Shown here: positions 1 through 53,913 of the stretch, piece by piece
How positions within the stretch are numbered: position 1 is the first letter of the stretch
Layout: every line of letters starts with the position of its first letter
Assembly (NCBI GenBank): GCA_947623225.1
Contig: CANQGO010000012.1
Span: 1-53,913, forward strand
Source: an uncultured Clostridia bacterium
GTDB lineage: Bacteria; Bacillota; Clostridia; Christensenellales; CAG-314
Reading direction: 5' to 3'
DNA: 53,913 nt
The notes under the pieces: generated by a model
Seen by the model: the letters and a program-made list of their open reading frames with translations, nothing else
Database searches by the model: none
What the model was told of the DNA's origin: nothing
Made by a program: the position numbers and the translations under genes

Positions 1-78
1 TCTTCCGTTGACTGTGTTTCAATTCTTCTTACTATTCTTTTGTCAAGCTTCTCGCTGTCGCTTTACAACAGCCTATTA

Positions 79-107
79 AGTATATTACATTAGCACAAAG
101 TTGTCAA
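79..107 (-). promoter_or_regulatory. sigma-A promoter reading leftward out of the window
   Basis: On the minus strand TTGACA (102-107) is separated by exactly 17 bp from TATACT (79-84), close to the sigma-A consensus. Transcription would start near 72 and leave the window, so the gene it serves is not visible. The 1-201 stretch otherwise holds no credible coding frame, only an AT-rich weak hairpin at 129-149 downstream of the rubrerythrin gene. Confidence 0.6.
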
Positions 108-201
108 TCAAAAAAACGAATGTTTTTAGCAAAAATAAAAAATTTTTGCATCTTGCCGTTCTATGTGCCGCAAATATACCTTTATATCATTTTCGATCGG
201 A

Positions 202-735
202 TCAGAAGTTCTCTTTAAGCAACTCAAAGTATGCTTGCGGATGCGCACATACAGGGCACACTTCCGGTGCGGACTTTCCTATATGTATATGACCGCAGTT
301 GCGGCATACCCATACGTTTTCGTCCATCTTGACGAACACTTCGCCGCCGCGAACTGCCTCTGCCAACTTGCGATAGCGTTCTTCATGGTGCTTCTCTATA
401 GCTGCTACTCCACGAAAACGCGTCGCGATGTCATAGAAGCCTTCCTCATCAGCTATGCGAGCGAATTCCTCGTACATCTCCGTCCACTCGTAGTGCTCTC
501 CTGCCGCTGCATCCAGCAAATTATCCAAAGTGCCATTGATACCGTGAAACAGTTTGAACCACAGCTTGGCGTGCTCTTTTTCGTTATTTGCCGTTTCCTG
601 AAAGATCGCCGCTATCTGCTCATAACCGTCCTTTTTCGCCTTGGATGCATAATAGTCATACTTGTTGCGTGCCTGACTCTCACCGGCAAATGCCGTCATG
701 AGATTTTGTTCTGTTTTACTGCCTTTCAGATTCAT
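202..735 (-). CDS. rbr: rubrerythrin
   Basis: Rubrerythrin is a cytoplasmic non-haem iron peroxidase that reduces hydrogen peroxide in anaerobes. The 177-residue protein has the family layout. An N-terminal four-helix ferritin-like domain carries di-iron ligand motifs ([20 protein letters not shown]), and a C-terminal rubredoxin-like domain carries CRNCGH and CPVCAHPQ, which bind one iron through four Cys. A frame four codons longer begins at a TTG that lies inside the Shine-Dalgarno sequence. The ATG at 733-735 is preceded by GGAGG at normal spacing, so it is taken as the start. The gene has its own promoter and appears monocistronic. Together with the flavodiiron protein near 22-23 kb it suggests an oxygen-avoiding anaerobe. 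Confidence 0.95.
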
Positions 736-763
736 ATTGTCCTCCAAAATTTAAGTTAAACAT

Positions 764-792
764 ATTATAGCCATCCCGTCAAAAAAAGTCAA
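764..792 (-). promoter_or_regulatory. sigma-A promoter of the rubrerythrin gene
   Basis: TTGACT (787-792), a 17-bp spacer and TATAAT (764-769) lie on the minus strand. The expected start near 757 gives a leader of about 20 nt carrying the GGAGG of the rubrerythrin gene. Confidence 0.7.
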
Positions 793-824
793 TATTTTTT
801 TATTTTCGCACAAGTTCATTGAGC

Positions 825-856
825 AAAAAAATGACACGACGTATTTTCGCCGTGTC
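825..856 (-). terminator. intrinsic terminator of the mreB-like gene
   Basis: On the minus strand GACACG pairs with CGTGTC (arms 833-841 and 848-856, with one inner mismatch), and the hairpin is followed by a run of T (831 down to 825). It sits just downstream of the MreB-like stop codon. Confidence 0.7.
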
Positions 857-873
857 GCAGATCACATACTGTT

Positions 874-1836
874 TTATAATGCAAGCAATCCCTTGATAGT
901 TACATCGTCGGGCATTGTAGCCACGTATACGGGCAAGCCGAGTTCACTTTGAAGGAACATGTCCAATCCCGCCAATTTGGCTCCGCCACCGCACAGCATG
1001 ACGCCGTCGCTGTGCACCAATGTGGCAAGATCGTTCGGAAGGCTGTCCACCAGGCTACGAATGATGGTGACGTACTTGCGCACAAATTCGACTACAGTGT
1101 CATACAATTCCTTCGCGCTGACATTTACCTGCTCTATGGCTCCATTCTGTGTATTCACACCGCTGACAGCCACTACGGTGTTGTCATTCGGATACAGACT
1201 GGCGCAGTTGAGTTTCAGGTACTCCGCGACGTCATTGTCCAGGCGTATCCTGTACTTGGACTTGATGCGCTCGGATATTGTCTCCGTCAGATTCTTGCCG
1301 CTGTAGTACAGAGTGCAACCTACCGCGATCGAGTTGGCGGACACCACCGCCAGATCTGTACAGTCCTGACCTATATCCACAACTATGCCTTGCCTCGTGC
1401 GAAACTCATTGAATAGGTAAGCACTGTCCGCCACCGGCGTTTCCACGAATGTGACCTGCTTTGCACCGAGCGAAAGAAAGATGGTCTCTATGGTATTTTT
1501 GTCACTGCTTATCATCCCGCATGGTACAGCACAGACCACATTGTATCTACTGAACGCGCTCATCTTGTAGTTGACCAGTCTGTTGAGCAAAGCGGATATA
1601 AGTGCTTTGGCTCCTTCTGTATCTATGATCGCGCCTTCCAGAATAGGATGAGCCAATTTCACGCCGCTTCCGACGCCGTTGTACAGGCGCAGAGCATCCA
1701 CGCCCACACCTACAATTTGTTTTGTATCCGTACTCAATGCCACTACAGCAGGAATCTTGTCTGTAATACCGTCTTTTTTGCTGCCTGCCGATACATAAGC
1801 CGATCCCAGATCAAAAACCAATTCGTAATTTGCCAT
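874..1836 (-). CDS. MreB/Mbl-family rod-shape protein
   Basis: Bacterial actin homologue of 320 residues. MreB proteins polymerise under the membrane and guide the elongasome in cylindrical wall synthesis. Nucleotide-binding motifs of the actin fold are visible: phosphate-1 near the N-terminus (FDLGSAYVSAG), phosphate-2 mid-protein (VVDIGQDCTDLAVVS) and the adenosine motif near the C-terminus (MLCGGGAKLAGLD). It is slightly short and divergent for MreB. The usual DLGTANT reads DLGSAYV, so it may be a paralogue rather than the main MreB. AAGGTGATAATATG gives a good ribosome site. The gene follows maf by 4 nt and ends at a terminator, so the two are co-transcribed. In many Firmicutes maf also lies beside mreB. 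Confidence 0.82.
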   Translation of the reverse strand: MANYELVFDLGSAYVSAGSKKDGITDKIPAVVALSTDTKQIVGVGVDALRLYNGVGSGVKLAHPILEGAIIDTEGAKALISALLNRLVNYKMSAFSRYNVVCAVPCGMISSDKNTIETIFLSLGAKQVTFVETPVADSAYLFNEFRTRQGIVVDIGQDCTDLAVVSANSIAVGCTLYYSGKNLTETISERIKSKYRIRLDNDVAEYLKLNCASLYPNDNTVVAVSGVNTQNGAIEQVNVSAKELYDTVVEFVRKYVTIIRSLVDSLPNDLATLVHSDGVMLCGGGAKLAGLDMFLQSELGLPVYVATMPDDVTIKGLLAL

Positions 1837-1840
1837 ATTA

Positions 1841-2392
1841 TCACCTTTTGTATATAGTTTGAAGTATCTCTTTCAGTCTATAGACGGGCAAGCCTACCAC
1901 ATTGTCATAGTCGCCGTCATATCCGTCGACGAAATTGCTGTCCTGTATACCGTATGCGCCCGCCTTACCATATGCACCGCCGTCGTCTACATAGTCAACT
2001 ATATCCTTCTCCGATAGTGTACGAAAATGTACTCGGGTGCTGTCGCAAAATAACCATTCACCTATCGGACTGAGCACGCATACGCCTGTATGGACATAGT
2101 GTACTCTGCCGGACAAAGCGGAAAGCATATCTATAGCGTCCCGTCTGTCATGCGGTTTTCCCAACACTCTGCCGTCCAGATCCACTACGGTATCGCACCC
2201 TACCACTACTGCATCCGGATGCGCGGTAAAGACCTCTTTGGCCTTGTGCGAAGCGAGTTCGCATACAAGTTGATTGGGCAGTGTACTTTCGCCCACTTCT
2301 TCGCCCTGTGTCGGTATGATCTCAAAAGGGTAACCAAGCCTATCGAGCAACTCTCGTCTACGCGGAGATGCGCTTGCCAATATCAATTGCAT
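1841..2392 (-). CDS. maf: Maf-family nucleotide pyrophosphatase
   Basis: Maf proteins hydrolyse canonical or modified nucleoside triphosphates (dTTP/UTP or m7GTP class) to the monophosphate, and in Bacillus affect septation. The 183-residue protein starts with the family signature LASASPRRREL and has the conserved CDTVV region with the catalytic Asp, followed by GKP and GxAGAYGIQ-like segments. A frame six codons longer exists, but its start would lie inside the promoter. The ATG at 2390-2392 falls at the predicted transcription start and has no Shine-Dalgarno sequence, so the mRNA may be leaderless. The substrate subgroup cannot be decided by eye. Confidence 0.9.
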   Translation of the reverse strand: MQLILASASPRRRELLDRLGYPFEIIPTQGEEVGESTLPNQLVCELASHKAKEVFTAHPDAVVVGCDTVVDLDGRVLGKPHDRRDAIDMLSALSGRVHYVHTGVCVLSPIGEWLFCDSTRVHFRTLSEKDIVDYVDDGGAYGKAGAYGIQDSNFVDGYDGDYDNVVGLPVYRLKEILQTIYKR

Positions 2393-2398
2393 AACCGT

Positions 2399-2427
2399 AT
2401 TATATAGCATTCGGATGATTTTGTAAA
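2399..2427 (-). promoter_or_regulatory. sigma-A promoter of maf-mreB, possibly leaderless
   Basis: Minus-strand TTTACA (2422-2427), a 17-bp spacer and TATAAT (2399-2404). The A of the maf ATG lies 7 nt past the -10 hexamer, the usual place for +1, so transcript and reading frame may begin together. Confidence 0.65.
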
Positions 2428-2437
2428 GATATTTGAC

Positions 2438-3253
2438 TTACGCCTTACGCTTATAATCGTTGTATCTGGTGAGGAAATGCTCCGCAAACGGGCGGAAATA
2501 CTCCTCCCATGCCGTCTCGTAATGCGGCAACTCGCTGTCCACCGTCAATTCGCAGCACACGCGTCTGTCAAACAATCTGCGATACAAGTCAACGGCTATA
2601 TCCACCATTTCCCTGTTGGCTGCTACGTCGTCGCCCCATTCCTTGCCGCCTGCGTATATGTAAGCGTGCTGAGGCAAATTCTGCACAGTACCGCTTTCAA
2701 AACGGTTGAAAGCAGCCTTGTTGAACGCGGTATATGTGCTGAACAGTCCCATGGTCTCGTAGATACGCTGGTATTTGAGTCCAATATAGCAACTTATCAG
2801 TCCGCCCATACTGCTGCCTGCCACAGCCGTAGCCATACGCTGTCCGTCTGTATTGTATTTGCCATCTATATATGGTTTGAGTTCCTCTGCGAACCATTCC
2901 GCATACTTATCGCCGTCACCGCCCTGATTGTCTCTGTCCTTCGGACGATGGCGCATGGAAGGCGTCGCTCGCCACGGACTGTATTCGGAAAAGCGTACTT
3001 TGTCATTGCATTCTACGCCCACTACTATACAACTCATGCCCGTCGTGCGATATATCTCATCCAGCACCTTGTCCACGTGCCAAGCCGCACCGTATGCGGT
3101 CAGTCTGTCATAGAACAGATTTTGCCCGTCGTGCATATATATGACGGGAAATCCCTCTCCCTTGTCCGAATAATTGTCCGGCAAATACACCCACACGGTA
3201 CGCATACGCTTAAGCGTAGTTATCTCCATCTCAAAATTTTCTATTTTTGCCAT
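2438..3253 (-). CDS. alpha/beta-hydrolase esterase (esterase D / enterochelin esterase-like)
   Basis: A 271-residue cytoplasmic hydrolase of the putative-esterase family (PF00756-like). The N-terminus has the strand pattern RTVWVYLPDNY...FPVIYMHDGQNLF typical of these enzymes. The nucleophile elbow is AGSSMGG around residue 145, with Ser as the expected nucleophile. A likely catalytic His lies in ELPHYETAW near the C-terminus. Family members cleave carboxylic esters, such as S-formylglutathione, siderophore lactones or acetylated sugars, and the substrate here cannot be told. GGGAG is placed 8 nt upstream of the ATG. It lies 57 nt after trmL on the same strand, probably within the same long transcript. 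No signal peptide is seen. Confidence 0.82.
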   Translation of the reverse strand: MAKIENFEMEITTLKRMRTVWVYLPDNYSDKGEGFPVIYMHDGQNLFYDRLTAYGAAWHVDKVLDEIYRTTGMSCIVVGVECNDKVRFSEYSPWRATPSMRHRPKDRDNQGGDGDKYAEWFAEELKPYIDGKYNTDGQRMATAVAGSSMGGLISCYIGLKYQRIYETMGLFSTYTAFNKAAFNRFESGTVQNLPQHAYIYAGGKEWGDDVAANREMVDIAVDLYRRLFDRRVCCELTVDSELPHYETAWEEYFRPFAEHFLTRYNDYKRKA

Positions 3254-3310
3254 AACGATTCTCCCGCAAATATCAATTATGCTAAATTATACTATCGCCC
3301 GATCGAAAAG

Positions 3311-3814
3311 TCAATCCGCGTTCCCTTCCGTGAACTCACGCAGATGCCCTATAAAGTTAAAACCATCGAAATTGCGCTGACGCAACACTTCATACACGGC
3401 TATAGCGACGGAATTGCTCAAATTCAAACTGCGCGTGTCAGCCAACATGGGGATACGTACAGCATATTCATAATTGTCGTGTATCAACTTCTCCGGTAAA
3501 CCCTTGGTCTCCTTGCCGAATACCAAAAATGTTTCCTCCGCGTAACAAGGTTCGGTATGTGTATGTCGCGCTTTGGTGGAAAAATACCAGAATTCTCCAT
3601 TCGGATACTGCTCGCGTAATTGTTCGAAACTATCGTGGTAAATTATGGTACAATCCTTCCAATAGTCCAGTCCTGCACGCTTGAGCATGCGATCGCTTGT
3701 GTCGAATCCGAGCGGACGCACAAGGTGTACAATGCTTCCGGTAGCGGCTGCGGTCCGTACAATATTGCCGGTGTTCTGCGGTATCTCCGGCTCTACCAAA
3801 ACTATATGTATCAT
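3311..3814 (-). CDS. trmL: tRNA (cytidine/uridine-34 2'-O)-methyltransferase TrmL
   Basis: SPOUT-class methyltransferase that 2'-O-methylates the wobble base of tRNA-Leu using S-adenosylmethionine. The 167-residue length fits the minimal TrmL form. Motif 1 at the N-terminus (VEPEIPQNTGNIVRT) and the C-terminal knot motif (RSLNLSNSVAIAVYEVLRQ) are both present, and FGKETKGLP forms motif 2. Its start overlaps the stop of the dus gene by 4 nt (ATGA), indicating translational coupling of two tRNA-modification genes. Confidence 0.93.
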   Translation of the reverse strand: MIHIVLVEPEIPQNTGNIVRTAAATGSIVHLVRPLGFDTSDRMLKRAGLDYWKDCTIIYHDSFEQLREQYPNGEFWYFSTKARHTHTEPCYAEETFLVFGKETKGLPEKLIHDNYEYAVRIPMLADTRSLNLSNSVAIAVYEVLRQRNFDGFNFIGHLREFTEGNAD

Positions 3815-4746
3815 CTTATATACCTCAATTCGGGATACGTATCAAAAAATTCGCGACAAGGCTGAAGCACTTGCTCCGGTGTATGCGCGCACATGACCTC
3901 GGTCACGACGACCTTGCCGTTACGCTTACCCTTCAAGTATGCCGCGACGTGTTTTTTCATCTCATTGGCTACTACCCTTTCTTCGAATATTTCCGACAAC
4001 AACTGCGAATGTCTCTCTATCGCAGCAAAAGTATCGAATTCGAAAGGCTTGTCCGCCAGTTCGGCAAATATATACGGGCGGCCAAGCGCGCCGCGCCCTA
4101 CCGCCACGCCGCTTGCGCCCATATCCAGTAACCGCGCACATTTATCACGCGACGTCACGTCACCGTTGGCTATGATAGGTATGCCCACACGGGCGAGTTG
4201 CGGCAACAGTGTATAGTCGGCGTCACCGCTGTACATCTGTCTGCGAGTACGAAAGTGCACAGTGACGAAGTCCGCGCCGCTGTCACGGCACATTTCGGTG
4301 AAATACACCGCTCGTTCGCTGTCGGACACTCCGAGTCGGAATTTGACGGACAATGGTTTATCCCCTATCGCTTTCTTGACGGCGGATATACATCGTGAGG
4401 CGAGAGATGGATCTTCCAACAACGCCGAGCCGTCGCCGCTGCTCACTATTTTGCGAACGGGACAGCCCATATTGATATCCACGCCCTCATAAGCCGCCAC
4501 CTCATCTATAAGCACGCTGTCCGCCATCACTTCCGGCTCGTGTCCGAATATCTGACAAAAGCACGGTTTGTCTGTATCTGCACGATACAGCATACGTCGG
4601 GACAGAGTATTACCCATGACCAGTGCCTTACTGCTGACCATTTCAGTCACGGTAAGTCCCACTCCGTAGTCCCTGCATATAGCACGGAATGCGAAATCCG
4701 TATATCCTGCCATGGGAGCCAATACCGTGAACAGGCTATCCGACAT
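3811..4746 (-). CDS. dus: tRNA-dihydrouridine synthase
   Basis: Flavin-dependent enzyme that reduces uridine to dihydrouridine in the tRNA D-loop. The 311-residue TIM-barrel protein shows the FMN-binding start (LAPMAGYTDFAFR), the catalytic-Cys motif NMGCPVRKI, the phosphate-binding NGDV and AVGRGALGRPYIF. It most resembles the DusB-type enzymes of Firmicutes, though the subgroup is not certain. The start lies inside the last codons of the YabN/MazG gene (11-nt overlap), so the two are likely coupled. Confidence 0.93.
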   Translation of the reverse strand: MSDSLFTVLAPMAGYTDFAFRAICRDYGVGLTVTEMVSSKALVMGNTLSRRMLYRADTDKPCFCQIFGHEPEVMADSVLIDEVAAYEGVDINMGCPVRKIVSSGDGSALLEDPSLASRCISAVKKAIGDKPLSVKFRLGVSDSERAVYFTEMCRDSGADFVTVHFRTRRQMYSGDADYTLLPQLARVGIPIIANGDVTSRDKCARLLDMGASGVAVGRGALGRPYIFAELADKPFEFDTFAAIERHSQLLSEIFEERVVANEMKKHVAAYLKGKRNGKVVVTEVMCAHTPEQVLQPCREFFDTYPELRYIR

Positions 4747-6115
4747 TGCCTTTAGCCTCTTTCCACAGTTTGTCGAACTCCTTCGCTGTCATATCGAGCA
4801 GTGATCGACCTCTGTCTGCCAGCAGACGCTCACATTCCACTACGCGCCGAACGAATTTTTCCGTAGACAACAACAATGCCGTCTCCGCATCCACGCCCGC
4901 AAGCCGCAGCAGACTCGCACAGGCAAATATAAGATCGCCGCCCTCCATCTCTCGCTCGGACTCCTGTGCGTCCAGAAATTCCTTCAATTCTTCACGTACC
5001 TTATCTGCCACTTGCGAAAGACTTTCGAATTCATATCCGCCCTTGGCGGCACGGGAACTCACCTTCTGACAGCGCATAAGTGCAGACATACCTCGCGGCA
5101 CGTCCAGTACGTTTTGCGCGGTACCGTTGATCTTGTGTTCTTTAAGTTTCTGTTGCTCCCATACACCGAGAGACTCTGTGCTGTTCTCCGCCTTGACTTC
5201 TCCGAATACGTGAGGGTGTCTATCTATCAACTTGCGGCAAAGCGTTGTATACACGTCCTCCGCTTCAAATTCACCCGATCTGTGCGCTATCTCTATATGG
5301 AAAATGACCTGCATGAGCAAATCGCCCAATTCCTCCACCATATGGGGGATGTCCTCTTTTTCCAAAGCGTCCGCCAGCTCGTATGCTTCCTCTATGACGT
5401 TCTTTGCTATGCTTTTGTGCGTTTGTTCTCTATCCCACGGGCAGCCATTCTCGCCGCACAGGATCGTCATTATATCCGTACATCCGTAATAGTCGAACAC
5501 CTGACGCTCGGCAAGCGGCTTGGGCAAAATATAAGCAGTAGTGAGATATCCGTAACGCTGACGTGCAAGTTCACTCAAAGTGATATGCTTGACCCTGTTT
5601 CCTCCGCAGAAAAACACGTCCGTGTCTGCGTCGAATGCTTCCGACAGGCGCAACTGGACTTCGTTGGCAATGAGTTTGTCGTCTATACACTTCACCACAG
5701 TAGGTACAGTCAATATATGATCCGCACTCACAATTTCCTGCGCCGTGTATACAGTCAAGCCGCCTACAGCCCTATTGCCCACGGTAGCGGAATGGATCGA
5801 CACTCCATGTATGATCTTCACGTCACTCATGCGCTGGACGGTAGTATCGTCCGAGCCGTCTCCGACAACACAAAAGACTACATTCTTTCCCAATGAATGC
5901 AGCCGTTCTATGATCGCGTCGTTCAGGCGGTCGAAGTTCTCCATGCTCTCGTACAGATCGTCGCAGTATATAGCATCGTTGCGCAATGCCGCCACAGCCT
6001 CTGCCGCGCACGTCAACGCCGACTTGACCACCACCTTATCCGCGTGTTCTATTGCCTCTTTGCCGTCCAAAGTAAGGTCGCCGCGTCCGGCACCCATGCC
6101 TACAACCGTTATCAT
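4736..6115 (-). CDS. yabN: YabN-type protein: tetrapyrrole-methylase-like domain fused to MazG pyrophosphohydrolase
   Basis: A 459-residue two-domain protein. Residues 1 to about 200 form an SAM-dependent methylase-like domain (VVGMGAGRGDLT start). From about 210 a MazG NTP pyrophosphohydrolase domain follows, with GCPWDREQTHKS, the metal-binding EEAYELADA and EELGDLL. A second MazG-like helical repeat forms the C-terminus. MazG removes non-canonical or excess NTPs. The role of the fused methylase is not established. The gene lies 21 nt after the SpoVB-like flippase, the same yabM-yabN order as in Bacillus, which supports both assignments. Confidence 0.93.
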   Translation of the reverse strand: MITVVGMGAGRGDLTLDGKEAIEHADKVVVKSALTCAAEAVAALRNDAIYCDDLYESMENFDRLNDAIIERLHSLGKNVVFCVVGDGSDDTTVQRMSDVKIIHGVSIHSATVGNRAVGGLTVYTAQEIVSADHILTVPTVVKCIDDKLIANEVQLRLSEAFDADTDVFFCGGNRVKHITLSELARQRYGYLTTAYILPKPLAERQVFDYYGCTDIMTILCGENGCPWDREQTHKSIAKNVIEEAYELADALEKEDIPHMVEELGDLLMQVIFHIEIAHRSGEFEAEDVYTTLCRKLIDRHPHVFGEVKAENSTESLGVWEQQKLKEHKINGTAQNVLDVPRGMSALMRCQKVSSRAAKGGYEFESLSQVADKVREELKEFLDAQESEREMEGGDLIFACASLLRLAGVDAETALLLSTEKFVRRVVECERLLADRGRSLLDMTAKEFDKLWKEAKGNVG

Positions 6116-6136
6116 GTGTACACACTCCGATCAAAA

Positions 6137-7687
6137 CTATTGTTTTACGGGTAAAAAGGGCAATTCACTCCTATCAAAGGTACGCAAGGCAACTATACCC
6201 AGCAGATATACCAATGCCGCTATGGCTATCAGTATCAACGTGCCCAGCGTGCCGCCGAAGACCTCTTTGCCGAATGTCAGTGCCAACGTGAGAGCCAATG
6301 TCATCAGCATGCATCCGGCCAATGGCTTGATAACGCATGGCACCGCGTCGGTCCTGAGTCCCACTTTTACTCGCAAATAGATTATAACACAAACCGTTGC
6401 AAAAAGATAGCACAATGTCTCGGAAATTGCTGCGGCATATATATTTATTTGCGGACGGGGCAGCAGAGCCAAATTGACCGCCGCCTTGACCACTATGGCA
6501 AGGGACACGATGATGACCGTCGCATACGGTTTTCCTACCGCCTGACATACCGACACGCACGTCTGCATGATCGCGAGGAATACTATCGACAAACCGGACA
6601 ATGACAACAATACGGAGGCGATATATATCTCTTCTTCGGGAAGGCCGCCGTACAGCAGAGACAATATGGGGCGTGAGAGTAGTATCATACCCAATGCACA
6701 CGGCAAAGATATGACCAACGTCAACTTCATCGCCGTATTGAAACTCGCATGCAACGCAGCCTTGTCGCCGCTGTAGTAAGTCTTGGTGATACCCGGCAGA
6801 GCGGACACCGCCACCCCGCTGCTCAACGCTATCGGCAAACCCAGCATGGAGTTGACAGGACCGGTCCACAGTCCATACATCTGGGTGGCGTTGGGCACGG
6901 TAAGCAGATTCACCACCATCACAGAGTCTATCACCTGAGACATTTGCATGGCAAAGCCGCCAAGTGCTACAGGAATGGCGAGCAACGCTACGCTTGCGGA
7001 TATGCCGCGCACGTCCTTTCTGTCTATGGATATACCGGAGCCGTACGGATTGCGCTTGCGATGCACTGCATATACGACCGCCATGATGACAAGACTGCCG
7101 AATTCACTTACAGTGATGGCAAATACCGCCCCCATGACCGCCTTGTGCACATCGGGCATGAAGTGCATAGCGCAAGCCAATCCCACAGCCAATTTGACAA
7201 CTTGTTCTATCACGGTAGTCACGCCGGACGGGAGCATATTCATATTACCTTGGAAGTATGCCTTCAGCGCGTTGGTCACGGGTACAAACAGCAATGCCGG
7301 TGACACTATCAAAAACGCTTCTGCAGTCTCCGCATTGCCCTCGAATCGTGCGATCACCCTCGACAGACATGCCATGAGCACAGCGCACACGGCACCCAAT
7401 ATTGCCAGGAATATGAAAGCACACCGAAATATCTTCCGCGAACGGTCTATATTGCCGAGTTGGTTATTTTCCGCTATCAATTTGGACAGGGCGACGGGCA
7501 CGCCTGCCTGTGCTATCGTCAGAAACAGAATATAGGGCGGAAATACCAATTGGTACAATCCCATACCGTAACTGCCCACAATATTTGTCAACGGTATCCG
7601 ATACAACGCGCCCAAAATCTTGGCAAGCAATCCGCCGAGACTCAATATCAGTGCGCCGGATATGAAGTTTTCCCCGTGTCTTTTCAT
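6137..7687 (-). CDS. polysaccharide flippase of the SpoVB/MurJ (MOP) superfamily
   Basis: Integral membrane protein of 516 residues with about 14 hydrophobic segments. The N-terminus (GGLLAKILGALYRIPLTNIVG) is characteristic of the SpoVB/YabM/YtgP group. These proteins translocate lipid-linked wall precursors or other polyprenyl-linked sugars across the membrane; in spore formers SpoVB supports cortex synthesis. The neighbour yabN matches the Bacillus yabM-yabN order. No Shine-Dalgarno sequence precedes the ATG, and a TACTAT element lies only 6 nt upstream, so a leaderless start is possible, but no convincing -35 was found. Whether it is SpoVB, YtgP or MurJ-like in function cannot be settled here. 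Confidence 0.88.
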   Translation of the reverse strand: MKRHGENFISGALILSLGGLLAKILGALYRIPLTNIVGSYGMGLYQLVFPPYILFLTIAQAGVPVALSKLIAENNQLGNIDRSRKIFRCAFIFLAILGAVCAVLMACLSRVIARFEGNAETAEAFLIVSPALLFVPVTNALKAYFQGNMNMLPSGVTTVIEQVVKLAVGLACAMHFMPDVHKAVMGAVFAITVSEFGSLVIMAVVYAVHRKRNPYGSGISIDRKDVRGISASVALLAIPVALGGFAMQMSQVIDSVMVVNLLTVPNATQMYGLWTGPVNSMLGLPIALSSGVAVSALPGITKTYYSGDKAALHASFNTAMKLTLVISLPCALGMILLSRPILSLLYGGLPEEEIYIASVLLSLSGLSIVFLAIMQTCVSVCQAVGKPYATVIIVSLAIVVKAAVNLALLPRPQINIYAAAISETLCYLFATVCVIIYLRVKVGLRTDAVPCVIKPLAGCMLMTLALTLALTFGKEVFGGTLGTLILIAIAALVYLLGIVALRTFDRSELPFLPVKQ

Positions 7688-7739
7688 ACGAATATAGTAT
7701 GAGAATAAACACTAAAAAATATCAATATGGCATAGCACG

Positions 7740-7780
7740 AAAAACAAGCCGGGCGATCTCATCACGATTGCCCGGCTTGT
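7740..7780 (-). terminator. intrinsic terminator of the acyltransferase gene
   Basis: A perfect 11-bp stem (ACAAGCCGGGC at 7744-7754 with its complement at 7770-7780) is followed on the minus strand by TTTT. It ends the transcript from 9120. Confidence 0.85.
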
Positions 7781-7794
7781 ATGTCGCTATTATA

Positions 7795-9120
7795 TTATTT
7801 GTCCGTCAGACTTGGACTCTGCAGCCTGAGTGCCGCCTTGTAGTCGAACCAAGGATAGTTGACCCATTTGCCTCCGCCTATGCGGTACACTTCTTCCACA
7901 GCCAAAGACCAGCGCATGCAACTCGGGCTATCCGGTATAAAACTCAGAAATTCGCCGCTGGCATATGTGTAGAAAAAGCTTCCGTCTACCGGCAAGCATA
8001 TAGTGGGTATAGCCTCGCGCGGAATGAATAACGTCAATGCCTGCCCGTCTCGAGTACCCGTATACGTCATTCCTTCTCTGTCCAGATGCAGTGTGCCGTC
8101 TCCGACAGGCAGAGCGACCTTATTGTGTCTCAGATACCCATACTTGGGCATCATACTGAGCGTAACGTGCTCTTCCAGAACAAAATTCGGATCAGATACT
8201 GCCTTACACATCTCACGACGCTGCCAATCGAACCATTCGCGCGGGTTTACAGGTATCAGACTGCCTTCTGTGGGCACAAGATTGTATTTGTCGTCCAGCG
8301 TAGCCGCGTTGCCGCAGTGCTTGCACTGTATCTTGTTCCCTCTACCTTCCATTTGCATCTCTGCTCCGCACTTGGGACACTTATACAGTATCTGCTCCAT
8401 ATTCTCGGCATAGTTGCCGTCTTTGCGGTTGTAACTGTTTTGACGAGAGGAATTCCAATCATAATCGTCGCAGAACAATTCCTTGTCCACCTTCATCTGC
8501 ACTTCGTCAGCAGTCATCTCGTGCAATTGCTGCGGATTGAACATCTCAAACAGTTCCACTTCTACCTTACCAAAACGTTCCTTGACGTCGAACTTGGGGC
8601 ACACAAGGTATCCGCCGTGTATGCGCACGCCCAGTACATGAACGCCGAAGTGCTTCAGCATCTTGCCCGTACCTATCATGGATGGTTGCTGTGCACCGCT
8701 GGCGGTACTCATGCCGCAGGGGAATATCGCCACACAACCGTTTTTCTCCTTACGCAATATCTGCGCCATACCGCGTATCGTCTTGGTATCGGGGACAAAA
8801 TTCCGTTTGGGAATGACATGACCTATGCGGAAGATGAACTTGAACTTGGAGCGATGAAATTCATTCTCCGCCGCAACGAAGTTGATAGGGCGGCGTTTCA
8901 TAGCAAAATTGACAAATGCGTAGTCGAATCGCGACGCATGATTCGCGACTATCAACACAGGTTTATCTTTGTAGTCATCCAGGTCGACCGTTCGATTGAT
9001 CTCCACCTTGCAAGGGCGAAAATACACCCAACGTGCCACACGGCTGAGTACGGCATTGATGAAGCCGTTGACTTTTTTGATTTTTACGGATTTTACTGCT
9101 TGGTCGGTAGTTTTCTTCAT
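7795..9120 (-). CDS. PlsC-like acyltransferase with zinc ribbon and conserved C-terminal beta-rich module
   Basis: A 441-residue protein. Residues about 25-215 are a 1-acylglycerol-3-phosphate acyltransferase-type (PlsC) domain with the catalytic motif NHASRFD at 60-66 and a FPCGMSTASG substrate loop. Residues about 245-270 are a CPKC...CKHC zinc ribbon. The last 120 residues form a beta-rich module (LHLDREGMTYTGT ... CMRW) that recurs, clearly homologous, in the 646-residue gene at 10773. PlsC enzymes acylate lysophosphatidate in membrane phospholipid synthesis. What the zinc and C-terminal modules do is unknown; a PH-like fold is only a guess. It has its own promoter and terminator. The ribosome site is weak (AGAAAG). 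Confidence 0.8.
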   Translation of the reverse strand: MKKTTDQAVKSVKIKKVNGFINAVLSRVARWVYFRPCKVEINRTVDLDDYKDKPVLIVANHASRFDYAFVNFAMKRRPINFVAAENEFHRSKFKFIFRIGHVIPKRNFVPDTKTIRGMAQILRKEKNGCVAIFPCGMSTASGAQQPSMIGTGKMLKHFGVHVLGVRIHGGYLVCPKFDVKERFGKVEVELFEMFNPQQLHEMTADEVQMKVDKELFCDDYDWNSSRQNSYNRKDGNYAENMEQILYKCPKCGAEMQMEGRGNKIQCKHCGNAATLDDKYNLVPTEGSLIPVNPREWFDWQRREMCKAVSDPNFVLEEHVTLSMMPKYGYLRHNKVALPVGDGTLHLDREGMTYTGTRDGQALTLFIPREAIPTICLPVDGSFFYTYASGEFLSFIPDSPSCMRWSLAVEEVYRIGGGKWVNYPWFDYKAALRLQSPSLTDK

Positions 9121-9181
9121 AAATCTTTCTCTTTCGGATTTGATTTACCGTAATATGTAATATATTTAATTTGTTATTACA

Positions 9182-9210
9182 ATTATAACATATTTTATCT
9201 GTTCAGGCAA
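9182..9210 (-). promoter_or_regulatory. sigma-A promoter of the 441-residue acyltransferase
   Basis: Minus-strand TTGCCT (9205-9210), 17 bp, TATAAT (9182-9187). It lies in the short space after the YfcC-type transporter gene. Confidence 0.6.
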
Positions 9211-9228
9211 GACATACTAAAAAATTTA

Positions 9229-10776
9229 TCAATATCCTATAGACGAGGCGAGCAACAGAACTGCCACGGTGAATAACAGCATAGTCAACTGTAACCCCCA
9301 CGTCCACTTGACCCATTTGCCGTAGGAGACATTCGCCATAGACAAGCCTATAAGCAATACGGGATTGGTTGGAAGTATCATATCCGTAAAACCGTCTGCT
9401 ATACAGTATGTGAGTATGACCAATGTAGAAGATATGCCCAACGCCTGAGATATTGGCAATACGATAGGCAACAGCAAGAATATCTTGGCAGAAGCGGAAC
9501 CTATGAATATCTGCAAAAACAGTATGAGCGCGTACAGCAGCAATACTATAATAAATTTGCTGTGTATACGATTCAAACCGGAAATGACATAATTCATCAC
9601 CGTATCCAACACATTGCTCTCCGCAAGTATCAGTTTGACACTGCTCGCCATGCCTATCAACAATACGGCAGGGATCATAGACAGCACACCTTTGCCAAAC
9701 CACACGAATACTTTCTTCGGTTTGTCCACCAACAGACCGGATACAAGTCCGCCTATAAGGAAACTTGCTGCAAGTATCGGTATAGCATAGTCGCTTATCG
9801 CACGTATGGCGGCTATACATACCAAAAGCACCAACTGTACCGAGAAAAATATCGCATATACGACAAAGAGTCTCTTATCCCGAGCCGTCTCTTGCCGTAC
9901 ACTCAGATCCAGCTGAGTAAGTTTCTCACGATCCACGTCATAACTGGGCGACTTGGACGGGTCCTTTGTGATGCGACGAATGTGCAAGACCAGAAATCCT
10001 ATGACAATAGCATATACACATATGAAGAATACCGCTCTCAGCCAGACTCCGTCTATCACACCTATACCGGCGAATTGGGACGCCAGACCCACGGAAAACG
10101 GATTGGTGATAGCGGCGGAGAAACCGAAACATGCCGCCATCATGCATACGCCCAACCCTGTCATGGTATCAAACCCCAGTGACAGCATAAACACTATCAT
10201 GATGGGCAGCAACGTCACCAATTCTTCGAACATACCGAAGAAACTGCCAAACGCCATGAATATCAGCGTCGCCACGCATATCACCAACATACGGCGTTTG
10301 CCGCACTTGGCAACCACCTTACGAATGAATACGGAAACGCCTCCCGTTTTCTCCATTATATTGAATACGCCGCTCATCACCAACAAAAATACGCTTATCA
10401 TGATGATAGTTACAGCATCGGAGGACGCGAATACTCTTATCGGAGCAGTCACCACTTTCCAGAATGGTATGCCTTCCGTCTTACCGCGCACGTATGTGTC
10501 GGGAATTATCGCACCTTCAGCGTCTCGCTCGAAACTGCCTTGCGGTATGAAGTAGGAGATCAGCCCGCTACACAGAATGATGGCGGCAAGCAAAGATACC
10601 ACCGTCACAAAAGATTTGACGCTTATAGAGGAGAATGAGCGTTCTACCCCCCCCCGTATGACTTTTTTACGGTACAGGAGTATTCCGATAACCACCACTT
10701 CCGCAATAAGTGCCAAGCCGAATACCCAACTCAATACAGTATCGGCTATACTTGTCAACAATAAATCAACTCTCAT
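9229..10776 (-). CDS. YfcC-family (C4-dicarboxylate-carrier-like) membrane transporter
   Basis: A 515-residue polytopic membrane protein with 11-13 hydrophobic segments. It matches the YfcC/DcuC-like (PF03606) pattern, with NIMEKTGGV and VGLASQFAGIGVIDGVWLR mid-protein and the late GSASAKIFLLLPIVLP and ADGFTDMILPTNPVLL helices. Proteins of this family are secondary carriers, often for dicarboxylates, amino acids or peptides; the substrate is unknown. A frame 28 codons longer exists, but the ATG at 10774-10776 overlaps the stop of the upstream TVP38-acyltransferase gene (ATGA), implying translational coupling, so it is preferred. A run of nine G residues lies at codons 41-44. Confidence 0.8.
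   Translation of the reverse strand: MRVDLLLTSIADTVLSWVFGLALIAEVVVIGILLYRKKVIRGGVERSFSSISVKSFVTVVSLLAAIILCSGLISYFIPQGSFERDAEGAIIPDTYVRGKTEGIPFWKVVTAPIRVFASSDAVTIIMISVFLLVMSGVFNIMEKTGGVSVFIRKVVAKCGKRRMLVICVATLIFMAFGSFFGMFEELVTLLPIMIVFMLSLGFDTMTGLGVCMMAACFGFSAAITNPFSVGLASQFAGIGVIDGVWLRAVFFICVYAIVIGFLVLHIRRITKDPSKSPSYDVDREKLTQLDLSVRQETARDKRLFVVYAIFFSVQLVLLVCIAAIRAISDYAIPILAASFLIGGLVSGLLVDKPKKVFVWFGKGVLSMIPAVLLIGMASSVKLILAESNVLDTVMNYVISGLNRIHSKFIIVLLLYALILFLQIFIGSASAKIFLLLPIVLPISQALGISSTLVILTYCIADGFTDMILPTNPVLLIGLSMANVSYGKWVKWTWGLQLTMLLFTVAVLLLASSIGY
10647..10655 (-). repeat. homopolymeric G9 tract inside the YfcC-type gene
   Basis: Nine consecutive G on the coding strand (codons CGG GGG GGG GTA) lie between the first and second hydrophobic segments. 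Slippage by one base would truncate the transporter soon after, so this is a possible phase-variation tract. Confidence 0.8.
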
Positions 10777-12713
10777 TTGTTCTGACCCTGTCGGCACAAA
10801 AGTATGCTCGCCATATACCACTTGACGCAAGTGCGCTTGTCGGGCGGCACAAAGTACCAAAAATGCTCTCCTTCGTATATCTCGAAATCTTCATCCGCAC
10901 CGAACAGCAGACGATATATAGACGAGATAGGGAAGAACTTGGTGATCTGCTCTTCGCCGTCTGTACCGGTATATGTCAGTCCTTGCCTATTGAATACACA
11001 TTCGCCCTTGCCGGCACACGTCAGCTGCTTGCCGCCGCCTATGGACTCATGGTACAATGTGACCTCGTCACGCAGTTCGAATTCGGGATCGGCGTCTATC
11101 TGCTCTTGCATCTGCGCCAATTGCCAGTGGTACCACTGTTGGTGATTGTCGAAATGGCGGACGGACGAAGTGAAGTTGTATCTGTCGTCCACAGTGTCCG
11201 TGTAGCCGCACTCGCTGCACGTGATGGTGTTGCCCTGTGTGGTGAGAGTGAATTCTTTGCCGCATTCGGGGCAACGGTACAGTATATTTTCCAAACCCTC
11301 GGCGAGATCGCCCTGAGGATAATGCATATCGGGATGCTCTGCCAGCCAGTCAAAATCGTTGTAGTCCAGTACGTCCAGCACACGCTGTTCGAACTGCTCG
11401 AGAGTATCTTTGACGCTCTCGCCCTTAGCATAGAGCAGGCTCAGCTCCGCCTCCACCGTAGAACCGCGACGGATATAACGCTTGTTGTTTTTGCGAGCCC
11501 ACTTGGGCATGGCAAGGTAATCTCCGCCGAACTTGATGGTGTATATAGCGGCATTGGCACCCATCTTGCGCAGGAAACTCATAGTCCCCGGCTGAATATC
11601 TTCGAAGTCGCCCGCAGTGGACAGACGTGCCTCGGGGCATATGACCAATACGCCGTCATTCTTTATAACAGTCAGGCAATTGCGTACATTTTCCACGTCT
11701 GCGCTGAACATACTCTTGGGAATACAACCCAGACGTTTCAACAGATTGCCCAACTTTTTCTCATAGAAGTACTGCCGCGAACTGACAACGTGCGGCTTCT
11801 CCTTGCTGAGTAACATGGAAAAGTACATGAAGTCTATAAAAGAACCATGATTGCACAGCACCACGGCAGGTCTTTCCAATTTGTCAATATCATTACGCTT
11901 TATCTTGCACTTGACGCGTCGTCTCAACCAACACTTCAATCCTGCGAACATGATGGCGTTGAAAAATGCGTTTGGTTCTTTTACCTTGGTAGCGGAAGTA
12001 TAGTTGAATTGCTTCTTGGCAAAGCGGTTGAGCCAGCTAAATACCTTCGCACGAAACACATACAGCATCACTATCGCGACTATCAAGACGGCAAGTATCA
12101 CTAATGACACTATCCAATTGTTTGTGCTTATGTGACCCAGCAATACGCCTATCATTACCGACGGCAATGCGCCCAACGTTGTCAAAATGATATACTTGGG
12201 GTAACGAGTATTCAAAGATGCCGTGAAAAAACATATAAGCCCGTAAGGTATCGCCGGCAGGAAATACAGTATGAAGATAAGTAACGCCACCCTTTTGGAA
12301 CTGCGCAGTACGTCGAAGTCTACCTCTATCTTTTTCTGGAAATATTCTCCGAGCCTGTTACCGTATACCTTATACAGTATATATATGACCGTATTACCTA
12401 TGAATACTCCTGCCATACATATACCTAAGCCGATCCACGGTCCATAGGATATGCCCGCCAACACCTGCACAGGCTCTGCCGGCAAAAATGTCAGCACCAC
12501 TTGCAGCATGGACAACGATCCGAACACCACCATGCCCTTCCAGCCTAGTGACTGTACGTCCTGCAGTATCTGTTCTATCGGTGCTCCGCCGAATATGTCT
12601 ACGATAACGCGCCTGTTGTCTCCGCTGAATAGCAAAGCCAGCAATCCCGCCAACAGCAACACAAACACAACACCTGTAATGATTCTTCGTTTAAGTTTCT
12701 TTGTCTTGACCAT
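10773..12713 (-). CDS. TVP38/DedA-type membrane domain fused to PlsC-like acyltransferase, zinc ribbon and C-terminal module
   Basis: A 646-residue multidomain protein. Residues about 10-30 are one hydrophobic segment. Residues 55-220 match the TVP38/TMEM64 (VTT/SNARE-associated) membrane domain (FLPAEPVQVLAG, YFLPAIPYGLICFFTA). Residues about 255-470 are a PlsC-like acyltransferase with NHGSFID at 288-294. Near 500-525 lies a CPEC...CSEC zinc ribbon. The rest is a beta-rich module homologous to that of the gene at 7795. VTT-domain proteins include lipid scramblases/flippases, so a protein that both moves and acylates lipids is an inference. It is translationally coupled to the YfcC-type gene. 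A weak promoter (TTGAAA, 17 bp, TAATAT) may lie just upstream. Confidence 0.82.
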   Translation of the reverse strand: MVKTKKLKRRIITGVVFVLLLAGLLALLFSGDNRRVIVDIFGGAPIEQILQDVQSLGWKGMVVFGSLSMLQVVLTFLPAEPVQVLAGISYGPWIGLGICMAGVFIGNTVIYILYKVYGNRLGEYFQKKIEVDFDVLRSSKRVALLIFILYFLPAIPYGLICFFTASLNTRYPKYIILTTLGALPSVMIGVLLGHISTNNWIVSLVILAVLIVAIVMLYVFRAKVFSWLNRFAKKQFNYTSATKVKEPNAFFNAIMFAGLKCWLRRRVKCKIKRNDIDKLERPAVVLCNHGSFIDFMYFSMLLSKEKPHVVSSRQYFYEKKLGNLLKRLGCIPKSMFSADVENVRNCLTVIKNDGVLVICPEARLSTAGDFEDIQPGTMSFLRKMGANAAIYTIKFGGDYLAMPKWARKNNKRYIRRGSTVEAELSLLYAKGESVKDTLEQFEQRVLDVLDYNDFDWLAEHPDMHYPQGDLAEGLENILYRCPECGKEFTLTTQGNTITCSECGYTDTVDDRYNFTSSVRHFDNHQQWYHWQLAQMQEQIDADPEFELRDEVTLYHESIGGGKQLTCAGKGECVFNRQGLTYTGTDGEEQITKFFPISSIYRLLFGADEDFEIYEGEHFWYFVPPDKRTCVKWYMASILLCRQGQNK

Positions 12714-12793
12714 AACTTTGTTCTTATACCATATTACTACATCCCCAGAAATCTTTCAAGCGTTTATGCGGAAATTTCACTTTTGTTTAATAA

Positions 12794-12825
12794 TAACAAA
12801 AACGCGCACCACTATGGGTGCGCGT
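12794..12825 (-). terminator. intrinsic terminator of the foldase-like lipoprotein gene
   Basis: A 9-bp stem (ACGCGCACC at 12802-12810 with GGTGCGCGT at 12817-12825) is followed on the minus strand by TTTTGTTATT. It lies 15 nt after the stop. Confidence 0.8.
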
Positions 12826-12839
12826 CGCTTATGTCGATA

Positions 12840-14831
12840 TTACAATTCGGAGATTATGTTCTGAATAAATTCATCAAAGTCGAACTCAAAGTCGTTGTCC
12901 TTCAGGAATTTGTCCAGACCGCTGCCGATCTTGATATACGCACTGTAATCGGCGTCTTTAAGTTTCGCTTTCTGCAGCGTCTCAAGAGCGTCTTGCGTGA
13001 GCAGATTCATCTGCGTGTCGAAGTAAGTCTTGAAAAGTTGATAGTCCTGCGTAGACGTATCCAGTCTGTCATCGTAAGTGAACGCGTTGTACACCTTATC
13101 CGAATCATACACCGTGCCGGTCAAGTAAATGATATGCACGCCGTATGTGGATACGCATAGAGTATAGTCCTTACCGCTCAAGGACACCTGTCCTTCGCTG
13201 TGAGTGACCAGATCTTCATTCACTGCCGTGTAGAATTCTTCTACCCAACTGTGCGAATAGTCTTTCCAATCCTCTCCCACATACACGACATAGTCGTATG
13301 CGGCTGTATGCTGAGCAGTGTCCGTATTGAAACGTTTCATGAGTTCGATGATGGTTTCGCTCTTGGTCTTGTCCGCCATCGCGCTCACCGTGCCGTCCTC
13401 TTTGAGCCAAGTGCCCAGTATGCCGCTCGGATTGATGACAAGCTTGTCGCCGCTCGCTGCGAATACCTTCTCTTTGGTGAACCATTGGCTCTCGTCCTCG
13501 TCGGTCTTGCCCTTCTTCTCCGTCAACGTATTGGCAGTGTCAAACAGCGTCTCGATGCTCTCGTCGTACTTATCCGACTTGAAGTATTCCGCCACTATCT
13601 CTGCCGCATACTCATTGCGCTTGGCAAGATACGCTTCCTCGCTGACTGTATCCTCGAGATTGCTCAGCAACGTGCTCTGAGTAGAGGTGAAGGGGATAAG
13701 GATATTCTTCACGAACACATAGTTCTTGGCGGCTTCGGGCAGTTTGCCTTCGGCGTCACCGTACAGGATACTGCTTGCAGACAAACTCGTGATGAAGCTG
13801 TCGAAGTTGTCGCTCACTCTGAAGTCAGCAAGTTGTGCATCTCTGAGCACTTCGAAGTTGTTCTGCAACTTGGTTTTCAGATCGGCGTCATTCTCCAAGT
13901 CCTTATACTTGTCGTAACTCCACTTGGCAAGCAGGCAACTACTGACCATATCCGCAAGTTGTCCGTCAAGGAATTCGCTTATATCGATACCGTAACTGTT
14001 GGAGATGGTTTCTTCGTATTGCTTTTTGGTGTCTTGCAATATCTGAATGTATTCATCCAACGTCAGTTGGTTCTCTTCGTCTTCCGTACGACGGTCATTG
14101 TAGGACTTGACGCGCTCTTCCGCTTGTGCCTTCTGCGCAGGTACACTCAGATCGTACACATAGGCATCCAGATTCAGTTTGGCGGACACCTCGTCATCGC
14201 CGGTACCATCTACAAGATACGGGTAGTTCTTCTCGAAATACTCGTTCGCGTCCTCGTTGACAAGATTCTGATCGCGGGTATACACAGCATAACTGTTCGT
14301 CGGCTCGCCTTTCATATCCGTCAACTCGTCGTACACGGTGAAGTCACGGGAGGTATCTTCTTCCTCTTCGGCATCGAGATCGTACTTGGCTTCTATGTTG
14401 TCATTGGTGTATTGGTCAAATGCGTTATACGCGAGATAGTTGACATACTTGACAGCATAAGCAAATTCGTCTTTGGTAAGATACTCGGCGTTGTGCACCT
14501 TCTTCTGCAATTCGGTAATGTCAGTCAATGCTTGGTGCGTAGACACATAGTCGTCTATCTGCATGTATTGCTGCACAAGCGATGACACTACCATATCGAG
14601 CAAGTCGGCGGGCTGAAGATATCCCGAACTGATATAGTAATAATAATTGTTGTAATAACTATTGAATGTATCCAGCAGTTTGCCTATAGTCACAGTCTCG
14701 TTGCCTATCTTGATGGCTTCCGAGCCGCGGTACTTGGCGATATTTCTACCCACCAGGTTGCATCCGGCGAAAACACTCAACGCAAATACAACTACCAGTA
14801 TCAACGTCAATATTTTAGTTGCTTTTCTCAT
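12840..14831 (-). CDS. secreted lipoprotein, SurA/PrsA-like foldase candidate
   Basis: A 663-residue lipoprotein. The signal peptide ends in the lipobox VFAGC with Cys24 as the lipidated residue, so the protein sits on the outer face of the membrane. It is acidic and helical, with a SurA-N-like N-terminal region (IKIGNETVTIGKLLDTF) and a parvulin-like element near residue 570 (STYGVHIIYLTG). A complete PpiC catalytic core is not obvious by eye, so isomerase activity is uncertain. Position supports the call: in many Clostridia a PrsA/SurA-type foldase follows mfd. A frame 16 codons longer was rejected because AGGAG and the signal peptide fit the ATG at 14829-14831. Confidence 0.7.
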   Translation of the reverse strand: MRKATKILTLILVVVFALSVFAGCNLVGRNIAKYRGSEAIKIGNETVTIGKLLDTFNSYYNNYYYYISSGYLQPADLLDMVVSSLVQQYMQIDDYVSTHQALTDITELQKKVHNAEYLTKDEFAYAVKYVNYLAYNAFDQYTNDNIEAKYDLDAEEEEDTSRDFTVYDELTDMKGEPTNSYAVYTRDQNLVNEDANEYFEKNYPYLVDGTGDDEVSAKLNLDAYVYDLSVPAQKAQAEERVKSYNDRRTEDEENQLTLDEYIQILQDTKKQYEETISNSYGIDISEFLDGQLADMVSSCLLAKWSYDKYKDLENDADLKTKLQNNFEVLRDAQLADFRVSDNFDSFITSLSASSILYGDAEGKLPEAAKNYVFVKNILIPFTSTQSTLLSNLEDTVSEEAYLAKRNEYAAEIVAEYFKSDKYDESIETLFDTANTLTEKKGKTDEDESQWFTKEKVFAASGDKLVINPSGILGTWLKEDGTVSAMADKTKSETIIELMKRFNTDTAQHTAAYDYVVYVGEDWKDYSHSWVEEFYTAVNEDLVTHSEGQVSLSGKDYTLCVSTYGVHIIYLTGTVYDSDKVYNAFTYDDRLDTSTQDYQLFKTYFDTQMNLLTQDALETLQKAKLKDADYSAYIKIGSGLDKFLKDNDFEFDFDEFIQNIISEL

Positions 14832-14889
14832 TTCAGTTGCTCCTACACATTGTGGCGTGTATAGGACATACCGCCACATATACTCATAT

Positions 14890-14918
14890 ATTATACATTT
14901 TTATTGCCCTGTTGGCAA
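14890..14918 (-). promoter_or_regulatory. sigma-A promoter of the foldase-like lipoprotein
   Basis: Minus-strand TTGCCA (14913-14918), 17 bp, TATAAT (14890-14895). The -35 region contains the small inverted repeat TTGCC-N5-GGCAA. The leader is about 52 nt. Confidence 0.65.
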
Positions 14919-14939
14919 GCAGTTTACCCTATTTTTGCA

Positions 14940-17900
14940 TTATTTAGTTTGAAGACCAAGCAAAAAGTTCGTCAAAGTTTCCAAAAGCCTGTCTTTTTGC
15001 ATAAAATCCGCCGAAGCAAACACGATCGAGTAGCTGTCCGACGCCAAACTTGCACGTTGCCCCTCTGCCGCCAGCGCGTCAAAGACCTCCTTGCGCATCA
15101 GGCTTTGCTTGTCCGCAAACAGCAATTCGCCACGAGAGGGCCTCACCGTCACCTTGATAACGCCTGCGCCGCTTGCCAATATTTTCAACCTGGCTATGGC
15201 GAACAAGTTGAGCACGCTCTGCGGACAAGCCCCGTATACGTCGGAGAGTTGCTGCTGCAGAGAGTCGGCCTCGTCAAGCGTATTGCAATCGGACAACTGT
15301 CTGTAGAAAGATATTCTGTCCGCCTGTAGCGGCATATAGCTCTCCGGCGCATAAGCGTCTATGTCTATTTCCAACTCTGTGGTGATTTTCTTTTCTGTTT
15401 TCTGCCCCTTCAGCTCCGACACAGCCTCTTTCAGCAAGCGCGCATACATATCATAGCCCACCTTCATGATATGCCCGTGCTGTTCTCTGCCCAGTATATT
15501 GCCGGCACCGCGTATTTCCAGATCCTTCATGGCTATCTTGAAACCACTGCCCAACTCGCTGTACTCTGTCACCGAGCTGAGTCGTTTGTATGCCGTTTCG
15601 TTCAATATCTTGTCCCTTCTGTATGTGAAGTAAGCGTAAGCCAATCTATCGGATCTGCCCACCCTGCCTCTGAGTTGATACAGTTGCGACAGCCCCAACG
15701 TATCTGCGTCTATCACTATGAGAGTGTTTACGTTTGGTATATCTATGCCGTTTTCTATAATAGTCGTACATACCAATATATCACTTTGACCGTCGGCGAA
15801 GTTCATCACGGCGTCCTCGAGTGCAGACTCATCCATCTGGCCGTGCGCCACCGTTATGCGAGCGTCGGGCATCAACTCTTGCAATCGTGCCGCATAGGAA
15901 TCTATGGTCTGCACTCGGTTGTATACACAGAATACCTGTCCGCCGCGAGCCAATTCGCGAGTAATGACGTCACATATAAGGGCTTCATTCTCCTCCACCA
16001 CATACGTCTCCACCGCTATGCGCTCCACCGGCGGCGTAGTGATAGTAGATATATCTCTTATCCCACTGAGTGCCATGTGCAATGTGCGCGGTATAGGCGT
16101 AGCCGTCATGGTGAGCACGTCCACGTTTGTCTTGAGTGCTTTGATCTTCTCTTTGTGCTCCACGCCGAAGCGTTGCTCTTCATCCAAAATGAGCAAACCG
16201 AGGCGGTTGAACTTCACGTCTTTGCTGAGCAACCGGTGCGTACCGATGATTATATCTACGCCGCCGCTCGCCACGTCCTTCAATATTTTCTTCTGCTCAT
16301 CGACGGAACGGAATCTATTGAGACACGCTACACGTATATCGAAATGAGACATACGCTCAGAGAATGTCTTGAAGTGTTGTTCCGTAAGTATAGTGGTAGG
16401 TGCCAGCACCGCTACCTGGTAACCGTTGGACACCACATCGAAGGCGGCGCGCATAGCCACTTCCGTCTTGCCATATCCCACATCCCCGACCAGAACCCGA
16501 TCCATGATCTTGTCGCCGGTGAGGTCGTGTTGTATTTCTTTCTGGCAGCGTACTTGGTCCTCCGTCGCTTTGTACGGGAAATATTGCTGAAATTCCTCAT
16601 CGAGATACTCGTCTATGTGGTATCTGAATCCGCGCGATTTTTCTCGCTCGGCGTACAATTTGAGCAAATTGATGCTCATCTCACGCACGGAAGCCTTGAC
16701 CTTGCTCTTTACCTTGGCAAAGTCCTCTCCGCCCAGACGGGACAATGCGGGATTTTCTCCGCCGGAATATCTGGTGAGCAGGTTGGCTGCGTCCACAGGC
16801 ACATACAGCCTGTCTCCGCCCTTGTACAGAACCACTATATATTCTTTATTCTCGCCGGAAGGTGTGCTGAGTTTCTGTATACCCTCACACAGACCTATAC
16901 CATGTACATCGTGCACCACGTAATCGCCCTTCTCTACAGACAGAAAGGCTTGTTTGCGACTCTTGTGTATCGCTTGACGATTCAGCCCGCGACCTATATC
17001 TCTGGTGCCTATGACCACCAGTTTATTCGTATGAGAGACGAATCCTCTCTCTATACCTACCGACAGCACCAGCGCGTCCGCCGCACCTCGTTCCAACCTG
17101 TCGGCGTCGGTGGCGTATACGCCGCAGTCCGCCAACTTATCCTTGGTAGGCTTACCGCCGTCCGTACCTGCGAATATGACCGTCTCATAGCCCAGTCGCA
17201 ACCAATTGTGTATGTCTTTTGCCAAGTCGTCCGACGCATTGGTATACGACGGGACTGCTCCCGTCTTGAACTGGTGTATCGCCTGCGGATGGAACCATTC
17301 GCTTTGGTAAGGCAGCGTCTGCAACGCCATCTGCGGCAGTTGTATACGAAACACCTCTTCTTGCGGCACCAGTGCTTTCTCGTGTATAGGCAATACTTCG
17401 CCCGCCTTGATGAGATTGGCCACACGTTGTACGTGCTCACGATAACAGAAATTCACCCTTTGACTGAGATTTTTGGGCTCGTCCCACAGCACGGTAGTGT
17501 CGTCGGGGAGATAGTCTGCCAATACCGAACTCTGCACAAACGGTACCAACCAGGAGCTATCCACTCTCCCGCCTGCCGCCGATACGCTCAGCGCAGAGAT
17601 GATCTCGCTCAGCCGAGCATGCGCATTGGGGGAAAGTTTGTTGCGAAATCTCTCCGCATACTGTTCCACCTTGCTCAAGGCGTCACTCGTCATTCCGGTA
17701 GTATCGTACAGCGGATACACGAAGAACTTATCCGTCTCACCGACAGACAAGCCTTCCTCGTCCACAATACGTATCTGCTCAACCTCATCGTCCCAGAAAT
17801 CCACTCTGTATCGCTTGCCGAAGGGCAGAGAGATATCGAATATATCTCCGCGCATGACAAATTCGCCCTCGTTGGATATACTGTCCACGCGCTTGTATCC

Positions 17901-18359
17901 GCTCGCAACAAGCCGACGCGTCAGTATAGCCGTGTCATAGCATACGTTCTTCTTGAGCGTGAAGCAGTCATCGAAGAATGTCTTTCTGTCCGGCAGATAC
18001 TGCATGAGTGCGTTAACGGTAGTCACCGCTATCTCCGCACCGGTAAGTATGCGGTACAGTGCATAGTTGCGACTGAATACGGCGTTTTTGGAAGAATTGG
18101 ACTTGTACAACAGCACGTCCTCTTTGGCAGGCAGATATACCGCCCTGCCCGGGGCAAGTGCCTCTACCGCACGCAATACGCGCTGTGCCTCTACGTAGTC
18201 TCCCGTCACATACAGACAGAACCCGTTCACGTTGGCTGCTATGAAGGGCTTCTCATTCGGCTGCACGCCAAAAGCCGCGACAAATTGTTTGTCACGGGTA
18301 TCGTTGAGCAATTGACGGTAGTATTCTGTATTGTTTACTTTGTCGAAAAAGTAGTACAT
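14940..18359 (-). CDS. mfd: transcription-repair coupling factor Mfd
   Basis: Mfd binds stalled RNA polymerase, uses a RecG-like ATP-driven translocase to push it off, and recruits UvrA for repair. The 1139-residue protein has the full layout: UvrB-homology region (residues about 1-300), RNA-polymerase-interacting CarD-like domain (LSVEKGDYVVHDVHGIGLCEG near 475), helicase motif I GDVGYGKTEVA near 617, DEEQ box (LILDEEQRFG), motif III TATPIPRTLH, motif VI QLRGRVGRSDR, and a C-terminal TRCF domain. The ATG at 18357-18359 is favoured over a GTG two codons upstream that sits too close to the GGACAGAG sequence. Mfd is encoded divergently from pth. Confidence 0.97.
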   Translation of the reverse strand: MYYFFDKVNNTEYYRQLLNDTRDKQFVAAFGVQPNEKPFIAANVNGFCLYVTGDYVEAQRVLRAVEALAPGRAVYLPAKEDVLLYKSNSSKNAVFSRNYALYRILTGAEIAVTTVNALMQYLPDRKTFFDDCFTLKKNVCYDTAILTRRLVASGYKRVDSISNEGEFVMRGDIFDISLPFGKRYRVDFWDDEVEQIRIVDEEGLSVGETDKFFVYPLYDTTGMTSDALSKVEQYAERFRNKLSPNAHARLSEIISALSVSAAGGRVDSSWLVPFVQSSVLADYLPDDTTVLWDEPKNLSQRVNFCYREHVQRVANLIKAGEVLPIHEKALVPQEEVFRIQLPQMALQTLPYQSEWFHPQAIHQFKTGAVPSYTNASDDLAKDIHNWLRLGYETVIFAGTDGGKPTKDKLADCGVYATDADRLERGAADALVLSVGIERGFVSHTNKLVVIGTRDIGRGLNRQAIHKSRKQAFLSVEKGDYVVHDVHGIGLCEGIQKLSTPSGENKEYIVVLYKGGDRLYVPVDAANLLTRYSGGENPALSRLGGEDFAKVKSKVKASVREMSINLLKLYAEREKSRGFRYHIDEYLDEEFQQYFPYKATEDQVRCQKEIQHDLTGDKIMDRVLVGDVGYGKTEVAMRAAFDVVSNGYQVAVLAPTTILTEQHFKTFSERMSHFDIRVACLNRFRSVDEQKKILKDVASGGVDIIIGTHRLLSKDVKFNRLGLLILDEEQRFGVEHKEKIKALKTNVDVLTMTATPIPRTLHMALSGIRDISTITTPPVERIAVETYVVEENEALICDVITRELARGGQVFCVYNRVQTIDSYAARLQELMPDARITVAHGQMDESALEDAVMNFADGQSDILVCTTIIENGIDIPNVNTLIVIDADTLGLSQLYQLRGRVGRSDRLAYAYFTYRRDKILNETAYKRLSSVTEYSELGSGFKIAMKDLEIRGAGNILGREQHGHIMKVGYDMYARLLKEAVSELKGQKTEKKITTELEIDIDAYAPESYMPLQADRISFYRQLSDCNTLDEADSLQQQLSDVYGACPQSVLNLFAIARLKILASGAGVIKVTVRPSRGELLFADKQSLMRKEVFDALAAEGQRASLASDSYSIVFASADFMQKDRLLETLTNFLLGLQTK

Positions 18360-18375
18360 TTGCACTCTGTCCGGC

Positions 18376-18403
18376 TACAATTATCCGTCGGATAATAATT
18401 GTA
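18376..18403 (-). repeat. imperfect inverted repeat in the mfd leader
   Basis: TACAATTATCCG (18376-18387) and its complement (18389-18403), which carries a 3-nt insertion, face each other across one base. On the minus strand the repeat begins at the mfd -10 hexamer and could form a hairpin at the mRNA 5' end or serve as an operator. Confidence 0.45.
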
Positions 18404-18426
18404 CCATAAACTGCACAAGTTGTAAA
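18398..18426 (-). promoter_or_regulatory. sigma-A promoter of mfd
   Basis: Minus-strand TTTACA (18421-18426), 17 bp, TACAAT (18398-18403). The -35 hexamer is one half of the palindrome at 18420-18437. Confidence 0.65.
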
Positions 18427-18437
18427 CTTGTTTACAA
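18420..18437. promoter_or_regulatory. palindrome shared by the two divergent -35 elements (candidate operator)
   Basis: TTGTAAAC and GTTTACAA form a perfect 8-bp inverted repeat around TT. Each half contains one -35 hexamer, leftward for mfd and rightward for pth, so one bound protein, or sigma at either side, would affect both genes. Confidence 0.5.
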
Positions 18438-18459
18438 TTGAAAGGTTTTGTGCTATGCT
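18431..18459 (+). promoter_or_regulatory. sigma-A promoter of pth
   Basis: TTTACA (18431-18436), 17 bp, TATGCT (18454-18459). The start near 18466 gives a 27-nt leader with AAAGGGG before the pth ATG. Confidence 0.6.
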
Positions 18460-18492
18460 TATGAAAACAAGTTTCCGAATAAAGGGGCAGAT

Positions 18493-19065
18493 ATGTATCT
18501 CATAGTAGGACTGGGCAATCCGGAAAAAAAATATTTCGACACCCCGCACAATATGGGTTTCGTCACTGTAGATCTCCTGGCAAATAAGCTGGGCGTCACG
18601 TTCGGCAAATGCGAATGCAAAGCGGTGACCGCTCACGCTCGCGTCAACGGAGAAAAGGCCATTATTGCCAAACCCGTCACATATATGAACCTCAGCGGTG
18701 AAGCAGTCTCCGAACTTGTGCACAGATACAAGATAGAAAAAGGTCACCTGATGGTGGCTTACGATGATACGGATATACCCTTGGGCAAATTGCGTATACG
18801 CGCACAAGGCTCCGCCGGCAGTCACAACGGAATGAAGAGTATCATACAGTCTATAGGTACGGAAGACTTTCCCCGCGTGCGTATAGGCATAGGCAAGCAG
18901 ACGCCTATGGCACGTATAGACTATGTGCTCACCCATATCCCCGACGAGGACAAGGACCTTCTCCGTCCAGCCCTTGAATGTGCCGCCGACGCACTGGACG
19001 AATTCCTGCACGGCGTTCCCATTGACCAAGTGATGCAGAAATACAACACTTCTAACGGTATTTAA
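18493..19065 (+). CDS. pth: peptidyl-tRNA hydrolase
   Basis: Pth releases peptides from peptidyl-tRNAs that drop off the ribosome. The 190-residue protein starts MYLIVGLGNPEKKY and has the catalytic-His context TPHNMGF, the substrate-binding KPVTYMNLSGEAV, the DDTDIPLGKLRIR motif and GSAGSHNGMKSI. The start was placed at the ATG after AAAGGGGCAGAT; a longer frame lacks a ribosome site. Pth (spoVC) next to mfd is the Bacillus order, although here the two are divergent. Confidence 0.97.
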   Translation: MYLIVGLGNPEKKYFDTPHNMGFVTVDLLANKLGVTFGKCECKAVTAHARVNGEKAIIAKPVTYMNLSGEAVSELVHRYKIEKGHLMVAYDDTDIPLGKLRIRAQGSAGSHNGMKSIIQSIGTEDFPRVRIGIGKQTPMARIDYVLTHIPDEDKDLLRPALECAADALDEFLHGVPIDQVMQKYNTSNGI

Positions 19066-19096
19066 ACGTAAATTACACTTTTATATGAAAATATAC

Positions 19097-19128
19097 AAAA
19101 CAACAGCGGCGATCGCCGCTGTTGTTTT
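19097..19128. terminator. bidirectional intrinsic terminator between pth and the sirtuin gene
   Basis: A perfect 32-bp palindrome: AACAGCGGCGA is mirrored to both sides and flanked by AAAA on one side and TTTT on the other. It serves the converging pth (plus) and sirtuin (minus) transcripts. Confidence 0.9.
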
Positions 19129-19129
19129 G

Positions 19130-19861
19130 TCAGATGATATTTCGTTGATCCAGTGCTTCAAATACCTCACCTATACTGTCGGACAGAGTTAACTCCGCCA
19201 TTCTGTCAGCGGAGGTGGCACTTTTATTTATTATAACGAGGTGTCTGCCCGAAAAGTAGTCTATAAACGCAGCCGCAGGATACACTGTCAATGACGTGCC
19301 GCCGATGATGAGCGTGTCCGCATGCGCTATAGCCTCTATCGCTCCGGAAACGATCTCGTCATCCAGTCCTTCTCCATACAGTACCACGTCCGGTTTAATA
19401 ATGCCGCCGCAGTCGCAGTGTGGGACACCGTCGCAGTCGAGTATACGTTTCAGCTCAAAAGATCTGCCGCAACGCATACAATGATTGCGATGGATACTGC
19501 CGTGCAATTCGTATACATTCGTACTGCCTGCCGCCTGATGCAACCCGTCTATATTCTGCGTGACTACCGCCTTTAACTTGCCGACCTGTTCCAATTTGGC
19601 AAGGTATCTGTGCGCCGAATTGGGCTGTGCGGAGGGGAAAAGCATCTTGCTCCGATAGAACTCATAGAACTTGTCCGTATGCAACATAAAGTAATCGTGC
19701 GAGACTATGACTTCGGGTGGAATATCCCCTTTTGCCGAAAATATTCCGTGTGCCGAGCGAAAATCCGGTATACCGCTCTCCGTAGACACTCCTGCCCCGC
19801 CGAAAAAAACTATACTCTCGCTATCGCTAACTATCTGCGCCAGCCTGTCGATATTCGTCAT
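19130..19861 (-). CDS. cobB: Sir2-family NAD-dependent protein deacylase
   Basis: Sirtuin of 243 residues that removes acetyl or other acyl groups from lysines using NAD+. NAD-binding motifs GAGVSTESGIPDFRS (about 20-34) and TQNIDGLHQAAG (about 97) are present. The catalytic His lies in ELHGSIHR, and four zinc Cys lie in CMRC and CDC plus an upstream partner. GGTSLTVYPAA follows. GGAGG precedes the ATG at 8 nt. It is a single-gene unit with its own promoter. Confidence 0.95.
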   Translation of the reverse strand: MTNIDRLAQIVSDSESIVFFGGAGVSTESGIPDFRSAHGIFSAKGDIPPEVIVSHDYFMLHTDKFYEFYRSKMLFPSAQPNSAHRYLAKLEQVGKLKAVVTQNIDGLHQAAGSTNVYELHGSIHRNHCMRCGRSFELKRILDCDGVPHCDCGGIIKPDVVLYGEGLDDEIVSGAIEAIAHADTLIIGGTSLTVYPAAAFIDYFSGRHLVIINKSATSADRMAELTLSDSIGEVFEALDQRNII

Positions 19862-19890
19862 AATATCCTCCGGTATCGTACCTTATTATC

Positions 19891-19919
19891 ATGATACTAC
19901 ATTTTATATTCTCTTTCAA
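19891..19919 (-). promoter_or_regulatory. sigma-A promoter of the sirtuin gene
   Basis: Minus-strand TTGAAA (19914-19919), 17 bp, TATCAT (19891-19896), with a leader of about 24 nt. Confidence 0.55.
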
Positions 19920-19961
19920 GCCACGTCCCGACATTTTCATAGACAAAATTTGCCACATTAT

Positions 19962-19992
19962 TAAAACCCCTCTGACCGTGGTCGAGAGGGGT
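19962..19992 (-). terminator. intrinsic terminator of the XRE-controlled operon
   Basis: ACCCCTCT (19966-19973) pairs with AGAGGGGT (19985-19992). On the minus strand the hairpin runs into TTTTAATAA. It closes the four-gene operon that begins at 21639. Confidence 0.75.
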
Positions 19993-20010
19993 ATGAAAGC
20001 GATTCATTTA

Positions 20011-20136
20011 TCAAAAGAATTCCGCTTCTTGTTTTGGTTCCAATTTTTCATTGCATAAAGGGCATTTACCAGGTATTGAAAACGGCCTTTTCTTATATAG
20101 TGGACAATTTTTGTTGATACAATAAAAATAAGTCAT
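20011..20136 (-). CDS. 41-residue putative zinc-ribbon protein
   Basis: A short gene with a strong ribosome site (AAGGAGGATATC before ATG). The product has CINKNC near the N-terminus and CPLC about 20 residues later, consistent with a four-Cys metal site. It ends 19 nt before the operon terminator and starts 29 nt after the 180-residue gene. Expression is likely because of the Shine-Dalgarno sequence and operon position. Function is not recognised. Confidence 0.65.
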   Translation of the reverse strand: MTYFYCINKNCPLYKKRPFSIPGKCPLCNEKLEPKQEAEFF

Positions 20137-20165
20137 GATATCCTCCTTTTTTATTTCTTGAGCGA

Positions 20166-20708
20166 TCAATCGCGTTTTATTGCCATTGAACGTATTTTAT
20201 CGGCTTGAATTTGCAAGTATTTTTCGACACCACCATACGGATCAGCCTTATCTTTAAGCAATTCTGCGGCTTTGTTACAAATCTCTGTCATTTTATCATT
20301 TATTACTTTTTGTTCTTTCAATTTCTTTGAATATTTTACTCGACCAACTATTGCGGCAATTATCAAACCAATTCCTATAACAGGGAAAATAATTCCCAGA
20401 AAGATGAGTCCTCCATCCGGCCTATTTGGTTTCTTTGGATCATGGAGTTGCTCTGCCAATTTGAATAGTTCCTTTTGGTATTTGGCAAATTCGGCAAAAT
20501 GCGGATCATCCTTATCTCGCGAAAAATAAATTTCATAATAACCGTTTTTACATGGAACTTCAAAGGCATCTATATAAATGCGATTTTCTTCCGTGATATT
20601 TTCATAAAATTCTTTCGGCGTTATTATTTCCCAGCCAAAACTTAACATTAGCGAAATTGCCGATTCGGCCAAATCTGCCGACATCTTTTGACTATTATAT
20701 TCTTTCAT
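20166..20708 (-). CDS. unrecognised single-pass membrane protein
   Basis: A 180-residue protein of no recognised family. The first 95 residues look soluble and mixed alpha/beta, with FEVPCKNGYYEIYFSRDKDD mid-domain. One or two hydrophobic stretches lie at about 99-123 (GLIFLGIIFPVIGIGLIIAA). A charged, likely helical tail with KKLKEQK follows. AGAAGGAAT precedes the ATG. It is the third gene of the XRE-controlled operon and starts 11 nt after the preceding stop. It is more AT-rich than the flanking housekeeping genes. Confidence 0.75.
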   Translation of the reverse strand: MKEYNSQKMSADLAESAISLMLSFGWEIITPKEFYENITEENRIYIDAFEVPCKNGYYEIYFSRDKDDPHFAEFAKYQKELFKLAEQLHDPKKPNRPDGGLIFLGIIFPVIGIGLIIAAIVGRVKYSKKLKEQKVINDKMTEICNKAAELLKDKADPYGGVEKYLQIQADKIRSMAIKRD

Positions 20709-20719
20709 ATTCCTTCTTC

Positions 20720-21253
20720 CTATACAGACAATCGCCTTTGCAACGTCTCAACCATATTTCTGTATCTACTTAGTGCCGATTCATTATCATCGTTTTCTAT
20801 ATCGTTGATACAATCGGTGATGACAGTGTAAATATAATCAAAAAATTCTTCCGGTTTGTCGGAAGCATAGATCTTTTCAACAATACCGGGCGCAACTTCA
20901 TAGTATTTCTCAACAAGTTGACGACCTTCTTCCGTCGATTTCATATAATCGTCGCGAAATTTACGCAACACAGTCAATTCGTAACAATCATCTGCTTTGC
21001 CAAGATAATCTACACATGCAGACGTCAGAAAACATCCTCCACCTTTTGTGTATCCGGAGTTGGATGATGTCAATCTTTCTTCAAAGTGCCGACAAGAGTC
21101 TAACCCACGTACTTTTTGTGGATTTCCATAACTGTCCACCATGGCCAGACAAAAACCGATCTCGTTCCCTGCAGAAGAAAACGTATTGCGCCAATTGTCA
21201 AACGATGAATTTCCTGCTTGCGTATAATAAATACAATTTTTACAATATCCCAT
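20720..21253 (-). CDS. Cys-rich protein with a CFI-box-like segment
   Basis: A 177-residue protein. The N-terminus has YCKNCIYY, a CxxC that may pair with Cys35 and Cys54 as a metal site. From about residue 73 comes GGGCFLTSACVDYLGKADDC followed by YELTVLRKFRDDYM, which resembles the CFI-box motif (CFITTA...LPDDCxELTxLRxFRD) found at the ends of various uncharacterised bacterial proteins. The remainder is helical and acidic. The biochemical role of the motif is unknown to me. AGGTG lies 5 nt before the ATG, and the preceding gene stops 8 nt upstream, so the two are one operon. Confidence 0.75.
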   Translation of the reverse strand: MGYCKNCIYYTQAGNSSFDNWRNTFSSAGNEIGFCLAMVDSYGNPQKVRGLDSCRHFEERLTSSNSGYTKGGGCFLTSACVDYLGKADDCYELTVLRKFRDDYMKSTEEGRQLVEKYYEVAPGIVEKIYASDKPEEFFDYIYTVITDCINDIENDDNESALSRYRNMVETLQRRLSV

Positions 21254-21261
21254 TTTTACAC

Positions 21262-21639
21262 CTAATCATCAACTTTAACACAACCTAAGACCTTAAATCC
21301 GAGATTGCTATTACGTAAAATTGCCACAATTATAATTGGAGGGAGGATACCGCTGAGTATGAACCATACAAGCCAACGAAATCCACCGCCACCCGTTTCT
21401 CCATCATAAAGCAACGATTTATAATTATTTATACACCACACTACAAAACTACCCATGATAACGGCACATAACTCAAATATGATGCCCGGTACGACAAAAA
21501 GCTCATTTATCTTGAATGCCAATACAATCATTATCACCATCAACGCCACCGCAGCAAAGTAACATAGCGCATATATCCTACGTCTCCTTTTTATTTCCTT
21601 CAACATTCCACGTTTATCTTCTTCTGTAACAGCGATCAT
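21262..21639 (-). CDS. unrecognised membrane protein, first gene of the XRE-controlled operon
   Basis: A 125-residue protein with a basic N-terminal helix (KEIKRRRRIY), then three hydrophobic segments at about 28-48, 52-74 and 93-114. The longer frame that starts 32 codons upstream would run through the promoter and operators. GGAGGAAAATAAT before the ATG at 21637-21639 fixes the start. It is driven by the consensus promoter at 21685-21713 and so should be the direct target of the adjacent XRE regulator. Function unknown. Confidence 0.7.
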   Translation of the reverse strand: MIAVTEEDKRGMLKEIKRRRRIYALCYFAAVALMVIMIVLAFKINELFVVPGIIFELCAVIMGSFVVWCINNYKSLLYDGETGGGGFRWLVWFILSGILPPIIIVAILRNSNLGFKVLGCVKVDD

Positions 21640-21661
21640 ATTATTTTCCTCCGCTTTGATT

Positions 21662-21680
21662 ATATCCCGTTTTGGGATAT
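21662..21680. promoter_or_regulatory. operator-like palindrome at the transcription start
   Basis: ATATCCC and GGGATAT form a perfect 7-bp inverted repeat with a 5-bp centre, placed over the predicted +1 of the leftward operon and 24 bp (centre to centre) from the palindrome in the promoter. A bound repressor here would block the operon. Confidence 0.55.
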
Positions 21681-21684
21681 TTTT

Positions 21685-21713
21685 ATTATACCAACTTGGT
21701 ATAATTATGTCAA
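21685..21713 (-). promoter_or_regulatory. consensus sigma-A promoter with embedded operator, XRE-controlled operon
   Basis: Minus-strand TTGACA (21708-21713), 17 bp, TATAAT (21685-21690): a perfect consensus. The perfect palindrome ATTATACCAA / TTGGTATAAT around one base (21685-21705) covers the -10 and spacer. A strong promoter with a fully overlapping operator is typical of tight repression. Confidence 0.8.
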
Positions 21714-21733
21714 GAGTAGAAATAATAAAAGTC

Positions 21734-21928
21734 ATGAAAAATCTTAAGAAAATTCGAAAAGAAAAAAGAATGTCACAAATGCAGTTGGCACTTAAATTAG
21801 GAGTAAGTCAAAATACCGTTTCTCGATATGAGACCGGAGAAAGACAGGCAGACTACCAAACGCTTATCGAAATAGCAGATCTATTTAATGTTTCGGTAGA
21901 TTATCTGATAGGAAGAACAGAAAAATAA
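21734..21928 (+). CDS. XRE-family HTH repressor
   Basis: A 64-residue, single-domain Cro/C1-type (HTH_3) regulator. The helix-turn-helix reads MSQMQLALKLGVSQNTVSRYETGERQ (split here as MSQMQLALKLGVSQ and NTVSRYETGERQ), and the fold ends NVSVDYLIGR. There is no sensor domain, so regulation probably depends on its own level or on proteolysis. A longer frame starting at 21707 would begin over the promoter. The ATG at 21734 with a weak ribosome site is preferred. It is divergent from the four-gene operon with palindromic operators between. Confidence 0.85.
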   Translation: MKNLKKIRKEKRMSQMQLALKLGVSQNTVSRYETGERQADYQTLIEIADLFNVSVDYLIGRTEK

Positions 21929-21939
21929 ATCTTTACAAA

Positions 21940-21975
21940 AAATTTCCTCGCTCGAAATGTTCGGGCGAGGAATTT
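21940..21975. terminator. bidirectional terminator between the XRE gene and the flavodiiron gene
   Basis: The arms AAATTTCCTCGC (21940-21951) and GCGAGGAATTT (21965-21975) pair with one bulge. On the minus strand the hairpin is followed by TTTTTTG. It ends both converging transcripts. Confidence 0.75.
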
Positions 21976-21991
21976 AAGTTTACAAAATTAT

Positions 21992-23146
21992 TTAACTGTT
22001 TTGGGCGAGTTTGTGTGCCAATTGCTCTATCTCAGAGCGGTTATTGTCCGTCATGGCGGAGAGCAAGGTCACGGTGCCGTCGTACGTAATATTCTTGCAA
22101 GGAGCGAGCAGTCCAATGATCGTCTTGGCTGCCATAGGCGCCCAACTGCCGTTTTCTATGATGGCAACTCTCTTATTCTGAAAACTATGCTCTGCCAAAC
22201 GCGTGACAAAGTCATGCATGAAGGGAAATACCGACGCGTTATACGTGGTGGAAGCAAGCACCAACTTGCCGTAACGGAAAGAATCTTCCACCGCCTCCGC
22301 CATATCGTCGCGTGCCAGATCGTGTATAGACACCTTCTGCCCCAGTCGCTCCAGGTGCTCTGTCAGTAATTCAACAGCCTGCTTGGTATGTCCGTATACG
22401 GACGTATAGCAGATACATATTCCTTCGCTCTCGGTGTCGTAGCGGCTCCAGGTGTCATACAGACCGATATAGTGCGCAAGGTTTTCGCACAGCACCGGTC
22501 CATGCAACGGGCACATGGTGCGTATATCCAATGCGGCTGCCTTCTTGAGCAATGTCTGCACCGAAGGACCGTATTTGCCCACGATACCCACATAGTAGCG
22601 GCGAGCCTCGCAATCCCACTCTTCGTCCACGTCCAATGCGCCGAACTTACCGAAAGCATCAGCCGAGAACAGCGTGTGAGCATACTCGTCGTAACTGACC
22701 ATGACCTCCGGCCAATGCACCATAGGCGCAAGCACAAATGTAAGGCTGTGCTTGCCCAAAGAGAGCGTCTCGCCGTCCTTGACGATCAGTCTATGCGACG
22801 CGATCTCCTTACCGAGGAAATTCTCCATGATAAGGAAAGTCTTGGCGTTGCCCACCACCGTCGTCTCGGGATACTTGCGGCAGAAGTTTTCAATGCTTCC
22901 GCTATGGTCCGGTTCCATGTGCTGGATCACCAGATAATCCGGCTGACGTCCGTGCAGTACAGCAGCCAAATTGGCAAGCCATTCGTCGGCGAATCTGTGA
23001 TCCACCGTATCCATCACCGCCACCTTGTCATCCGATATGACGTAACTGTTATACGCCATACCTGCGGGCACTATATACTGTCCCTCGAACAAGTCTATCT
23101 CATGATCGTTGACGCCTACATATTCTATTCCTTGCGGCAGTTTCAT
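21992..23146 (-). CDS. fprA: flavodiiron protein (A-type flavoprotein, oxygen/NO reductase)
   Basis: A 384-residue cytoplasmic flavodiiron protein. Residues 1 to about 245 are a metallo-beta-lactamase-like domain with the di-iron motif HMEPDH (76-81), and further ligands lie in APMVHWPEV and PLHGPVL. Residues 250-384 are a flavodoxin-like FMN domain (CICYTSVYGHTKQA). Such enzymes reduce O2 to water or NO to N2O in anaerobes, receiving electrons from rubredoxin or F420-type donors. No fused rubredoxin domain is present, so a separate donor is needed. It has its own promoter. Confidence 0.95.
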   Translation of the reverse strand: MKLPQGIEYVGVNDHEIDLFEGQYIVPAGMAYNSYVISDDKVAVMDTVDHRFADEWLANLAAVLHGRQPDYLVIQHMEPDHSGSIENFCRKYPETTVVGNAKTFLIMENFLGKEIASHRLIVKDGETLSLGKHSLTFVLAPMVHWPEVMVSYDEYAHTLFSADAFGKFGALDVDEEWDCEARRYYVGIVGKYGPSVQTLLKKAAALDIRTMCPLHGPVLCENLAHYIGLYDTWSRYDTESEGICICYTSVYGHTKQAVELLTEHLERLGQKVSIHDLARDDMAEAVEDSFRYGKLVLASTTYNASVFPFMHDFVTRLAEHSFQNKRVAIIENGSWAPMAAKTIIGLLAPCKNITYDGTVTLLSAMTDNNRSEIEQLAHKLAQNS

Positions 23147-23180
23147 AACGTGATACCTCTCTGATATATTTAACGGGAAA

Positions 23181-23209
23181 ATTATCGCACAAAGCGCGGA
23201 ATTTGTCTA
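23181..23209 (-). promoter_or_regulatory. extended -10 promoter of the flavodiiron gene
   Basis: Minus-strand TAGACA (23204-23209), 17 bp ending in TGC, then GATAAT (23181-23186). The TGn just before the -10 suggests an extended -10 promoter. Confidence 0.5.
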
Positions 23210-23228
23210 TCAAATACCGACAAACTCA

Positions 23229-23675
23229 TCATATTTCCACCCTGTATGTCTTTATTCTCACCGACTGCACACGGCAAGCGTTCTCACGCGACAATGCCAC
23301 TGCGAGAGTATTGTAGTGCAGATCCATAGTATGCATGCTCGGACTCAGTTCCTTGACGGTGACAATGAGTTCCGTACCCTCTCTGTGCGCGTCCTGTACT
23401 ATGCAGCGTATAGACCCGCTCATGCCTTGCGTCAAAAACATTACCAATGCCTTCTCGCGAAAGAATTGCTCGTCATATGAGTTATACTCTTCTTCGCTCA
23501 AATTGAAGAACTCTCCCTCGTGACCATCGCGGTACTGCCGCAACTGCTCAGCCGAAGTAAACACCCTGAATGGACGTTCTTCACCATCCAGATCGCGCAC
23601 AGGCGCAAATCCTCCGCCGAAAACGAGGCACGTCATACACATTATCAAAATCATCACTCTCCATATCGTTTTCAT
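23229..23675 (-). CDS. secreted protein of unknown function, possibly PrcB-like
   Basis: A 148-residue protein with an N-terminal hydrophobic segment (residues about 5-24) ending near FGGGFA, consistent with a signal peptide or single anchor. The rest is a small domain with an acidic FFNLSEEEYNSYDEQFF helix and strands FLTQGMSGSIRCIV and TELIVTVKELSP. This loosely recalls the PrcB C-terminal-like fold, which is only a suggestion. A frame 16 codons longer would begin at the promoter's -10 region, so the ATG at 23673-23675 is used. No terminator is evident before the flavodiiron promoter region. Confidence 0.65.
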   Translation of the reverse strand: MKTIWRVMILIMCMTCLVFGGGFAPVRDLDGEERPFRVFTSAEQLRQYRDGHEGEFFNLSEEEYNSYDEQFFREKALVMFLTQGMSGSIRCIVQDAHREGTELIVTVKELSPSMHTMDLHYNTLAVALSRENACRVQSVRIKTYRVEI

Positions 23676-23709
23676 ATTATCACAATGCGCGTCATCCGCC
23701 ACAAGACTA

Positions 23710-23738
23710 ATTGTAGCACACAACTCTTATTGTGTACA
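23710..23738 (-). promoter_or_regulatory. promoter of the secreted-protein gene
   Basis: Minus-strand TGTACA (23733-23738), 17 bp, TACAAT (23710-23715). The -10 is good and the -35 moderate. It is back to back with the bile-salt-hydrolase promoter 41 bp away. Confidence 0.45.
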
Positions 23739-23778
23739 GTTACTTGAGCGAAATTCCCTTCGTAAGATCAATTGAGTA

Positions 23779-23807
23779 TTGCCTTTTGGCAAACAGTGTT
23801 GTATAAT
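23779..23807 (+). promoter_or_regulatory. sigma-A promoter of the bile-salt-hydrolase-family gene
   Basis: TTGCCT (23779-23784), 17 bp, TATAAT (23802-23807). The -35 lies in a short inverted repeat TTGCC-N4-GGCAA, a possible operator. Confidence 0.65.
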
Positions 23808-23840
23808 ACTCGTTACAACACCCGACAAGGAGAGATCACT

Positions 23841-24827
23841 ATGTGTACTTCCATATCATTCAAGACAGCCGACCACTACTTCGGCAGAAACCTGGACTAC
23901 GAATCCAGCTACTGCGAATCCGTCACCGTCACTCCGCGCAACTACGCCTTTCACTTCCGTCATGCCGGCGACGTCGATTCTCATCCCGCACTGATAGGTA
24001 TGGCGTTTGTGGTAGACGGATATCCCCTCTACTATGACGCCACTAACGAAAACGGGCTGTCTATGGCAGGACTGAACTTCCCCGGCTACGCACACTACTT
24101 TCCGCCATGCTCGGACAAAACCAATGTGGCACCGTTTGAATTCATACCGTATATTCTATCCAGATGCGATACGGTAGACCAAGCCTGTATTCTGTTGGCG
24201 GACGTAAATCTGTGCGCCGAGAATTTCAGCGACACTCTGCCCGCTTCGCCGCTGCATTGGCATATAGCGGACAATGCCCGCTCTGTGGTAATAGAGAGTA
24301 CTGTCGATGGGTTGAAGGTATATGACGATCCCGTCAATGTCATGACCAACAGTCCCACATTCGACTTCCACATGCTCAATCTGACGCACTATATGGGCAC
24401 CACTCGCGAGATAGCGTGTAACAGATTCGCCCCGGATCTGACGCTCAATGCGTACAGTCGCGGCGCAGGCGGTTTCGGTCTGCCCGGAGATCTGAGTTCC
24501 GCAAGCCGATTTGTTCGAGCGGCATTCACATTGCACAACTCCGTATGCGACAGCGACGAGCAAAGCAGTGTGGGACATTTCTTCAGGATACTGGGCAGTG
24601 TAGCGCAGCAAAAGGGCAGTTGCGCCGTAGAACACGGCTACGAATACACCATCTACAGCAGTTGCTGTAATACAACTCGCGGTATCTACTACTACACCAC
24701 CTACAACAATGGTGCGCTCACTGCAGTGGATATGCACCGTGAGGATCTTGACGGCAGCGCGCTTGTAAGTCATCCCATGCGCACGCAGCAGACGGTACTT
24801 TGGGAAAACAGCCCAGTGAACGAGTAA
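23841..24827 (+). CDS. choloylglycine hydrolase family protein (bile salt hydrolase / penicillin acylase type)
   Basis: N-terminal nucleophile hydrolase of 328 residues. After Met1 is removed, Cys2 becomes the catalytic nucleophile, so the start must be the ATG preceding TGT at 23841, which has AAGGAG upstream. A longer frame would bury the Cys. Other active-site positions of the family are recognisable: Arg16 and Asp19 in FGRNLDYE, Asn in AGLNFPGYA, Asn in MTNSPTFDFH, and Arg in SASRFVRAAF. Bile salt hydrolases deconjugate glycine- or taurine-linked bile acids in the gut. Penicillin V acylase and N-acyl homoserine lactone acylase activities occur in the same family, so the substrate is inferred. 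No signal peptide is seen. Confidence 0.92.
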   Translation: MCTSISFKTADHYFGRNLDYESSYCESVTVTPRNYAFHFRHAGDVDSHPALIGMAFVVDGYPLYYDATNENGLSMAGLNFPGYAHYFPPCSDKTNVAPFEFIPYILSRCDTVDQACILLADVNLCAENFSDTLPASPLHWHIADNARSVVIESTVDGLKVYDDPVNVMTNSPTFDFHMLNLTHYMGTTREIACNRFAPDLTLNAYSRGAGGFGLPGDLSSASRFVRAAFTLHNSVCDSDEQSSVGHFFRILGSVAQQKGSCAVEHGYEYTIYSSCCNTTRGIYYYTTYNNGALTAVDMHREDLDGSALVSHPMRTQQTVLWENSPVNE

Positions 24828-24850
24828 AATGACCTTGCTCACATATTACA

Positions 24851-24882
24851 AAAAGCCTCCGACATGAAAGTCGGAGGCTTTT
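24851..24882. terminator. bidirectional terminator between the hydrolase and the ribosomal operon
   Basis: A perfect 13-bp stem, AAAAGCCTCCGAC (24851-24863) with its complement (24870-24882), flanked by A and T runs. It ends the bile-salt-hydrolase transcript and the long rpsJ-rplQ transcript. Confidence 0.9.
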
Positions 24883-24926
24883 GATTTGCTGATCATCGGA
24901 ATAAACCGATCTACAACCGGAACGAA

Positions 24927-25436
24927 TTACAGTATCACGATAAGTGCCATCTCTGCACCGTCGCCGCGTCTGTTGTTCTCCTTGTATATAGCGGTATATC
25001 CGCCGCGCTGTCCCTTATCGTCCGCTTGCTTGTCGAACTTGGGCGCGTACTCGTTGAACATTTTCTCGATGAGCGGGTGACGAACCGTCTTGGTGCGCAG
25101 TCTGTACTCTGTAGAACTCTCCTTGGGAAGGCGAGTTTCCTGCAAGTCTGCAAGGTTTGCCATCAGGCGTCTGCGAGCGGCAAGCTTCTTGGGACCGTCG
25201 TTGATCACGGTCACAGTGGTTTCTTTGCCGTTGACTATCTTGGTCTTGGTGACCTCGACGGTGTCCTTGTAAGTATTGACTGCAAGTGTTATGTATTTCT
25301 CGGCGAGTTTCTGTACTTCCTTGGCACGTGCTTCGGTAGTCTCGAGTTTGCCGTTCCACAGCAATTGAGACACCTGATTCTTCAGCAGTGCTATTCTCGC
25401 GTCGGTTGCTTTACCTAATTTTCTTTGTGTTGCCAT
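24927..25436 (-). CDS. rplQ: 50S ribosomal protein L17
   Basis: L17 sits near the peptide-exit tunnel and is the last gene of the alpha segment. The core (KLGKATDARIALLKNQVSQLL ... TTEARAKEVQKLAEKYITLA) is clear. At 169 residues it is longer than the usual 115-130. The extra residues lie mid-protein (VEVTKTKIVNGKETTVTV) and at the C-terminus. It starts 9 nt after rpoA. Confidence 0.95.
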   Translation of the reverse strand: MATQRKLGKATDARIALLKNQVSQLLWNGKLETTEARAKEVQKLAEKYITLAVNTYKDTVEVTKTKIVNGKETTVTVINDGPKKLAARRRLMANLADLQETRLPKESSTEYRLRTKTVRHPLIEKMFNEYAPKFDKQADDKGQRGGYTAIYKENNRRGDGAEMALIVIL

Positions 25437-25445
25437 AATTCTCTC

Positions 25446-26417
25446 CTATTCATCCTTATTCTTCAAAGACAGACCGTAACTTTCCAGTTTGGCAATGACT
25501 TCGTCCAAAGACTTTCTGCCGAGATTGCGCACTTTCAGCATGTCCTCTTCCGTTCTGCGCGTGAGATCCTCTACAGTCTGGATACCGGCACGCTTGAGGC
25601 AGTTGTACGAACGAACGCTCAGGTCCATATCGTCTATATTCATCTCCAACACCTTCTTGTGCGTGTCGCTCTCTCTCGGGATCAGAATGTCCTTACCGAA
25701 ACTGTCGGACAGATCGACGAACATTTTGATATGGTCCTCTATAATGCGTGCAGCCAACGAAACGATCTCTCTGCCGGAGAAGGCGCCGTTTGTCTCCACT
25801 TCGAGAGTGAGTTTGTCGCGGGTGATATCCTGACCGACACGAGCACTCTCCACTGTGTAGCTTGCCTTCTTGACAGGTCCGAAGATGGAGTCGATGGGTA
25901 TATAGCCAATGGGGTAATTGAGTTTTAACTCGCGGTTGCGTTCCTTGTTCTTCTCTATGGACGCATATCCCAAGCCTCTCGCTACCGTCAGCTCGCAATT
26001 GAAACTGCCGCCTTCCTCTATCGTGCAGATGTACAGGTCCGGATTGAGAACTTCTACTTCGCTGTCTGTGACAATGTCGCCTGCGTGTACTTCGCAAGGA
26101 CCTACTTTGTTTATGGTTATAGTCTTTCTGAAATCATTGTCGTCATTATCCGACTTGAGCGCGAGACGCTTGATATTCAGGATAATGTCCGTTACGTCTT
26201 CCTTGACGCCGTTGACAGTGGAGAACTCGTGCTGAATGCCTTCGATCCTCAAACCGACCACTGCTACACCGGGAAGGGCGGAAAGGAGTACTCTGCGCAG
26301 TGCGTTTCCGAGTGTGATCCCGTAGCCTCTTTCCAGCGGTTCTGCAACGATCTTGATGATACTGGCATTTTGTCCGCTTTCATCTACTGTCATTAACGGT
26401 TTTTCTATTTCCATCAT
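25446..26417 (-). CDS. rpoA: RNA polymerase alpha subunit
   Basis: Alpha dimerises to nucleate RNA polymerase assembly, and its C-terminal domain contacts UP elements and activators. The N-terminal domain shows PLERGYGITLGNALRRVLLS and the C-terminal domain shows LDLSVRSYNCLKRAGI-type residues and LTRRTEEDMLKVRNLGRKSL. The length is 323 residues from the first of two adjacent ATGs at 26417, which follow AAGGAG at 11 nt. A frame 20 codons longer has no ribosome site. The 87-nt gap from rpsD is larger than most gaps here. Confidence 0.97.
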   Translation of the reverse strand: MMEIEKPLMTVDESGQNASIIKIVAEPLERGYGITLGNALRRVLLSALPGVAVVGLRIEGIQHEFSTVNGVKEDVTDIILNIKRLALKSDNDDNDFRKTITINKVGPCEVHAGDIVTDSEVEVLNPDLYICTIEEGGSFNCELTVARGLGYASIEKNKERNRELKLNYPIGYIPIDSIFGPVKKASYTVESARVGQDITRDKLTLEVETNGAFSGREIVSLAARIIEDHIKMFVDLSDSFGKDILIPRESDTHKKVLEMNIDDMDLSVRSYNCLKRAGIQTVEDLTRRTEEDMLKVRNLGRKSLDEVIAKLESYGLSLKNKDE

Positions 26418-26504
26418 TGGACAACAATCTCCTTTATTTAATTTATGATTTTGCTGCCGTACAACGGCAGTCGGCAATGAGACGTTTGCCTAACGTTGCA
26501 AAGA

Positions 26505-27131
26505 TTACTTGGAGTACAACTCTACGATCATGTGTTCCTGGATGGACATGTCGATATCTTCTCTTTGCGGTCTGGCGAGTACCTTACCTGTCAATTCAGC
26601 CGGTTCGAAATCCAACCACTGGGGTATATTCGCCGGTTTCTTGGCTTCTTTCAACTGTACAAACAGGGGTTGCTCGCGCTTGTTCTCCTTGATGGAAATA
26701 ACGTCGCCTACTCTGACCTGGTAACTCGGTATAGTTACGCGTTTGCCGTTGACGGTGATGAGACCGTGATTTACAAACTGTCTTGCCTGACTGCGTGAAA
26801 CACCTATACCAAGACGGTAGACCACGTTGTCCAGACGCTGCTCCAGAAGGATAAGCATATTTGCGCCGGTAACGCCCTTCATACGTTCTGCTTCCTCGTA
26901 GTAGCTATGGAATTGCTTCTCCTGCAATCCATAGATACGCTTGGTCTTTTGTTTCTCGCGAAGTTGTTGTCCGTATTCAGTGACCTTCTTCCTGCTGTCG
27001 GCGTGCACTCCGGGTATCTTGCCGCGCTTGGTGACGGGGCACTTATCCGTGTAGCATCTCTCGCCTTTCAAAAACAGTTTGCATTTTTCGCGTCTGCACT
27101 GACGGCAATCTGCATGTGTATATCTTGCCAT
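26505..27131 (-). CDS. rpsD: 30S ribosomal protein S4 (zinc form)
   Basis: Primary 16S-binding assembly protein of 208 residues. The N-terminus has CRQCRREKCKLFLKGERC with CxxC and further Cys, the zinc-binding C+ type. The S4 RNA-binding fold follows (LEQRLDNVVYRLGIGVSRSQARQFVNHG). In many bacteria S4 represses its own operon. A conserved S4-type site could lie in the long rpmJ-rpsM gap. Confidence 0.97.
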   Translation of the reverse strand: MARYTHADCRQCRREKCKLFLKGERCYTDKCPVTKRGKIPGVHADSRKKVTEYGQQLREKQKTKRIYGLQEKQFHSYYEEAERMKGVTGANMLILLEQRLDNVVYRLGIGVSRSQARQFVNHGLITVNGKRVTIPSYQVRVGDVISIKENKREQPLFVQLKEAKKPANIPQWLDFEPAELTGKVLARPQREDIDMSIQEHMIVELYSK

Positions 27132-27146
27132 GATAATTCTCCTTTA

Positions 27147-27539
27147 CTAAACTCTTCTGCGCTTGGGCGGACGGCATCCGTTGTGAGCGATGGGCGACAC
27201 GTCCTTGATGAGCGTGACGTCTATGTCTGCCGTTTGCAATGCACGTATCGCGGACTCACGGCCTTGACCGGGGCCCTTGACATAAACTTCCACTGTACGG
27301 ATCCCGTACATATCCTTGGCCGCTTTTGCTGCGGTCTCGCATGCTTGCTGTGCTGCGAATGCCGTGCTCTTACGCGAACCGCGGAAGCCCAGTGCGCCGC
27401 TGCTGCACTGCGTGAGCGCATTACCGTTCAGATCGGTAAATGTTACGATAGTGTTGTTAAAGGAAGCGTGAATGTGCACCTGACCCTTGTCTACCTTACG
27501 TAAATCTCTTCTCTTTTTGACAATTTTCTTTCCTGCCAT
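27147..27539 (-). CDS. rpsK: 30S ribosomal protein S11
   Basis: A 130-residue S11, part of the platform that contacts mRNA near the E site. It carries [21 protein letters not shown] and the C-terminal [12 protein letters not shown] typical of the family. It lies between rpsM and rpsD with gaps of 13 and 15 nt. Confidence 0.97.
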
Positions 27540-27552
27540 CTTCGCTTACCTC

Positions 27553-27927
27553 CTATTTAGCCTTCTTGCCGCGAGAAACGGTACGCTTGGGTCCCTTGCG
27601 GGTGCGTGCGTTCTGCTTGGTGGATTGTCCTCTCACGGGCAAACCTTTGCGGTGACGGATTCCGCGGTAAGAGCCTATTTCTATTTGCCTTTTGATGTTC
27701 ATGGAAACTTCACGTCTCAGATCGCCTTCGACATGATAGTTTTTCTCGATACAGTCACGGATCTTGGATATGTCGTCTTCGGTAAGGTCCTTGACGCGAG
27801 TATCCGGATTGACGCCTGTCTCCGCCAAAATCTGTGTAGCGGTAGTACGTCCGATTCCGTAAATGTAGGTCAAACCGATTTCAATACGTTTTTCTCTGGG
27901 TAAATCTACACCGGAAATACGAGCCAT
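27553..27927 (-). CDS. rpsM: 30S ribosomal protein S13
   Basis: A 124-residue S13, which bridges to the 50S subunit and contacts P-site tRNA. It starts [26 protein letters not shown] and ends in the basic [19 protein letters not shown]-type tail. AAGGAG lies 8 nt before the chosen ATG. A frame 19 codons longer was rejected. It opens the alpha segment after an unusually long 160-nt gap. Confidence 0.97.
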
Positions 27928-28087
27928 TTGATTTTCTCCTTGTAATTTGTTGATTGGATTATATGATTGTGTATATTGACACACGTCCGACAGCGCATGC
28001 CTATGTGGAATGATGATGCGCCTACGGCCGTATGATTGAATCCTGAGTTGAAGCAGCGGATACGCTGCCCTAACTTACAGTGCAAGC
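27928..28087 (-). promoter_or_regulatory. long rpmJ-rpsM intergenic region, candidate autoregulatory leader
   Basis: This 160-nt space stands out in an operon whose gaps are mostly 9-20 nt. It contains a strong small hairpin, GCAGCG-TATC-CGCTGC (28053-28068), and TGTGT...ACACA plus TATAAT near 27960-27985, without a good -35. An S4-type binding site controlling the alpha segment is plausible but not shown. Confidence 0.35.
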
Positions 28088-28204
28088 CTAACCTTGTCTT
28101 TGCTTGTGTTTGGGATATTTGGAACAAATAACCATAACTTTGCCGTTGCGTTTGATAACCTTGCATTTGTCGCACATAGGCTTTACAGACGGTTTTACTT
28201 TCAT
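28088..28204 (-). CDS. rpmJ: 50S ribosomal protein L36 (zinc form)
   Basis: The smallest ribosomal protein, 38 residues, starting [20 protein letters not shown]. The zinc ligands Cys11, Cys14, Cys27 and His33 are intact. GGAGG precedes the ATG. A longer frame continues upstream without a ribosome site. The usual position between infA and rpsM confirms it. Confidence 0.95.
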
Positions 28205-28268
28205 GTTTTCCTCCTTGACACAGGGGTCAGACTCCGCTGTGTTGTAATTGATTGAATTAGTTGATTTG

Positions 28269-28502
28269 TTACTGCTGGACAACACCCTTGGTGCGCCATA
28301 CTATTCTGCCCTTGGTCAGGTCGTACGGACTCATCTCCAATTTCACCGCATCTCCCGGCAAAATTCTGATGGAGTGTATACGCAACTTGCCGCTGACGTA
28401 GGCTATCACTTCGTGGTTATTGGTCAACCGCACGCGGAATTCCGCATTGCGCAAAGCCTCCACCACTACGCCTTCTACTTCGATAACATCATCCTTAGAC
28501 AT
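28269..28502 (-). CDS. infA: translation initiation factor IF-1
   Basis: A 77-residue OB-fold protein that binds the 30S A site during initiation. It shows [19 protein letters not shown] and the [16 protein letters not shown] core ending in TKGRIVWR. Family members often end near residue 72. The start overlaps the KOW-protein gene by 8 nt, so translation is probably coupled. Confidence 0.97.
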
Positions 28503-28785
28503 CTTGTTTCTCCTGTTGGTTTTGAACGAATTGTCTCAATGCACTCTTGATTTCGCTGTCGAACACTTTTTTGCCTTGAATGATCTTCTCGGCGATCGCG
28601 TCCAACCTGGTCCTGCTATCCGATATATGCTTGCGGTTCTTTTTCTTTGGGGAAGCAAACTTGCGCATGCCGCCGTCTACGAGATATACATGATCTGCAT
28701 CCGCAGCGACAACGACAAAGTACATACCCTTGTCCCGCCCTTGTGTGGACAGCACTATGCTTCCTATATCTGCGTCCTCTTTCAT
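28495..28785 (-). CDS. KOW-domain RNA-binding protein (L14e/L27e-like)
   Basis: A 96-residue protein with a KOW-like strand motif at its N-terminus ([22 protein letters not shown] ... [18 protein letters not shown]), then a charged helical tail. Members of this family sit between map and infA in many Clostridia. A role in ribosome assembly or translation is inferred from that context. The ATG at 28783-28785, with AGGTG 5 nt upstream, is preferred to a GTG two codons earlier. It starts 6 nt after map. Confidence 0.85.
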
Positions 28786-28791
28786 ATTCAC

Positions 28792-29541
28792 CTACAAACT
28801 GAGTATCTCCACACCGTTGGCGGTGATGGCGATGGTATTCTCGTAATGGGCGGAAGGTTTACGGTCCTTGGTCTTGACCGTCCAGCCATCCTCCATCCAG
28901 TCTACTCGCGCCGTGCCCATATTGATCATGGGTTCTACCGCTATCGTCATGCCTTCCGAAAGACGCATGCCGTGCCCCGCCGTACCGTAGTTCGGCACCT
29001 CCGGATCCTCGTGCATCTCTCTGCCGATACCGTGACCGACCAGTTCGCGCACCACGCCGTAGCCGAAACTCTCGGCATATGTCTGTATGGTGTGTCCCAG
29101 GTCGCCCAGCCGCGTCTCGCCGGCGACGATACTGCGTACGCCCTTGAAGAAACACTGTTCCGTCACGTCTATCAGTTGCTGACATTCGGCACTTATGAGA
29201 CCTACCGCCACCGTTCTGGCGGCATCGCCGTGCCACCCTTCATAGATGGCACCGCAGTCGTAACTGACTATCTGCCCTTCCCGCAATATCTTGTGACGGG
29301 AAGGAATTCCATGTACCACTTCGCAATCTACCGATACGCATATGCTGGCGGGGAATCCGTTGTAGTGCAGGAAACTCGGTCTGGCATTCTGCGAGAGAAT
29401 GTATTCGTGAGCCAATTTGTTCAACTCCCACGTGGATACTCCCGGACGGGTATTGTCCCTGAGCAAATTCAGCGTATCGCGTACTATCTGATTTGCTTTG
29501 CGCATGCAGGCTATTTGCGAATCCGTCTTGATGGTTATCAT
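28792..29541 (-). CDS. map: methionine aminopeptidase, type I
   Basis: Removes the N-terminal Met from nascent proteins with a dinuclear metal site. The 249-residue enzyme shows all five ligand regions: two Asp in SYDCGAIYEGWHGDAART, His in LVGHGIGREMHEDP, Glu in IAVEPMI and Glu in AHYENTI. SYDCG is a small change from the usual VDVG. There is no N-terminal zinc extension. It overlaps adk by 4 nt. Confidence 0.97.
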   Translation of the reverse strand: MITIKTDSQIACMRKANQIVRDTLNLLRDNTRPGVSTWELNKLAHEYILSQNARPSFLHYNGFPASICVSVDCEVVHGIPSRHKILREGQIVSYDCGAIYEGWHGDAARTVAVGLISAECQQLIDVTEQCFFKGVRSIVAGETRLGDLGHTIQTYAESFGYGVVRELVGHGIGREMHEDPEVPNYGTAGHGMRLSEGMTIAVEPMINMGTARVDWMEDGWTVKTKDRKPSAHYENTIAITANGVEILSL

Positions 29542-30161
29542 TTGTGCAAAACACGGATGATCCGTTCGTATACGACATCTATACCACCCACGCCGTCTAT
29601 GGTGATGAGCTTGCCCTGTTTGCGGTAATACTCTATAAGCGGCAAAGTGGTCGTTTCATATACGCGTAAGCGTTCCAACACCGTCTCTTCGCTGTCATCC
29701 TTGCGCACTATGAGTGCGTGACCGCAGGACGGACATACCTGTGCGTTTTCCAACTGCGATATGTGGAATGTTCCGTTGCAATTGGGACAAAAGCGTCGTC
29801 CCGACAGACGAGACACTATAGTCTGCTTGTCCACGTCGAGGTTGATAGCACAGTCTATATGCTGGAAACCGTCCAATGCGCTTGCCTGTACAAGTGAACG
29901 GGGAAATCCGTCCAATATGTAGCCGTTTGCGCAATCGGGTTCGGCGAGTCTGTCTCTGACGATCTGTATGGTTATCTCGTCGGGTACAAGTCCGCCGCTG
30001 TTCAAAATGTCTTTTATTTGCAAACCCAGAGGGGTCTCTTCCTTAAGATTTTTACGGAAGATATCCCCTGTGGATATTTGCGGGATATTCAGCGTGCCGG
30101 TAAGCCTCTGAGCCATAGTGCCCTTGCCGCTACCGGGCGCGCCTAAGAAAATTATGTTCAT
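29538..30161 (-). CDS. adk: adenylate kinase with zinc LID
   Basis: Interconverts ATP + AMP and 2 ADP. The 207-residue enzyme begins with the P-loop GAPGSGKGT. The LID domain carries CPNC and CPSC, the four-Cys zinc site of Gram-positive adenylate kinases, with GRRFC before it. DGFPRSLVQA is the AMP-binding region. It starts one base after secY and is coupled to map by a 4-nt overlap. Confidence 0.97.
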   Translation of the reverse strand: MNIIFLGAPGSGKGTMAQRLTGTLNIPQISTGDIFRKNLKEETPLGLQIKDILNSGGLVPDEITIQIVRDRLAEPDCANGYILDGFPRSLVQASALDGFQHIDCAINLDVDKQTIVSRLSGRRFCPNCNGTFHISQLENAQVCPSCGHALIVRKDDSEETVLERLRVYETTTLPLIEYYRKQGKLITIDGVGGIDVVYERIIRVLHK

Positions 30162-30162
30162 A

Positions 30163-31527
30163 CTATCTCAAGAATCCTTTGGAACCAGATCCGACCAGAC
30201 CTCTGTAGTGACGCATCAGTATCTGGTTTTCCAGCGCTTTGTTGAATTCCAACGCGACGGACACTACGATCAGCATACCTGTCGCACTCATGCTCGACAC
30301 CAACTGTGAAGCGGTATTCATTCCCGCCCATCCAGGGATGGCGAACAGTATCGACGGTACAAACGCGATGATCGCAAGGAATACTGCACCCCACAGGGTG
30401 ATACGGGATACCACTTTGGCGAGGTACTCAGCCGTCTCTCTGCCCGGACGAATACCCATCACGAGTCCGCCGTTGTTCTGCACGTTACGCGCGATCTCGA
30501 CGGGATTGAACTGTATCTGCGAGTAGAAGTATGCAAACACGAATATCAGTATAGCCAATATCACGTTGTACACTACTACGCCGACCCATGTTCCGCTTGC
30601 CGTCATGTAGTTGGTCCACCAGGTATTGAAGTTACTGCTGGGCCAGAATGTCTGGATGATCATTGTGGGGAAACTCATCAATGCATACGCGAAGATCAGG
30701 GGCATGACGCCGCTTGCGTTGACTTTGATGGGAATGAATGTGGATTGTCCGCCATACATTTTGTTCCCCTTGACCTGCTTGGCATACTGCACTTTGATCT
30801 TACGCTCTGCGCCGTCTACCCATATGATGAATGTGAACACAAGGATAAGTCCGACGAGGAATATGAGAGCCTCAGCCCAGTTGCCTGCAGCAAACGTTGC
30901 AAACAGTTGTTGTGCGGCGGTGGCTACGATACCCACGAAGATCAGCAAGGATATACCATTGCTCACGCCGTATTCGGTTATGCGCTCGCCGATCCACATG
31001 CACAGCATGGAACCGCCGGTCAGCACAGCCACAATGTAGATACCCATGATCCACTGTCCGCCCTTAGTGGCGAAGAAAGACGCATACTGCGCTCCCAGCC
31101 AAGCGGTATTGACGTAATCCGTATATTGGTTCTTGAGCGTCAGGAATATACCCACAGCACTTACTATTGCCAATACAAGGGTTACCCAGCGGGTGATCTT
31201 ATTGATTTTTTCTCTACCTTCATCGCCTTCTTTGGACATTCTCTCGAGTGCCGGGATAGCGACCGTCAACAACTGCACGATAATGGACGCGTTGATATAC
31301 GGGGAAATGCCGAGAGAAAAGAGTGTGCCCTGACTCAGCGCGCTACCCGTGATAGAGTTGAGCAAGCCGAAGATATTCATGTTGCTGTTCTCTTCGAAAG
31401 AGATCTGCGACAGTCCGGGGACCGTGATATAACAACCCAGTCTGAACAAAACGATGAACAGGATCGTCATAAATATTTTTCTGCGTACGTCCTTTATCTT
31501 AAAGGCATTTCTGATGGTTTCAAACAT
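30163..31527 (-). CDS. secY: SecY, protein-export channel subunit
   Basis: Central pore of the Sec translocon, 454 residues with ten predicted membrane helices. Recognisable segments are RLGCYITVPGL, LGISPYINASIIVQLLT near helix 2, and GIRPGRETAEYL in the cytoplasmic loop before helix 9. It overlaps rplO by one base, so synthesis of the channel is tied to ribosomal proteins, as in other Firmicutes. Confidence 0.97.
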   Translation of the reverse strand: MFETIRNAFKIKDVRRKIFMTILFIVLFRLGCYITVPGLSQISFEENSNMNIFGLLNSITGSALSQGTLFSLGISPYINASIIVQLLTVAIPALERMSKEGDEGREKINKITRWVTLVLAIVSAVGIFLTLKNQYTDYVNTAWLGAQYASFFATKGGQWIMGIYIVAVLTGGSMLCMWIGERITEYGVSNGISLLIFVGIVATAAQQLFATFAAGNWAEALIFLVGLILVFTFIIWVDGAERKIKVQYAKQVKGNKMYGGQSTFIPIKVNASGVMPLIFAYALMSFPTMIIQTFWPSSNFNTWWTNYMTASGTWVGVVVYNVILAILIFVFAYFYSQIQFNPVEIARNVQNNGGLVMGIRPGRETAEYLAKVVSRITLWGAVFLAIIAFVPSILFAIPGWAGMNTASQLVSSMSATGMLIVVSVALEFNKALENQILMRHYRGLVGSGSKGFLR

Positions 31528-31970
31528 TACTCGATTACCTCTGCTACGCCGCCTGCCGATTCGATCGCCTGTTTAGCCGAAGCGGAAAACTTGTCTGCCT
31601 TGACAGTAAGTTTTTTCGTCAGCGTTCCGTTGCCGAGCACCTTGAGTGCGCAGTGTTTGCCGCCTACGATACGCTCGGAAATCAGCAGTTCGTGAGTAAC
31701 TTCCGTGCCGTTTTCGAATGCATTGAGTGCCTGAACGTTGACAATGTCGTATTCTACTCTGAATTTGTTATTGAAACCGCGCTTGGGGAGACGTCTTGCA
31801 ATAGGGGTTTGTCCGCCTTCGAAACCGGGACGAACTCCGCCGCCGCTGCGCGCCCATTGACCCTTATGGCCCTTGCCGCTCGTCTTGCCGAGTCCGCTTC
31901 CGATACCTCTACCCAATCTCTTCTCGGAGGTCGTCGCTCCAACAGCGGGTTGAATTGAATGTATTCTCAT
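31527..31970 (-). CDS. rplO: 50S ribosomal protein L15
   Basis: A 147-residue 23S-binding protein with the Gly/Arg-rich N-terminus ([20 protein letters not shown]) and [17 protein letters not shown] motif. It has the usual neighbours rpmD and secY. Confidence 0.97.
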
Positions 31971-31982
31971 ATTGGTAGCCTC

Positions 31983-32288
31983 CTACTTTACTTCTTCCAC
32001 AGAAACAAGGTGTTTCACTTTGAATATCATACCGCGCGTAGCCGCATTGTCCGGCAACACGTTGCTGGTACGTATCTTGGTGAGTCCGAGTGCTCTGACT
32101 GTAGCCTGATGTTCTTTCAGACAACCTGCCGTACTCTTGACGAGAGTGACTCTCACCTGTCCCTTAGCCTCTTCGTAGGGCTTGTAACCCTTTTCCGGCT
32201 TGGCGGGAAGTTGCTTTTCCACTACGTATCTGCCGTTGATATAAAGAGGTTGCTTCACTTCTGCTTTTTTGGTTTTCTTAGTAGCCAT
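31983..32288 (-). CDS. rpmD: 50S ribosomal protein L30, N-terminally extended
   Basis: The C-terminal 60 residues match L30 (VRVTLVKSTAGCLKEHQATVRALGL and VLPDNAATRGMIFKVKHLV). The protein has 101 residues against about 60 in most bacteria. The extra 40 form a lysine-rich leader (MATKKTKKAEVKQPLYINGR). The extension is in frame with a good ribosome site, so it is probably real. Confidence 0.93.
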   Translation of the reverse strand: MATKKTKKAEVKQPLYINGRYVVEKQLPAKPEKGYKPYEEAKGQVRVTLVKSTAGCLKEHQATVRALGLTKIRTSNVLPDNAATRGMIFKVKHLVSVEEVK

Positions 32289-32299
32289 CGTGCACCTCC

Positions 32300-32926
32300 T
32301 TACAGTTCCTCTACGCTCTTGCCGCGCAACTGAGCGATATGCTCCTTGCTACGCAGGCTCTTGAGACCGTTGAATGTGGCTTTAACGCAGTTGATGGGGT
32401 TATTGGAGCCGTAGGACTTGGTACGAATGTCCTTGATTCCCACTGCTTCGAGAATGTTACGAACCGGACCTCCGGCGATCACGCCGGTACCGGGTTGAGC
32501 CGGCATGAGCAATACGCTGCCCTTACCGAACTTGCCGATGGTCTCGTGAGGAATGGTGGTATCTACCAGCGCGATCTGCACCATAGCCTTCTTAGCACGA
32601 AGGTTGGCTTTCTCTATCGCCTGAGGTACTTCGGCGGCTTTCGCCATGCCTACGCCTACCATACCCTTGCCGTCACCGACTACGCACAGCGCGGAGAAGC
32701 GCATGGTACGTCCGCCCTTGACGACTTTGGTTACACGGTTGATGGCAACCGTTTTCTTGATGAGACCGTCATCTTCCTTGACCTCTCTGTCGCGATTGTT
32801 GCGTCTGCCGCCCTTTCTGTCGGGGCGATTGTCGCGGAAGTTACGTCTTTGCTGCTGCTCCCTTGCCGGAGCCTGTTCCTGTTGTTGATCGGCAACAACA
32901 GTTTCAACTTCTTGTACGTTTTCCAT
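32300..32926 (-). CDS. rpsE: 30S ribosomal protein S5, N-terminally extended
   Basis: S5 helps set decoding accuracy. The core starts near residue 50 ([27 protein letters not shown]) with [15 protein letters not shown] and [12 protein letters not shown]. The first 45 residues are low-complexity Gln/Glu/Arg-rich ([15 protein letters not shown]). The total of 208 residues compares with about 165 in most relatives. GGAGG precedes the ATG. Confidence 0.96.
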
Positions 32927-32941
32927 TGTTTCTGCCTCCGA

Positions 32942-33298
32942 TTAGAATTTGAGTCCGGCTTCTCTTGCGCCGTCTGCCAATGCGGCAACTCTACCTGTGT
33001 AGATATATCCGCCGCGATCGAACACAACCTCGCTGAGACCGAGTTTCAATGCCTTAGCCGCTATATCCGCGCCCACTTCCTTCGACGCCTCCGTCTTGGA
33101 TTTGCCGGAGATCTTCAGCGCGAGACTGCTGCTGGAGCAAAGCGTTTTGCCGTTGATATCGTCTATGATTTGAGCGTAGATATAGTTGGTGGAACGGTAA
33201 ACGCACAGACGCGGTTTAACGGACGTTCCGAATATCTTTTTTCTTACTCTTGCGTGACGAATTTGTCTGTCCGCATTCTTGTTTATCTTCTTAATCAT
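32942..33298 (-). CDS. rplR: 50S ribosomal protein L18
   Basis: A 118-residue 5S-rRNA-binding protein: [25 protein letters not shown] (read as two parts) at the N-terminus and [24 protein letters not shown] at the C-terminus. Canonical place between rplF and rpsE. Confidence 0.97.
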
Positions 33299-33310
33299 GA
33301 TCTACACTCC

Positions 33311-33853
33311 TTACTTACCTGTCTTCTTGCCTTCTTTCAGAATGACGGTTTCCTCTTTGTAGCGGACGCCGTATCCGTGATAAGGCTCAACGGGACGTTT
33401 GGCTTTGATATTAGCCGCAGTCTGTCCCACAAGCTCCTTGTCGATGCCGGAGACAACGACTTCCGTCTGAGAGGGACAACTGAATGTGATACCCTGCGGA
33501 GCGACAACTTCTATCGGGTGCGAATAGCCGATATTCAGCACCAGCTTGTCTCCCGTCACGGCCGCCTTGTAACCAACGCCGTTGATGATGAGATTACGCG
33601 AGAAGCCTTCGCTGACGCCCTTGACCATATTGGCTACGAGTGCCCTGTACAGTCCGTGCTTGGCTTGTACGTCATCGGCGTGCTCGTCGGCTATGACCAG
33701 CGTGACAATGTTGCCTTCAGTGTGCAGATCTATGCACTTTTCTATGCGGCGCACGAGCGTTCCCTTTGATCCCTTGACGGTAACTTCTCCGTCATTGTAA
33801 GTGAGGGTGACGCCTGCCGGCAAAGTGATAGGTTTCTTTCCGATTCTTGACAT
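33311..33853 (-). CDS. rplF: 50S ribosomal protein L6
   Basis: A 180-residue protein near the sarcin-ricin loop. It starts MSRIGKKPITLPAGV and has the C-terminal PVEPYHGYGVRYKEETVILKEGKK motif (two adjacent parts). The preceding rpsH ends 11 nt upstream. Confidence 0.97.
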   Translation of the reverse strand: MSRIGKKPITLPAGVTLTYNDGEVTVKGSKGTLVRRIEKCIDLHTEGNIVTLVIADEHADDVQAKHGLYRALVANMVKGVSEGFSRNLIINGVGYKAAVTGDKLVLNIGYSHPIEVVAPQGITFSCPSQTEVVVSGIDKELVGQTAANIKAKRPVEPYHGYGVRYKEETVILKEGKKTGK

Positions 33854-33864
33854 GTCCTACCTCC

Positions 33865-34263
33865 TTACCATACGTACGCGAGCACTTCGCCGCCCAGATT
33901 ACTGTTGCGAGCGTTTTTGTCCGTCATAATGCCTTTGCTTGTAGACACGATTGCAATGCCCAATCCGTTCAGTACGCGGGGGAGTTCGCTGCTCTTGGCA
34001 TAAACTCTCAGACCGGGTTTACTGATACGTTTGAGACCGGTGATAACTCTTTCGCCTTTGTAACCGTACTTCAGAGTGATCCTGATAGTATCCTGAAGTT
34101 CGTTTTCTATTACTTCGTAGCCCGCTATGTAGCCTTCCTGCAAGAGGATCTCTACGATAGCCTTCTTCGTCTTGGAAGAGGGGATATCTACGTCGGCGTG
34201 TTTAGCAGTGATAGCGTTTCTGATACGTGTGAGCATATCAGCAATAGGATCTGTTACAACCAT
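33865..34263 (-). CDS. rpsH: 30S ribosomal protein S8
   Basis: A 132-residue primary 16S-binding protein: [14 protein letters not shown] at the N-terminus and [21 protein letters not shown] near the end. AAGGAGG sits 8 nt before the ATG at 34261-34263. A 7-codon longer frame starting at 34284 overlaps the rpsN end and was rejected. Confidence 0.97.
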
Positions 34264-34277
34264 TGATTTTTTCCTCC

Positions 34278-34463
34278 TTACCAACTCGCTTTCTTGACGC
34301 CGGGTATCTCACCCTTGTACGCTTTTTCTCTGAAACAAATTCTGCAAATTCCGTATTTACGCAGGACCGCGTGGGGTCTGCCGCAGATAGAACAACGTGT
34401 ATATCCGCGAGTGGAATATTTAGGTGTTCTTTGCTGTTTGTTTATCATTGATTTCTTTGCCAT
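34278..34463 (-). CDS. rpsN: 30S ribosomal protein S14, zinc form (type Z)
   Basis: A 61-residue short S14 with two CxxC pairs ([24 protein letters not shown]) that bind zinc, ending IPGVKKASW. The start is MAKKSM with the ribosome site GAGGTAGACATT. A longer upstream frame runs into rplE and is not credible. There is no sign of the zinc-independent paralogue here. Confidence 0.96.
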
Positions 34464-34476
34464 AATGTCTACCTCT

Positions 34477-35058
34477 CTACGCTCTGAAGGGCATGCCCAG
34501 ATACTTGAGCAGGGCTTTGCCTTCGGCATCCGTCTTTGCCGTCGTGACGAATGTAACGTCGAATCCGCGCGTCTTTTCCACTTGATCGTATACGATCTCG
34601 GGGAAGATGAGTTGCTCGCGAATACCCAACGTGTAGTTGCCGCGACCGTCCAGGTTGGTGCTCACACCGCGGAAGTCTCTGACTCTCGGCAGTGCTATGC
34701 TGACCAGCTTGTCAAAGAACGAATACATACGTTCGCCTCTCAGAGTTACTTTTGCTCCGACCGCCATGCCCTTACGCACTTTGAAGTTCGCTACGGACAG
34801 TTTGCTGTTGGTCACAAGCGGTTTCTGACCGGAGATTGCTTTCAGTTCCTCTACTGCAAGTTGGAAAGACTTGCTGTTGTCCTTCACGTCGCCGAGACCT
34901 GCGTTGATGACGATCTTTTCCAGACGCGGAACTTCATTGATATTCTGATAACCGAATTCCTTGATGAGTTGGGGAACCACTGTTTCTTTGTACAGTTTTC
35001 TCAATCTACATTCAATCGGTTGCGTGCTCGTCTGAGCCTCTGATTTCTTTGTAGCCAT
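34477..35058 (-). CDS. rplE: 50S ribosomal protein L5
   Basis: A 193-residue 5S-rRNA-binding protein that contacts P-site tRNA. The core begins near residue 20 ([34 protein letters not shown]) and ends in [21 protein letters not shown] short Thr/Ser-rich N-terminal extension ([14 protein letters not shown]) is added. Confidence 0.97.
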
Positions 35059-35069
35059 CTTGTTCCTCC

Positions 35070-35480
35070 TTATTCTTCATCGGTTTTGGTCTTTCTTTTT
35101 CTGGGTGCCGTGCTCTTGGACTTGGCTGCCCTTGTCTGCTTCTTCTCTGCACGCGCGTCGATGACGCTTCCGCACTTATGGCAACTGCGCAGATACTTGC
35201 CGTTGTCGCCCAGCACGTGATTTACGCGCGTGGTCTGTCCGCACTTGGGGCAAACGAGAGCCACGTTGCTCACGTCGATGGGACGGGGTTGTTCGAATTT
35301 GCCTCCCTGCTCCTGTGCCGAACGGGGTTTCTTGTGCTTGGTGACGAGATTGAGTCCTTCTACGACCACTCTGTGGGTCTCGGGATTGACCACGATGACT
35401 CTGCCGCGTTTACCGCGACTGGCACTGTCGCCTACCATGATCTCCACGGTGTCGCCGGACCTTATATTCATACTTGCCAT
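35070..35480 (-). CDS. rplX: 50S ribosomal protein L24 with zinc-ribbon-like insert
   Basis: Assembly initiator protein with an N-terminal KOW motif ([40 protein letters not shown]). It has CPKC...CHKC, a possible zinc site in the C-terminal half, then a basic tail ([20 protein letters not shown]). At 136 residues it is longer than the usual 100-105. The tail is in frame and ends normally. Confidence 0.95.
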
Positions 35481-35495
35481 TGCTCTGACCTCCTA

Positions 35496-35864
35496 TTACA
35501 GCACTTCCGGAGCAAGCGAGACTATCTTCATATAGTCCTTCTCGCGAAGTTCTCTTGCTACCGGCCCAAAAATACGTGTGCCTCTGGGTTGCTTCTGTTG
35601 ATCTATGATGACGGCGGCGTTATCGTCGAAACGGATATGCGTACCGTCTTTTCTGTTGATGCCAAACGCGCTTCTTACTATGACCGCCTTGACTACGTCG
35701 CCCTTTTTCACGACGCCGCCGGGGTTCGCGCTCTTGACGCTGGCGACTATCACGTCGCCGATATTGCCGAACTTACGCGAGGAACCGCCAAGTACCTTGA
35801 TACACATAAGTTCTTTTGCACCGCTGTTGTCGGCGGCTTTCAATCTTGTTTGTACCTGAATCAC
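35496..35864 (-). CDS. rplN: 50S ribosomal protein L14
   Basis: A 122-residue, highly conserved protein: [25 protein letters not shown]-type basic strand, and [21 protein letters not shown] (in overlapping parts). It marks the start of the spc segment. Confidence 0.98.
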
Positions 35865-35876
35865 TGTGCCGTCCTC

Positions 35877-36131
35877 CTACTTAGCCTTCTCGACAATTTC
35901 CGACAGACGCCAACGCTTATCCTTAGACAAAGGTCTGGTCTCCGTGATGCGTACGGTATCGCCGATCCCGCATTCGTTGTTCTCGTCGTGCGCCTTGTAC
36001 TTCTTGGTCTGAGACACCGTCTTTTTATAAAGAGGGTGCTTGTATTTATTTACTACCGCTACGACTATCGTCTTGTCCATCTTGTCGGATACGACGATGC
36101 CGACTCTTTCTTTTCTTCTATTTCTTTCCAT
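35877..36131 (-). CDS. rpsQ: 30S ribosomal protein S17
   Basis: An 84-residue OB-fold protein: [19 protein letters not shown] and [20 protein letters not shown]. Ends the S10 segment. Confidence 0.97.
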
Positions 36132-36144
36132 AACTGCACCTCAC

Positions 36145-36345
36145 TTACGCCTTGGCGGCTTGCTCTCTCTCGCGGAGCACCGTCTTTACTCTTGCAATGT
36201 CCTTCTTGACACTGTTGAGAGCCAAAGGGTTATTGAGTTGTCCTGTCGCATGAGACAAACGCAAATTGAACAACTCTTTTTTCAAATCGGCGAGCTTGGC
36301 AATCAACTCTTCGTTGCTGAGTTCGCGTACATTACTTGCTTTCAT
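36145..36345 (-). CDS. rpmC: 50S ribosomal protein L29
   Basis: A 66-residue helical hairpin protein at the tunnel exit ([36 protein letters not shown]). The ATG at 36343-36345 is 9 nt after GAGGTG. An ATG two codons earlier is too close to it. The start lies inside rplP, so translation is coupled. Confidence 0.95.
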
Positions 36346-36766
36346 CTGCATTCACCTCGTCTTCTTTTCTCACAAACTTGCACTTGACGGGAAGTTTGTG
36401 ACTTGCCAAGCGGAGAGCCTCTCTGGCGGTGTCCTCGGGGACTCCTGCCATCTCGAACATAACTCTGCCCGGTTTCACTACTGCCACCCAATACTCGGGA
36501 GAACCTTTACCGGACCCCATACGAGTCTCGGCAGGTTTTTTCGTTACCGGTTTGTGGGGGAAGATATCCACCCAGACCTTACCGCCACGCTTTACAAAAC
36601 GCGTCATGGCGACACGCGCTGCCTCTATCTGATTGGAGGTAATCCAGCCGCATTCCAACGCTTGAAGTCCGTATTCGCCGTAAGCAACAGTATTGCCCTT
36701 GTGCGCTTCGCCCTTCATTCTGCCGCGGAATTGACGACGGTGTTTTACTCTTTTGGGCATTAACAT
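36332..36766 (-). CDS. rplP: 50S ribosomal protein L16
   Basis: A 144-residue protein at the A-site side of the 50S subunit: [17 protein letters not shown] and [20 protein letters not shown]. The first ATG shares a base with the rpsC stop (TAATG). A second in-frame ATG two codons later is possible. Confidence 0.97.
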
Positions 36767-37434
36767 TATTCAACTACCTCCTTTTTGACAGTTTTTTTCT
36801 TCTTGGGCAGGATCTCTCCTCTGTATACCCATACTTTCACACCTATCACGCCGAAGGTCGTTCTCGCTATGGCATAGCCGTAGTCGATATCCGCTCTCAG
36901 GGTGTGAAGGGGTATGCTTCCTTCGTGATACTGCTCGCAACGTGCTATCTCCGCGCCGTCCAGACGTCCGGAAACCATAGTCTTGATTCCCTTCGCACCG
37001 CTACGGGTGGCTCTGCCCATGCACTGACGCATCGCTCTGCGGAAGGAGACACGCTTCTCCAGCTGAGCCGCTATAGCCTCGGCAACAAGTTGTGCGTCCA
37101 TATCGGGGCGTTTGACCTCGACGATATTGACTGCCACCGTCTTGTTTCCGACGATCTTGGCGAGCACCGCCTTGATCTCTTCCGCGCCGGCTCCTGCCTT
37201 GCCGATAAGCACTCCGGGACGTCCCGTGTGGATATCCACAATGACTTTGCCTTCGTTTCTCTCTATAACTATCTTGCTGATGCCGGCTTGATAATACTTG
37301 TTCTTGAGGGTGGTACGGATCACGTCGTCTTCTTTGATATACTTACCGAAATTCTTCTTGTCGGCGATCCACTTAGCGTCCCAGTCCTGTATAACGCCTA
37401 CTCTCAATCCGTGCGGATTAACTTTTTGTCCCAT
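36766..37434 (-). CDS. rpsC: 30S ribosomal protein S3
   Basis: A 222-residue mRNA-entry protein with helicase-like function in the 30S. The KH domain ([20 protein letters not shown]) is followed by the C-terminal [20 protein letters not shown]. It starts [13 protein letters not shown]. Confidence 0.98.
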
Positions 37435-37447
37435 ATGTCTGTCCTCC

Positions 37448-37834
37448 TTACGCTCTCTCGTCCAAAATCACGGTGATGTGACTTGTTCTCTTCAGAATAC
37501 GATAGCCTCTGCCGCGAGATACGGGTTGCATCCTCTTCAAGGTGGGACCTTGGTCGGCATAGCATTCCGCTACGTAAAGAGCATCTTTGTTCAAGCCGAG
37601 ATTCACTTCGGCATTCGCTGCTGCGGAGTTCAGACACTTCAGCACCGGCTCGCAAGCCGCCTTCGGTGTGGTCCTGAGTATCGCAACAGCGTCCTTGTAA
37701 TCCTTGCCGCGTATGAGGTCGAGCACGATCATCACTTTAGAAGGAGATATACGAATGTATTTTGCTATCGCCTTGGGGCGTCTGTCTTTGTTCTCGGCAC
37801 GCACCAAAGCCTTTGCTTTACTTCTTGTAGCCAT
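37448..37834 (-). CDS. rplV: 50S ribosomal protein L22
   Basis: A 128-residue tunnel-lining protein, the site of macrolide-resistance changes in other species. It has [20 protein letters not shown] and the loop [20 protein letters not shown]. Confidence 0.97.
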
Positions 37835-37847
37835 TAGTCATATCCTC

Positions 37848-38126
37848 CTATTTGCCGCCTGCGGTCTTGCTGCCCGCATGTCCTCTGAACGTTCTCGTGG
37901 GAGCGAACTCTCCCAACTTCAAACCGACCATATCCTCCGTGATATATACGGGGACGTGTTTCTTGCCGTCATGCACCGCTATGGTGTGTCCTACAAAATC
38001 GGGAAAGATCGTAGAACTTCTCGACCATGTTTTCAAAACTTTTTTCTCGCCTCTCTGATTCATCTCCTGCACACGCTTGAGCAGTGCCGGTTGAACATAA
38101 GGGCCTTTTTTAATCGATCTACTCAT
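37848..38126 (-). CDS. rpsS: 30S ribosomal protein S19
   Basis: A 92-residue protein of the 30S head: [40 protein letters not shown] (two parts) and the C-terminal [15 protein letters not shown]. Confidence 0.98.
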
Positions 38127-38140
38127 TTTCTTTCCTCCGA

Positions 38141-38965
38141 TCAGTTGATACGTTTAACAATAAATTTGTTGGACGCTTTCTTCTTCTTGCGCGTCTTGTA
38201 GCCGAGTGCAGGCTTGCCCCACGGGGTAACGGGACCGGGACGTCCTACAGGGGACTTGCCTTCGCCGCCGCCGTGCGGGTGGTCGCAGGGGTTCATGACG
38301 CTGCCGCGTACGGTGGGCTTGATACCCATATGACGCTTCTTGCCCGCCTTGCCGATGCTGACGATCTCGTGGTCGAGATTGCCGACCTGACCTATCGTAG
38401 CGTGGCACTTGAGCAATATCAGTCTCATCTCGCCGCTGGGCATACGCAATGTGGCGTACTTGCCTTCCTTCGCCATCAACTGAGCGAAGATACCTGCCGC
38501 TCTGGCGATCTGACCGCCCTTGCCGGGGTTCATCTCGATATTGTGCACTATGGTACCTACGGGAATATTCTCAAGAGGCAGATTGTTGCCCACTTTGATA
38601 TCCGCCGTCGGGCTTGCCTCTACGGTATCGCCCACATTCAGTCCCATGGGTGCGAGAATGTATCTCTTCTCACCGTCCGCGTAGTGCAGCAACGCTATAT
38701 TCGCCGTGCGGTTGGGATCGTACTCTATAGCGGCGACCTTTGCCGGTACGCTCTTGTCCCGCTTGAAGTCGATGATACGGTACTTGATACGGTTGCCACC
38801 GCCTATATGACGGACTGTGATCTTGCCGGTCGCATTTCTGCCGCCGGTCTTCTTTCTTACCGCAAGAAGGCTCTTTTCCGGAGTGGTTCTGGTGATTTCC
38901 TCGTACGCCGACACAGACATGAAACGACGTGCGGGAGAAGTAGGTTTATATTTCTTGATAGCCAT
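38141..38965 (-). CDS. rplB: 50S ribosomal protein L2
   Basis: A 274-residue protein required for subunit joining and peptidyl-transferase assembly. It shows [20 protein letters not shown], the Gly-rich [20 protein letters not shown] and the highly conserved C-terminal [20 protein letters not shown] with the conserved His. Confidence 0.98.
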
Positions 38966-38982
38966 ATCTTGTTACCTCCGCA

Positions 38983-39273
38983 TTAGGACAGGCTGTTGAA
39001 GAACTCTATAGCCTTGCTGTCCGCTGTCAGACGTATCGTTGCCTTCTTCCAGGTGGGCGTGTAGCCTTGCGTTCTTCCCTGTCTTCTGAGTTTACCTTTG
39101 ACGGTAGATGTTGTCACATGTTCCACTTTGACGTCGAATATCTCTTCCACCGCGTTCTTGATCTGCACCTTGTTGGCATCCTTGTGCACTTCGAATGTGT
39201 AGGTCTTCTGCGGGATATTGGCGTAGCTCTTTTCCGTTAATACGGGTCGGATCAGTATATCGTAGGAATTCAT
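38983..39273 (-). CDS. rplW: 50S ribosomal protein L23
   Basis: A 96-residue tunnel-exit protein that docks trigger factor and SRP: ILIRPVLTEKSYANIPQKTY, FEVHKDANKVQIKNAVEEIF and GRTQGYTPTWKKATIRL. It overlaps rplD by 4 nt. Confidence 0.97.
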   Translation of the reverse strand: MNSYDILIRPVLTEKSYANIPQKTYTFEVHKDANKVQIKNAVEEIFDVKVEHVTTSTVKGKLRRQGRTQGYTPTWKKATIRLTADSKAIEFFNSLS

Positions 39274-39893
39274 AACGAATATGCCTCCTCAATCTTCTTG
39301 ATTGCTTCCTTGGTAGCGATGATATTGGCATTCGCGACCAGTTCATACACGTTGGCGAGACTTGCCTCAGTCACAGTCAGGCGTTCTATATTCGCACCTG
39401 CTCTGACTACGTCCGCGTCCTCTCCCGTCACAAGCAGGAGCGTTCTGTGCTCGTACTTGAAATTCTTGAGTATCGCGTCGACCAACTTGGTCTTGGGCTC
39501 TGCCAACTTGATCTCGTCCACAACAACGAGTTCGTTGTTTTGCACTTTGTAACTGATGGCACTGCGGAAAGCCTGAGCGCGCATCTTCTTATTCATCTTC
39601 TTGGAGAAGTCACGCGGCTTCGGGGCAAATACCACACCGCCCTTGGTCCACTGCGGAGCGCGGATGGAGCCTTGTCTTGCGCGACCTGTACCCTTCTGTC
39701 TCCACGGCTTGATACCGCCGCCGCGCACTTCCGTGCGGGTGAGGGCGGACTTGGTGCCCTGACGCTGATTCGCCAGATACGTCACTACCGCTTGGTGAAT
39801 AAGGGGTTCATTATACTCGCAACCGAATACGCTGTCGCTGAGTTCCAGCGTGCCTACTTCGGCGGCTTTGGTATTGTATACTTTAACTTGCAT
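39270..39893 (-). CDS. rplD: 50S ribosomal protein L4
   Basis: A 207-residue protein with a tunnel loop (GTGRARQGSIRAPQWTKGGV). In E. coli L4 represses the S10 operon; whether it does here is unknown, although the long S10 leader is a candidate target. Confidence 0.97.
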   Translation of the reverse strand: MQVKVYNTKAAEVGTLELSDSVFGCEYNEPLIHQAVVTYLANQRQGTKSALTRTEVRGGGIKPWRQKGTGRARQGSIRAPQWTKGGVVFAPKPRDFSKKMNKKMRAQAFRSAISYKVQNNELVVVDEIKLAEPKTKLVDAILKNFKYEHRTLLLVTGEDADVVRAGANIERLTVTEASLANVYELVANANIIATKEAIKKIEEAYSL

Positions 39894-39913
39894 ATCTGTA
39901 TCTCCTTGTCACC

Positions 39914-40540
39914 TTATTTCTTAACGGCGTTGCGAACGTATACTATACTGTTCCTGGCACCGGGTACTGCACCCTTGACGAGCAGTACTCCTCTCTCCTT
40001 GTCGACTTTTACTACCGAGAGATTCAGTACGGTCACCTGCTCCACGCCGTAGTGTCCGGGCAGATTCTTGCCGGGCATGACGCGGGAGGGGCTGCTTATG
40101 GGACCCATAGAACCGACTTCTCTGTGGACGGGGCCCACACCGTGTGTTTCCTTAAGTCTGTGCTGATTCCAACGCTTGATGACGCCGGTGAATCCGTGTC
40201 CCTTCGTGATACCCGTCACGTCCACATAGTCGCCCTCGGCGAATGTGTCGCAACCGATCGTCGTGCCCACTTCGGGAGCGGGACCTTCCAGACGAAACTC
40301 GTGAAGGTGCTTGACAACGACCTTGCTTCTGCTCAGGTGTCCGAGTTGCGGCTTGTTCAGCTTGCGCTCGGAGACCGTCTCGAATCCGAGCTGGACTGCG
40401 TCGTATCCGTCACGCTCCGTGGTCTTGACCTGCGTGACTGTGCAGGGACCGGCTTGTATCACCGTGACCGGAACCATCGTTCCGTCGCTGAGAAATACCT
40501 GCGTCATTCCCAACTTCTTTCCAATGATTGCTTTATTCAT
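39914..40540 (-). CDS. rplC: 50S ribosomal protein L3
   Basis: A 208-residue protein near the peptidyl-transferase centre: MNKAIIGKKLGMTQVF, GFTGVIKRWNQHRLKETHGV and MGPISSPSRVMPGKNLPGHYG (parts). Second gene of the operon, 37 nt after rpsJ. Confidence 0.98.
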   Translation of the reverse strand: MNKAIIGKKLGMTQVFLSDGTMVPVTVIQAGPCTVTQVKTTERDGYDAVQLGFETVSERKLNKPQLGHLSRSKVVVKHLHEFRLEGPAPEVGTTIGCDTFAEGDYVDVTGITKGHGFTGVIKRWNQHRLKETHGVGPVHREVGSMGPISSPSRVMPGKNLPGHYGVEQVTVLNLSVVKVDKERGVLLVKGAVPGARNSIVYVRNAVKK

Positions 40541-40577
40541 AGATAAAGTTCATCCTCCTTATATATACCTAATGTGA

Positions 40578-40886
40578 TTACAGTTTGATTTTGATATCTA
40601 TGCCTGCGGGCAGGTCCAGCTTGGTCAGGCTGTCTACCGTCTTTGCATTGGGGCTGTAGATGTCTATCAGACGCTTGTACGTTCTGAGCTCGAATTGCTC
40701 ACGCGCGTCCTTATACTTGTGCGTAGCACGCAATACGGTCACTATCTCCTTCTCTGTGGGAAGGGGGATGGGACCGGAAACCTTACTGCCCATCTTCTGA
40801 GCGGCTTCCACTATCTTGGAACAAGCCATATCTACCAGGTTGTGGTCGTAAGATTTGAGTTTGATTCTGATTCTTTGTGTTGCCAT
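40578..40886 (-). CDS. rpsJ: 30S ribosomal protein S10
   Basis: A 102-residue protein that also acts with NusB in antitermination: [40 protein letters not shown] and [21 protein letters not shown] precedes the ATG. It is the first gene of the 32-gene run. Confidence 0.98.
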
Positions 40887-41137
40887 AGTCTTTCTCCTTT
40901 TTGTTTTATTCTCCCGAACCGTACAGGCAACAACACCGCCGTGTGTTTCCTGCTGCGACTTTTAATAAAGCAAACATAGTTTGCCGTGACGTATCCTGCG
41001 CCGGTTTGATTGTCGGGATCACCTGTCGCCTGATACTGCATTAAACCGTTCGGTCGCGACGCTCTCGGCATCGCTCGGGTAGCAACAAGTTTTCTGTTTT
41101 CTCAGTAACCTTGCGCGTCAAGCCCCTTTTTCGCAGC
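40887..41137 (-). promoter_or_regulatory. S10-operon leader of about 250 nt
   Basis: The region between the predicted transcript start and rpsJ has no convincing coding frame. It holds several hairpins: a 7-bp stem with a 5-nt loop at 41056-41074 and a 6-bp stem GCAAAC/GTTTGC at 40970-40984. Length and structure suggest autogenous control by a ribosomal protein, as in other S10 operons. The ligand and known motif family were not identified. Confidence 0.45.
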
Positions 41138-41143
41138 TTGTAC

Positions 41144-41173
41144 ATTTTACCATATCCGTCAAGCAACTGTCAA
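41144..41173 (-). promoter_or_regulatory. sigma-A promoter of the rpsJ-rplQ operon
   Basis: Minus-strand TTGACA (41168-41173), 18 bp, TAAAAT (41144-41149). It is the only strong promoter found ahead of rpsJ. An A/T-rich stretch lies upstream (41174-41220), where an UP element would be expected. Confidence 0.7.
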
Positions 41174-41314
41174 ACAAAATTCAGACGTTTTTTCATATTT
41201 TTTTCTCGTTTTTCTCTCGCTCCCATATGAAACGCCCTTTTTGTCGGATATTGCCTGCATATCACCGCCCCGACAGGCATACACTGTAGCGAAATATTCA
41301 CGCAGAGGGAGTTT

Positions 41315-42796
41315 ATGAAAAAATCACTTTGTCTACTTATATCGCTGTGCCTGGTCGTCTCCGGTCTAGTACTGCTCGCCGCCTGCTCGCAGAGCAAAAA
41401 GGCTGCCGCGGTCAAGTCCGGCAACGAATACACCATTGTATCCGCCTACGACGACGTGACGCACATGCTGAGTGCCGTGCAGACGGTATCCGTGACCAAC
41501 CGCAGCGACAACGCCTTCGACGCGGTCAAGTTCCATATATACGCCAACCAATATAGGCAAGACGCGACAAACTCCGTCGTGCCGGCGGTATATCACGCCA
41601 AGGCATACCCGAACGGCGACAGCTACGGAGATATATCCTTCGACAGCGTCAAGGTGGACGGCGAGCCTGTCCCATTCACGGTGGGCGGCACCGACTGCGA
41701 TATCCTCTCCGTGCCGGTAGGCGACAAGTTCTACCCCGACAAGACGGTGGATATAGAGATGACCTACACCGTGCAGCTTGCCAACGTGCTCCACCGCCTG
41801 GGCTACAACGACAAGACCGTCAACCTCGGCAATTGGTATCCTGTGCTCTGCCACGTGGACAACGGCAAGTATACCGAAAGCCCCTACTTCTGCGTCGGCG
41901 ATCCATTCGTGACGGATACAGCCAACTATACCGTGAGCATCACCCTTCCGGACAAGTATCTCGTCGCCTCCACTGGCGACCTGACGGAGGCTGCGAGCAG
42001 CGGCAACTCCGTCACCTACCGCTATAGAGCCGAAGCCGTGCGCGACTTCGCCATGGTGCTGTCGTCGGAATTCACCAAGATATCCGACACGGTGGGCGAC
42101 ACCCAGGTCAACTACTTCTACTACGCCGATACCGACCCCGAGTCCTCCCTCGCCGCCGCCTGCGGCATGCTGGAGTATCTGAACAAGCACGTCGGCACCT
42201 ACCCCTACGATCAGTACAGCGTAGCCGAGACGGGCTTCTGCTACGGCGGTATGGAGTATCCCAATCTCGCCATGGTCACGAGCGGCAGCGCGAGCTACCG
42301 CGAGGCAGTGGCGCACGAGACCGCCCACCAGTGGTTCTACGGCGTAGTGGGCAACGACCAGATATCCGAAGCCTGGCTGGACGAGGGCTTGAGCGAATAC
42401 GTTACCTACCTGTATATGGACAGTACCGGTGAGACGGCCCTGTCTCAGAGCATGCGCGGCTGTATCAAGACATACGTCACCTACGTGGACGTGCTGGATC
42501 GCTTCTACGACAACGTCGACCGCACCATGCGCCCGATAGACCTCTACAAAAACGACAACGAATACGTCATCTTCACCTACGTCAAGGGCAGCCTCCTTTT
42601 CAACTCCCTCTACGAGACGGTAGGCGCAGACAAGTTCTGGAAGAGCCTGCACACCTACTACGATCAGGCACAGTTCACCGTCGCTCCCGGCTCCCAATTG
42701 ATCCAATGCTTCGCCTCCGCCTGCGGCGATGAAGCCGCCTCCATCTTCTCCACCTTCATCGACGGCAAGGAGATCATAGGTAAAGTCACCGACTGA
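41315..42796 (+). CDS. M1-family zinc metallopeptidase lipoprotein
   Basis: A 493-residue lipoprotein. The signal peptide ends in the lipobox LLAAC with Cys24. An M1 aminopeptidase-type fold follows: an N-terminal beta domain, then the catalytic zinc motif H334-E-T-A-H338 with E357 eighteen residues later (DEGLSEY). The exopeptidase motif appears as GGMEYPN about 20 residues before it, in place of GAMEN. It should cleave N-terminal residues from peptides outside the cell. The M1 C-terminal helical domain is short or absent. GGGAG precedes the ATG. The GC-rich codon use differs from the AT-rich intergenic DNA around it. No clear promoter was found in 41174-41314. Confidence 0.88.
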   Translation: MKKSLCLLISLCLVVSGLVLLAACSQSKKAAAVKSGNEYTIVSAYDDVTHMLSAVQTVSVTNRSDNAFDAVKFHIYANQYRQDATNSVVPAVYHAKAYPNGDSYGDISFDSVKVDGEPVPFTVGGTDCDILSVPVGDKFYPDKTVDIEMTYTVQLANVLHRLGYNDKTVNLGNWYPVLCHVDNGKYTESPYFCVGDPFVTDTANYTVSITLPDKYLVASTGDLTEAASSGNSVTYRYRAEAVRDFAMVLSSEFTKISDTVGDTQVNYFYYADTDPESSLAAACGMLEYLNKHVGTYPYDQYSVAETGFCYGGMEYPNLAMVTSGSASYREAVAHETAHQWFYGVVGNDQISEAWLDEGLSEYVTYLYMDSTGETALSQSMRGCIKTYVTYVDVLDRFYDNVDRTMRPIDLYKNDNEYVIFTYVKGSLLFNSLYETVGADKFWKSLHTYYDQAQFTVAPGSQLIQCFASACGDEAASIFSTFIDGKEIIGKVTD

Positions 42797-42810
42797 CGCC
42801 ACCACATACC

Positions 42811-42845
42811 AAAGCCGAGAGCATATACGCTCTCGGCTTTTTCTG
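42811..42845. terminator. bidirectional terminator after the M1 peptidase gene
   Basis: A perfect 12-bp stem (AAAGCCGAGAGC, 42811-42822, with 42829-42840) and a T-rich tail on the plus strand. It also lies 28 nt downstream of the stop of the converging 1003-residue gene. Confidence 0.85.
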
Positions 42846-42867
42846 TCTTAATTACGGTCAATACTTG

Positions 42868-45800
42868 TTAAATTGTAATATTCAACGCGGGCACCACGCC
42901 GCGATCAGTGTGGCTCACATAGTAGACGTAACCGACATCGCCGCCGTCGCCGACACTGTACGCTCTGTAACTATAAGTGCTGTCAGGCGAACGAAGCCAC
43001 CACCAACCGCAGCCTTTATAGCTACCCGTTGCAGTATATGCGCCTTGACATTGCGCATAATCGGTGGTTTTGAGTTGGCGAGTGGAAGAATTCAAACCAT
43101 AACTACTGTTTGTAGCCTCTTTGTAACTGAGCAAAAACACATTGTCGAGAGTGTTTTCACAAGCATATTGATTGTTACTGCTACCTGTTGTACTCGCACT
43201 ATTGTCCACTTCCGTTTGAATAATAAACTTTTTACTCAATTCGTCAAAAGCGGCGTTGTAGAAATCGGTATTCAACCACTTGCGTATGTCGCTTTCCTTA
43301 TAGTTGTTGGGGTATACCGTTTTGCCGCCTATCGTGCGCGTTCCGCTATCCTCGTGGTAATATTGTTGACTGTCTATTATCAAATCTGACATAATGAGTG
43401 CCTTACCTCCGTCATTGTTGAATATCCGCCAAGTTATGGTTTCCCATTTGAACCAATACACCGTATTTGTGTTGTATCCATTGTCAAACTGGTAGGTGTT
43501 TTCTGCGTTGCTACTATATGATGTTTTGTAAGGACGATAACTTGTAAAATATACTCCGCGATACTTATCTTTTTGGTAGTTTACGTCTACATACCACATA
43601 TAACTCTGAACTTCGCCTTCGATATAATATCCGTAGTCTGTCCAGCCGTTGGCGTTGTCGCTTGACGGAAGTTTGTTTTGTATCTCGGCGTTAAGCATAG
43701 ATTGCAGTGCTGTATCCTCAACTTTGCTTTGCGGATAGGTACCAAAGGTCACGGTTTTGTAATCGTCACTTACAAAACTAAGTTTATTGCATATAGTACA
43801 TCTTCCATTGCTATCGTAATTATGTTGACCGCTCCACATCGCCGTCAAGGACAAATCCCCCGTCGTTCCTTGCGGAATTTCGTTTGTGTAAATTTTGCCC
43901 GTTTGGTCTCTCCATGCGATGCCAAAATGTCCGTTACCGTTTTTACCCACAAGTCGCGGCAATGTCAAACCCTCGATTGTGTACTTGGTGGGTTTGTCGC
44001 CGTCAAAATCTCCTACGTTGCTATCGTAGTTAAATGTAAGATGGTATTGCACGTATTCCCACTTTGCCCATAGCTCAATATCTCTCAGCGGCGACGTGCT
44101 GATAATATCTTTTTTACTTTGCAAAGAACTGTCACTGTACCAACCAACAAAAGTATAACCACTCTTAGTTGCGGGTTCCAAATCTATAAAATCATTATAA
44201 TCATTCACCGTGTAGGAAGTCGGGTTGGGATTATTTGCGCCATCGACGTTGTGGTAAGTTATTGTATAGACGATTGCAGATGAGTATTTTGCAGTTAAGG
44301 TCTTATGAGATTCAAAAAGGCTATCATTCGAAATACTATTTCCGTTTTTATCCGTTATTTGATCGTCGCCGCTGTACCAGCCCAAAAAAGTATATCCTTT
44401 TTTGACAGGTACAGGCAGAGAAAACTCATAACCAAAAACAACCTCCTGTTGTTTGCTTTCGCCGTCGGCAAGCCATCCGCCATTGGGATCGAGAGTGACT
44501 TTCAGTACGGAGCCGACGTCTATCTCGCTACCGTAATTAATATCTGCAGTATATGTGCCGAATTCGTCGCTCCAAAATACCTGCTGGTCTGTGGAATCTG
44601 TAATATTGGTAAGTTTGTACCGTTGATAGCTACCGTCATTGTAGTAGATAGAGACATAAATATCTTCGTTTTCAGGCTTGGCATAGCGCGGAATTTCCGA
44701 TAGGGATATACTCTCTGTTTTCTTTGTCTTATCCTCAATCTCGTCATTGGCTTTGGTATCGAGCAGGACGCTTGTCACCTTGCCGTCGGCAAAGGTCACT
44801 TGTATATATTTGTATTCGAGAGTCTTTAGTTCCTCTTCCAACTTATCCAATTGAGATTGAAGTTTGCTAAGCTGACTGAAGTTTGTTACGGTCTCCGCTT
44901 GCTCTTCTATTTGCTCTATTTCTTTGAGAATATTCGCCACGTTCTTGCTGTAGTACAGGTACCGGGTCTCAGTGGAAGTTGTGGGTTCGCCGAGTATCTT
45001 CTCCACCCGGGCGTAGCTGTCGCCGAGTTGTATATTGTCCACCTTGCCGGCGCGGAATATATTGCCAAGCACAACGGGTAATACCGTACCGACAGTGGCT
45101 CCCAACACCAATACCACCAATAGAACTACCACCAACGCTCTATGTGCCGACAGCCATAGTTTTGCCTTGGACGGCACGTGAGACTTTGCACGAGGTTGAC
45201 GAGACTTTGGTTCACATTCTGCCGCGGGAAACTTGCGCACAAGTATAATTGATAAGATCTGCAATGCAGCAAATACCACCGTCAGTGCAATCACCACCGC
45301 CACGATACTGCCTTTTTCGTCATCGAAGCCCTCCATGTAGCTGTTCAATGCCGAACCAAATACCGCCGCACAAATTACTATTGCAATATGAAATGCAAAA
45401 CTTATGTATGTGCATCTATTGCGCACGCGCTTGCCACCCTTGATATACACCACCGCCAATATCGCGGCATACACGCAGGATATGGCAGCGACGGCGATGA
45501 GAGCATACGTAGAGGAGAACAAGTCGGACATCATGTCGTCCTCAAGCACTCCGTATAAGTTGACCGTATCGATCAAAAAGCCGTCGCCCTTGGTAACCGG
45601 CGCAGCGTAGAACGCCCACAGCAAGGCTGCCCACAGGGCAAACAGTGCCGCCGGCAAATAACGCAATACTCTACGCCAATCGAAGCGAACGGCGGCGGAG
45701 CGAGGTGCAGGCTGCGCTTGCGGCGCAGCGAGATCACAGCCGCAATTGGAACAGAACTTCGCGCCTTCATTCAACTCGCTTCCGCAATTGGGACAGACGG

Positions 45801-45879
45801 GTTTGGTGTGTGCCGCGGTACCGCACTCGGGGCAAAACTTGCCCTCGAACTCCTTTCCGCAATTTTTGCAAGTATTCAT
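42868..45879 (-). CDS. multidomain membrane protein: zinc ribbons, membrane helices, InlB-type repeats, DUF6273-like C-terminus
   Basis: A 1003-residue chimeric protein. Residues 1-50 hold two zinc ribbons (CKNCG...CPECG, CPNCG...CSNCG) and should be cytoplasmic. About five membrane segments lie at 73-272. Residues 280-390 resemble a SmpA/BamE-like domain (IQLGDSYARVEKILGEPTTS) with a coiled coil at 315-355. Two to three InlB B-type repeats follow at about 465-680 (GYTFLGWYS, GYTFVGWYS). The last 300 residues match the DUF6273 pattern (TVTFGTYPQS, ITWRIF, WWLRSPDS ... GVVPALNITI), which has a C-type-lectin/sulfatase-like look. It probably senses or binds something outside the cell. It is preceded by a structured leader RNA with a terminator 30 nt before the ribosome-site region. 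Function unknown. Confidence 0.82.
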   Translation of the reverse strand: MNTCKNCGKEFEGKFCPECGTAAHTKPVCPNCGSELNEGAKFCSNCGCDLAAPQAQPAPRSAAVRFDWRRVLRYLPAALFALWAALLWAFYAAPVTKGDGFLIDTVNLYGVLEDDMMSDLFSSTYALIAVAAISCVYAAILAVVYIKGGKRVRNRCTYISFAFHIAIVICAAVFGSALNSYMEGFDDEKGSIVAVVIALTVVFAALQILSIILVRKFPAAECEPKSRQPRAKSHVPSKAKLWLSAHRALVVVLLVVLVLGATVGTVLPVVLGNIFRAGKVDNIQLGDSYARVEKILGEPTTSTETRYLYYSKNVANILKEIEQIEEQAETVTNFSQLSKLQSQLDKLEEELKTLEYKYIQVTFADGKVTSVLLDTKANDEIEDKTKKTESISLSEIPRYAKPENEDIYVSIYYNDGSYQRYKLTNITDSTDQQVFWSDEFGTYTADINYGSEIDVGSVLKVTLDPNGGWLADGESKQQEVVFGYEFSLPVPVKKGYTFLGWYSGDDQITDKNGNSISNDSLFESHKTLTAKYSSAIVYTITYHNVDGANNPNPTSYTVNDYNDFIDLEPATKSGYTFVGWYSDSSLQSKKDIISTSPLRDIELWAKWEYVQYHLTFNYDSNVGDFDGDKPTKYTIEGLTLPRLVGKNGNGHFGIAWRDQTGKIYTNEIPQGTTGDLSLTAMWSGQHNYDSNGRCTICNKLSFVSDDYKTVTFGTYPQSKVEDTALQSMLNAEIQNKLPSSDNANGWTDYGYYIEGEVQSYMWYVDVNYQKDKYRGVYFTSYRPYKTSYSSNAENTYQFDNGYNTNTVYWFKWETITWRIFNNDGGKALIMSDLIIDSQQYYHEDSGTRTIGGKTVYPNNYKESDIRKWLNTDFYNAAFDELSKKFIIQTEVDNSASTTGSSNNQYACENTLDNVFLLSYKEATNSSYGLNSSTRQLKTTDYAQCQGAYTATGSYKGCGWWWLRSPDSTYSYRAYSVGDGGDVGYVYYVSHTDRGVVPALNITI

Positions 45880-45909
45880 AGTTTCCTCCTGTGAAAATAT
45901 ATCGGTAAC

Positions 45910-45942
45910 AAAAAAAGTGCCGCAACTATCGTTGCGACACTT
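45910..45942 (-). terminator. intrinsic terminator inside the leader of the 1003-residue gene
   Basis: On the minus strand AAGTGTCGCAAC and GTTGCGGCACTT pair across GATA, with one U-G wobble, then a T run. It ends 30 nt before the start codon of the gene at 45879 and follows no other minus-strand gene, so it acts as an attenuator or as the end of a small RNA. Confidence 0.85.
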
Positions 45943-46063
45943 GTAGAATATGCGCCTCGATAGTTACCACACTACTATCTTGCAGATCACGCAAAGATAA
46001 AAGACACATAACTCTACCAAAGGAGAGCATGCGAAATCTGCGTTATAAAGATAGTAATGTGGT
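45910..46063 (-). ncRNA. structured leader RNA / attenuator candidate, about 154 nt
   Basis: From the predicted start at 46063 the RNA folds into a 16-bp stem (46048-46063 with 45966-45981, one U-G pair). Inside it lie a second stem GCAGAU/AUCUGC (46036-46041 with 45982-45987), CGCA/UGCG and a small CUCUCC/GGUAGAG hairpin. After it come AACUAUCG (45958-45965) and its perfect complement CGAUAGUU (45924-45931). The latter lies in the terminator, so pairing would break the terminator. GAUAGU in the first stem can instead pair with ACUAUC. The odd pairs are U-G only if the minus strand is transcribed, which supports the orientation. The family is not recognised. It could be a riboswitch-like attenuator or an independent small RNA. 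Confidence 0.65.
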
Positions 46064-46069
46064 ATCTTG

Positions 46070-46098
46070 ATTGTACAACAATCAAAATGAATTGTCAA
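46070..46098 (-). promoter_or_regulatory. near-consensus sigma-A promoter of the structured RNA
   Basis: Minus-strand TTGACA (46093-46098), 17 bp, TACAAT (46070-46075). The predicted +1 falls at the first base of the 16-bp stem. Confidence 0.8.
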
Positions 46099-46127
46099 CA
46101 CCGCGTGGCAAACAATGTCCGGGCGTG

Positions 46128-46156
46128 TTGCAAAAAGGGCGAAAACGTGATACAAT
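46128..46156 (+). promoter_or_regulatory. sigma-A promoter of the 2'-5' RNA ligase family gene
   Basis: TTGCAA (46128-46133), 17 bp, TACAAT (46151-46156). The leader is only about 15 nt and carries GAGGTGG. Divergent from the structured-RNA promoter, 29 bp apart. Confidence 0.65.
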
Positions 46157-46177
46157 ATCTGCAAAAGAGGTGGAAAT

Positions 46178-46717
46178 ATGCGAGTATTTATTGCTATGGA
46201 GATACCGCAGAAGGTGAAGGACAATCTGGAGCGTTCGTCGAGGCAGTTTGCCGAGTACGCCGACGGAGGCAACTTCGTACCGAAGGACAATCTGCACCTG
46301 ACGCTGCACTTTCTGGGCAATGTGACTCCGGACGCGCTCATATACATACAGAGTGCGATGGACTCGGTGCGTGACATGCCCGCTCCGGAGCTTGCCGTGA
46401 TGCAGTTCGCTATGCAGCGGACGGGAGACATAGTATGGGCGAAGATACGGCCATCCGCCCCGCTGACTACGCTGCACGACAGTCTGGGAGAGAGGCTGGA
46501 AGCCAACGGATTCGAGGTGGAGCACCGGGCATACCGTCCACACGTCACGCTGATACGCAAGAAGAGTTTCACGCTGCCCTTCTCGGAAGTGACCAAGAAC
46601 GTGCAGGTATACAACGCGCCCTTCACGGCGGACAGGCTGACGCTGTACGAGAGTGTATTTGAGCGCGGCTCCGTCACCTATCGTCCGCTATACACCGTGC
46701 AACTGCCGAGCGAGTAA
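46178..46717 (+). CDS. thpR: RNA 2',3'-cyclic phosphodiesterase (2'-5' RNA ligase family)
   Basis: A 179-residue 2H phosphoesterase. Both catalytic HxTx motifs are present: HLTLHFLG near residue 46 and HVTLIRK near 125. It starts MRVFIAMEIPQKVKDNLE, typical of ThpR/LigT. Such enzymes open 2',3'-cyclic phosphates on RNA, and some ligate tRNA halves in vitro; the natural substrate is uncertain. GAGGTGG precedes the ATG. Monocistronic. Confidence 0.93.
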   Translation: MRVFIAMEIPQKVKDNLERSSRQFAEYADGGNFVPKDNLHLTLHFLGNVTPDALIYIQSAMDSVRDMPAPELAVMQFAMQRTGDIVWAKIRPSAPLTTLHDSLGERLEANGFEVEHRAYRPHVTLIRKKSFTLPFSEVTKNVQVYNAPFTADRLTLYESVFERGSVTYRPLYTVQLPSE

Positions 46718-46730
46718 CTCACCACTACAA

Positions 46731-46766
46731 AAAAACGACCTATCCTCATTTAATAAGGATAGGTCT
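46731..46766. terminator. bidirectional terminator between thpR and the SMC-like gene
   Basis: GACCTATCCT (46738-46747) pairs with AGGATAGGTC (46757-46766). An A run on the left and TTTTATT on the right let it serve both converging transcripts. Confidence 0.85.
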
Positions 46767-46803
46767 TTTATTATATTATATATCTATAATATATGTCTCT
46801 TGG

Positions 46804-49800
46804 CTACTCGGCGGGTGCGGGACGGGGAGCGTCTCTGGTGCAGTCGGCGACGTAGCACACGTCCACCGCGCTATGCAGCATATCCGAGAGACGCTGTCTG
46901 TCGGCGTTGATACGCTCCTCGAATACGATCCACTTGCAGTCGGTATTGTCCGTATTGGGTATGGCGAGCAAGATAGCCACGTACACAGCCGTCTTGAGTT
47001 CGCTGTCGAGGCTGTCGTAGTCGGTGACTGTCGTACCGTCCTTGACGCTGACGATACAGTCTTGCTCCGTGAGGCGCAGATCTGTGCCGGTGAACACGCT
47101 CAGGTAGCGAGTGGCAGTGAGCAATATGGACTTGATCTTGTCTGCTATGAGCAAGGACACTATCTCGGTATGGCCGAGGGACTCCTTGAGGTTGCTGATG
47201 GTCTTTGCCTCAGCAGCCGCGACGCCCACTCTGGCGCGAGCCGTGCTGGCTGCCACGTAGTGGCTGAGGCGGTGCTTGCGCTGCTCTTCCAACTCCGTCT
47301 GACGCTGTGTGAGCAATGCTATCTCCTGCTCCTTGGCGGTGATCTCCTCTGCCGATACCGTGGGAGCGGGCTGGCTCTGCAGTATGGAGTACAGATTCTC
47401 TATCTTTTCCGACAGGCTCTGGCGCATCGTGTCGAACTCGGTTATAAGCCTACGCAGGTCCTCTACGCTGACGCTCGTGTCCATGGACAGGACCTTGTCC
47501 GCGTCCAGGCCCTTGACGGTCAGATCCGCCTGCAACTCGTTGCGAAGCTCGTCATATTCGCTCACCTTGGAGTCGTACAGCCACTGCGTCTTTTCCAACT
47601 CGAGACGCTTGCGGAATATCTCCTTCTCCAGTGACTGCTCGGACTCGGACAGCATACGGCGTTCGCTCTCCACGTCGCCCAACTCGTAGCGGAACTCGGT
47701 GATAGCCTGTTCTATGTCCTCGCTGCCGGCGTAGCCCTGTGCCTTGGCTGTGGACTCGGCGATCTGCTGTTCGTTGACCTTGATGGTCTTGTCCGCCTCG
47801 ATGATGGCGGCGCGCACGTCGTCCAGGCGCGACTCTATATTTTCCAACTGACGCGTGATGGACTTGTACTGCTCGTAGCCGCTATTCAGCCGCTCGCCTA
47901 TATCCGTCAACTCGTCGCGAAGTTTGTCATTGGTGGAGATGAGCGTGTCTATGGACGCATTGGTATCCGCCAGGCGCGTCTGGTTCTCCTTCAGGTACCC
48001 GAGGCGGCTCTTCAGCGCGGTCAACTTGGCGCGGAGGGACTCGGACGAACGCTTGAGTTCGTTCAACTCAGCCTCGCTGCGTACCGCGTCCTGCTGTACG
48101 TCCAGCAGATACTTGGTGCCGTTGTCCGAGCTGAGTGCTTTCAGGTAGTTGAATACCGTCTCGTTGGTATTTTGCGCCAATATCTCGTTGTAGCGACGGT
48201 TTATATTCTCCTTCTCGTGCTGCAGCGTTTCCATCTCCGCAGCGTTGATCTCTATATGTCTCTTGATCTCCTTGATGGAGCCTTCCAGCTGGTTAGCGCG
48301 CTCCATGAGCAGGTCTCTGTCCAGATTGCGGGTATTGATCTCTTCCGTAAGCGTCGCCACTTCCCGATCGTTGAAGTTGACAGTGACGGCGAATACGCCC
48401 GTCGCGTCGTCGCTGAATACTTTCTGGCTATTCAGATACACTTCGCGCTTGAATTCTTCCTGCTTGCGAAGGAGAGTCTTTTCCTTCTCCGCCTCCAATC
48501 TGCTGCGGGACTGCTCCAGCTGTATCAGGCGGTACTTGTAGTCTTCCAATGCGCGCTCGAGGTTGCGCTGCTTCTCCTTGAGAGAGGTATTGATGGTCTC
48601 CAACTTGGAAAACTTGGTGTCCAGCACCTGCAGTATAGTCTCTCTTGCCTTGAAGGGGGTGACGGTGCGGTCCAACTCCGCTACGGCGCGGAAACGCTTG
48701 ACCTGCACGACTAGATTGCTCTCCTTCTCCGCTATCTGACTCTCCTTGACGGCAAGTTCGCCGCTTATCTTCTCTATCTGCGCATTTACCTCGTCTATCT
48801 TGACGTCTACGCGCACCGCTTCCAGCAACTCGCCTACCGAGCGTGCGGGGATATCGAAGGCGTCCAGGCTCTCCTTGACCTCGCCTATACTTCTCTCCAC
48901 CTGCGCCAGTCTGTCCATATACAACGCTTTCTCGGACAGCAGACGCTCCTGCTGCTCGTTCAAATCGGCAAGTTGCGCATTGAGTTGCTTGTTCTTCTCA
49001 TACAGGGAGGCTATATACGTCAACTCGGCATTGATAGCCTCGATACGGTTGCGCTTGTCCTGCGAGAGGGCGTACTGTCTGTTTTTCTCCTCCAGCTGGC
49101 GGCGGATACCGTTCAATTCGTTTTCCTGCCACTCCAACTCGCCCGTGATCTCGTAGCGGCGGCGTTCGTATGCGTCTCTCTGCTCGGCGATGGTCTGGAG
49201 CGTCTTGATCTTGGGAATGAGCACCTCTATATCGTCATGCAGTCTGACCTTGCTTCTCGCGTCGTCTATGTCCTCCTGACGTGCTATGAGCTGGTTGTAC
49301 TTGCTCTGAGCGGCATTCAACTCGGACAGGATCTCCGAGCGAATGGAGTCCACGTTTTGCTTGGCTCTCAACTCGCCGAGTTGGGCGGTCGCCACGGTTA
49401 TATCCCGCGCGACGGCGTCCAGCTGCGCGTGCACCTCGTCCAACTCCTCGGGGGATGTCTCTTCCGCATCGGCGGCATACTCGCGTATACGACGCATGGC
49501 GTTTTCCTTGAGGCTGCGCGTCTGCTCGTTGGAGAGGGCTATACTCTCTTCTACCTCCTTCAGCAGGCGTATCTCCTCAAACCGACGCAGGTCGCCGTGG
49601 AACGCCTCCACGGTACGATTATTCACATAGCCCATCGCGAGCATGCTCGTGACGGTCGCGCCTACGAGGGACTCTATATACTCTATGGCGTGCGTACGCG
49701 CCACCACCTGATACACGCCGTCCGTCAGCTTTTTCAGCACGGTACGGGCGGTGCCGTCCTCATTGTGCAGACGGCTCAGGGAGTACTTGTCGTCATTGAC

Positions 49801-49980
49801 ATAAAACTCCGTCTCCACGTCGCGCGTGCAATCTGCCTGCTCGAAGCAGTACTCCAGATAGTTGGCGAGTCTGCCTCCGCGCGTAGTGACGACCGGCTTG
49901 AGCTCGCTCGCCGTTCCGAATTCGAACGTTTGTTTTTCGCTTGTTTGCAGGTCGGTAGCTACAACCTTGACTATTCTCAT
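46804..49980 (-). CDS. long SMC/SbcC-like coiled-coil protein lacking a recognisable Walker A motif
   Basis: A 1058-residue protein. A globular N-terminal 150 residues and a C-terminal 130 residues flank about 780 residues of charged heptad-rich coiled coil, the layout of SMC/Rad50/SbcC ATPases. In the N-terminal head the P-loop position reads FGTASELKPVVTTRGGRLANYL, given here as FGTASELKPVV then TTRGGRLANYL, with no GxxxxGK[ST]. The C-terminal head has a signature-like DSLDSELKTAVYVAILLAI and a Walker-B-like KWIVFEERINADR, where DE reads EE. Loss of ATPase activity is inferred. A longer frame opens at a TTG without a ribosome site, whereas AAGGGG precedes the ATG at 49978-49980. It is divergent from dnaD-dnaC, so a chromosome-related role is possible. 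Confidence 0.75.
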   Translation of the reverse strand: MRIVKVVATDLQTSEKQTFEFGTASELKPVVTTRGGRLANYLEYCFEQADCTRDVETEFYVNDDKYSLSRLHNEDGTARTVLKKLTDGVYQVVARTHAIEYIESLVGATVTSMLAMGYVNNRTVEAFHGDLRRFEEIRLLKEVEESIALSNEQTRSLKENAMRRIREYAADAEETSPEELDEVHAQLDAVARDITVATAQLGELRAKQNVDSIRSEILSELNAAQSKYNQLIARQEDIDDARSKVRLHDDIEVLIPKIKTLQTIAEQRDAYERRRYEITGELEWQENELNGIRRQLEEKNRQYALSQDKRNRIEAINAELTYIASLYEKNKQLNAQLADLNEQQERLLSEKALYMDRLAQVERSIGEVKESLDAFDIPARSVGELLEAVRVDVKIDEVNAQIEKISGELAVKESQIAEKESNLVVQVKRFRAVAELDRTVTPFKARETILQVLDTKFSKLETINTSLKEKQRNLERALEDYKYRLIQLEQSRSRLEAEKEKTLLRKQEEFKREVYLNSQKVFSDDATGVFAVTVNFNDREVATLTEEINTRNLDRDLLMERANQLEGSIKEIKRHIEINAAEMETLQHEKENINRRYNEILAQNTNETVFNYLKALSSDNGTKYLLDVQQDAVRSEAELNELKRSSESLRAKLTALKSRLGYLKENQTRLADTNASIDTLISTNDKLRDELTDIGERLNSGYEQYKSITRQLENIESRLDDVRAAIIEADKTIKVNEQQIAESTAKAQGYAGSEDIEQAITEFRYELGDVESERRMLSESEQSLEKEIFRKRLELEKTQWLYDSKVSEYDELRNELQADLTVKGLDADKVLSMDTSVSVEDLRRLITEFDTMRQSLSEKIENLYSILQSQPAPTVSAEEITAKEQEIALLTQRQTELEEQRKHRLSHYVAASTARARVGVAAAEAKTISNLKESLGHTEIVSLLIADKIKSILLTATRYLSVFTGTDLRLTEQDCIVSVKDGTTVTDYDSLDSELKTAVYVAILLAIPNTDNTDCKWIVFEERINADRQRLSDMLHSAVDVCYVADCTRDAPRPAPAE

Positions 49981-50157
49981 CTGGCACCCCTTGCCCTGTC
50001 CCGTCGCCCTGCGCATTTGTTCGGAAATAAGGTTGATTGTAATCGCGATTTGTGTTACAATACCATGTGAACGCAGATGACCGATGCAACGCTCGGCGAA
50101 TCGGGCGGATAGTTTCCGCAAATGTCCGCACTTCGGCAAACAATTTGCTTATTTTAT

Positions 50158-50186
50158 ATTATAACGCATTGATGGAAAATAATCAA
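50158..50186 (-). promoter_or_regulatory. sigma-A promoter of the SMC-like gene
   Basis: Minus-strand TTGATT (50181-50186), 17 bp, TATAAT (50158-50163). The leader to the chosen ATG is about 170 nt and has no other clear feature. No equally good rightward promoter for the dnaD gene was found in this space. Confidence 0.6.
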
Positions 50187-50211
50187 TACTTTCTTTACAA
50201 AAGGGGTAAAT

Positions 50212-51651
50212 ATGGCATTCTGTATCAAGGAGAAGCAAGTGATAGACGCGGGATACACCGCCGTCGAGAACAAGTTCATCATAGATTTTCTGCCGGACGC
50301 ACCGCAGAAGTGCGCCGCGGTCTATCTGCTGGGGCTTACGCTGTCCGACAGCAACGGTGATGACAATTCCTGCGCGACTATCGCCGCCAAACTCGACCTG
50401 ACCGAGACGGAAGTGCTGGAAGCGTTCCGCTACTGGGAGGAGTTGGGACTGGTAACCGTGCTGGAAGACGAGCCCGTGCAGATACTGTACCACACCCTGC
50501 GCAACCGCTCCGGCAGCGTCAAGAAGATCAATATCAACAAGTATGCCAAGTTTTCCGACGCCATGCAGGCCATCATCACGGGCAGAATGATCACCACGGC
50601 GGAGTACAAGCAGTACTACACTTTTCTCGAAGAGACTACATTCCAGCCCGAGGCCCTGCTGTATATAGCGAAATACTGCGCCGAGCTGAAGGGCACGTCC
50701 ATCACCTACCCATACATACTCACCGTCGCGCGCAATCAGATAGTGCGCGGAGCCACAACTCTCGCCACCGTCTCGGACAATCTGAACAGTCAGCAAAAAT
50801 ACGACGAGGATCTGAAACCGGTGCTGAAAGCCCTCCATTCCAATCGCAGCATAGACTACAACGACCGCGTGCTGTACGAGAAGTGGACCAAGGACTACGG
50901 CTTCACGCTGGACACCATCATCGCCGTTGCCAAGGAGTGCCGCACGGGCGGCATGGGCAGACTGGACGCCAAGCTATCGGAATACTACCGCAAGGGCGCA
51001 CTCTCCGCCAAGGAGATAGCCGACTACGAGGAGCAGAAAACCAGGCTGTTCGAGTTAGCGCGCTCTGTTACCAAGTCCATAGGCGTATACTACCAGAGTC
51101 TGGACGCGGTAGTGGACGAATACATAGTGAACTGGCTCAGACGCGGCTTTGACGAAGAGACCATACTCGCCATAGCCAAGTACTGCTTCAAGAGCGGCAT
51201 ACGCACGCTGGCAGGCGTCCACTCCATCATGGACAAGCTGTACAAAAACGGCGTAGTCGATCTCAACTCGCTGAACGGGTATCTGAGTTCCGTCGCCGCT
51301 ACCGACTCCGTCATACAGGGGATATTGTCCCGCTGCGGACTGGACAGACACACCACTGCCAACGACAGACTGCTCTTCCGCACCTGGACGGAGGACTGGA
51401 ATATGCCCATAGACCTCGTAGAGTATGTGGCGGACCTGTCCGCCGGCACCGCCTCTCCGATGGCGTATGTGAACAGGATCCTGTCCGACTACAAGCGTAA
51501 CGGCGTACGCAGCGTGGCTCAGGCTGCCGAGTACAAACAAGCCGCCACCGTCACCGCCGCGACCATAGGCGGCAGGGAGATAGAACGCAGACACTACACC
51601 GATGAAGAGATAAGCGCGTTGTTTACCGTGCTGGACGAAACGGAGGAATGA
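50212..51651 (+). CDS. dnaD: DnaD-domain replication-initiation protein with repeated DnaB_2/DnaD modules
   Basis: A 479-residue primosome protein. DnaD-type proteins remodel DNA and help load the replicative helicase at origins and stalled forks. The N-terminal 110 residues are a winged-helix-like domain (AATIAAKLDLTETEVLEAFR type). After it, four related helical modules with the DnaD C-terminal pattern (EALLYIAKYC, DTIIAVAKEC, ETILAIAKYC, DLVEYVADLS, each followed by a YILTVARNQI-like helix) occur at about 130-190, 215-275, 300-355 and 390-440. Most DnaD proteins carry one or two such modules. The ATG follows AAAAGGGG. It is coupled to the dnaC-like gene. Confidence 0.87.
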   Translation: MAFCIKEKQVIDAGYTAVENKFIIDFLPDAPQKCAAVYLLGLTLSDSNGDDNSCATIAAKLDLTETEVLEAFRYWEELGLVTVLEDEPVQILYHTLRNRSGSVKKININKYAKFSDAMQAIITGRMITTAEYKQYYTFLEETTFQPEALLYIAKYCAELKGTSITYPYILTVARNQIVRGATTLATVSDNLNSQQKYDEDLKPVLKALHSNRSIDYNDRVLYEKWTKDYGFTLDTIIAVAKECRTGGMGRLDAKLSEYYRKGALSAKEIADYEEQKTRLFELARSVTKSIGVYYQSLDAVVDEYIVNWLRRGFDEETILAIAKYCFKSGIRTLAGVHSIMDKLYKNGVVDLNSLNGYLSSVAATDSVIQGILSRCGLDRHTTANDRLLFRTWTEDWNMPIDLVEYVADLSAGTASPMAYVNRILSDYKRNGVRSVAQAAEYKQAATVTAATIGGREIERRHYTDEEISALFTVLDETEE

Positions 51652-52547
51652 TGAACAAGCAACAGATACTGCAAGCGGCTCAACGCGTCATCGACGAACG
51701 CCGCTATCATGCCGAAGAAAAAGTAATGCACACGCTGAACGTACTGCGCCGCGATCCCGAATGGGCAAGCACTGAGCAGCAACTGCGCGCTCTGCAGGTA
51801 GACATAGCCATGCACGGTTGCAGCGACTCGCTGCGCGAGCAGGAGAGTGCGCTGCACGCACGTCTGGACGAGTTGACCGAGCGTGCAGGTATATCCCCGG
51901 ACGAACTGACGCCCCACTACTGCTGTGACAAGTGCAACGACACCGGCTACGTCGACGGCGCACACTGCACATGTCTCCAACAGGAGATCCGCGCCATCAT
52001 CATAGCCGACAGCGACCTGCCGGACAAGACATATACCTTCGAAAACAGCACCGAGACGGACCGACACAACAAGACCGTCTACCGCTACGCTCGCGAACTG
52101 TGCCACGACGGCAAGCGCAACCTGCTGCTGGTAGGCAATGTAGGCACCGGCAAGACATATCTGCTCACCGCCTGCGCCAGCCTGTGCGCGCAACTGGACA
52201 AAAGCGTGCTGTATATAACGGCGTATTCGCTGAACAATGCCTTTCTGAATGCACATCTCGCCGGCAGCGAGAGCAAAGACGCACTGCTGGACAGCCTGAC
52301 GGACGTGGACATACTGCTCATAGACGATCTGGGTACGGAGAAAAAGTATCGAAACATATCTGCCGAATACCTCTTCGTATTGCTCAACGAGCGCATGACT
52401 CACGGCAGACAGACCTTCATATCCACCAACTTTTCCCTGCAAGACCTGCGCAGTGCCTACGACGAGCGTATATTTTCCCGTCTCGCCGACCAACGCTCCA
52501 CTCTCGTGGCGCAGCTGGTAGGCAAAGACAAACGCCTCTCGCACTGA
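51651..52547 (+). CDS. dnaC: DnaC/DnaI-type helicase loader ATPase
   Basis: A 298-residue AAA+ protein that loads the replicative DnaB helicase. The N-terminal 80 residues are helical. A zinc motif follows (CCDKCNDTGYVDGAHCTC, about 90-107). The AAA+ core has Walker A GNVGTGKTYL near 162, Walker B DILLIDDLG near 222, a sensor-1 FISTNFS and an arginine-finger region ERIFSRL. Two ATGs lie in tandem; the one at 51651 is 4 nt after GGAGG and shares a base with the dnaD stop, so it is preferred to the one at 51648. Pairing with dnaD fits Gram-positive primosome organisation. Confidence 0.92.
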   Translation: MNKQQILQAAQRVIDERRYHAEEKVMHTLNVLRRDPEWASTEQQLRALQVDIAMHGCSDSLREQESALHARLDELTERAGISPDELTPHYCCDKCNDTGYVDGAHCTCLQQEIRAIIIADSDLPDKTYTFENSTETDRHNKTVYRYARELCHDGKRNLLLVGNVGTGKTYLLTACASLCAQLDKSVLYITAYSLNNAFLNAHLAGSESKDALLDSLTDVDILLIDDLGTEKKYRNISAEYLFVLLNERMTHGRQTFISTNFSLQDLRSAYDERIFSRLADQRSTLVAQLVGKDKRLSH

Positions 52548-52562
52548 GACCGCCCATATCTC

Positions 52563-52597
52563 CGCACCCCTCGGCAACCGCTCTGCGGGTGCTTTTC
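52563..52597 (+). terminator. weak intrinsic terminator after dnaC
   Basis: GCACCC (52564-52569) pairs with GGGTGC (52587-52592) with a large imperfect loop, followed by TTTT. Confidence 0.5.
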
Positions 52598-52600
52598 ATA

Positions 52601-52634
52601 AAACAAAGGACCGCCGTGCAACACGACAGTCCTT
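52601..52634 (-). terminator. intrinsic terminator of the zinc-ribbon membrane-protein gene
   Basis: AAGGAC (52606-52611) and GTCCTT (52629-52634) form the base and CGTG/CACG the upper stem. On the minus strand the hairpin is followed by TGTTTT. Confidence 0.65.
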
Positions 52635-52652
52635 ATATTTTTCTGTGATCGC

Positions 52653-52982
52653 CTAAGCCAGTGCGGCGACTAAAACGATTATATAGACAAACACGGTTAT
52701 AAAAGATATTGCCACTGAAGCAATGGAAATTATCAATCCCGCCAGAGCCAATCCCGAGCCGCCTTCGCCCGTCTCGCGAATTTGCTTACGTGCAATAATA
52801 GAACATATCAAACCCGCAATGGATACAAAAAAGGAAAGGATAAAGCCCACGATCGCAAGAGTGTTTGTCTTATTCGGATTTCCTTGTGTCGCCGGACTAT
52901 TGTTTGTTCCCGTCGGACAACCGCATTTCGGACAAGCAGACGCGTGCTCATAGATTTCGTTTCCGCAATTTTTACAATACAT
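52653..52982 (-). CDS. zinc-ribbon DUF4190-type two-helix membrane protein
   Basis: A 109-residue protein with an N-terminal zinc ribbon (CKNCG...CPKCG), a Pro/Asn-rich linker and two membrane segments at about 41-64 and 78-105. The segments are joined by RKQIRETGEGGSGLALAGL, the pattern of the DUF4190 family. Function unknown; the ribbon should be cytoplasmic. GGAGG lies 8 nt before the ATG. It is read from the strong promoter at 53164-53192, whose spacer is a palindrome, so the adjacent XRE protein probably represses it. The leader is about 175 nt and contains a 12-codon open frame. Confidence 0.85.
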   Translation of the reverse strand: MYCKNCGNEIYEHASACPKCGCPTGTNNSPATQGNPNKTNTLAIVGFILSFFVSIAGLICSIIARKQIRETGEGGSGLALAGLIISIASVAISFITVFVYIIVLVAALA

Positions 52983-53092
52983 AAATTTTTCCTCCGTTTT
53001 TTATTACATATCGGCAACCGCTCTGTCGCACGATATAAAAATTCAATAAGTCGCTATTGCCATTTACCTTTTGATCATTGCTTGAGAAGTTC

Positions 53093-53131
53093 TCAATTGA
53101 AATGTACCCGAGTATAAAACTCGTTACTCAT
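53093..53131 (-). CDS. 12-residue leader open reading frame candidate
   Basis: Directly after the promoter of the zinc-ribbon gene, AAAGGAGTATAACT precedes an ATG opening MSNEFYTRVHFN and a stop. The Shine-Dalgarno sequence is among the best in the window, yet the peptide is tiny. It may be a leader peptide or a remnant. Confidence 0.3.
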   Translation of the reverse strand: MSNEFYTRVHFN

Positions 53132-53163
53132 AGTTATACTCCTTTCCGCTTTTGTTTATAAAT

Positions 53164-53192
53164 ATTATACTACCCAAATTGGGTAGTGTCAA
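53164..53192 (-). promoter_or_regulatory. perfect-consensus sigma-A promoter whose 17-bp spacer is the operator
   Basis: Minus-strand TTGACA (53187-53192) and TATAAT (53164-53169) are separated by exactly 17 bp, and those 17 bp are the palindrome CTACCCAA-A-TTGGGTAG. It drives the zinc-ribbon membrane protein. Confidence 0.85.
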
Positions 53193-53206
53193 CCCATTTT
53201 GGGTAG
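53190..53206. promoter_or_regulatory. second, imperfect copy of the XRE operator
   Basis: CAACCCAT-T-TTGGGTAG repeats the palindrome with two mismatches. Its centre is 20 bp from the first (about two helical turns), so two repressor dimers could bind side by side. It also lies just ahead of the XRE gene, so autoregulation is likely. Confidence 0.65.
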
Positions 53207-53225
53207 GAAATGATACAGTTTATCT

Positions 53226-53426
53226 ATGAGTTTTAATGAAAGATTGAAAGAAATACGAAAATCTTGCTCTATGACGCAAAAAGACGTGTATACACAGCTG
53301 AAGGTATCGCCCAATTGCTACGCATCCTGGGAGCAGGGAAGAACGCAACCGGACATAGACAATATCATTCGCCTGTGCAGGATATTCGGCGTTTCGTCCG
53401 ACTATCTGCTGGGCTTGGAGGACTGA
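53226..53426 (+). CDS. XRE-family HTH repressor
   Basis: A 66-residue single-domain Cro/C1-type regulator: MSFNERLKEIRKSCSMTQKD, VYTQLKVSPNCYASWEQGRT and a closing FGVSSDYLLGLED. The second helix-turn-helix helix (SPNCYASWEQG) is the recognition helix. No ribosome site is evident, suggesting low expression or a leaderless mRNA. It is divergent from the zinc-ribbon membrane-protein gene with two operators between them. It is the same arrangement as at 21.7 kb with a different operator sequence. Confidence 0.87.
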   Translation: MSFNERLKEIRKSCSMTQKDVYTQLKVSPNCYASWEQGRTQPDIDNIIRLCRIFGVSSDYLLGLED

Positions 53427-53457
53427 CCGCGCTCCGGTGCATGCGCGTCCTCTTTTT
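53418..53457 (+). terminator. intrinsic terminator of the XRE gene
   Basis: GAGGA/TCCTC and CGCGC/GCGCG pair across an internal bulge (53418-53452), followed by TTTTTT. The stem begins inside the last codons. Confidence 0.65.
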
Positions 53458-53474
53458 TGTTTGCAAATGTGTAC

Positions 53475-53506
53475 AAAAAAGCGGGAACCCCGAGTGGGAT
53501 CTCCGC
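53475..53506 (-). terminator. terminator downstream of the first tRNA-like copy
   Basis: GCGG...CCGC arms at 53481-53506 form an 11-bp imperfect stem. On the minus strand the hairpin runs into TTTTTTG. Confidence 0.6.
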
Positions 53507-53512
53507 TATATT

Positions 53513-53588
53513 TGGAGCTACTAACCGGATTTGAACCGGTGACCCCGTCCTTACCAAGGACGTGCTCTACCTGCTGAGCCCTCAACCG
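53513..53588 (-). tRNA. tRNA-Thr(GGU)-like sequence, copy 1
   Basis: The D arm (GCTC-AGCAGGTA-GAGC), anticodon arm (CGTCC-TTGGTAA-GGACG, anticodon GGT, threonine), T arm (ACCGG-TTCAAAT-CCGGT) and an encoded CCA (53513-53515) are canonical. The 3' acceptor strand TAGTAGC needs GCTACTA at the 5' end, but the sequence there is unrelated (CGGTTGA), and bases 8-9 are GG rather than TA. It may be a 5'-altered pseudo-tRNA produced by tandem duplication. Confidence 0.5.
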
Positions 53589-53639
53589 AGCGATCAGCGA
53601 ACGTCGGCTCAGCGGATACGAAGAATTCGACAATATGCG

Positions 53640-53670
53640 AAAAAAAGAACTATCGCACACGCGATAGCTC
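53640..53670 (-). terminator. terminator after tRNA-like copy 2
   Basis: On the minus strand GAGCTATCGC and GCGATAGTTC pair (one G-U) across GTGT and are followed by TTTTTTT. The same hairpin recurs 163 bp on. Confidence 0.75.
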
Positions 53671-53675
53671 TTTTT

Positions 53676-53751
53676 TGGAGCTACTAACCGGATTTGAACC
53701 GGTGACCCCGTCCTTACCAAGGACGTGCTCTACCTGCTGAGCCCTCAACCG
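53676..53751 (-). tRNA. tRNA-Thr(GGU)-like sequence, copy 2
   Basis: Identical to copy 1, including the unpaired 5' acceptor strand and the encoded CCA. Followed 6 nt later by its own intrinsic terminator. Confidence 0.5.
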
Positions 53752-53802
53752 AGCGATCAGCGAACGTCGGCTCAGCGGATACGAAGAATTCGACAATATG
53801 CG

Positions 53803-53833
53803 AAAAAAAGAACTATCGCACACGCGATAGCTC
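53803..53833 (-). terminator. terminator after tRNA-like copy 3
   Basis: Same hairpin as at 53640-53670, one repeat unit further on. Confidence 0.75.
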
Positions 53834-53838
53834 TTTTT

Positions 53839-53913
53839 TGGAGCTACTAACCGGATTTGAACCGGTGACCCCGTCCTTACCAAGGACGTGCTCTACCTGC
53901 TGAGCCCTCAACC
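53839..53913 (-). tRNA. tRNA-Thr(GGU)-like sequence, copy 3, cut by the window edge
   Basis: Same as copies 1 and 2 as far as visible; the expected final base lies just outside. Whether this copy has a true 5' acceptor strand cannot be seen beyond the repeated bases. Confidence 0.45.

Follow-up and report, generated by a model that had tools for sequence, protein, structure and literature searches.

Layout of the locus

The window (the whole analysed stretch of 53,913 nucleotides) belongs to a genome of 1.48 Mb in 52 contigs, which is estimated to be 92% complete. On its minus strand, a SurA-like gene is followed by the gene for a 646-aa fusion protein, a YfcC/DcuC carrier, a 441-aa protein related to the fusion and MurJ/SpoVB. 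The features of this region are:

14879-12840, minus strand: gene for a SurA-like protein (open reading frame and profile matches)
12801..12826, minus strand: terminator-like hairpin that separates the SurA-like gene from the fusion gene (pattern match only; the region has no more such hairpins than chance would give)
10773..12713, minus strand: 646-aa VTT-PlsC-zinc ribbon-PH-like fusion (open reading frame, Pfam, AlphaFold model)
12132..12485, minus strand: VTT/DedA domain, residues 77-194 of the fusion (PF09335)
11541..11882, minus strand: PlsC domain, residues 278-391 of the fusion, with HX4D at H289/D294 and motif III PEARLS (Pfam, alignment, fold match to 5kym)
11199..11279, minus strand: zinc ribbon CPEC...CSEC, residues 479-505 of the fusion (sequence, alignment)
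10776..11078, minus strand: predicted C-terminal PH-superfamily module, about residues 546-646 of the fusion (model, fold matches)
10773..10776, minus strand: ATGA overlap of the fusion stop and the carrier start (sequence)
9229..10776, minus strand: YfcC/DcuC-family carrier, 515 aa (Pfam PF03606, NCBIfam, gene neighbourhood)
9182..9210, minus strand: promoter-like site ahead of the 441-aa gene (pattern match only; 10 of 12, extended TG)
7795..9120, minus strand: 441-aa PlsC-zinc ribbon-PH-like paralogue (open reading frame, Pfam, alignment)
7687-6137, minus strand: MurJ/SpoVB gene (open reading frame and profile matches)

The carrier is likely to start at the ATG at 10776, within the ATGA overlap, rather than at the TTG given by the ORF finder, and the promoter-like site would be consistent with separate transcription of the 441-aa gene. 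At the contig end, positions 53511-53913 of the window hold a perfect 163-bp tandem repeat in 2.5 copies, which gives three tRNA-like Rfam matches (none of them called by ARAGORN) and could be a degenerate tRNA array, or else an artefact of assembly at the contig end.

Domains and predicted structures

Both proteins exceed the PF01553 gathering score of 23 (42.9 bits for the 646-aa and 40.5 bits for the 441-aa protein), and the larger also carries a VTT domain (PF09335, 57.4 bits at a cut-off of 33.9, model positions 1-122 of 123), which is the sole match to this family in the whole genome assembly. They align with 27% identity over 418 columns (E 3e-49), spanning the PlsC domain, the ribbon and the C-terminal module. 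A preliminary description made from the letters alone had proposed two acyltransferases with these three shared parts, one of them joined to a VTT domain, and this arrangement, including the homology of the C-terminal modules, is borne out. Both proteins have the HX4D motif and the full set of four ribbon cysteines; in an alignment of 60 sequences the catalytic His is invariant and the Asp is kept in nearly all, while the four ribbon cysteines are invariant. Nearly all fusions have PEARLS or PEGRLS as motif III. In the 441-aa protein it is FPCGMS, where a Cys replaces the Glu of PlsC enzymes and of the fusion's PEARLS; orthologues such as L018 and L026 show the same replacement, so this group may differ in its activity or specificity.

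Neither protein reaches the cut-off of 102.95 for TIGR00530, the 1-acylglycerol-3-phosphate acyltransferase model (30.3 bits for the 441-aa and 19.5 bits for the 646-aa protein). The best NCBIfam matches of both include acyl-[ACP]-phospholipid O-acyltransferases, no OlsA model was matched in the same search, and a Pfam scan of the 646-aa protein found neither an MFS nor an AMP-dependent acyl-ACP synthetase domain. Synonymous sites are saturated, so that only dN could be read for a dN/dS comparison; its low values (about 0.10-0.27) are consistent with constraint on all four domains but do not amount to a formal test.

Profile searches say little about the C-terminal module: among six that were scanned, five had no Pfam match up to E 10 and the sixth a single weak and unrelated one, with HMMER filters limiting sensitivity. 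An AlphaFold model of the ribbon and module (61 sequences, mean pLDDT 95.5) shows a seven-strand barrel that is preceded by one helix and capped by another at the C terminus. Its best Foldseek match is the PH domain of ARAP3 (E 7.4e-4, probability 1.00), VIA gives Z scores of up to 11.6 over 99 residues at an rmsd of 2.6, and almost all of the VIA matches listed are of PH-superfamily types (PH, EVH1, Ran-binding, FERM-F3). As modelled, the fusion's C-terminal module is a PH-superfamily fold, so that an earlier guess of PH/GRAM was right at the fold level for the larger protein; the fold does not imply a ligand. In the full 646-aa model (pLDDT 91.8, pTM 0.77), the acyltransferase part matches Thermotoga maritima PlsC (5kym), GPAT1 and PatA, and no solved VTT fold is among the top structure matches.

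Distribution of the VTT-PlsC fusion

A genome scan yielded 57 loci, nearly all in Clostridia MAGs, and most have source names that point to gut samples of rabbit, goat, deer, sheep, yak or buffalo. At 48 of them the VTT, PlsC, ribbon and PH-like parts lie in one open reading frame of about 570-725 aa. The join, which might have been peculiar to this contig, is thus kept in relatives, and an assembly or frameshift artefact is ruled out by 48 continuous reading frames from separate assemblies. No relative was found in viral contigs, and a plasmid search gave one weak match, to the VTT part only. At four loci (L071, L074, L076, L096) an opposite-strand gene upstream of the cassette encodes a protein of about 2,530-2,620 aa. 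As to the literature, no open-access paper describing the PlsC-VTT architecture was found, which is weak evidence, as few subscription papers were covered.

Five unfused proteins (L097, L098, L099, L103 and L116) nest among the fused ones in the tree and have kept the carrier, with no VTT in the DNA fetched for these loci, while L016 holds a split version with a separate VTT gene directly 3′ of the acyltransferase gene. The VTT domain was probably lost about five times while the pairing of acyltransferase and carrier persisted, a count that comes from a quick tree with unsure deep branches. Flipping by the VTT domain would therefore be accessory, the domain appearing dispensable in several lineages.

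The carrier as partner and the 441-aa protein as resident gene

The carrier matches PF03606 (DcuC/YfcC) with 211 bits at a cut-off of 23.1, and reaches 181 bits with the YfcC equivalog NF008611, far under its cut-off of 500. ORF calling places it immediately after the acyltransferase gene, on the same strand, at 46 of 54 loci, and tblastn added it at L091, L100, L115 and L116, which brings the count to 50 of the 57 loci, or 50 of the 55 that can be evaluated for a directly downstream carrier (at L101 and L104 contig ends cut off the downstream region). No third neighbour family is fixed, except among the closest relatives of the window and in a few small groups of related loci; the next commonest occurs at eight loci with scattered offsets. 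Across 61 related genomes the carrier is present in 10 of the 11 with a fusion against 8 of the 50 others (Fisher p 5e-6, uncorrected for kinship), and in half of those eight (G009, G015, G016, G022) it adjoins an unfused PlsC-ribbon-PH gene. The carrier and acyltransferase trees have many subclades in common. Annotation gives YfcC as a putative antiporter of basic amino acids, and in C. difficile a YfcC-type carrier of uncharacterised function is preceded by a lysine riboswitch and accompanied by an M20D amidohydrolase (PMC11477304).

The 441-aa protein behaves differently. Genus members that have no fusion (L018, L019, L021, L024, L026, L028) carry its orthologue at the same site, flanked by the SurA-like gene and MurJ, and at L063 and L066 the fusion and carrier are found at other places, without the 441-aa gene. 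An obligate partnership is thereby ruled out, and the pair looks to have been inserted beside a resident gene. The unit envisaged in the preliminary description (fusion, smaller acyltransferase partner and coupled YfcC-type carrier) consequently stands in part: the coupling of fusion and carrier is upheld by their adjacency and matching subclades, while the 441-aa member has to be given up as a resident of the SurA-like/MurJ site.

OlsB-like neighbours and lipid context

OlsB forms the N-acyl amino acid, to which a second chain is then added by OlsA, an enzyme of PF01553; the two genes usually lie side by side (PMC11631085). An OlsB-like gene lies upstream of the fusion at L101 and L117, overlapping it by ATGA, and directly before an unfused family member at L012/L013/L107. 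Their products are over the PF13444 cut-off and match NF052554, the model for L-ornithine N-acyltransferase, with E values of 8e-50 and 2e-34, though below its equivalog cut-off. In G032 an OlsB-like gene is the divergent neighbour of a ribbon acyltransferase. At none of these OlsB-linked loci (two lineages and the one divergent neighbour) was a carrier found beside the gene. No OlsB-type gene is found beside the acyltransferase genes of the window, and the genome's own OlsB-like gene (L180; G000:C7, 1135-1869 of the locus) is unlinked to them. Within the order, PF13444 genes turn up only here and there (in 28 of 396 genomes, many of these with weak partial matches), most of its OlsB-like genes are not adjacent to a PlsC-ribbon gene, and 7 of the 11 fusion genomes, at 92-98% completeness, show no PF13444 gene. 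OlsB as a general companion is ruled out, as it is present in only 4 of these 11 genomes and usually unlinked.

Elsewhere the genome of the window encodes PlsY and two further short PlsC proteins, and the one short PlsC gene that was read has the canonical motif FPEGTR. Ordinary phosphatidate synthesis is thus covered, which rules out the fusion as the sole acyltransferase of that pathway. No DUF368-type flippase was found in this genome. Across the genome and 15 sampled genus members (G000-G015), VTT/DedA occurs only in the fusion genomes and in G009, and DUF368 in none, which leaves the undecaprenyl phosphate flippase of most of them unaccounted for.

Proposed function and alternatives

The fusion of probable lipid-flipping and lipid-building parts, almost always beside the same carrier, suggests that the pair serves, in compact form, the synthesis or repair of a membrane lipid, perhaps one based on an amino acid. 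From sequence we infer the enzymatic activity, the flipping, the acceptor and the carrier substrate alike; a single chain that flips and acylates a lipid, as was first proposed, is plausible from the domains. In the general scheme, which we consider probable, a lyso-lipid acyltransferase works with the carrier, usually together with a lipid-moving domain. More specifically, (i) the PlsC domain would lie at the cytoplasmic face, with the VTT membrane domain, the ribbon and the PH-like module holding it there, (ii) it would add an acyl chain to a lyso lipid, one that has a single chain, (iii) the VTT domain would move the lyso lipid or the product between leaflets and (iv) the YfcC/DcuC-type carrier would provide either the acceptor itself or the soluble head group. 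The likeliest acceptor would be an N-acyl amino acid (a lyso-aminolipid), O-acylated by the enzyme in the role of OlsA.

This acceptor was not considered in the preliminary description; the OlsB-like neighbours suggest it and, together with the pairing of OlsB with OlsA, the genome's own unlinked OlsB-like gene and the annotation of YfcC as an antiporter, favour an OlsA-like role in which the carrier supplies acceptor or head group and VTT moves lipid. A two-gene lipid-assembly unit of fusion and downstream carrier, most likely with an N-acyl amino acid as acceptor, is accordingly proposed tentatively, at somewhat less than even odds. The aminolipid version of the scheme taken by itself is possible rather than probable: it is weakened by the fusion genomes that have no PF13444 gene, by the small number of linked cases beside mostly unlinked OlsB-like genes, by the lack of a match to an OlsA model and by a carrier score far below the YfcC equivalog cut-off. 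A variant that we consider quite unlikely is salvage, where the carrier would import N-acyl amino acids of neighbouring gut microbes, PlsC would add the second chain and VTT would distribute the product. In related operons the OlsB-like enzyme would then replace the carrier as the source of the acceptor, which would explain why the two are not found beside the same gene.

The main rival to the aminolipid reading is the reacylation of lysophospholipids, in analogy to LplT-Aas, where VTT would flip them inward or scramble them, PlsC would restore a diacyl phospholipid, and the carrier would be unrelated or supporting. There is precedent for such a division of labour, since LplT flips, Aas reacylates, and the two interact and are fused in some bacteria (PMC11416262); the acyl-[ACP]-phospholipid O-acyltransferases among the best matches of both proteins fit it as well, lysolipids are presumably plentiful in herbivore guts, and the B. 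subtilis DedA protein PetA is reported, in a passage of PMC12893004 that cites the finding, to be a phosphatidylethanolamine transporter. We nevertheless regard rescue as rather unlikely: the fusion has neither the MFS nor the acyl-ACP synthetase domain, and rescue explains neither the OlsB-like neighbours nor the retention of the carrier despite repeated VTT loss.

Less likely still is another acceptor, such as a glycolipid or a cell-wall lipid carrier, with VTT recycling undecaprenyl phosphate or the glycolipid. The DedA family includes many flippases of undecaprenyl phosphate (PMC10127716, PMC12893004), and the fusion holds the only VTT domain of a genome in which the DUF368 type was not found. 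However, most sampled fusion-less genus members lack both domains, so these families do not fill that role there, and the folds matched are those of PlsC and PatA, not that of one specific glycolipid enzyme. It is similarly doubtful that fusion and carrier are linked by gene order or mobility alone, as a cargo pair with separate functions. While the different genomic places of the pair do resemble those of a mobile cassette, the genes lie on the same strand and overlap or nearly so, both trees have matching branches, and the pairing is retained in unfused clades.

If the lipid-assembly reading is true, a DedA/VTT lipid mover and a lipid-completing enzyme are coupled in one polypeptide, which would make it a clean system for identifying VTT cargo and for studying the coupling of transfer to chemistry, with lineages that have the acyltransferase-carrier pair without VTT as natural deletion controls. 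The substrates of YfcC-type carriers would become easier to approach as well, and an OlsA-like step would be placed in gut Clostridia; a survey places OlsBA in proteobacteria and some actinobacteria (PMC12493201).

Comparison with known systems

OlsBA shares with the family a PlsC-type O-acyltransferase of PF01553 and, in two lineages, an OlsB-like gene directly upstream, as in the usual adjacency of olsB and olsA (PMC11631085). The genes of the window differ in having no adjacent OlsB and no OlsA model match, in the extra VTT, ribbon and PH-like parts and in the carrier as partner.

MprF performs head-group aminoacylation rather than acyl-chain transfer, and its flippase domain differs from VTT. 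Like the fusion as proposed, it combines in one polypeptide the synthesis of a modified lipid with its transfer across the membrane (PMC11980842). DedA/VTT domains fused to PAP2, rhodanese or pyridine-nucleotide oxidoreductase likewise join VTT to an enzyme; the paper describing them mentions no acyltransferase fusion, and the word ‘acyltransferase’ is absent from its main text (PMC10127716).

In LplT-Aas, as in the fusion, a lipid-moving membrane part and a PlsC-type acyltransferase come together in one operon or chain, the flippase and the acyltransferase forming a complex and sometimes being fused (PMC11416262). The protein of the window has VTT instead of MFS, has no acyl-ACP synthetase domain, adds the zinc ribbon and PH-like module, and has a DcuC/YfcC carrier as its partner. 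The missing MFS and synthetase domains place it outside the LplT-Aas group, which is nonetheless its nearest working analogue.

Follow-up and report, generated by a model that had tools for sequence, protein, structure and literature searches.

A trp-type attenuator is a cascade of alternative helices that ends in an intrinsic terminator, and in Clostridia the c-di-GMP-I and c-di-GMP-II riboswitches precede genes for surface proteins, with several copies in one genome. ZTP/pfl and fluoride are transcription-terminating riboswitches with pseudoknotted aptamers (PMC7337938, PMC11077080). A weak riboswitch candidate from 2024 is reported to have a terminator loop that pairs with a preceding hairpin, and an association with one-carbon metabolism (PMC11109978). 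We analyzed a leader RNA encoded on the minus strand of a stretch of 53,913 nucleotides from an uncultured Clostridia bacterium (contig CANQGO010000012.1; the whole stretch is termed the window). The leader is one member of a large and apparently undescribed family of RNA switches, present in a single order of Clostridia that live mostly in the gut; it is a new family inside a known kind, the transcription attenuators.

Five strands of the leader, termed a to e, are predicted to form two alternative sets of helices, a:b with c:d or b:c with d:e, the same cascade topology as in a trp-type attenuator. Here, however, the leader encodes no peptide that has a ribosome site, and the strands that change partners are located within a long stem and make up a pseudoknot. 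Leader-peptide attenuation was rejected, as none of the start codons listed has an SD sequence. With the ZTP/pfl and fluoride riboswitches the leader has in common that an apical strand forms a pseudoknot with a segment following the domain, and that this pseudoknot is linked to an intrinsic terminator. It differs from them in that whole-model searches gave no sequence or covariance match, in its much longer coaxial P1-P2 stem, and in that the apical hairpin is itself among the exchanged helices. The c-di-GMP-I/II riboswitches resemble it in their multiple copies per genome and their surface-protein genes, but there was no covariance match, and neither the window's genome nor 18 congeners yielded a GGDEF domain. 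c-di-GMP as the ligand was rejected on the finding of GGDEF (PF00990) in only six of 25 congeners, whose genomes are incomplete; among these incomplete genomes, none of G000, G005, G006, G008, G012, G014 and G019 has PF00990. In most of the congeners rich in copies no GGDEF domain was detected, so that c-di-GMP is unlikely to be the trigger in this genus. The T-box covariance model gave no match. Finally, the 2024 candidate is similar in pairing its terminator loop with an upstream element and different in its association with one-carbon metabolism.

The leader and its gene in the window

The leader is real and lies far beyond chance, since it has homologues with compensatory changes. The 158-nt RNA folds with -61.6 kcal/mol, compared to -33.9 ± 3.3 kcal/mol for shuffled sequences (z = -8.5), and none of 200 shuffles was as good. 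All its elements are on the minus strand. A sigma-70-type promoter (46098-46070), composed of TTGACA (46098-46093), a 17-nt spacer and TACAAT (46075-46070), predicts an A near 46063 as the +1 position; almost all relatives also have a near-consensus promoter immediately 5' of the leader. The long stem P1, of 16–17 bp, pairs 46064-46048 (segment 1) with 45981-45965 (segment 2). It is followed on the 5' side by an asymmetric A/U-rich internal loop (46047-46042), which is AAUA-like in many relatives, and by P2, whose strands (46041-46030 and 45993-45982) are defined by folds and covariation. The apical hairpin P3 is formed by strand a (46027-46022) and strand b (46017-46003), the latter preceded by the conserved apical G of a GGYA motif. 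Strand b is also the 5' strand of the pseudoknot, as indicated by pair conservation and permutation tests. Strand a is similar in sequence to the 3' part of strand c, and the two compete for strand b. Strand c is the tail (45964-45943), which comprises CUAUCG (45963-45958) of segment 3 (AACUAUCG, 45965-45958) and the pseudoknot strand GGCGCAUAUUCUAC (45956-45943). The hairpin of the intrinsic terminator (45942-45915) consists of strand d, its 5' half with CGAUAG (45931-45926) of segment 4 (CGAUAGUU, 45931-45924), and strand e, its 3' half. Including the U-run (45914-45908), the terminator AAGUGUCGCAACGAUAGUUGCGGCACUUUUUUU spans 45942-45908.

The ATG of the regulated gene lies at 45879, 30 nt past the terminator. 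The gene (45879-42868) encodes a 1003-residue protein in which Pfam detects a double zinc ribbon, membrane segments, InlB-type (Listeria-Bacteroides) repeats and a C-terminal DUF6273. The general order in the family is promoter, P1, A/U-rich 5' internal loop, P2, P3 with GGYA and a pyrimidine-rich linker, followed by the return strands of P2 and P1, a tail of about 22 nt, the terminator and then usually a ribosome site and a start codon. A preliminary description of the locus had placed the promoter, stem 1:2, segments 3 and 4, the terminator and the gene start exactly where we find them, and the analysis bears out its view that the leader is structured, has a promoter of its own and is followed by a terminator directly 5' of the gene. 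The same holds for its statement that no known riboswitch signature was recognised. None of the 4227 families of Rfam 15, 6S included, fitted the leader, whether the window was searched at the gathering score or the leader itself at E ≤ 10, and no Rfam family fits the related leaders at 40 loci. Searches by gene or structure terms found no description in the literature, supplements lying outside their scope.

Covariation and the exchanged strands

In alignments fitted to the P1/P2/terminator structure, the 42 close copies have 95.8% of cells paired over the 50 pairs of the structure with the pseudoknot, and 362 double-change cells, compared to 115 after shuffling and at most 80 when the strands are slid. 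The 12 terminator pairs are 98.8% paired in these copies, five of them with double changes. Among 73 diverse members of the superfamily, double changes occur in all 38 modelled pairs of P1, P2 and the terminator, including all 12 of the terminator, and amount to 816 cells versus 222 shuffled and at most 185 slid. Massive covariation is seen in stem 1:2 (P1), for which the preliminary description had suggested this test, and in the terminator; in P2 it extends to every scored pair. RNAalifold missed P2 on a MAFFT alignment, because sequence alignment fails at this stem; the covariance model recovered it. The outer part of P1 is conserved in sequence (ACCACA/UGUGGU; UGCNACACA in the superfamily). 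Few unpaired positions are conserved across subfamilies, namely GGYA, present in 123 of 147 members, and one C after P1; AAUA is found in 91 of 147, compared to 0.30 by shuffling.

The tail is complementary to two partners, to strand b in the pseudoknot and to strand d, here the 5' half of the terminator plus its loop, in the antiterminator. In the window these pairings are GUAGAGUUAUGUGUC with GGCGCAUAUUCUAC and CUAUCG with CGAUAG, respectively. Other subfamilies form the same pairing from different letters, AAACGGAGC with GCUCCGUUUG at locus L106 and GGGAAGCAUUUU with AAAAGUGCUUCCC at L216. Neither the pseudoknot nor the c:d pairs are part of the search models. The pseudoknot alone is 95.3% paired in the close copies, with 26 double-change cells, whereas slid versions are 16–60% paired. 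When an RNA's own strands were compared to strands swapped between dissimilar RNAs, none of 100,000 permutations was as good for 21 representatives, and the same was found for 14 representatives of 40 further matches (0 of 100,000). In these 40 matches the pseudoknot uses on average 15.4 tail nucleotides and the antiterminator 13.6, of which 10.5 are needed by both; the two are therefore mutually exclusive.

The antiterminator between segments 3 and 4, proposed earlier as the alternative to the terminator, also stands. In the window's subfamily CUAUCG:CGAUAG is 98% kept but invariant, so this subfamily alone shows no covariation for these pairs; across the wider family the two segments change in concert. 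In the window's subfamily the pseudoknot hardly covers CUAUCG, and the mutual exclusion is therefore weaker than in other subfamilies. The proposal of mutually exclusive helices was thus right about the antiterminator and wrong about its competitor, as the tail pairs with a strand of the apical hairpin, inside the 60-nt interior of stem 1:2. The moving part is predicted to be this 3' strand of P3, which pairs with the tail in competition with the hairpin and the antiterminator. P1 and P2 together form a long scaffold stem, P1 being scaffold rather than moving part. Mean duplex energies are -16.7 kcal/mol for the terminator d:e and -17.7 for the antiterminator c:d, and -18.4 for the pseudoknot b:c, its loop cost left out, versus -10.7 for P3 (a:b). 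With terminator and antiterminator so close, and b:c stronger than a:b, a modest bias from a ligand, a protein or folding speed could therefore decide between them.

Spread of the family and the genes downstream

A DNA search of 101 related genomes recovered about 40 copies of 70–97% identity, nearly all within the genus, whose genomes carry several each. When a covariance model describing P1, P2 and the terminator (R1) was run on 25 congeners, 20 had matches, as many as 14 in a single genome. Its weaker matches extend to 25 of 125 genera of the order, and a single weak one was found among 397 other genomes of the phylum. A second model (R2), built from these weaker relatives across the order, has more than 150 matches, in 61 of 200 genomes and 31 of 102 genera of the order (E ≤ 1e-6), and none in 198 other genomes of the phylum (E ≤ 1e-4). 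Copy counts are lower bounds, as candidates were pre-filtered per genome; the genomes are metagenome-assembled, the model E-values rough and the gene calls mechanical. We rejected the possibility that the weak matches arise by chance, since they vanish outside the order and retain pairings absent from the models. Nearly all named records with the motif of the window's subfamily belong to uncultured Clostridia in metagenomes of the rabbit gut, the rabbit origin being taken from isolate names. Searches of phages, plasmids and two scans of viral contigs gave no match to the leader, and an origin from phages or plasmids was rejected on the same grounds.

The window's own genome contains an intact leader of another subfamily before a membrane-protein gene (G000:C17:5085-5249, L124) and a shortened copy before a lipoprotein gene (G000:C3:66431-66538, L065). 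Tandem leaders of different subfamilies precede single genes on G004:C2, G004:C3, G004:C13, G012:C56 and G014:C14; at the tandem loci L120/L045, L121/L059, L122/L071, L037, L051 and L123 each leader has its own promoter and terminator. Three copies are found near SLOG genes on G008:C25 (L123).

In 141 cases the start codon of the gene lies a median of 30 nt 3' of the terminator. As classified by simple sequence rules, and checked with Pfam for 20 proteins, the downstream genes mainly encode lipoproteins with BspA-type LRR, InlB-type or collagen-like repeats. Further products are zinc-ribbon membrane proteins, the DUF6273 protein of the window among them, and SLOG proteins, two of the three tested belonging to the YpsA family, with single cases such as LicD, ROK and HTH proteins. 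SLOG-type genes (F-x-GHR motif) often begin 0–3 nt from the U-run of the leader (L123, L185, L186, L244, L102, L112, L117, L168, L180 and L090), and their ribosome site may therefore sit within the terminator hairpin. Some genes have a second promoter 3' of the terminator.

We also observed promoters with a run of 7–11 G in the spacer between -35 and -10 (TTGACA..GGGGGGGGG..TATA), at 73 sites in 18 of 25 congeners (e.g., G000:C16:29551-29578, C37:6046-6073 and C51:34-61; L247-L268); a set of 100 other genomes of the phylum has no such site. They sit mostly before lipoprotein genes, and at loci L052, L066, L071 and L087 between leader and gene. They look like slipped-strand phase-variable promoters. 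Finally, the contig end in the window (53511-53913) consists of 2.5 copies of a 163-bp unit with 100% identity, possibly an assembly artefact; each unit includes a tRNA-like stretch of 57 nt that was found by Rfam and missed by ARAGORN.

The proposed toggle and its competitors

The leader is most probably a cis-acting transcription attenuator that works as a five-strand toggle and regulates read-through. It has its own promoter and an intrinsic terminator right before the gene, on the same strand, and its antiterminator excludes the terminator, with compensatory changes across the superfamily. In the on state the apical hairpin a:b and the antiterminator c:d would form, and RNA polymerase would read into the gene; in the off state the pseudoknot b:c and the terminator d:e would end transcription after about 155 nt. 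This assignment of on and off is deduced from the terminator alone. An input on the P1-P2-P3 domain would pick the set of pairings during transcription; it is most likely a small molecule or ion, a protein being less probable, and the gene set suggests that surface-exposed lipoproteins and related proteins are tuned as a regulon.

One reading of the trigger, which we consider plausible if somewhat short of an even chance, is a small-molecule or ion riboswitch, with P1-P2-P3 as the candidate aptamer and a ligand that favors P3 or the pseudoknot. The complex pseudoknotted fold, the many copies per genome as in a regulon, the tandem copies, the conserved unpaired GGYA and AAUA-like loop, and an expression platform resembling those of known transcriptional riboswitches are all in line with it. 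However, invariant unpaired nucleotides across subfamilies are fewer than usual for a small-molecule aptamer, the diverse downstream genes lack a metabolite theme, and c-di-GMP is improbable in most congeners. A second reading, unlikely if worth considering, is that read-through is set by a protein that binds the RNA and captures P3 or the pseudoknot. The conserved outer P1 sequence and GGYA could be protein contacts, but no candidate regulator was identified, and the data do not separate this reading from that of a riboswitch.

A bistable, ligand-free switch that responds to temperature, Mg2+ or transcription speed and generates cell-to-cell heterogeneity of surface proteins appears still less likely. 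The on and off states would be close in energy, assuming a loop cost for the pseudoknot, the topology is constant while the sequence diverges, and the promoters with poly-G spacers occur on the same kinds of genes; a simple thermosensor, however, would not need a long scaffold and conserved loop residues. It is doubtful that the terminated product, about 155 nt long, is a trans-acting RNA of the 6S or base-pairing kind and that the gene uses another promoter. The strong promoter and terminator of the leader, and the second promoter after the terminator at some genes, would fit such an RNA, but it is neither 6S nor any sRNA in Rfam, its copies lie right before start codons (at the median distance given above), and the antiterminator covaries in cis, which an RNA acting in trans would not need.

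On a broader scale we tentatively propose, at slightly lower confidence than the riboswitch, an order-specific, riboswitch-like superclass: a new five-strand pseudoknot toggle with coexisting and tandem subfamilies and an uncharacterized signal that, together with phase-variable poly-G promoters, controls the surface proteome of uncultured gut Clostridia. The attenuator family, absent from Rfam, occurs in about one in three of the genomes sampled from an order that is large and mostly uncultured. Its structure, backed by strong covariation, offers a test bed for ligand discovery in orphan riboswitches, and the swap of an apical hairpin strand into a pseudoknot a defined, mutable mechanism. It also links unexplained gene groups, the BspA/InlB lipoproteins, zinc-ribbon DUF6273 membrane proteins and SLOG proteins, as a probable regulon.

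The control originally proposed, in which stem 1:2 opens, segments 2 and 3 pair and the terminator is freed, is extremely improbable. Although GAUAGU/ACUAUC does match in the window and the wider family gives a weak own-versus-other signal, the match belongs to this copy rather than to the family: of the six pairs, three are broken in 19–26 of the 42 aligned relatives. P1 is intact in every full-length copy, and to open it would take the loss of about 16 pairs.
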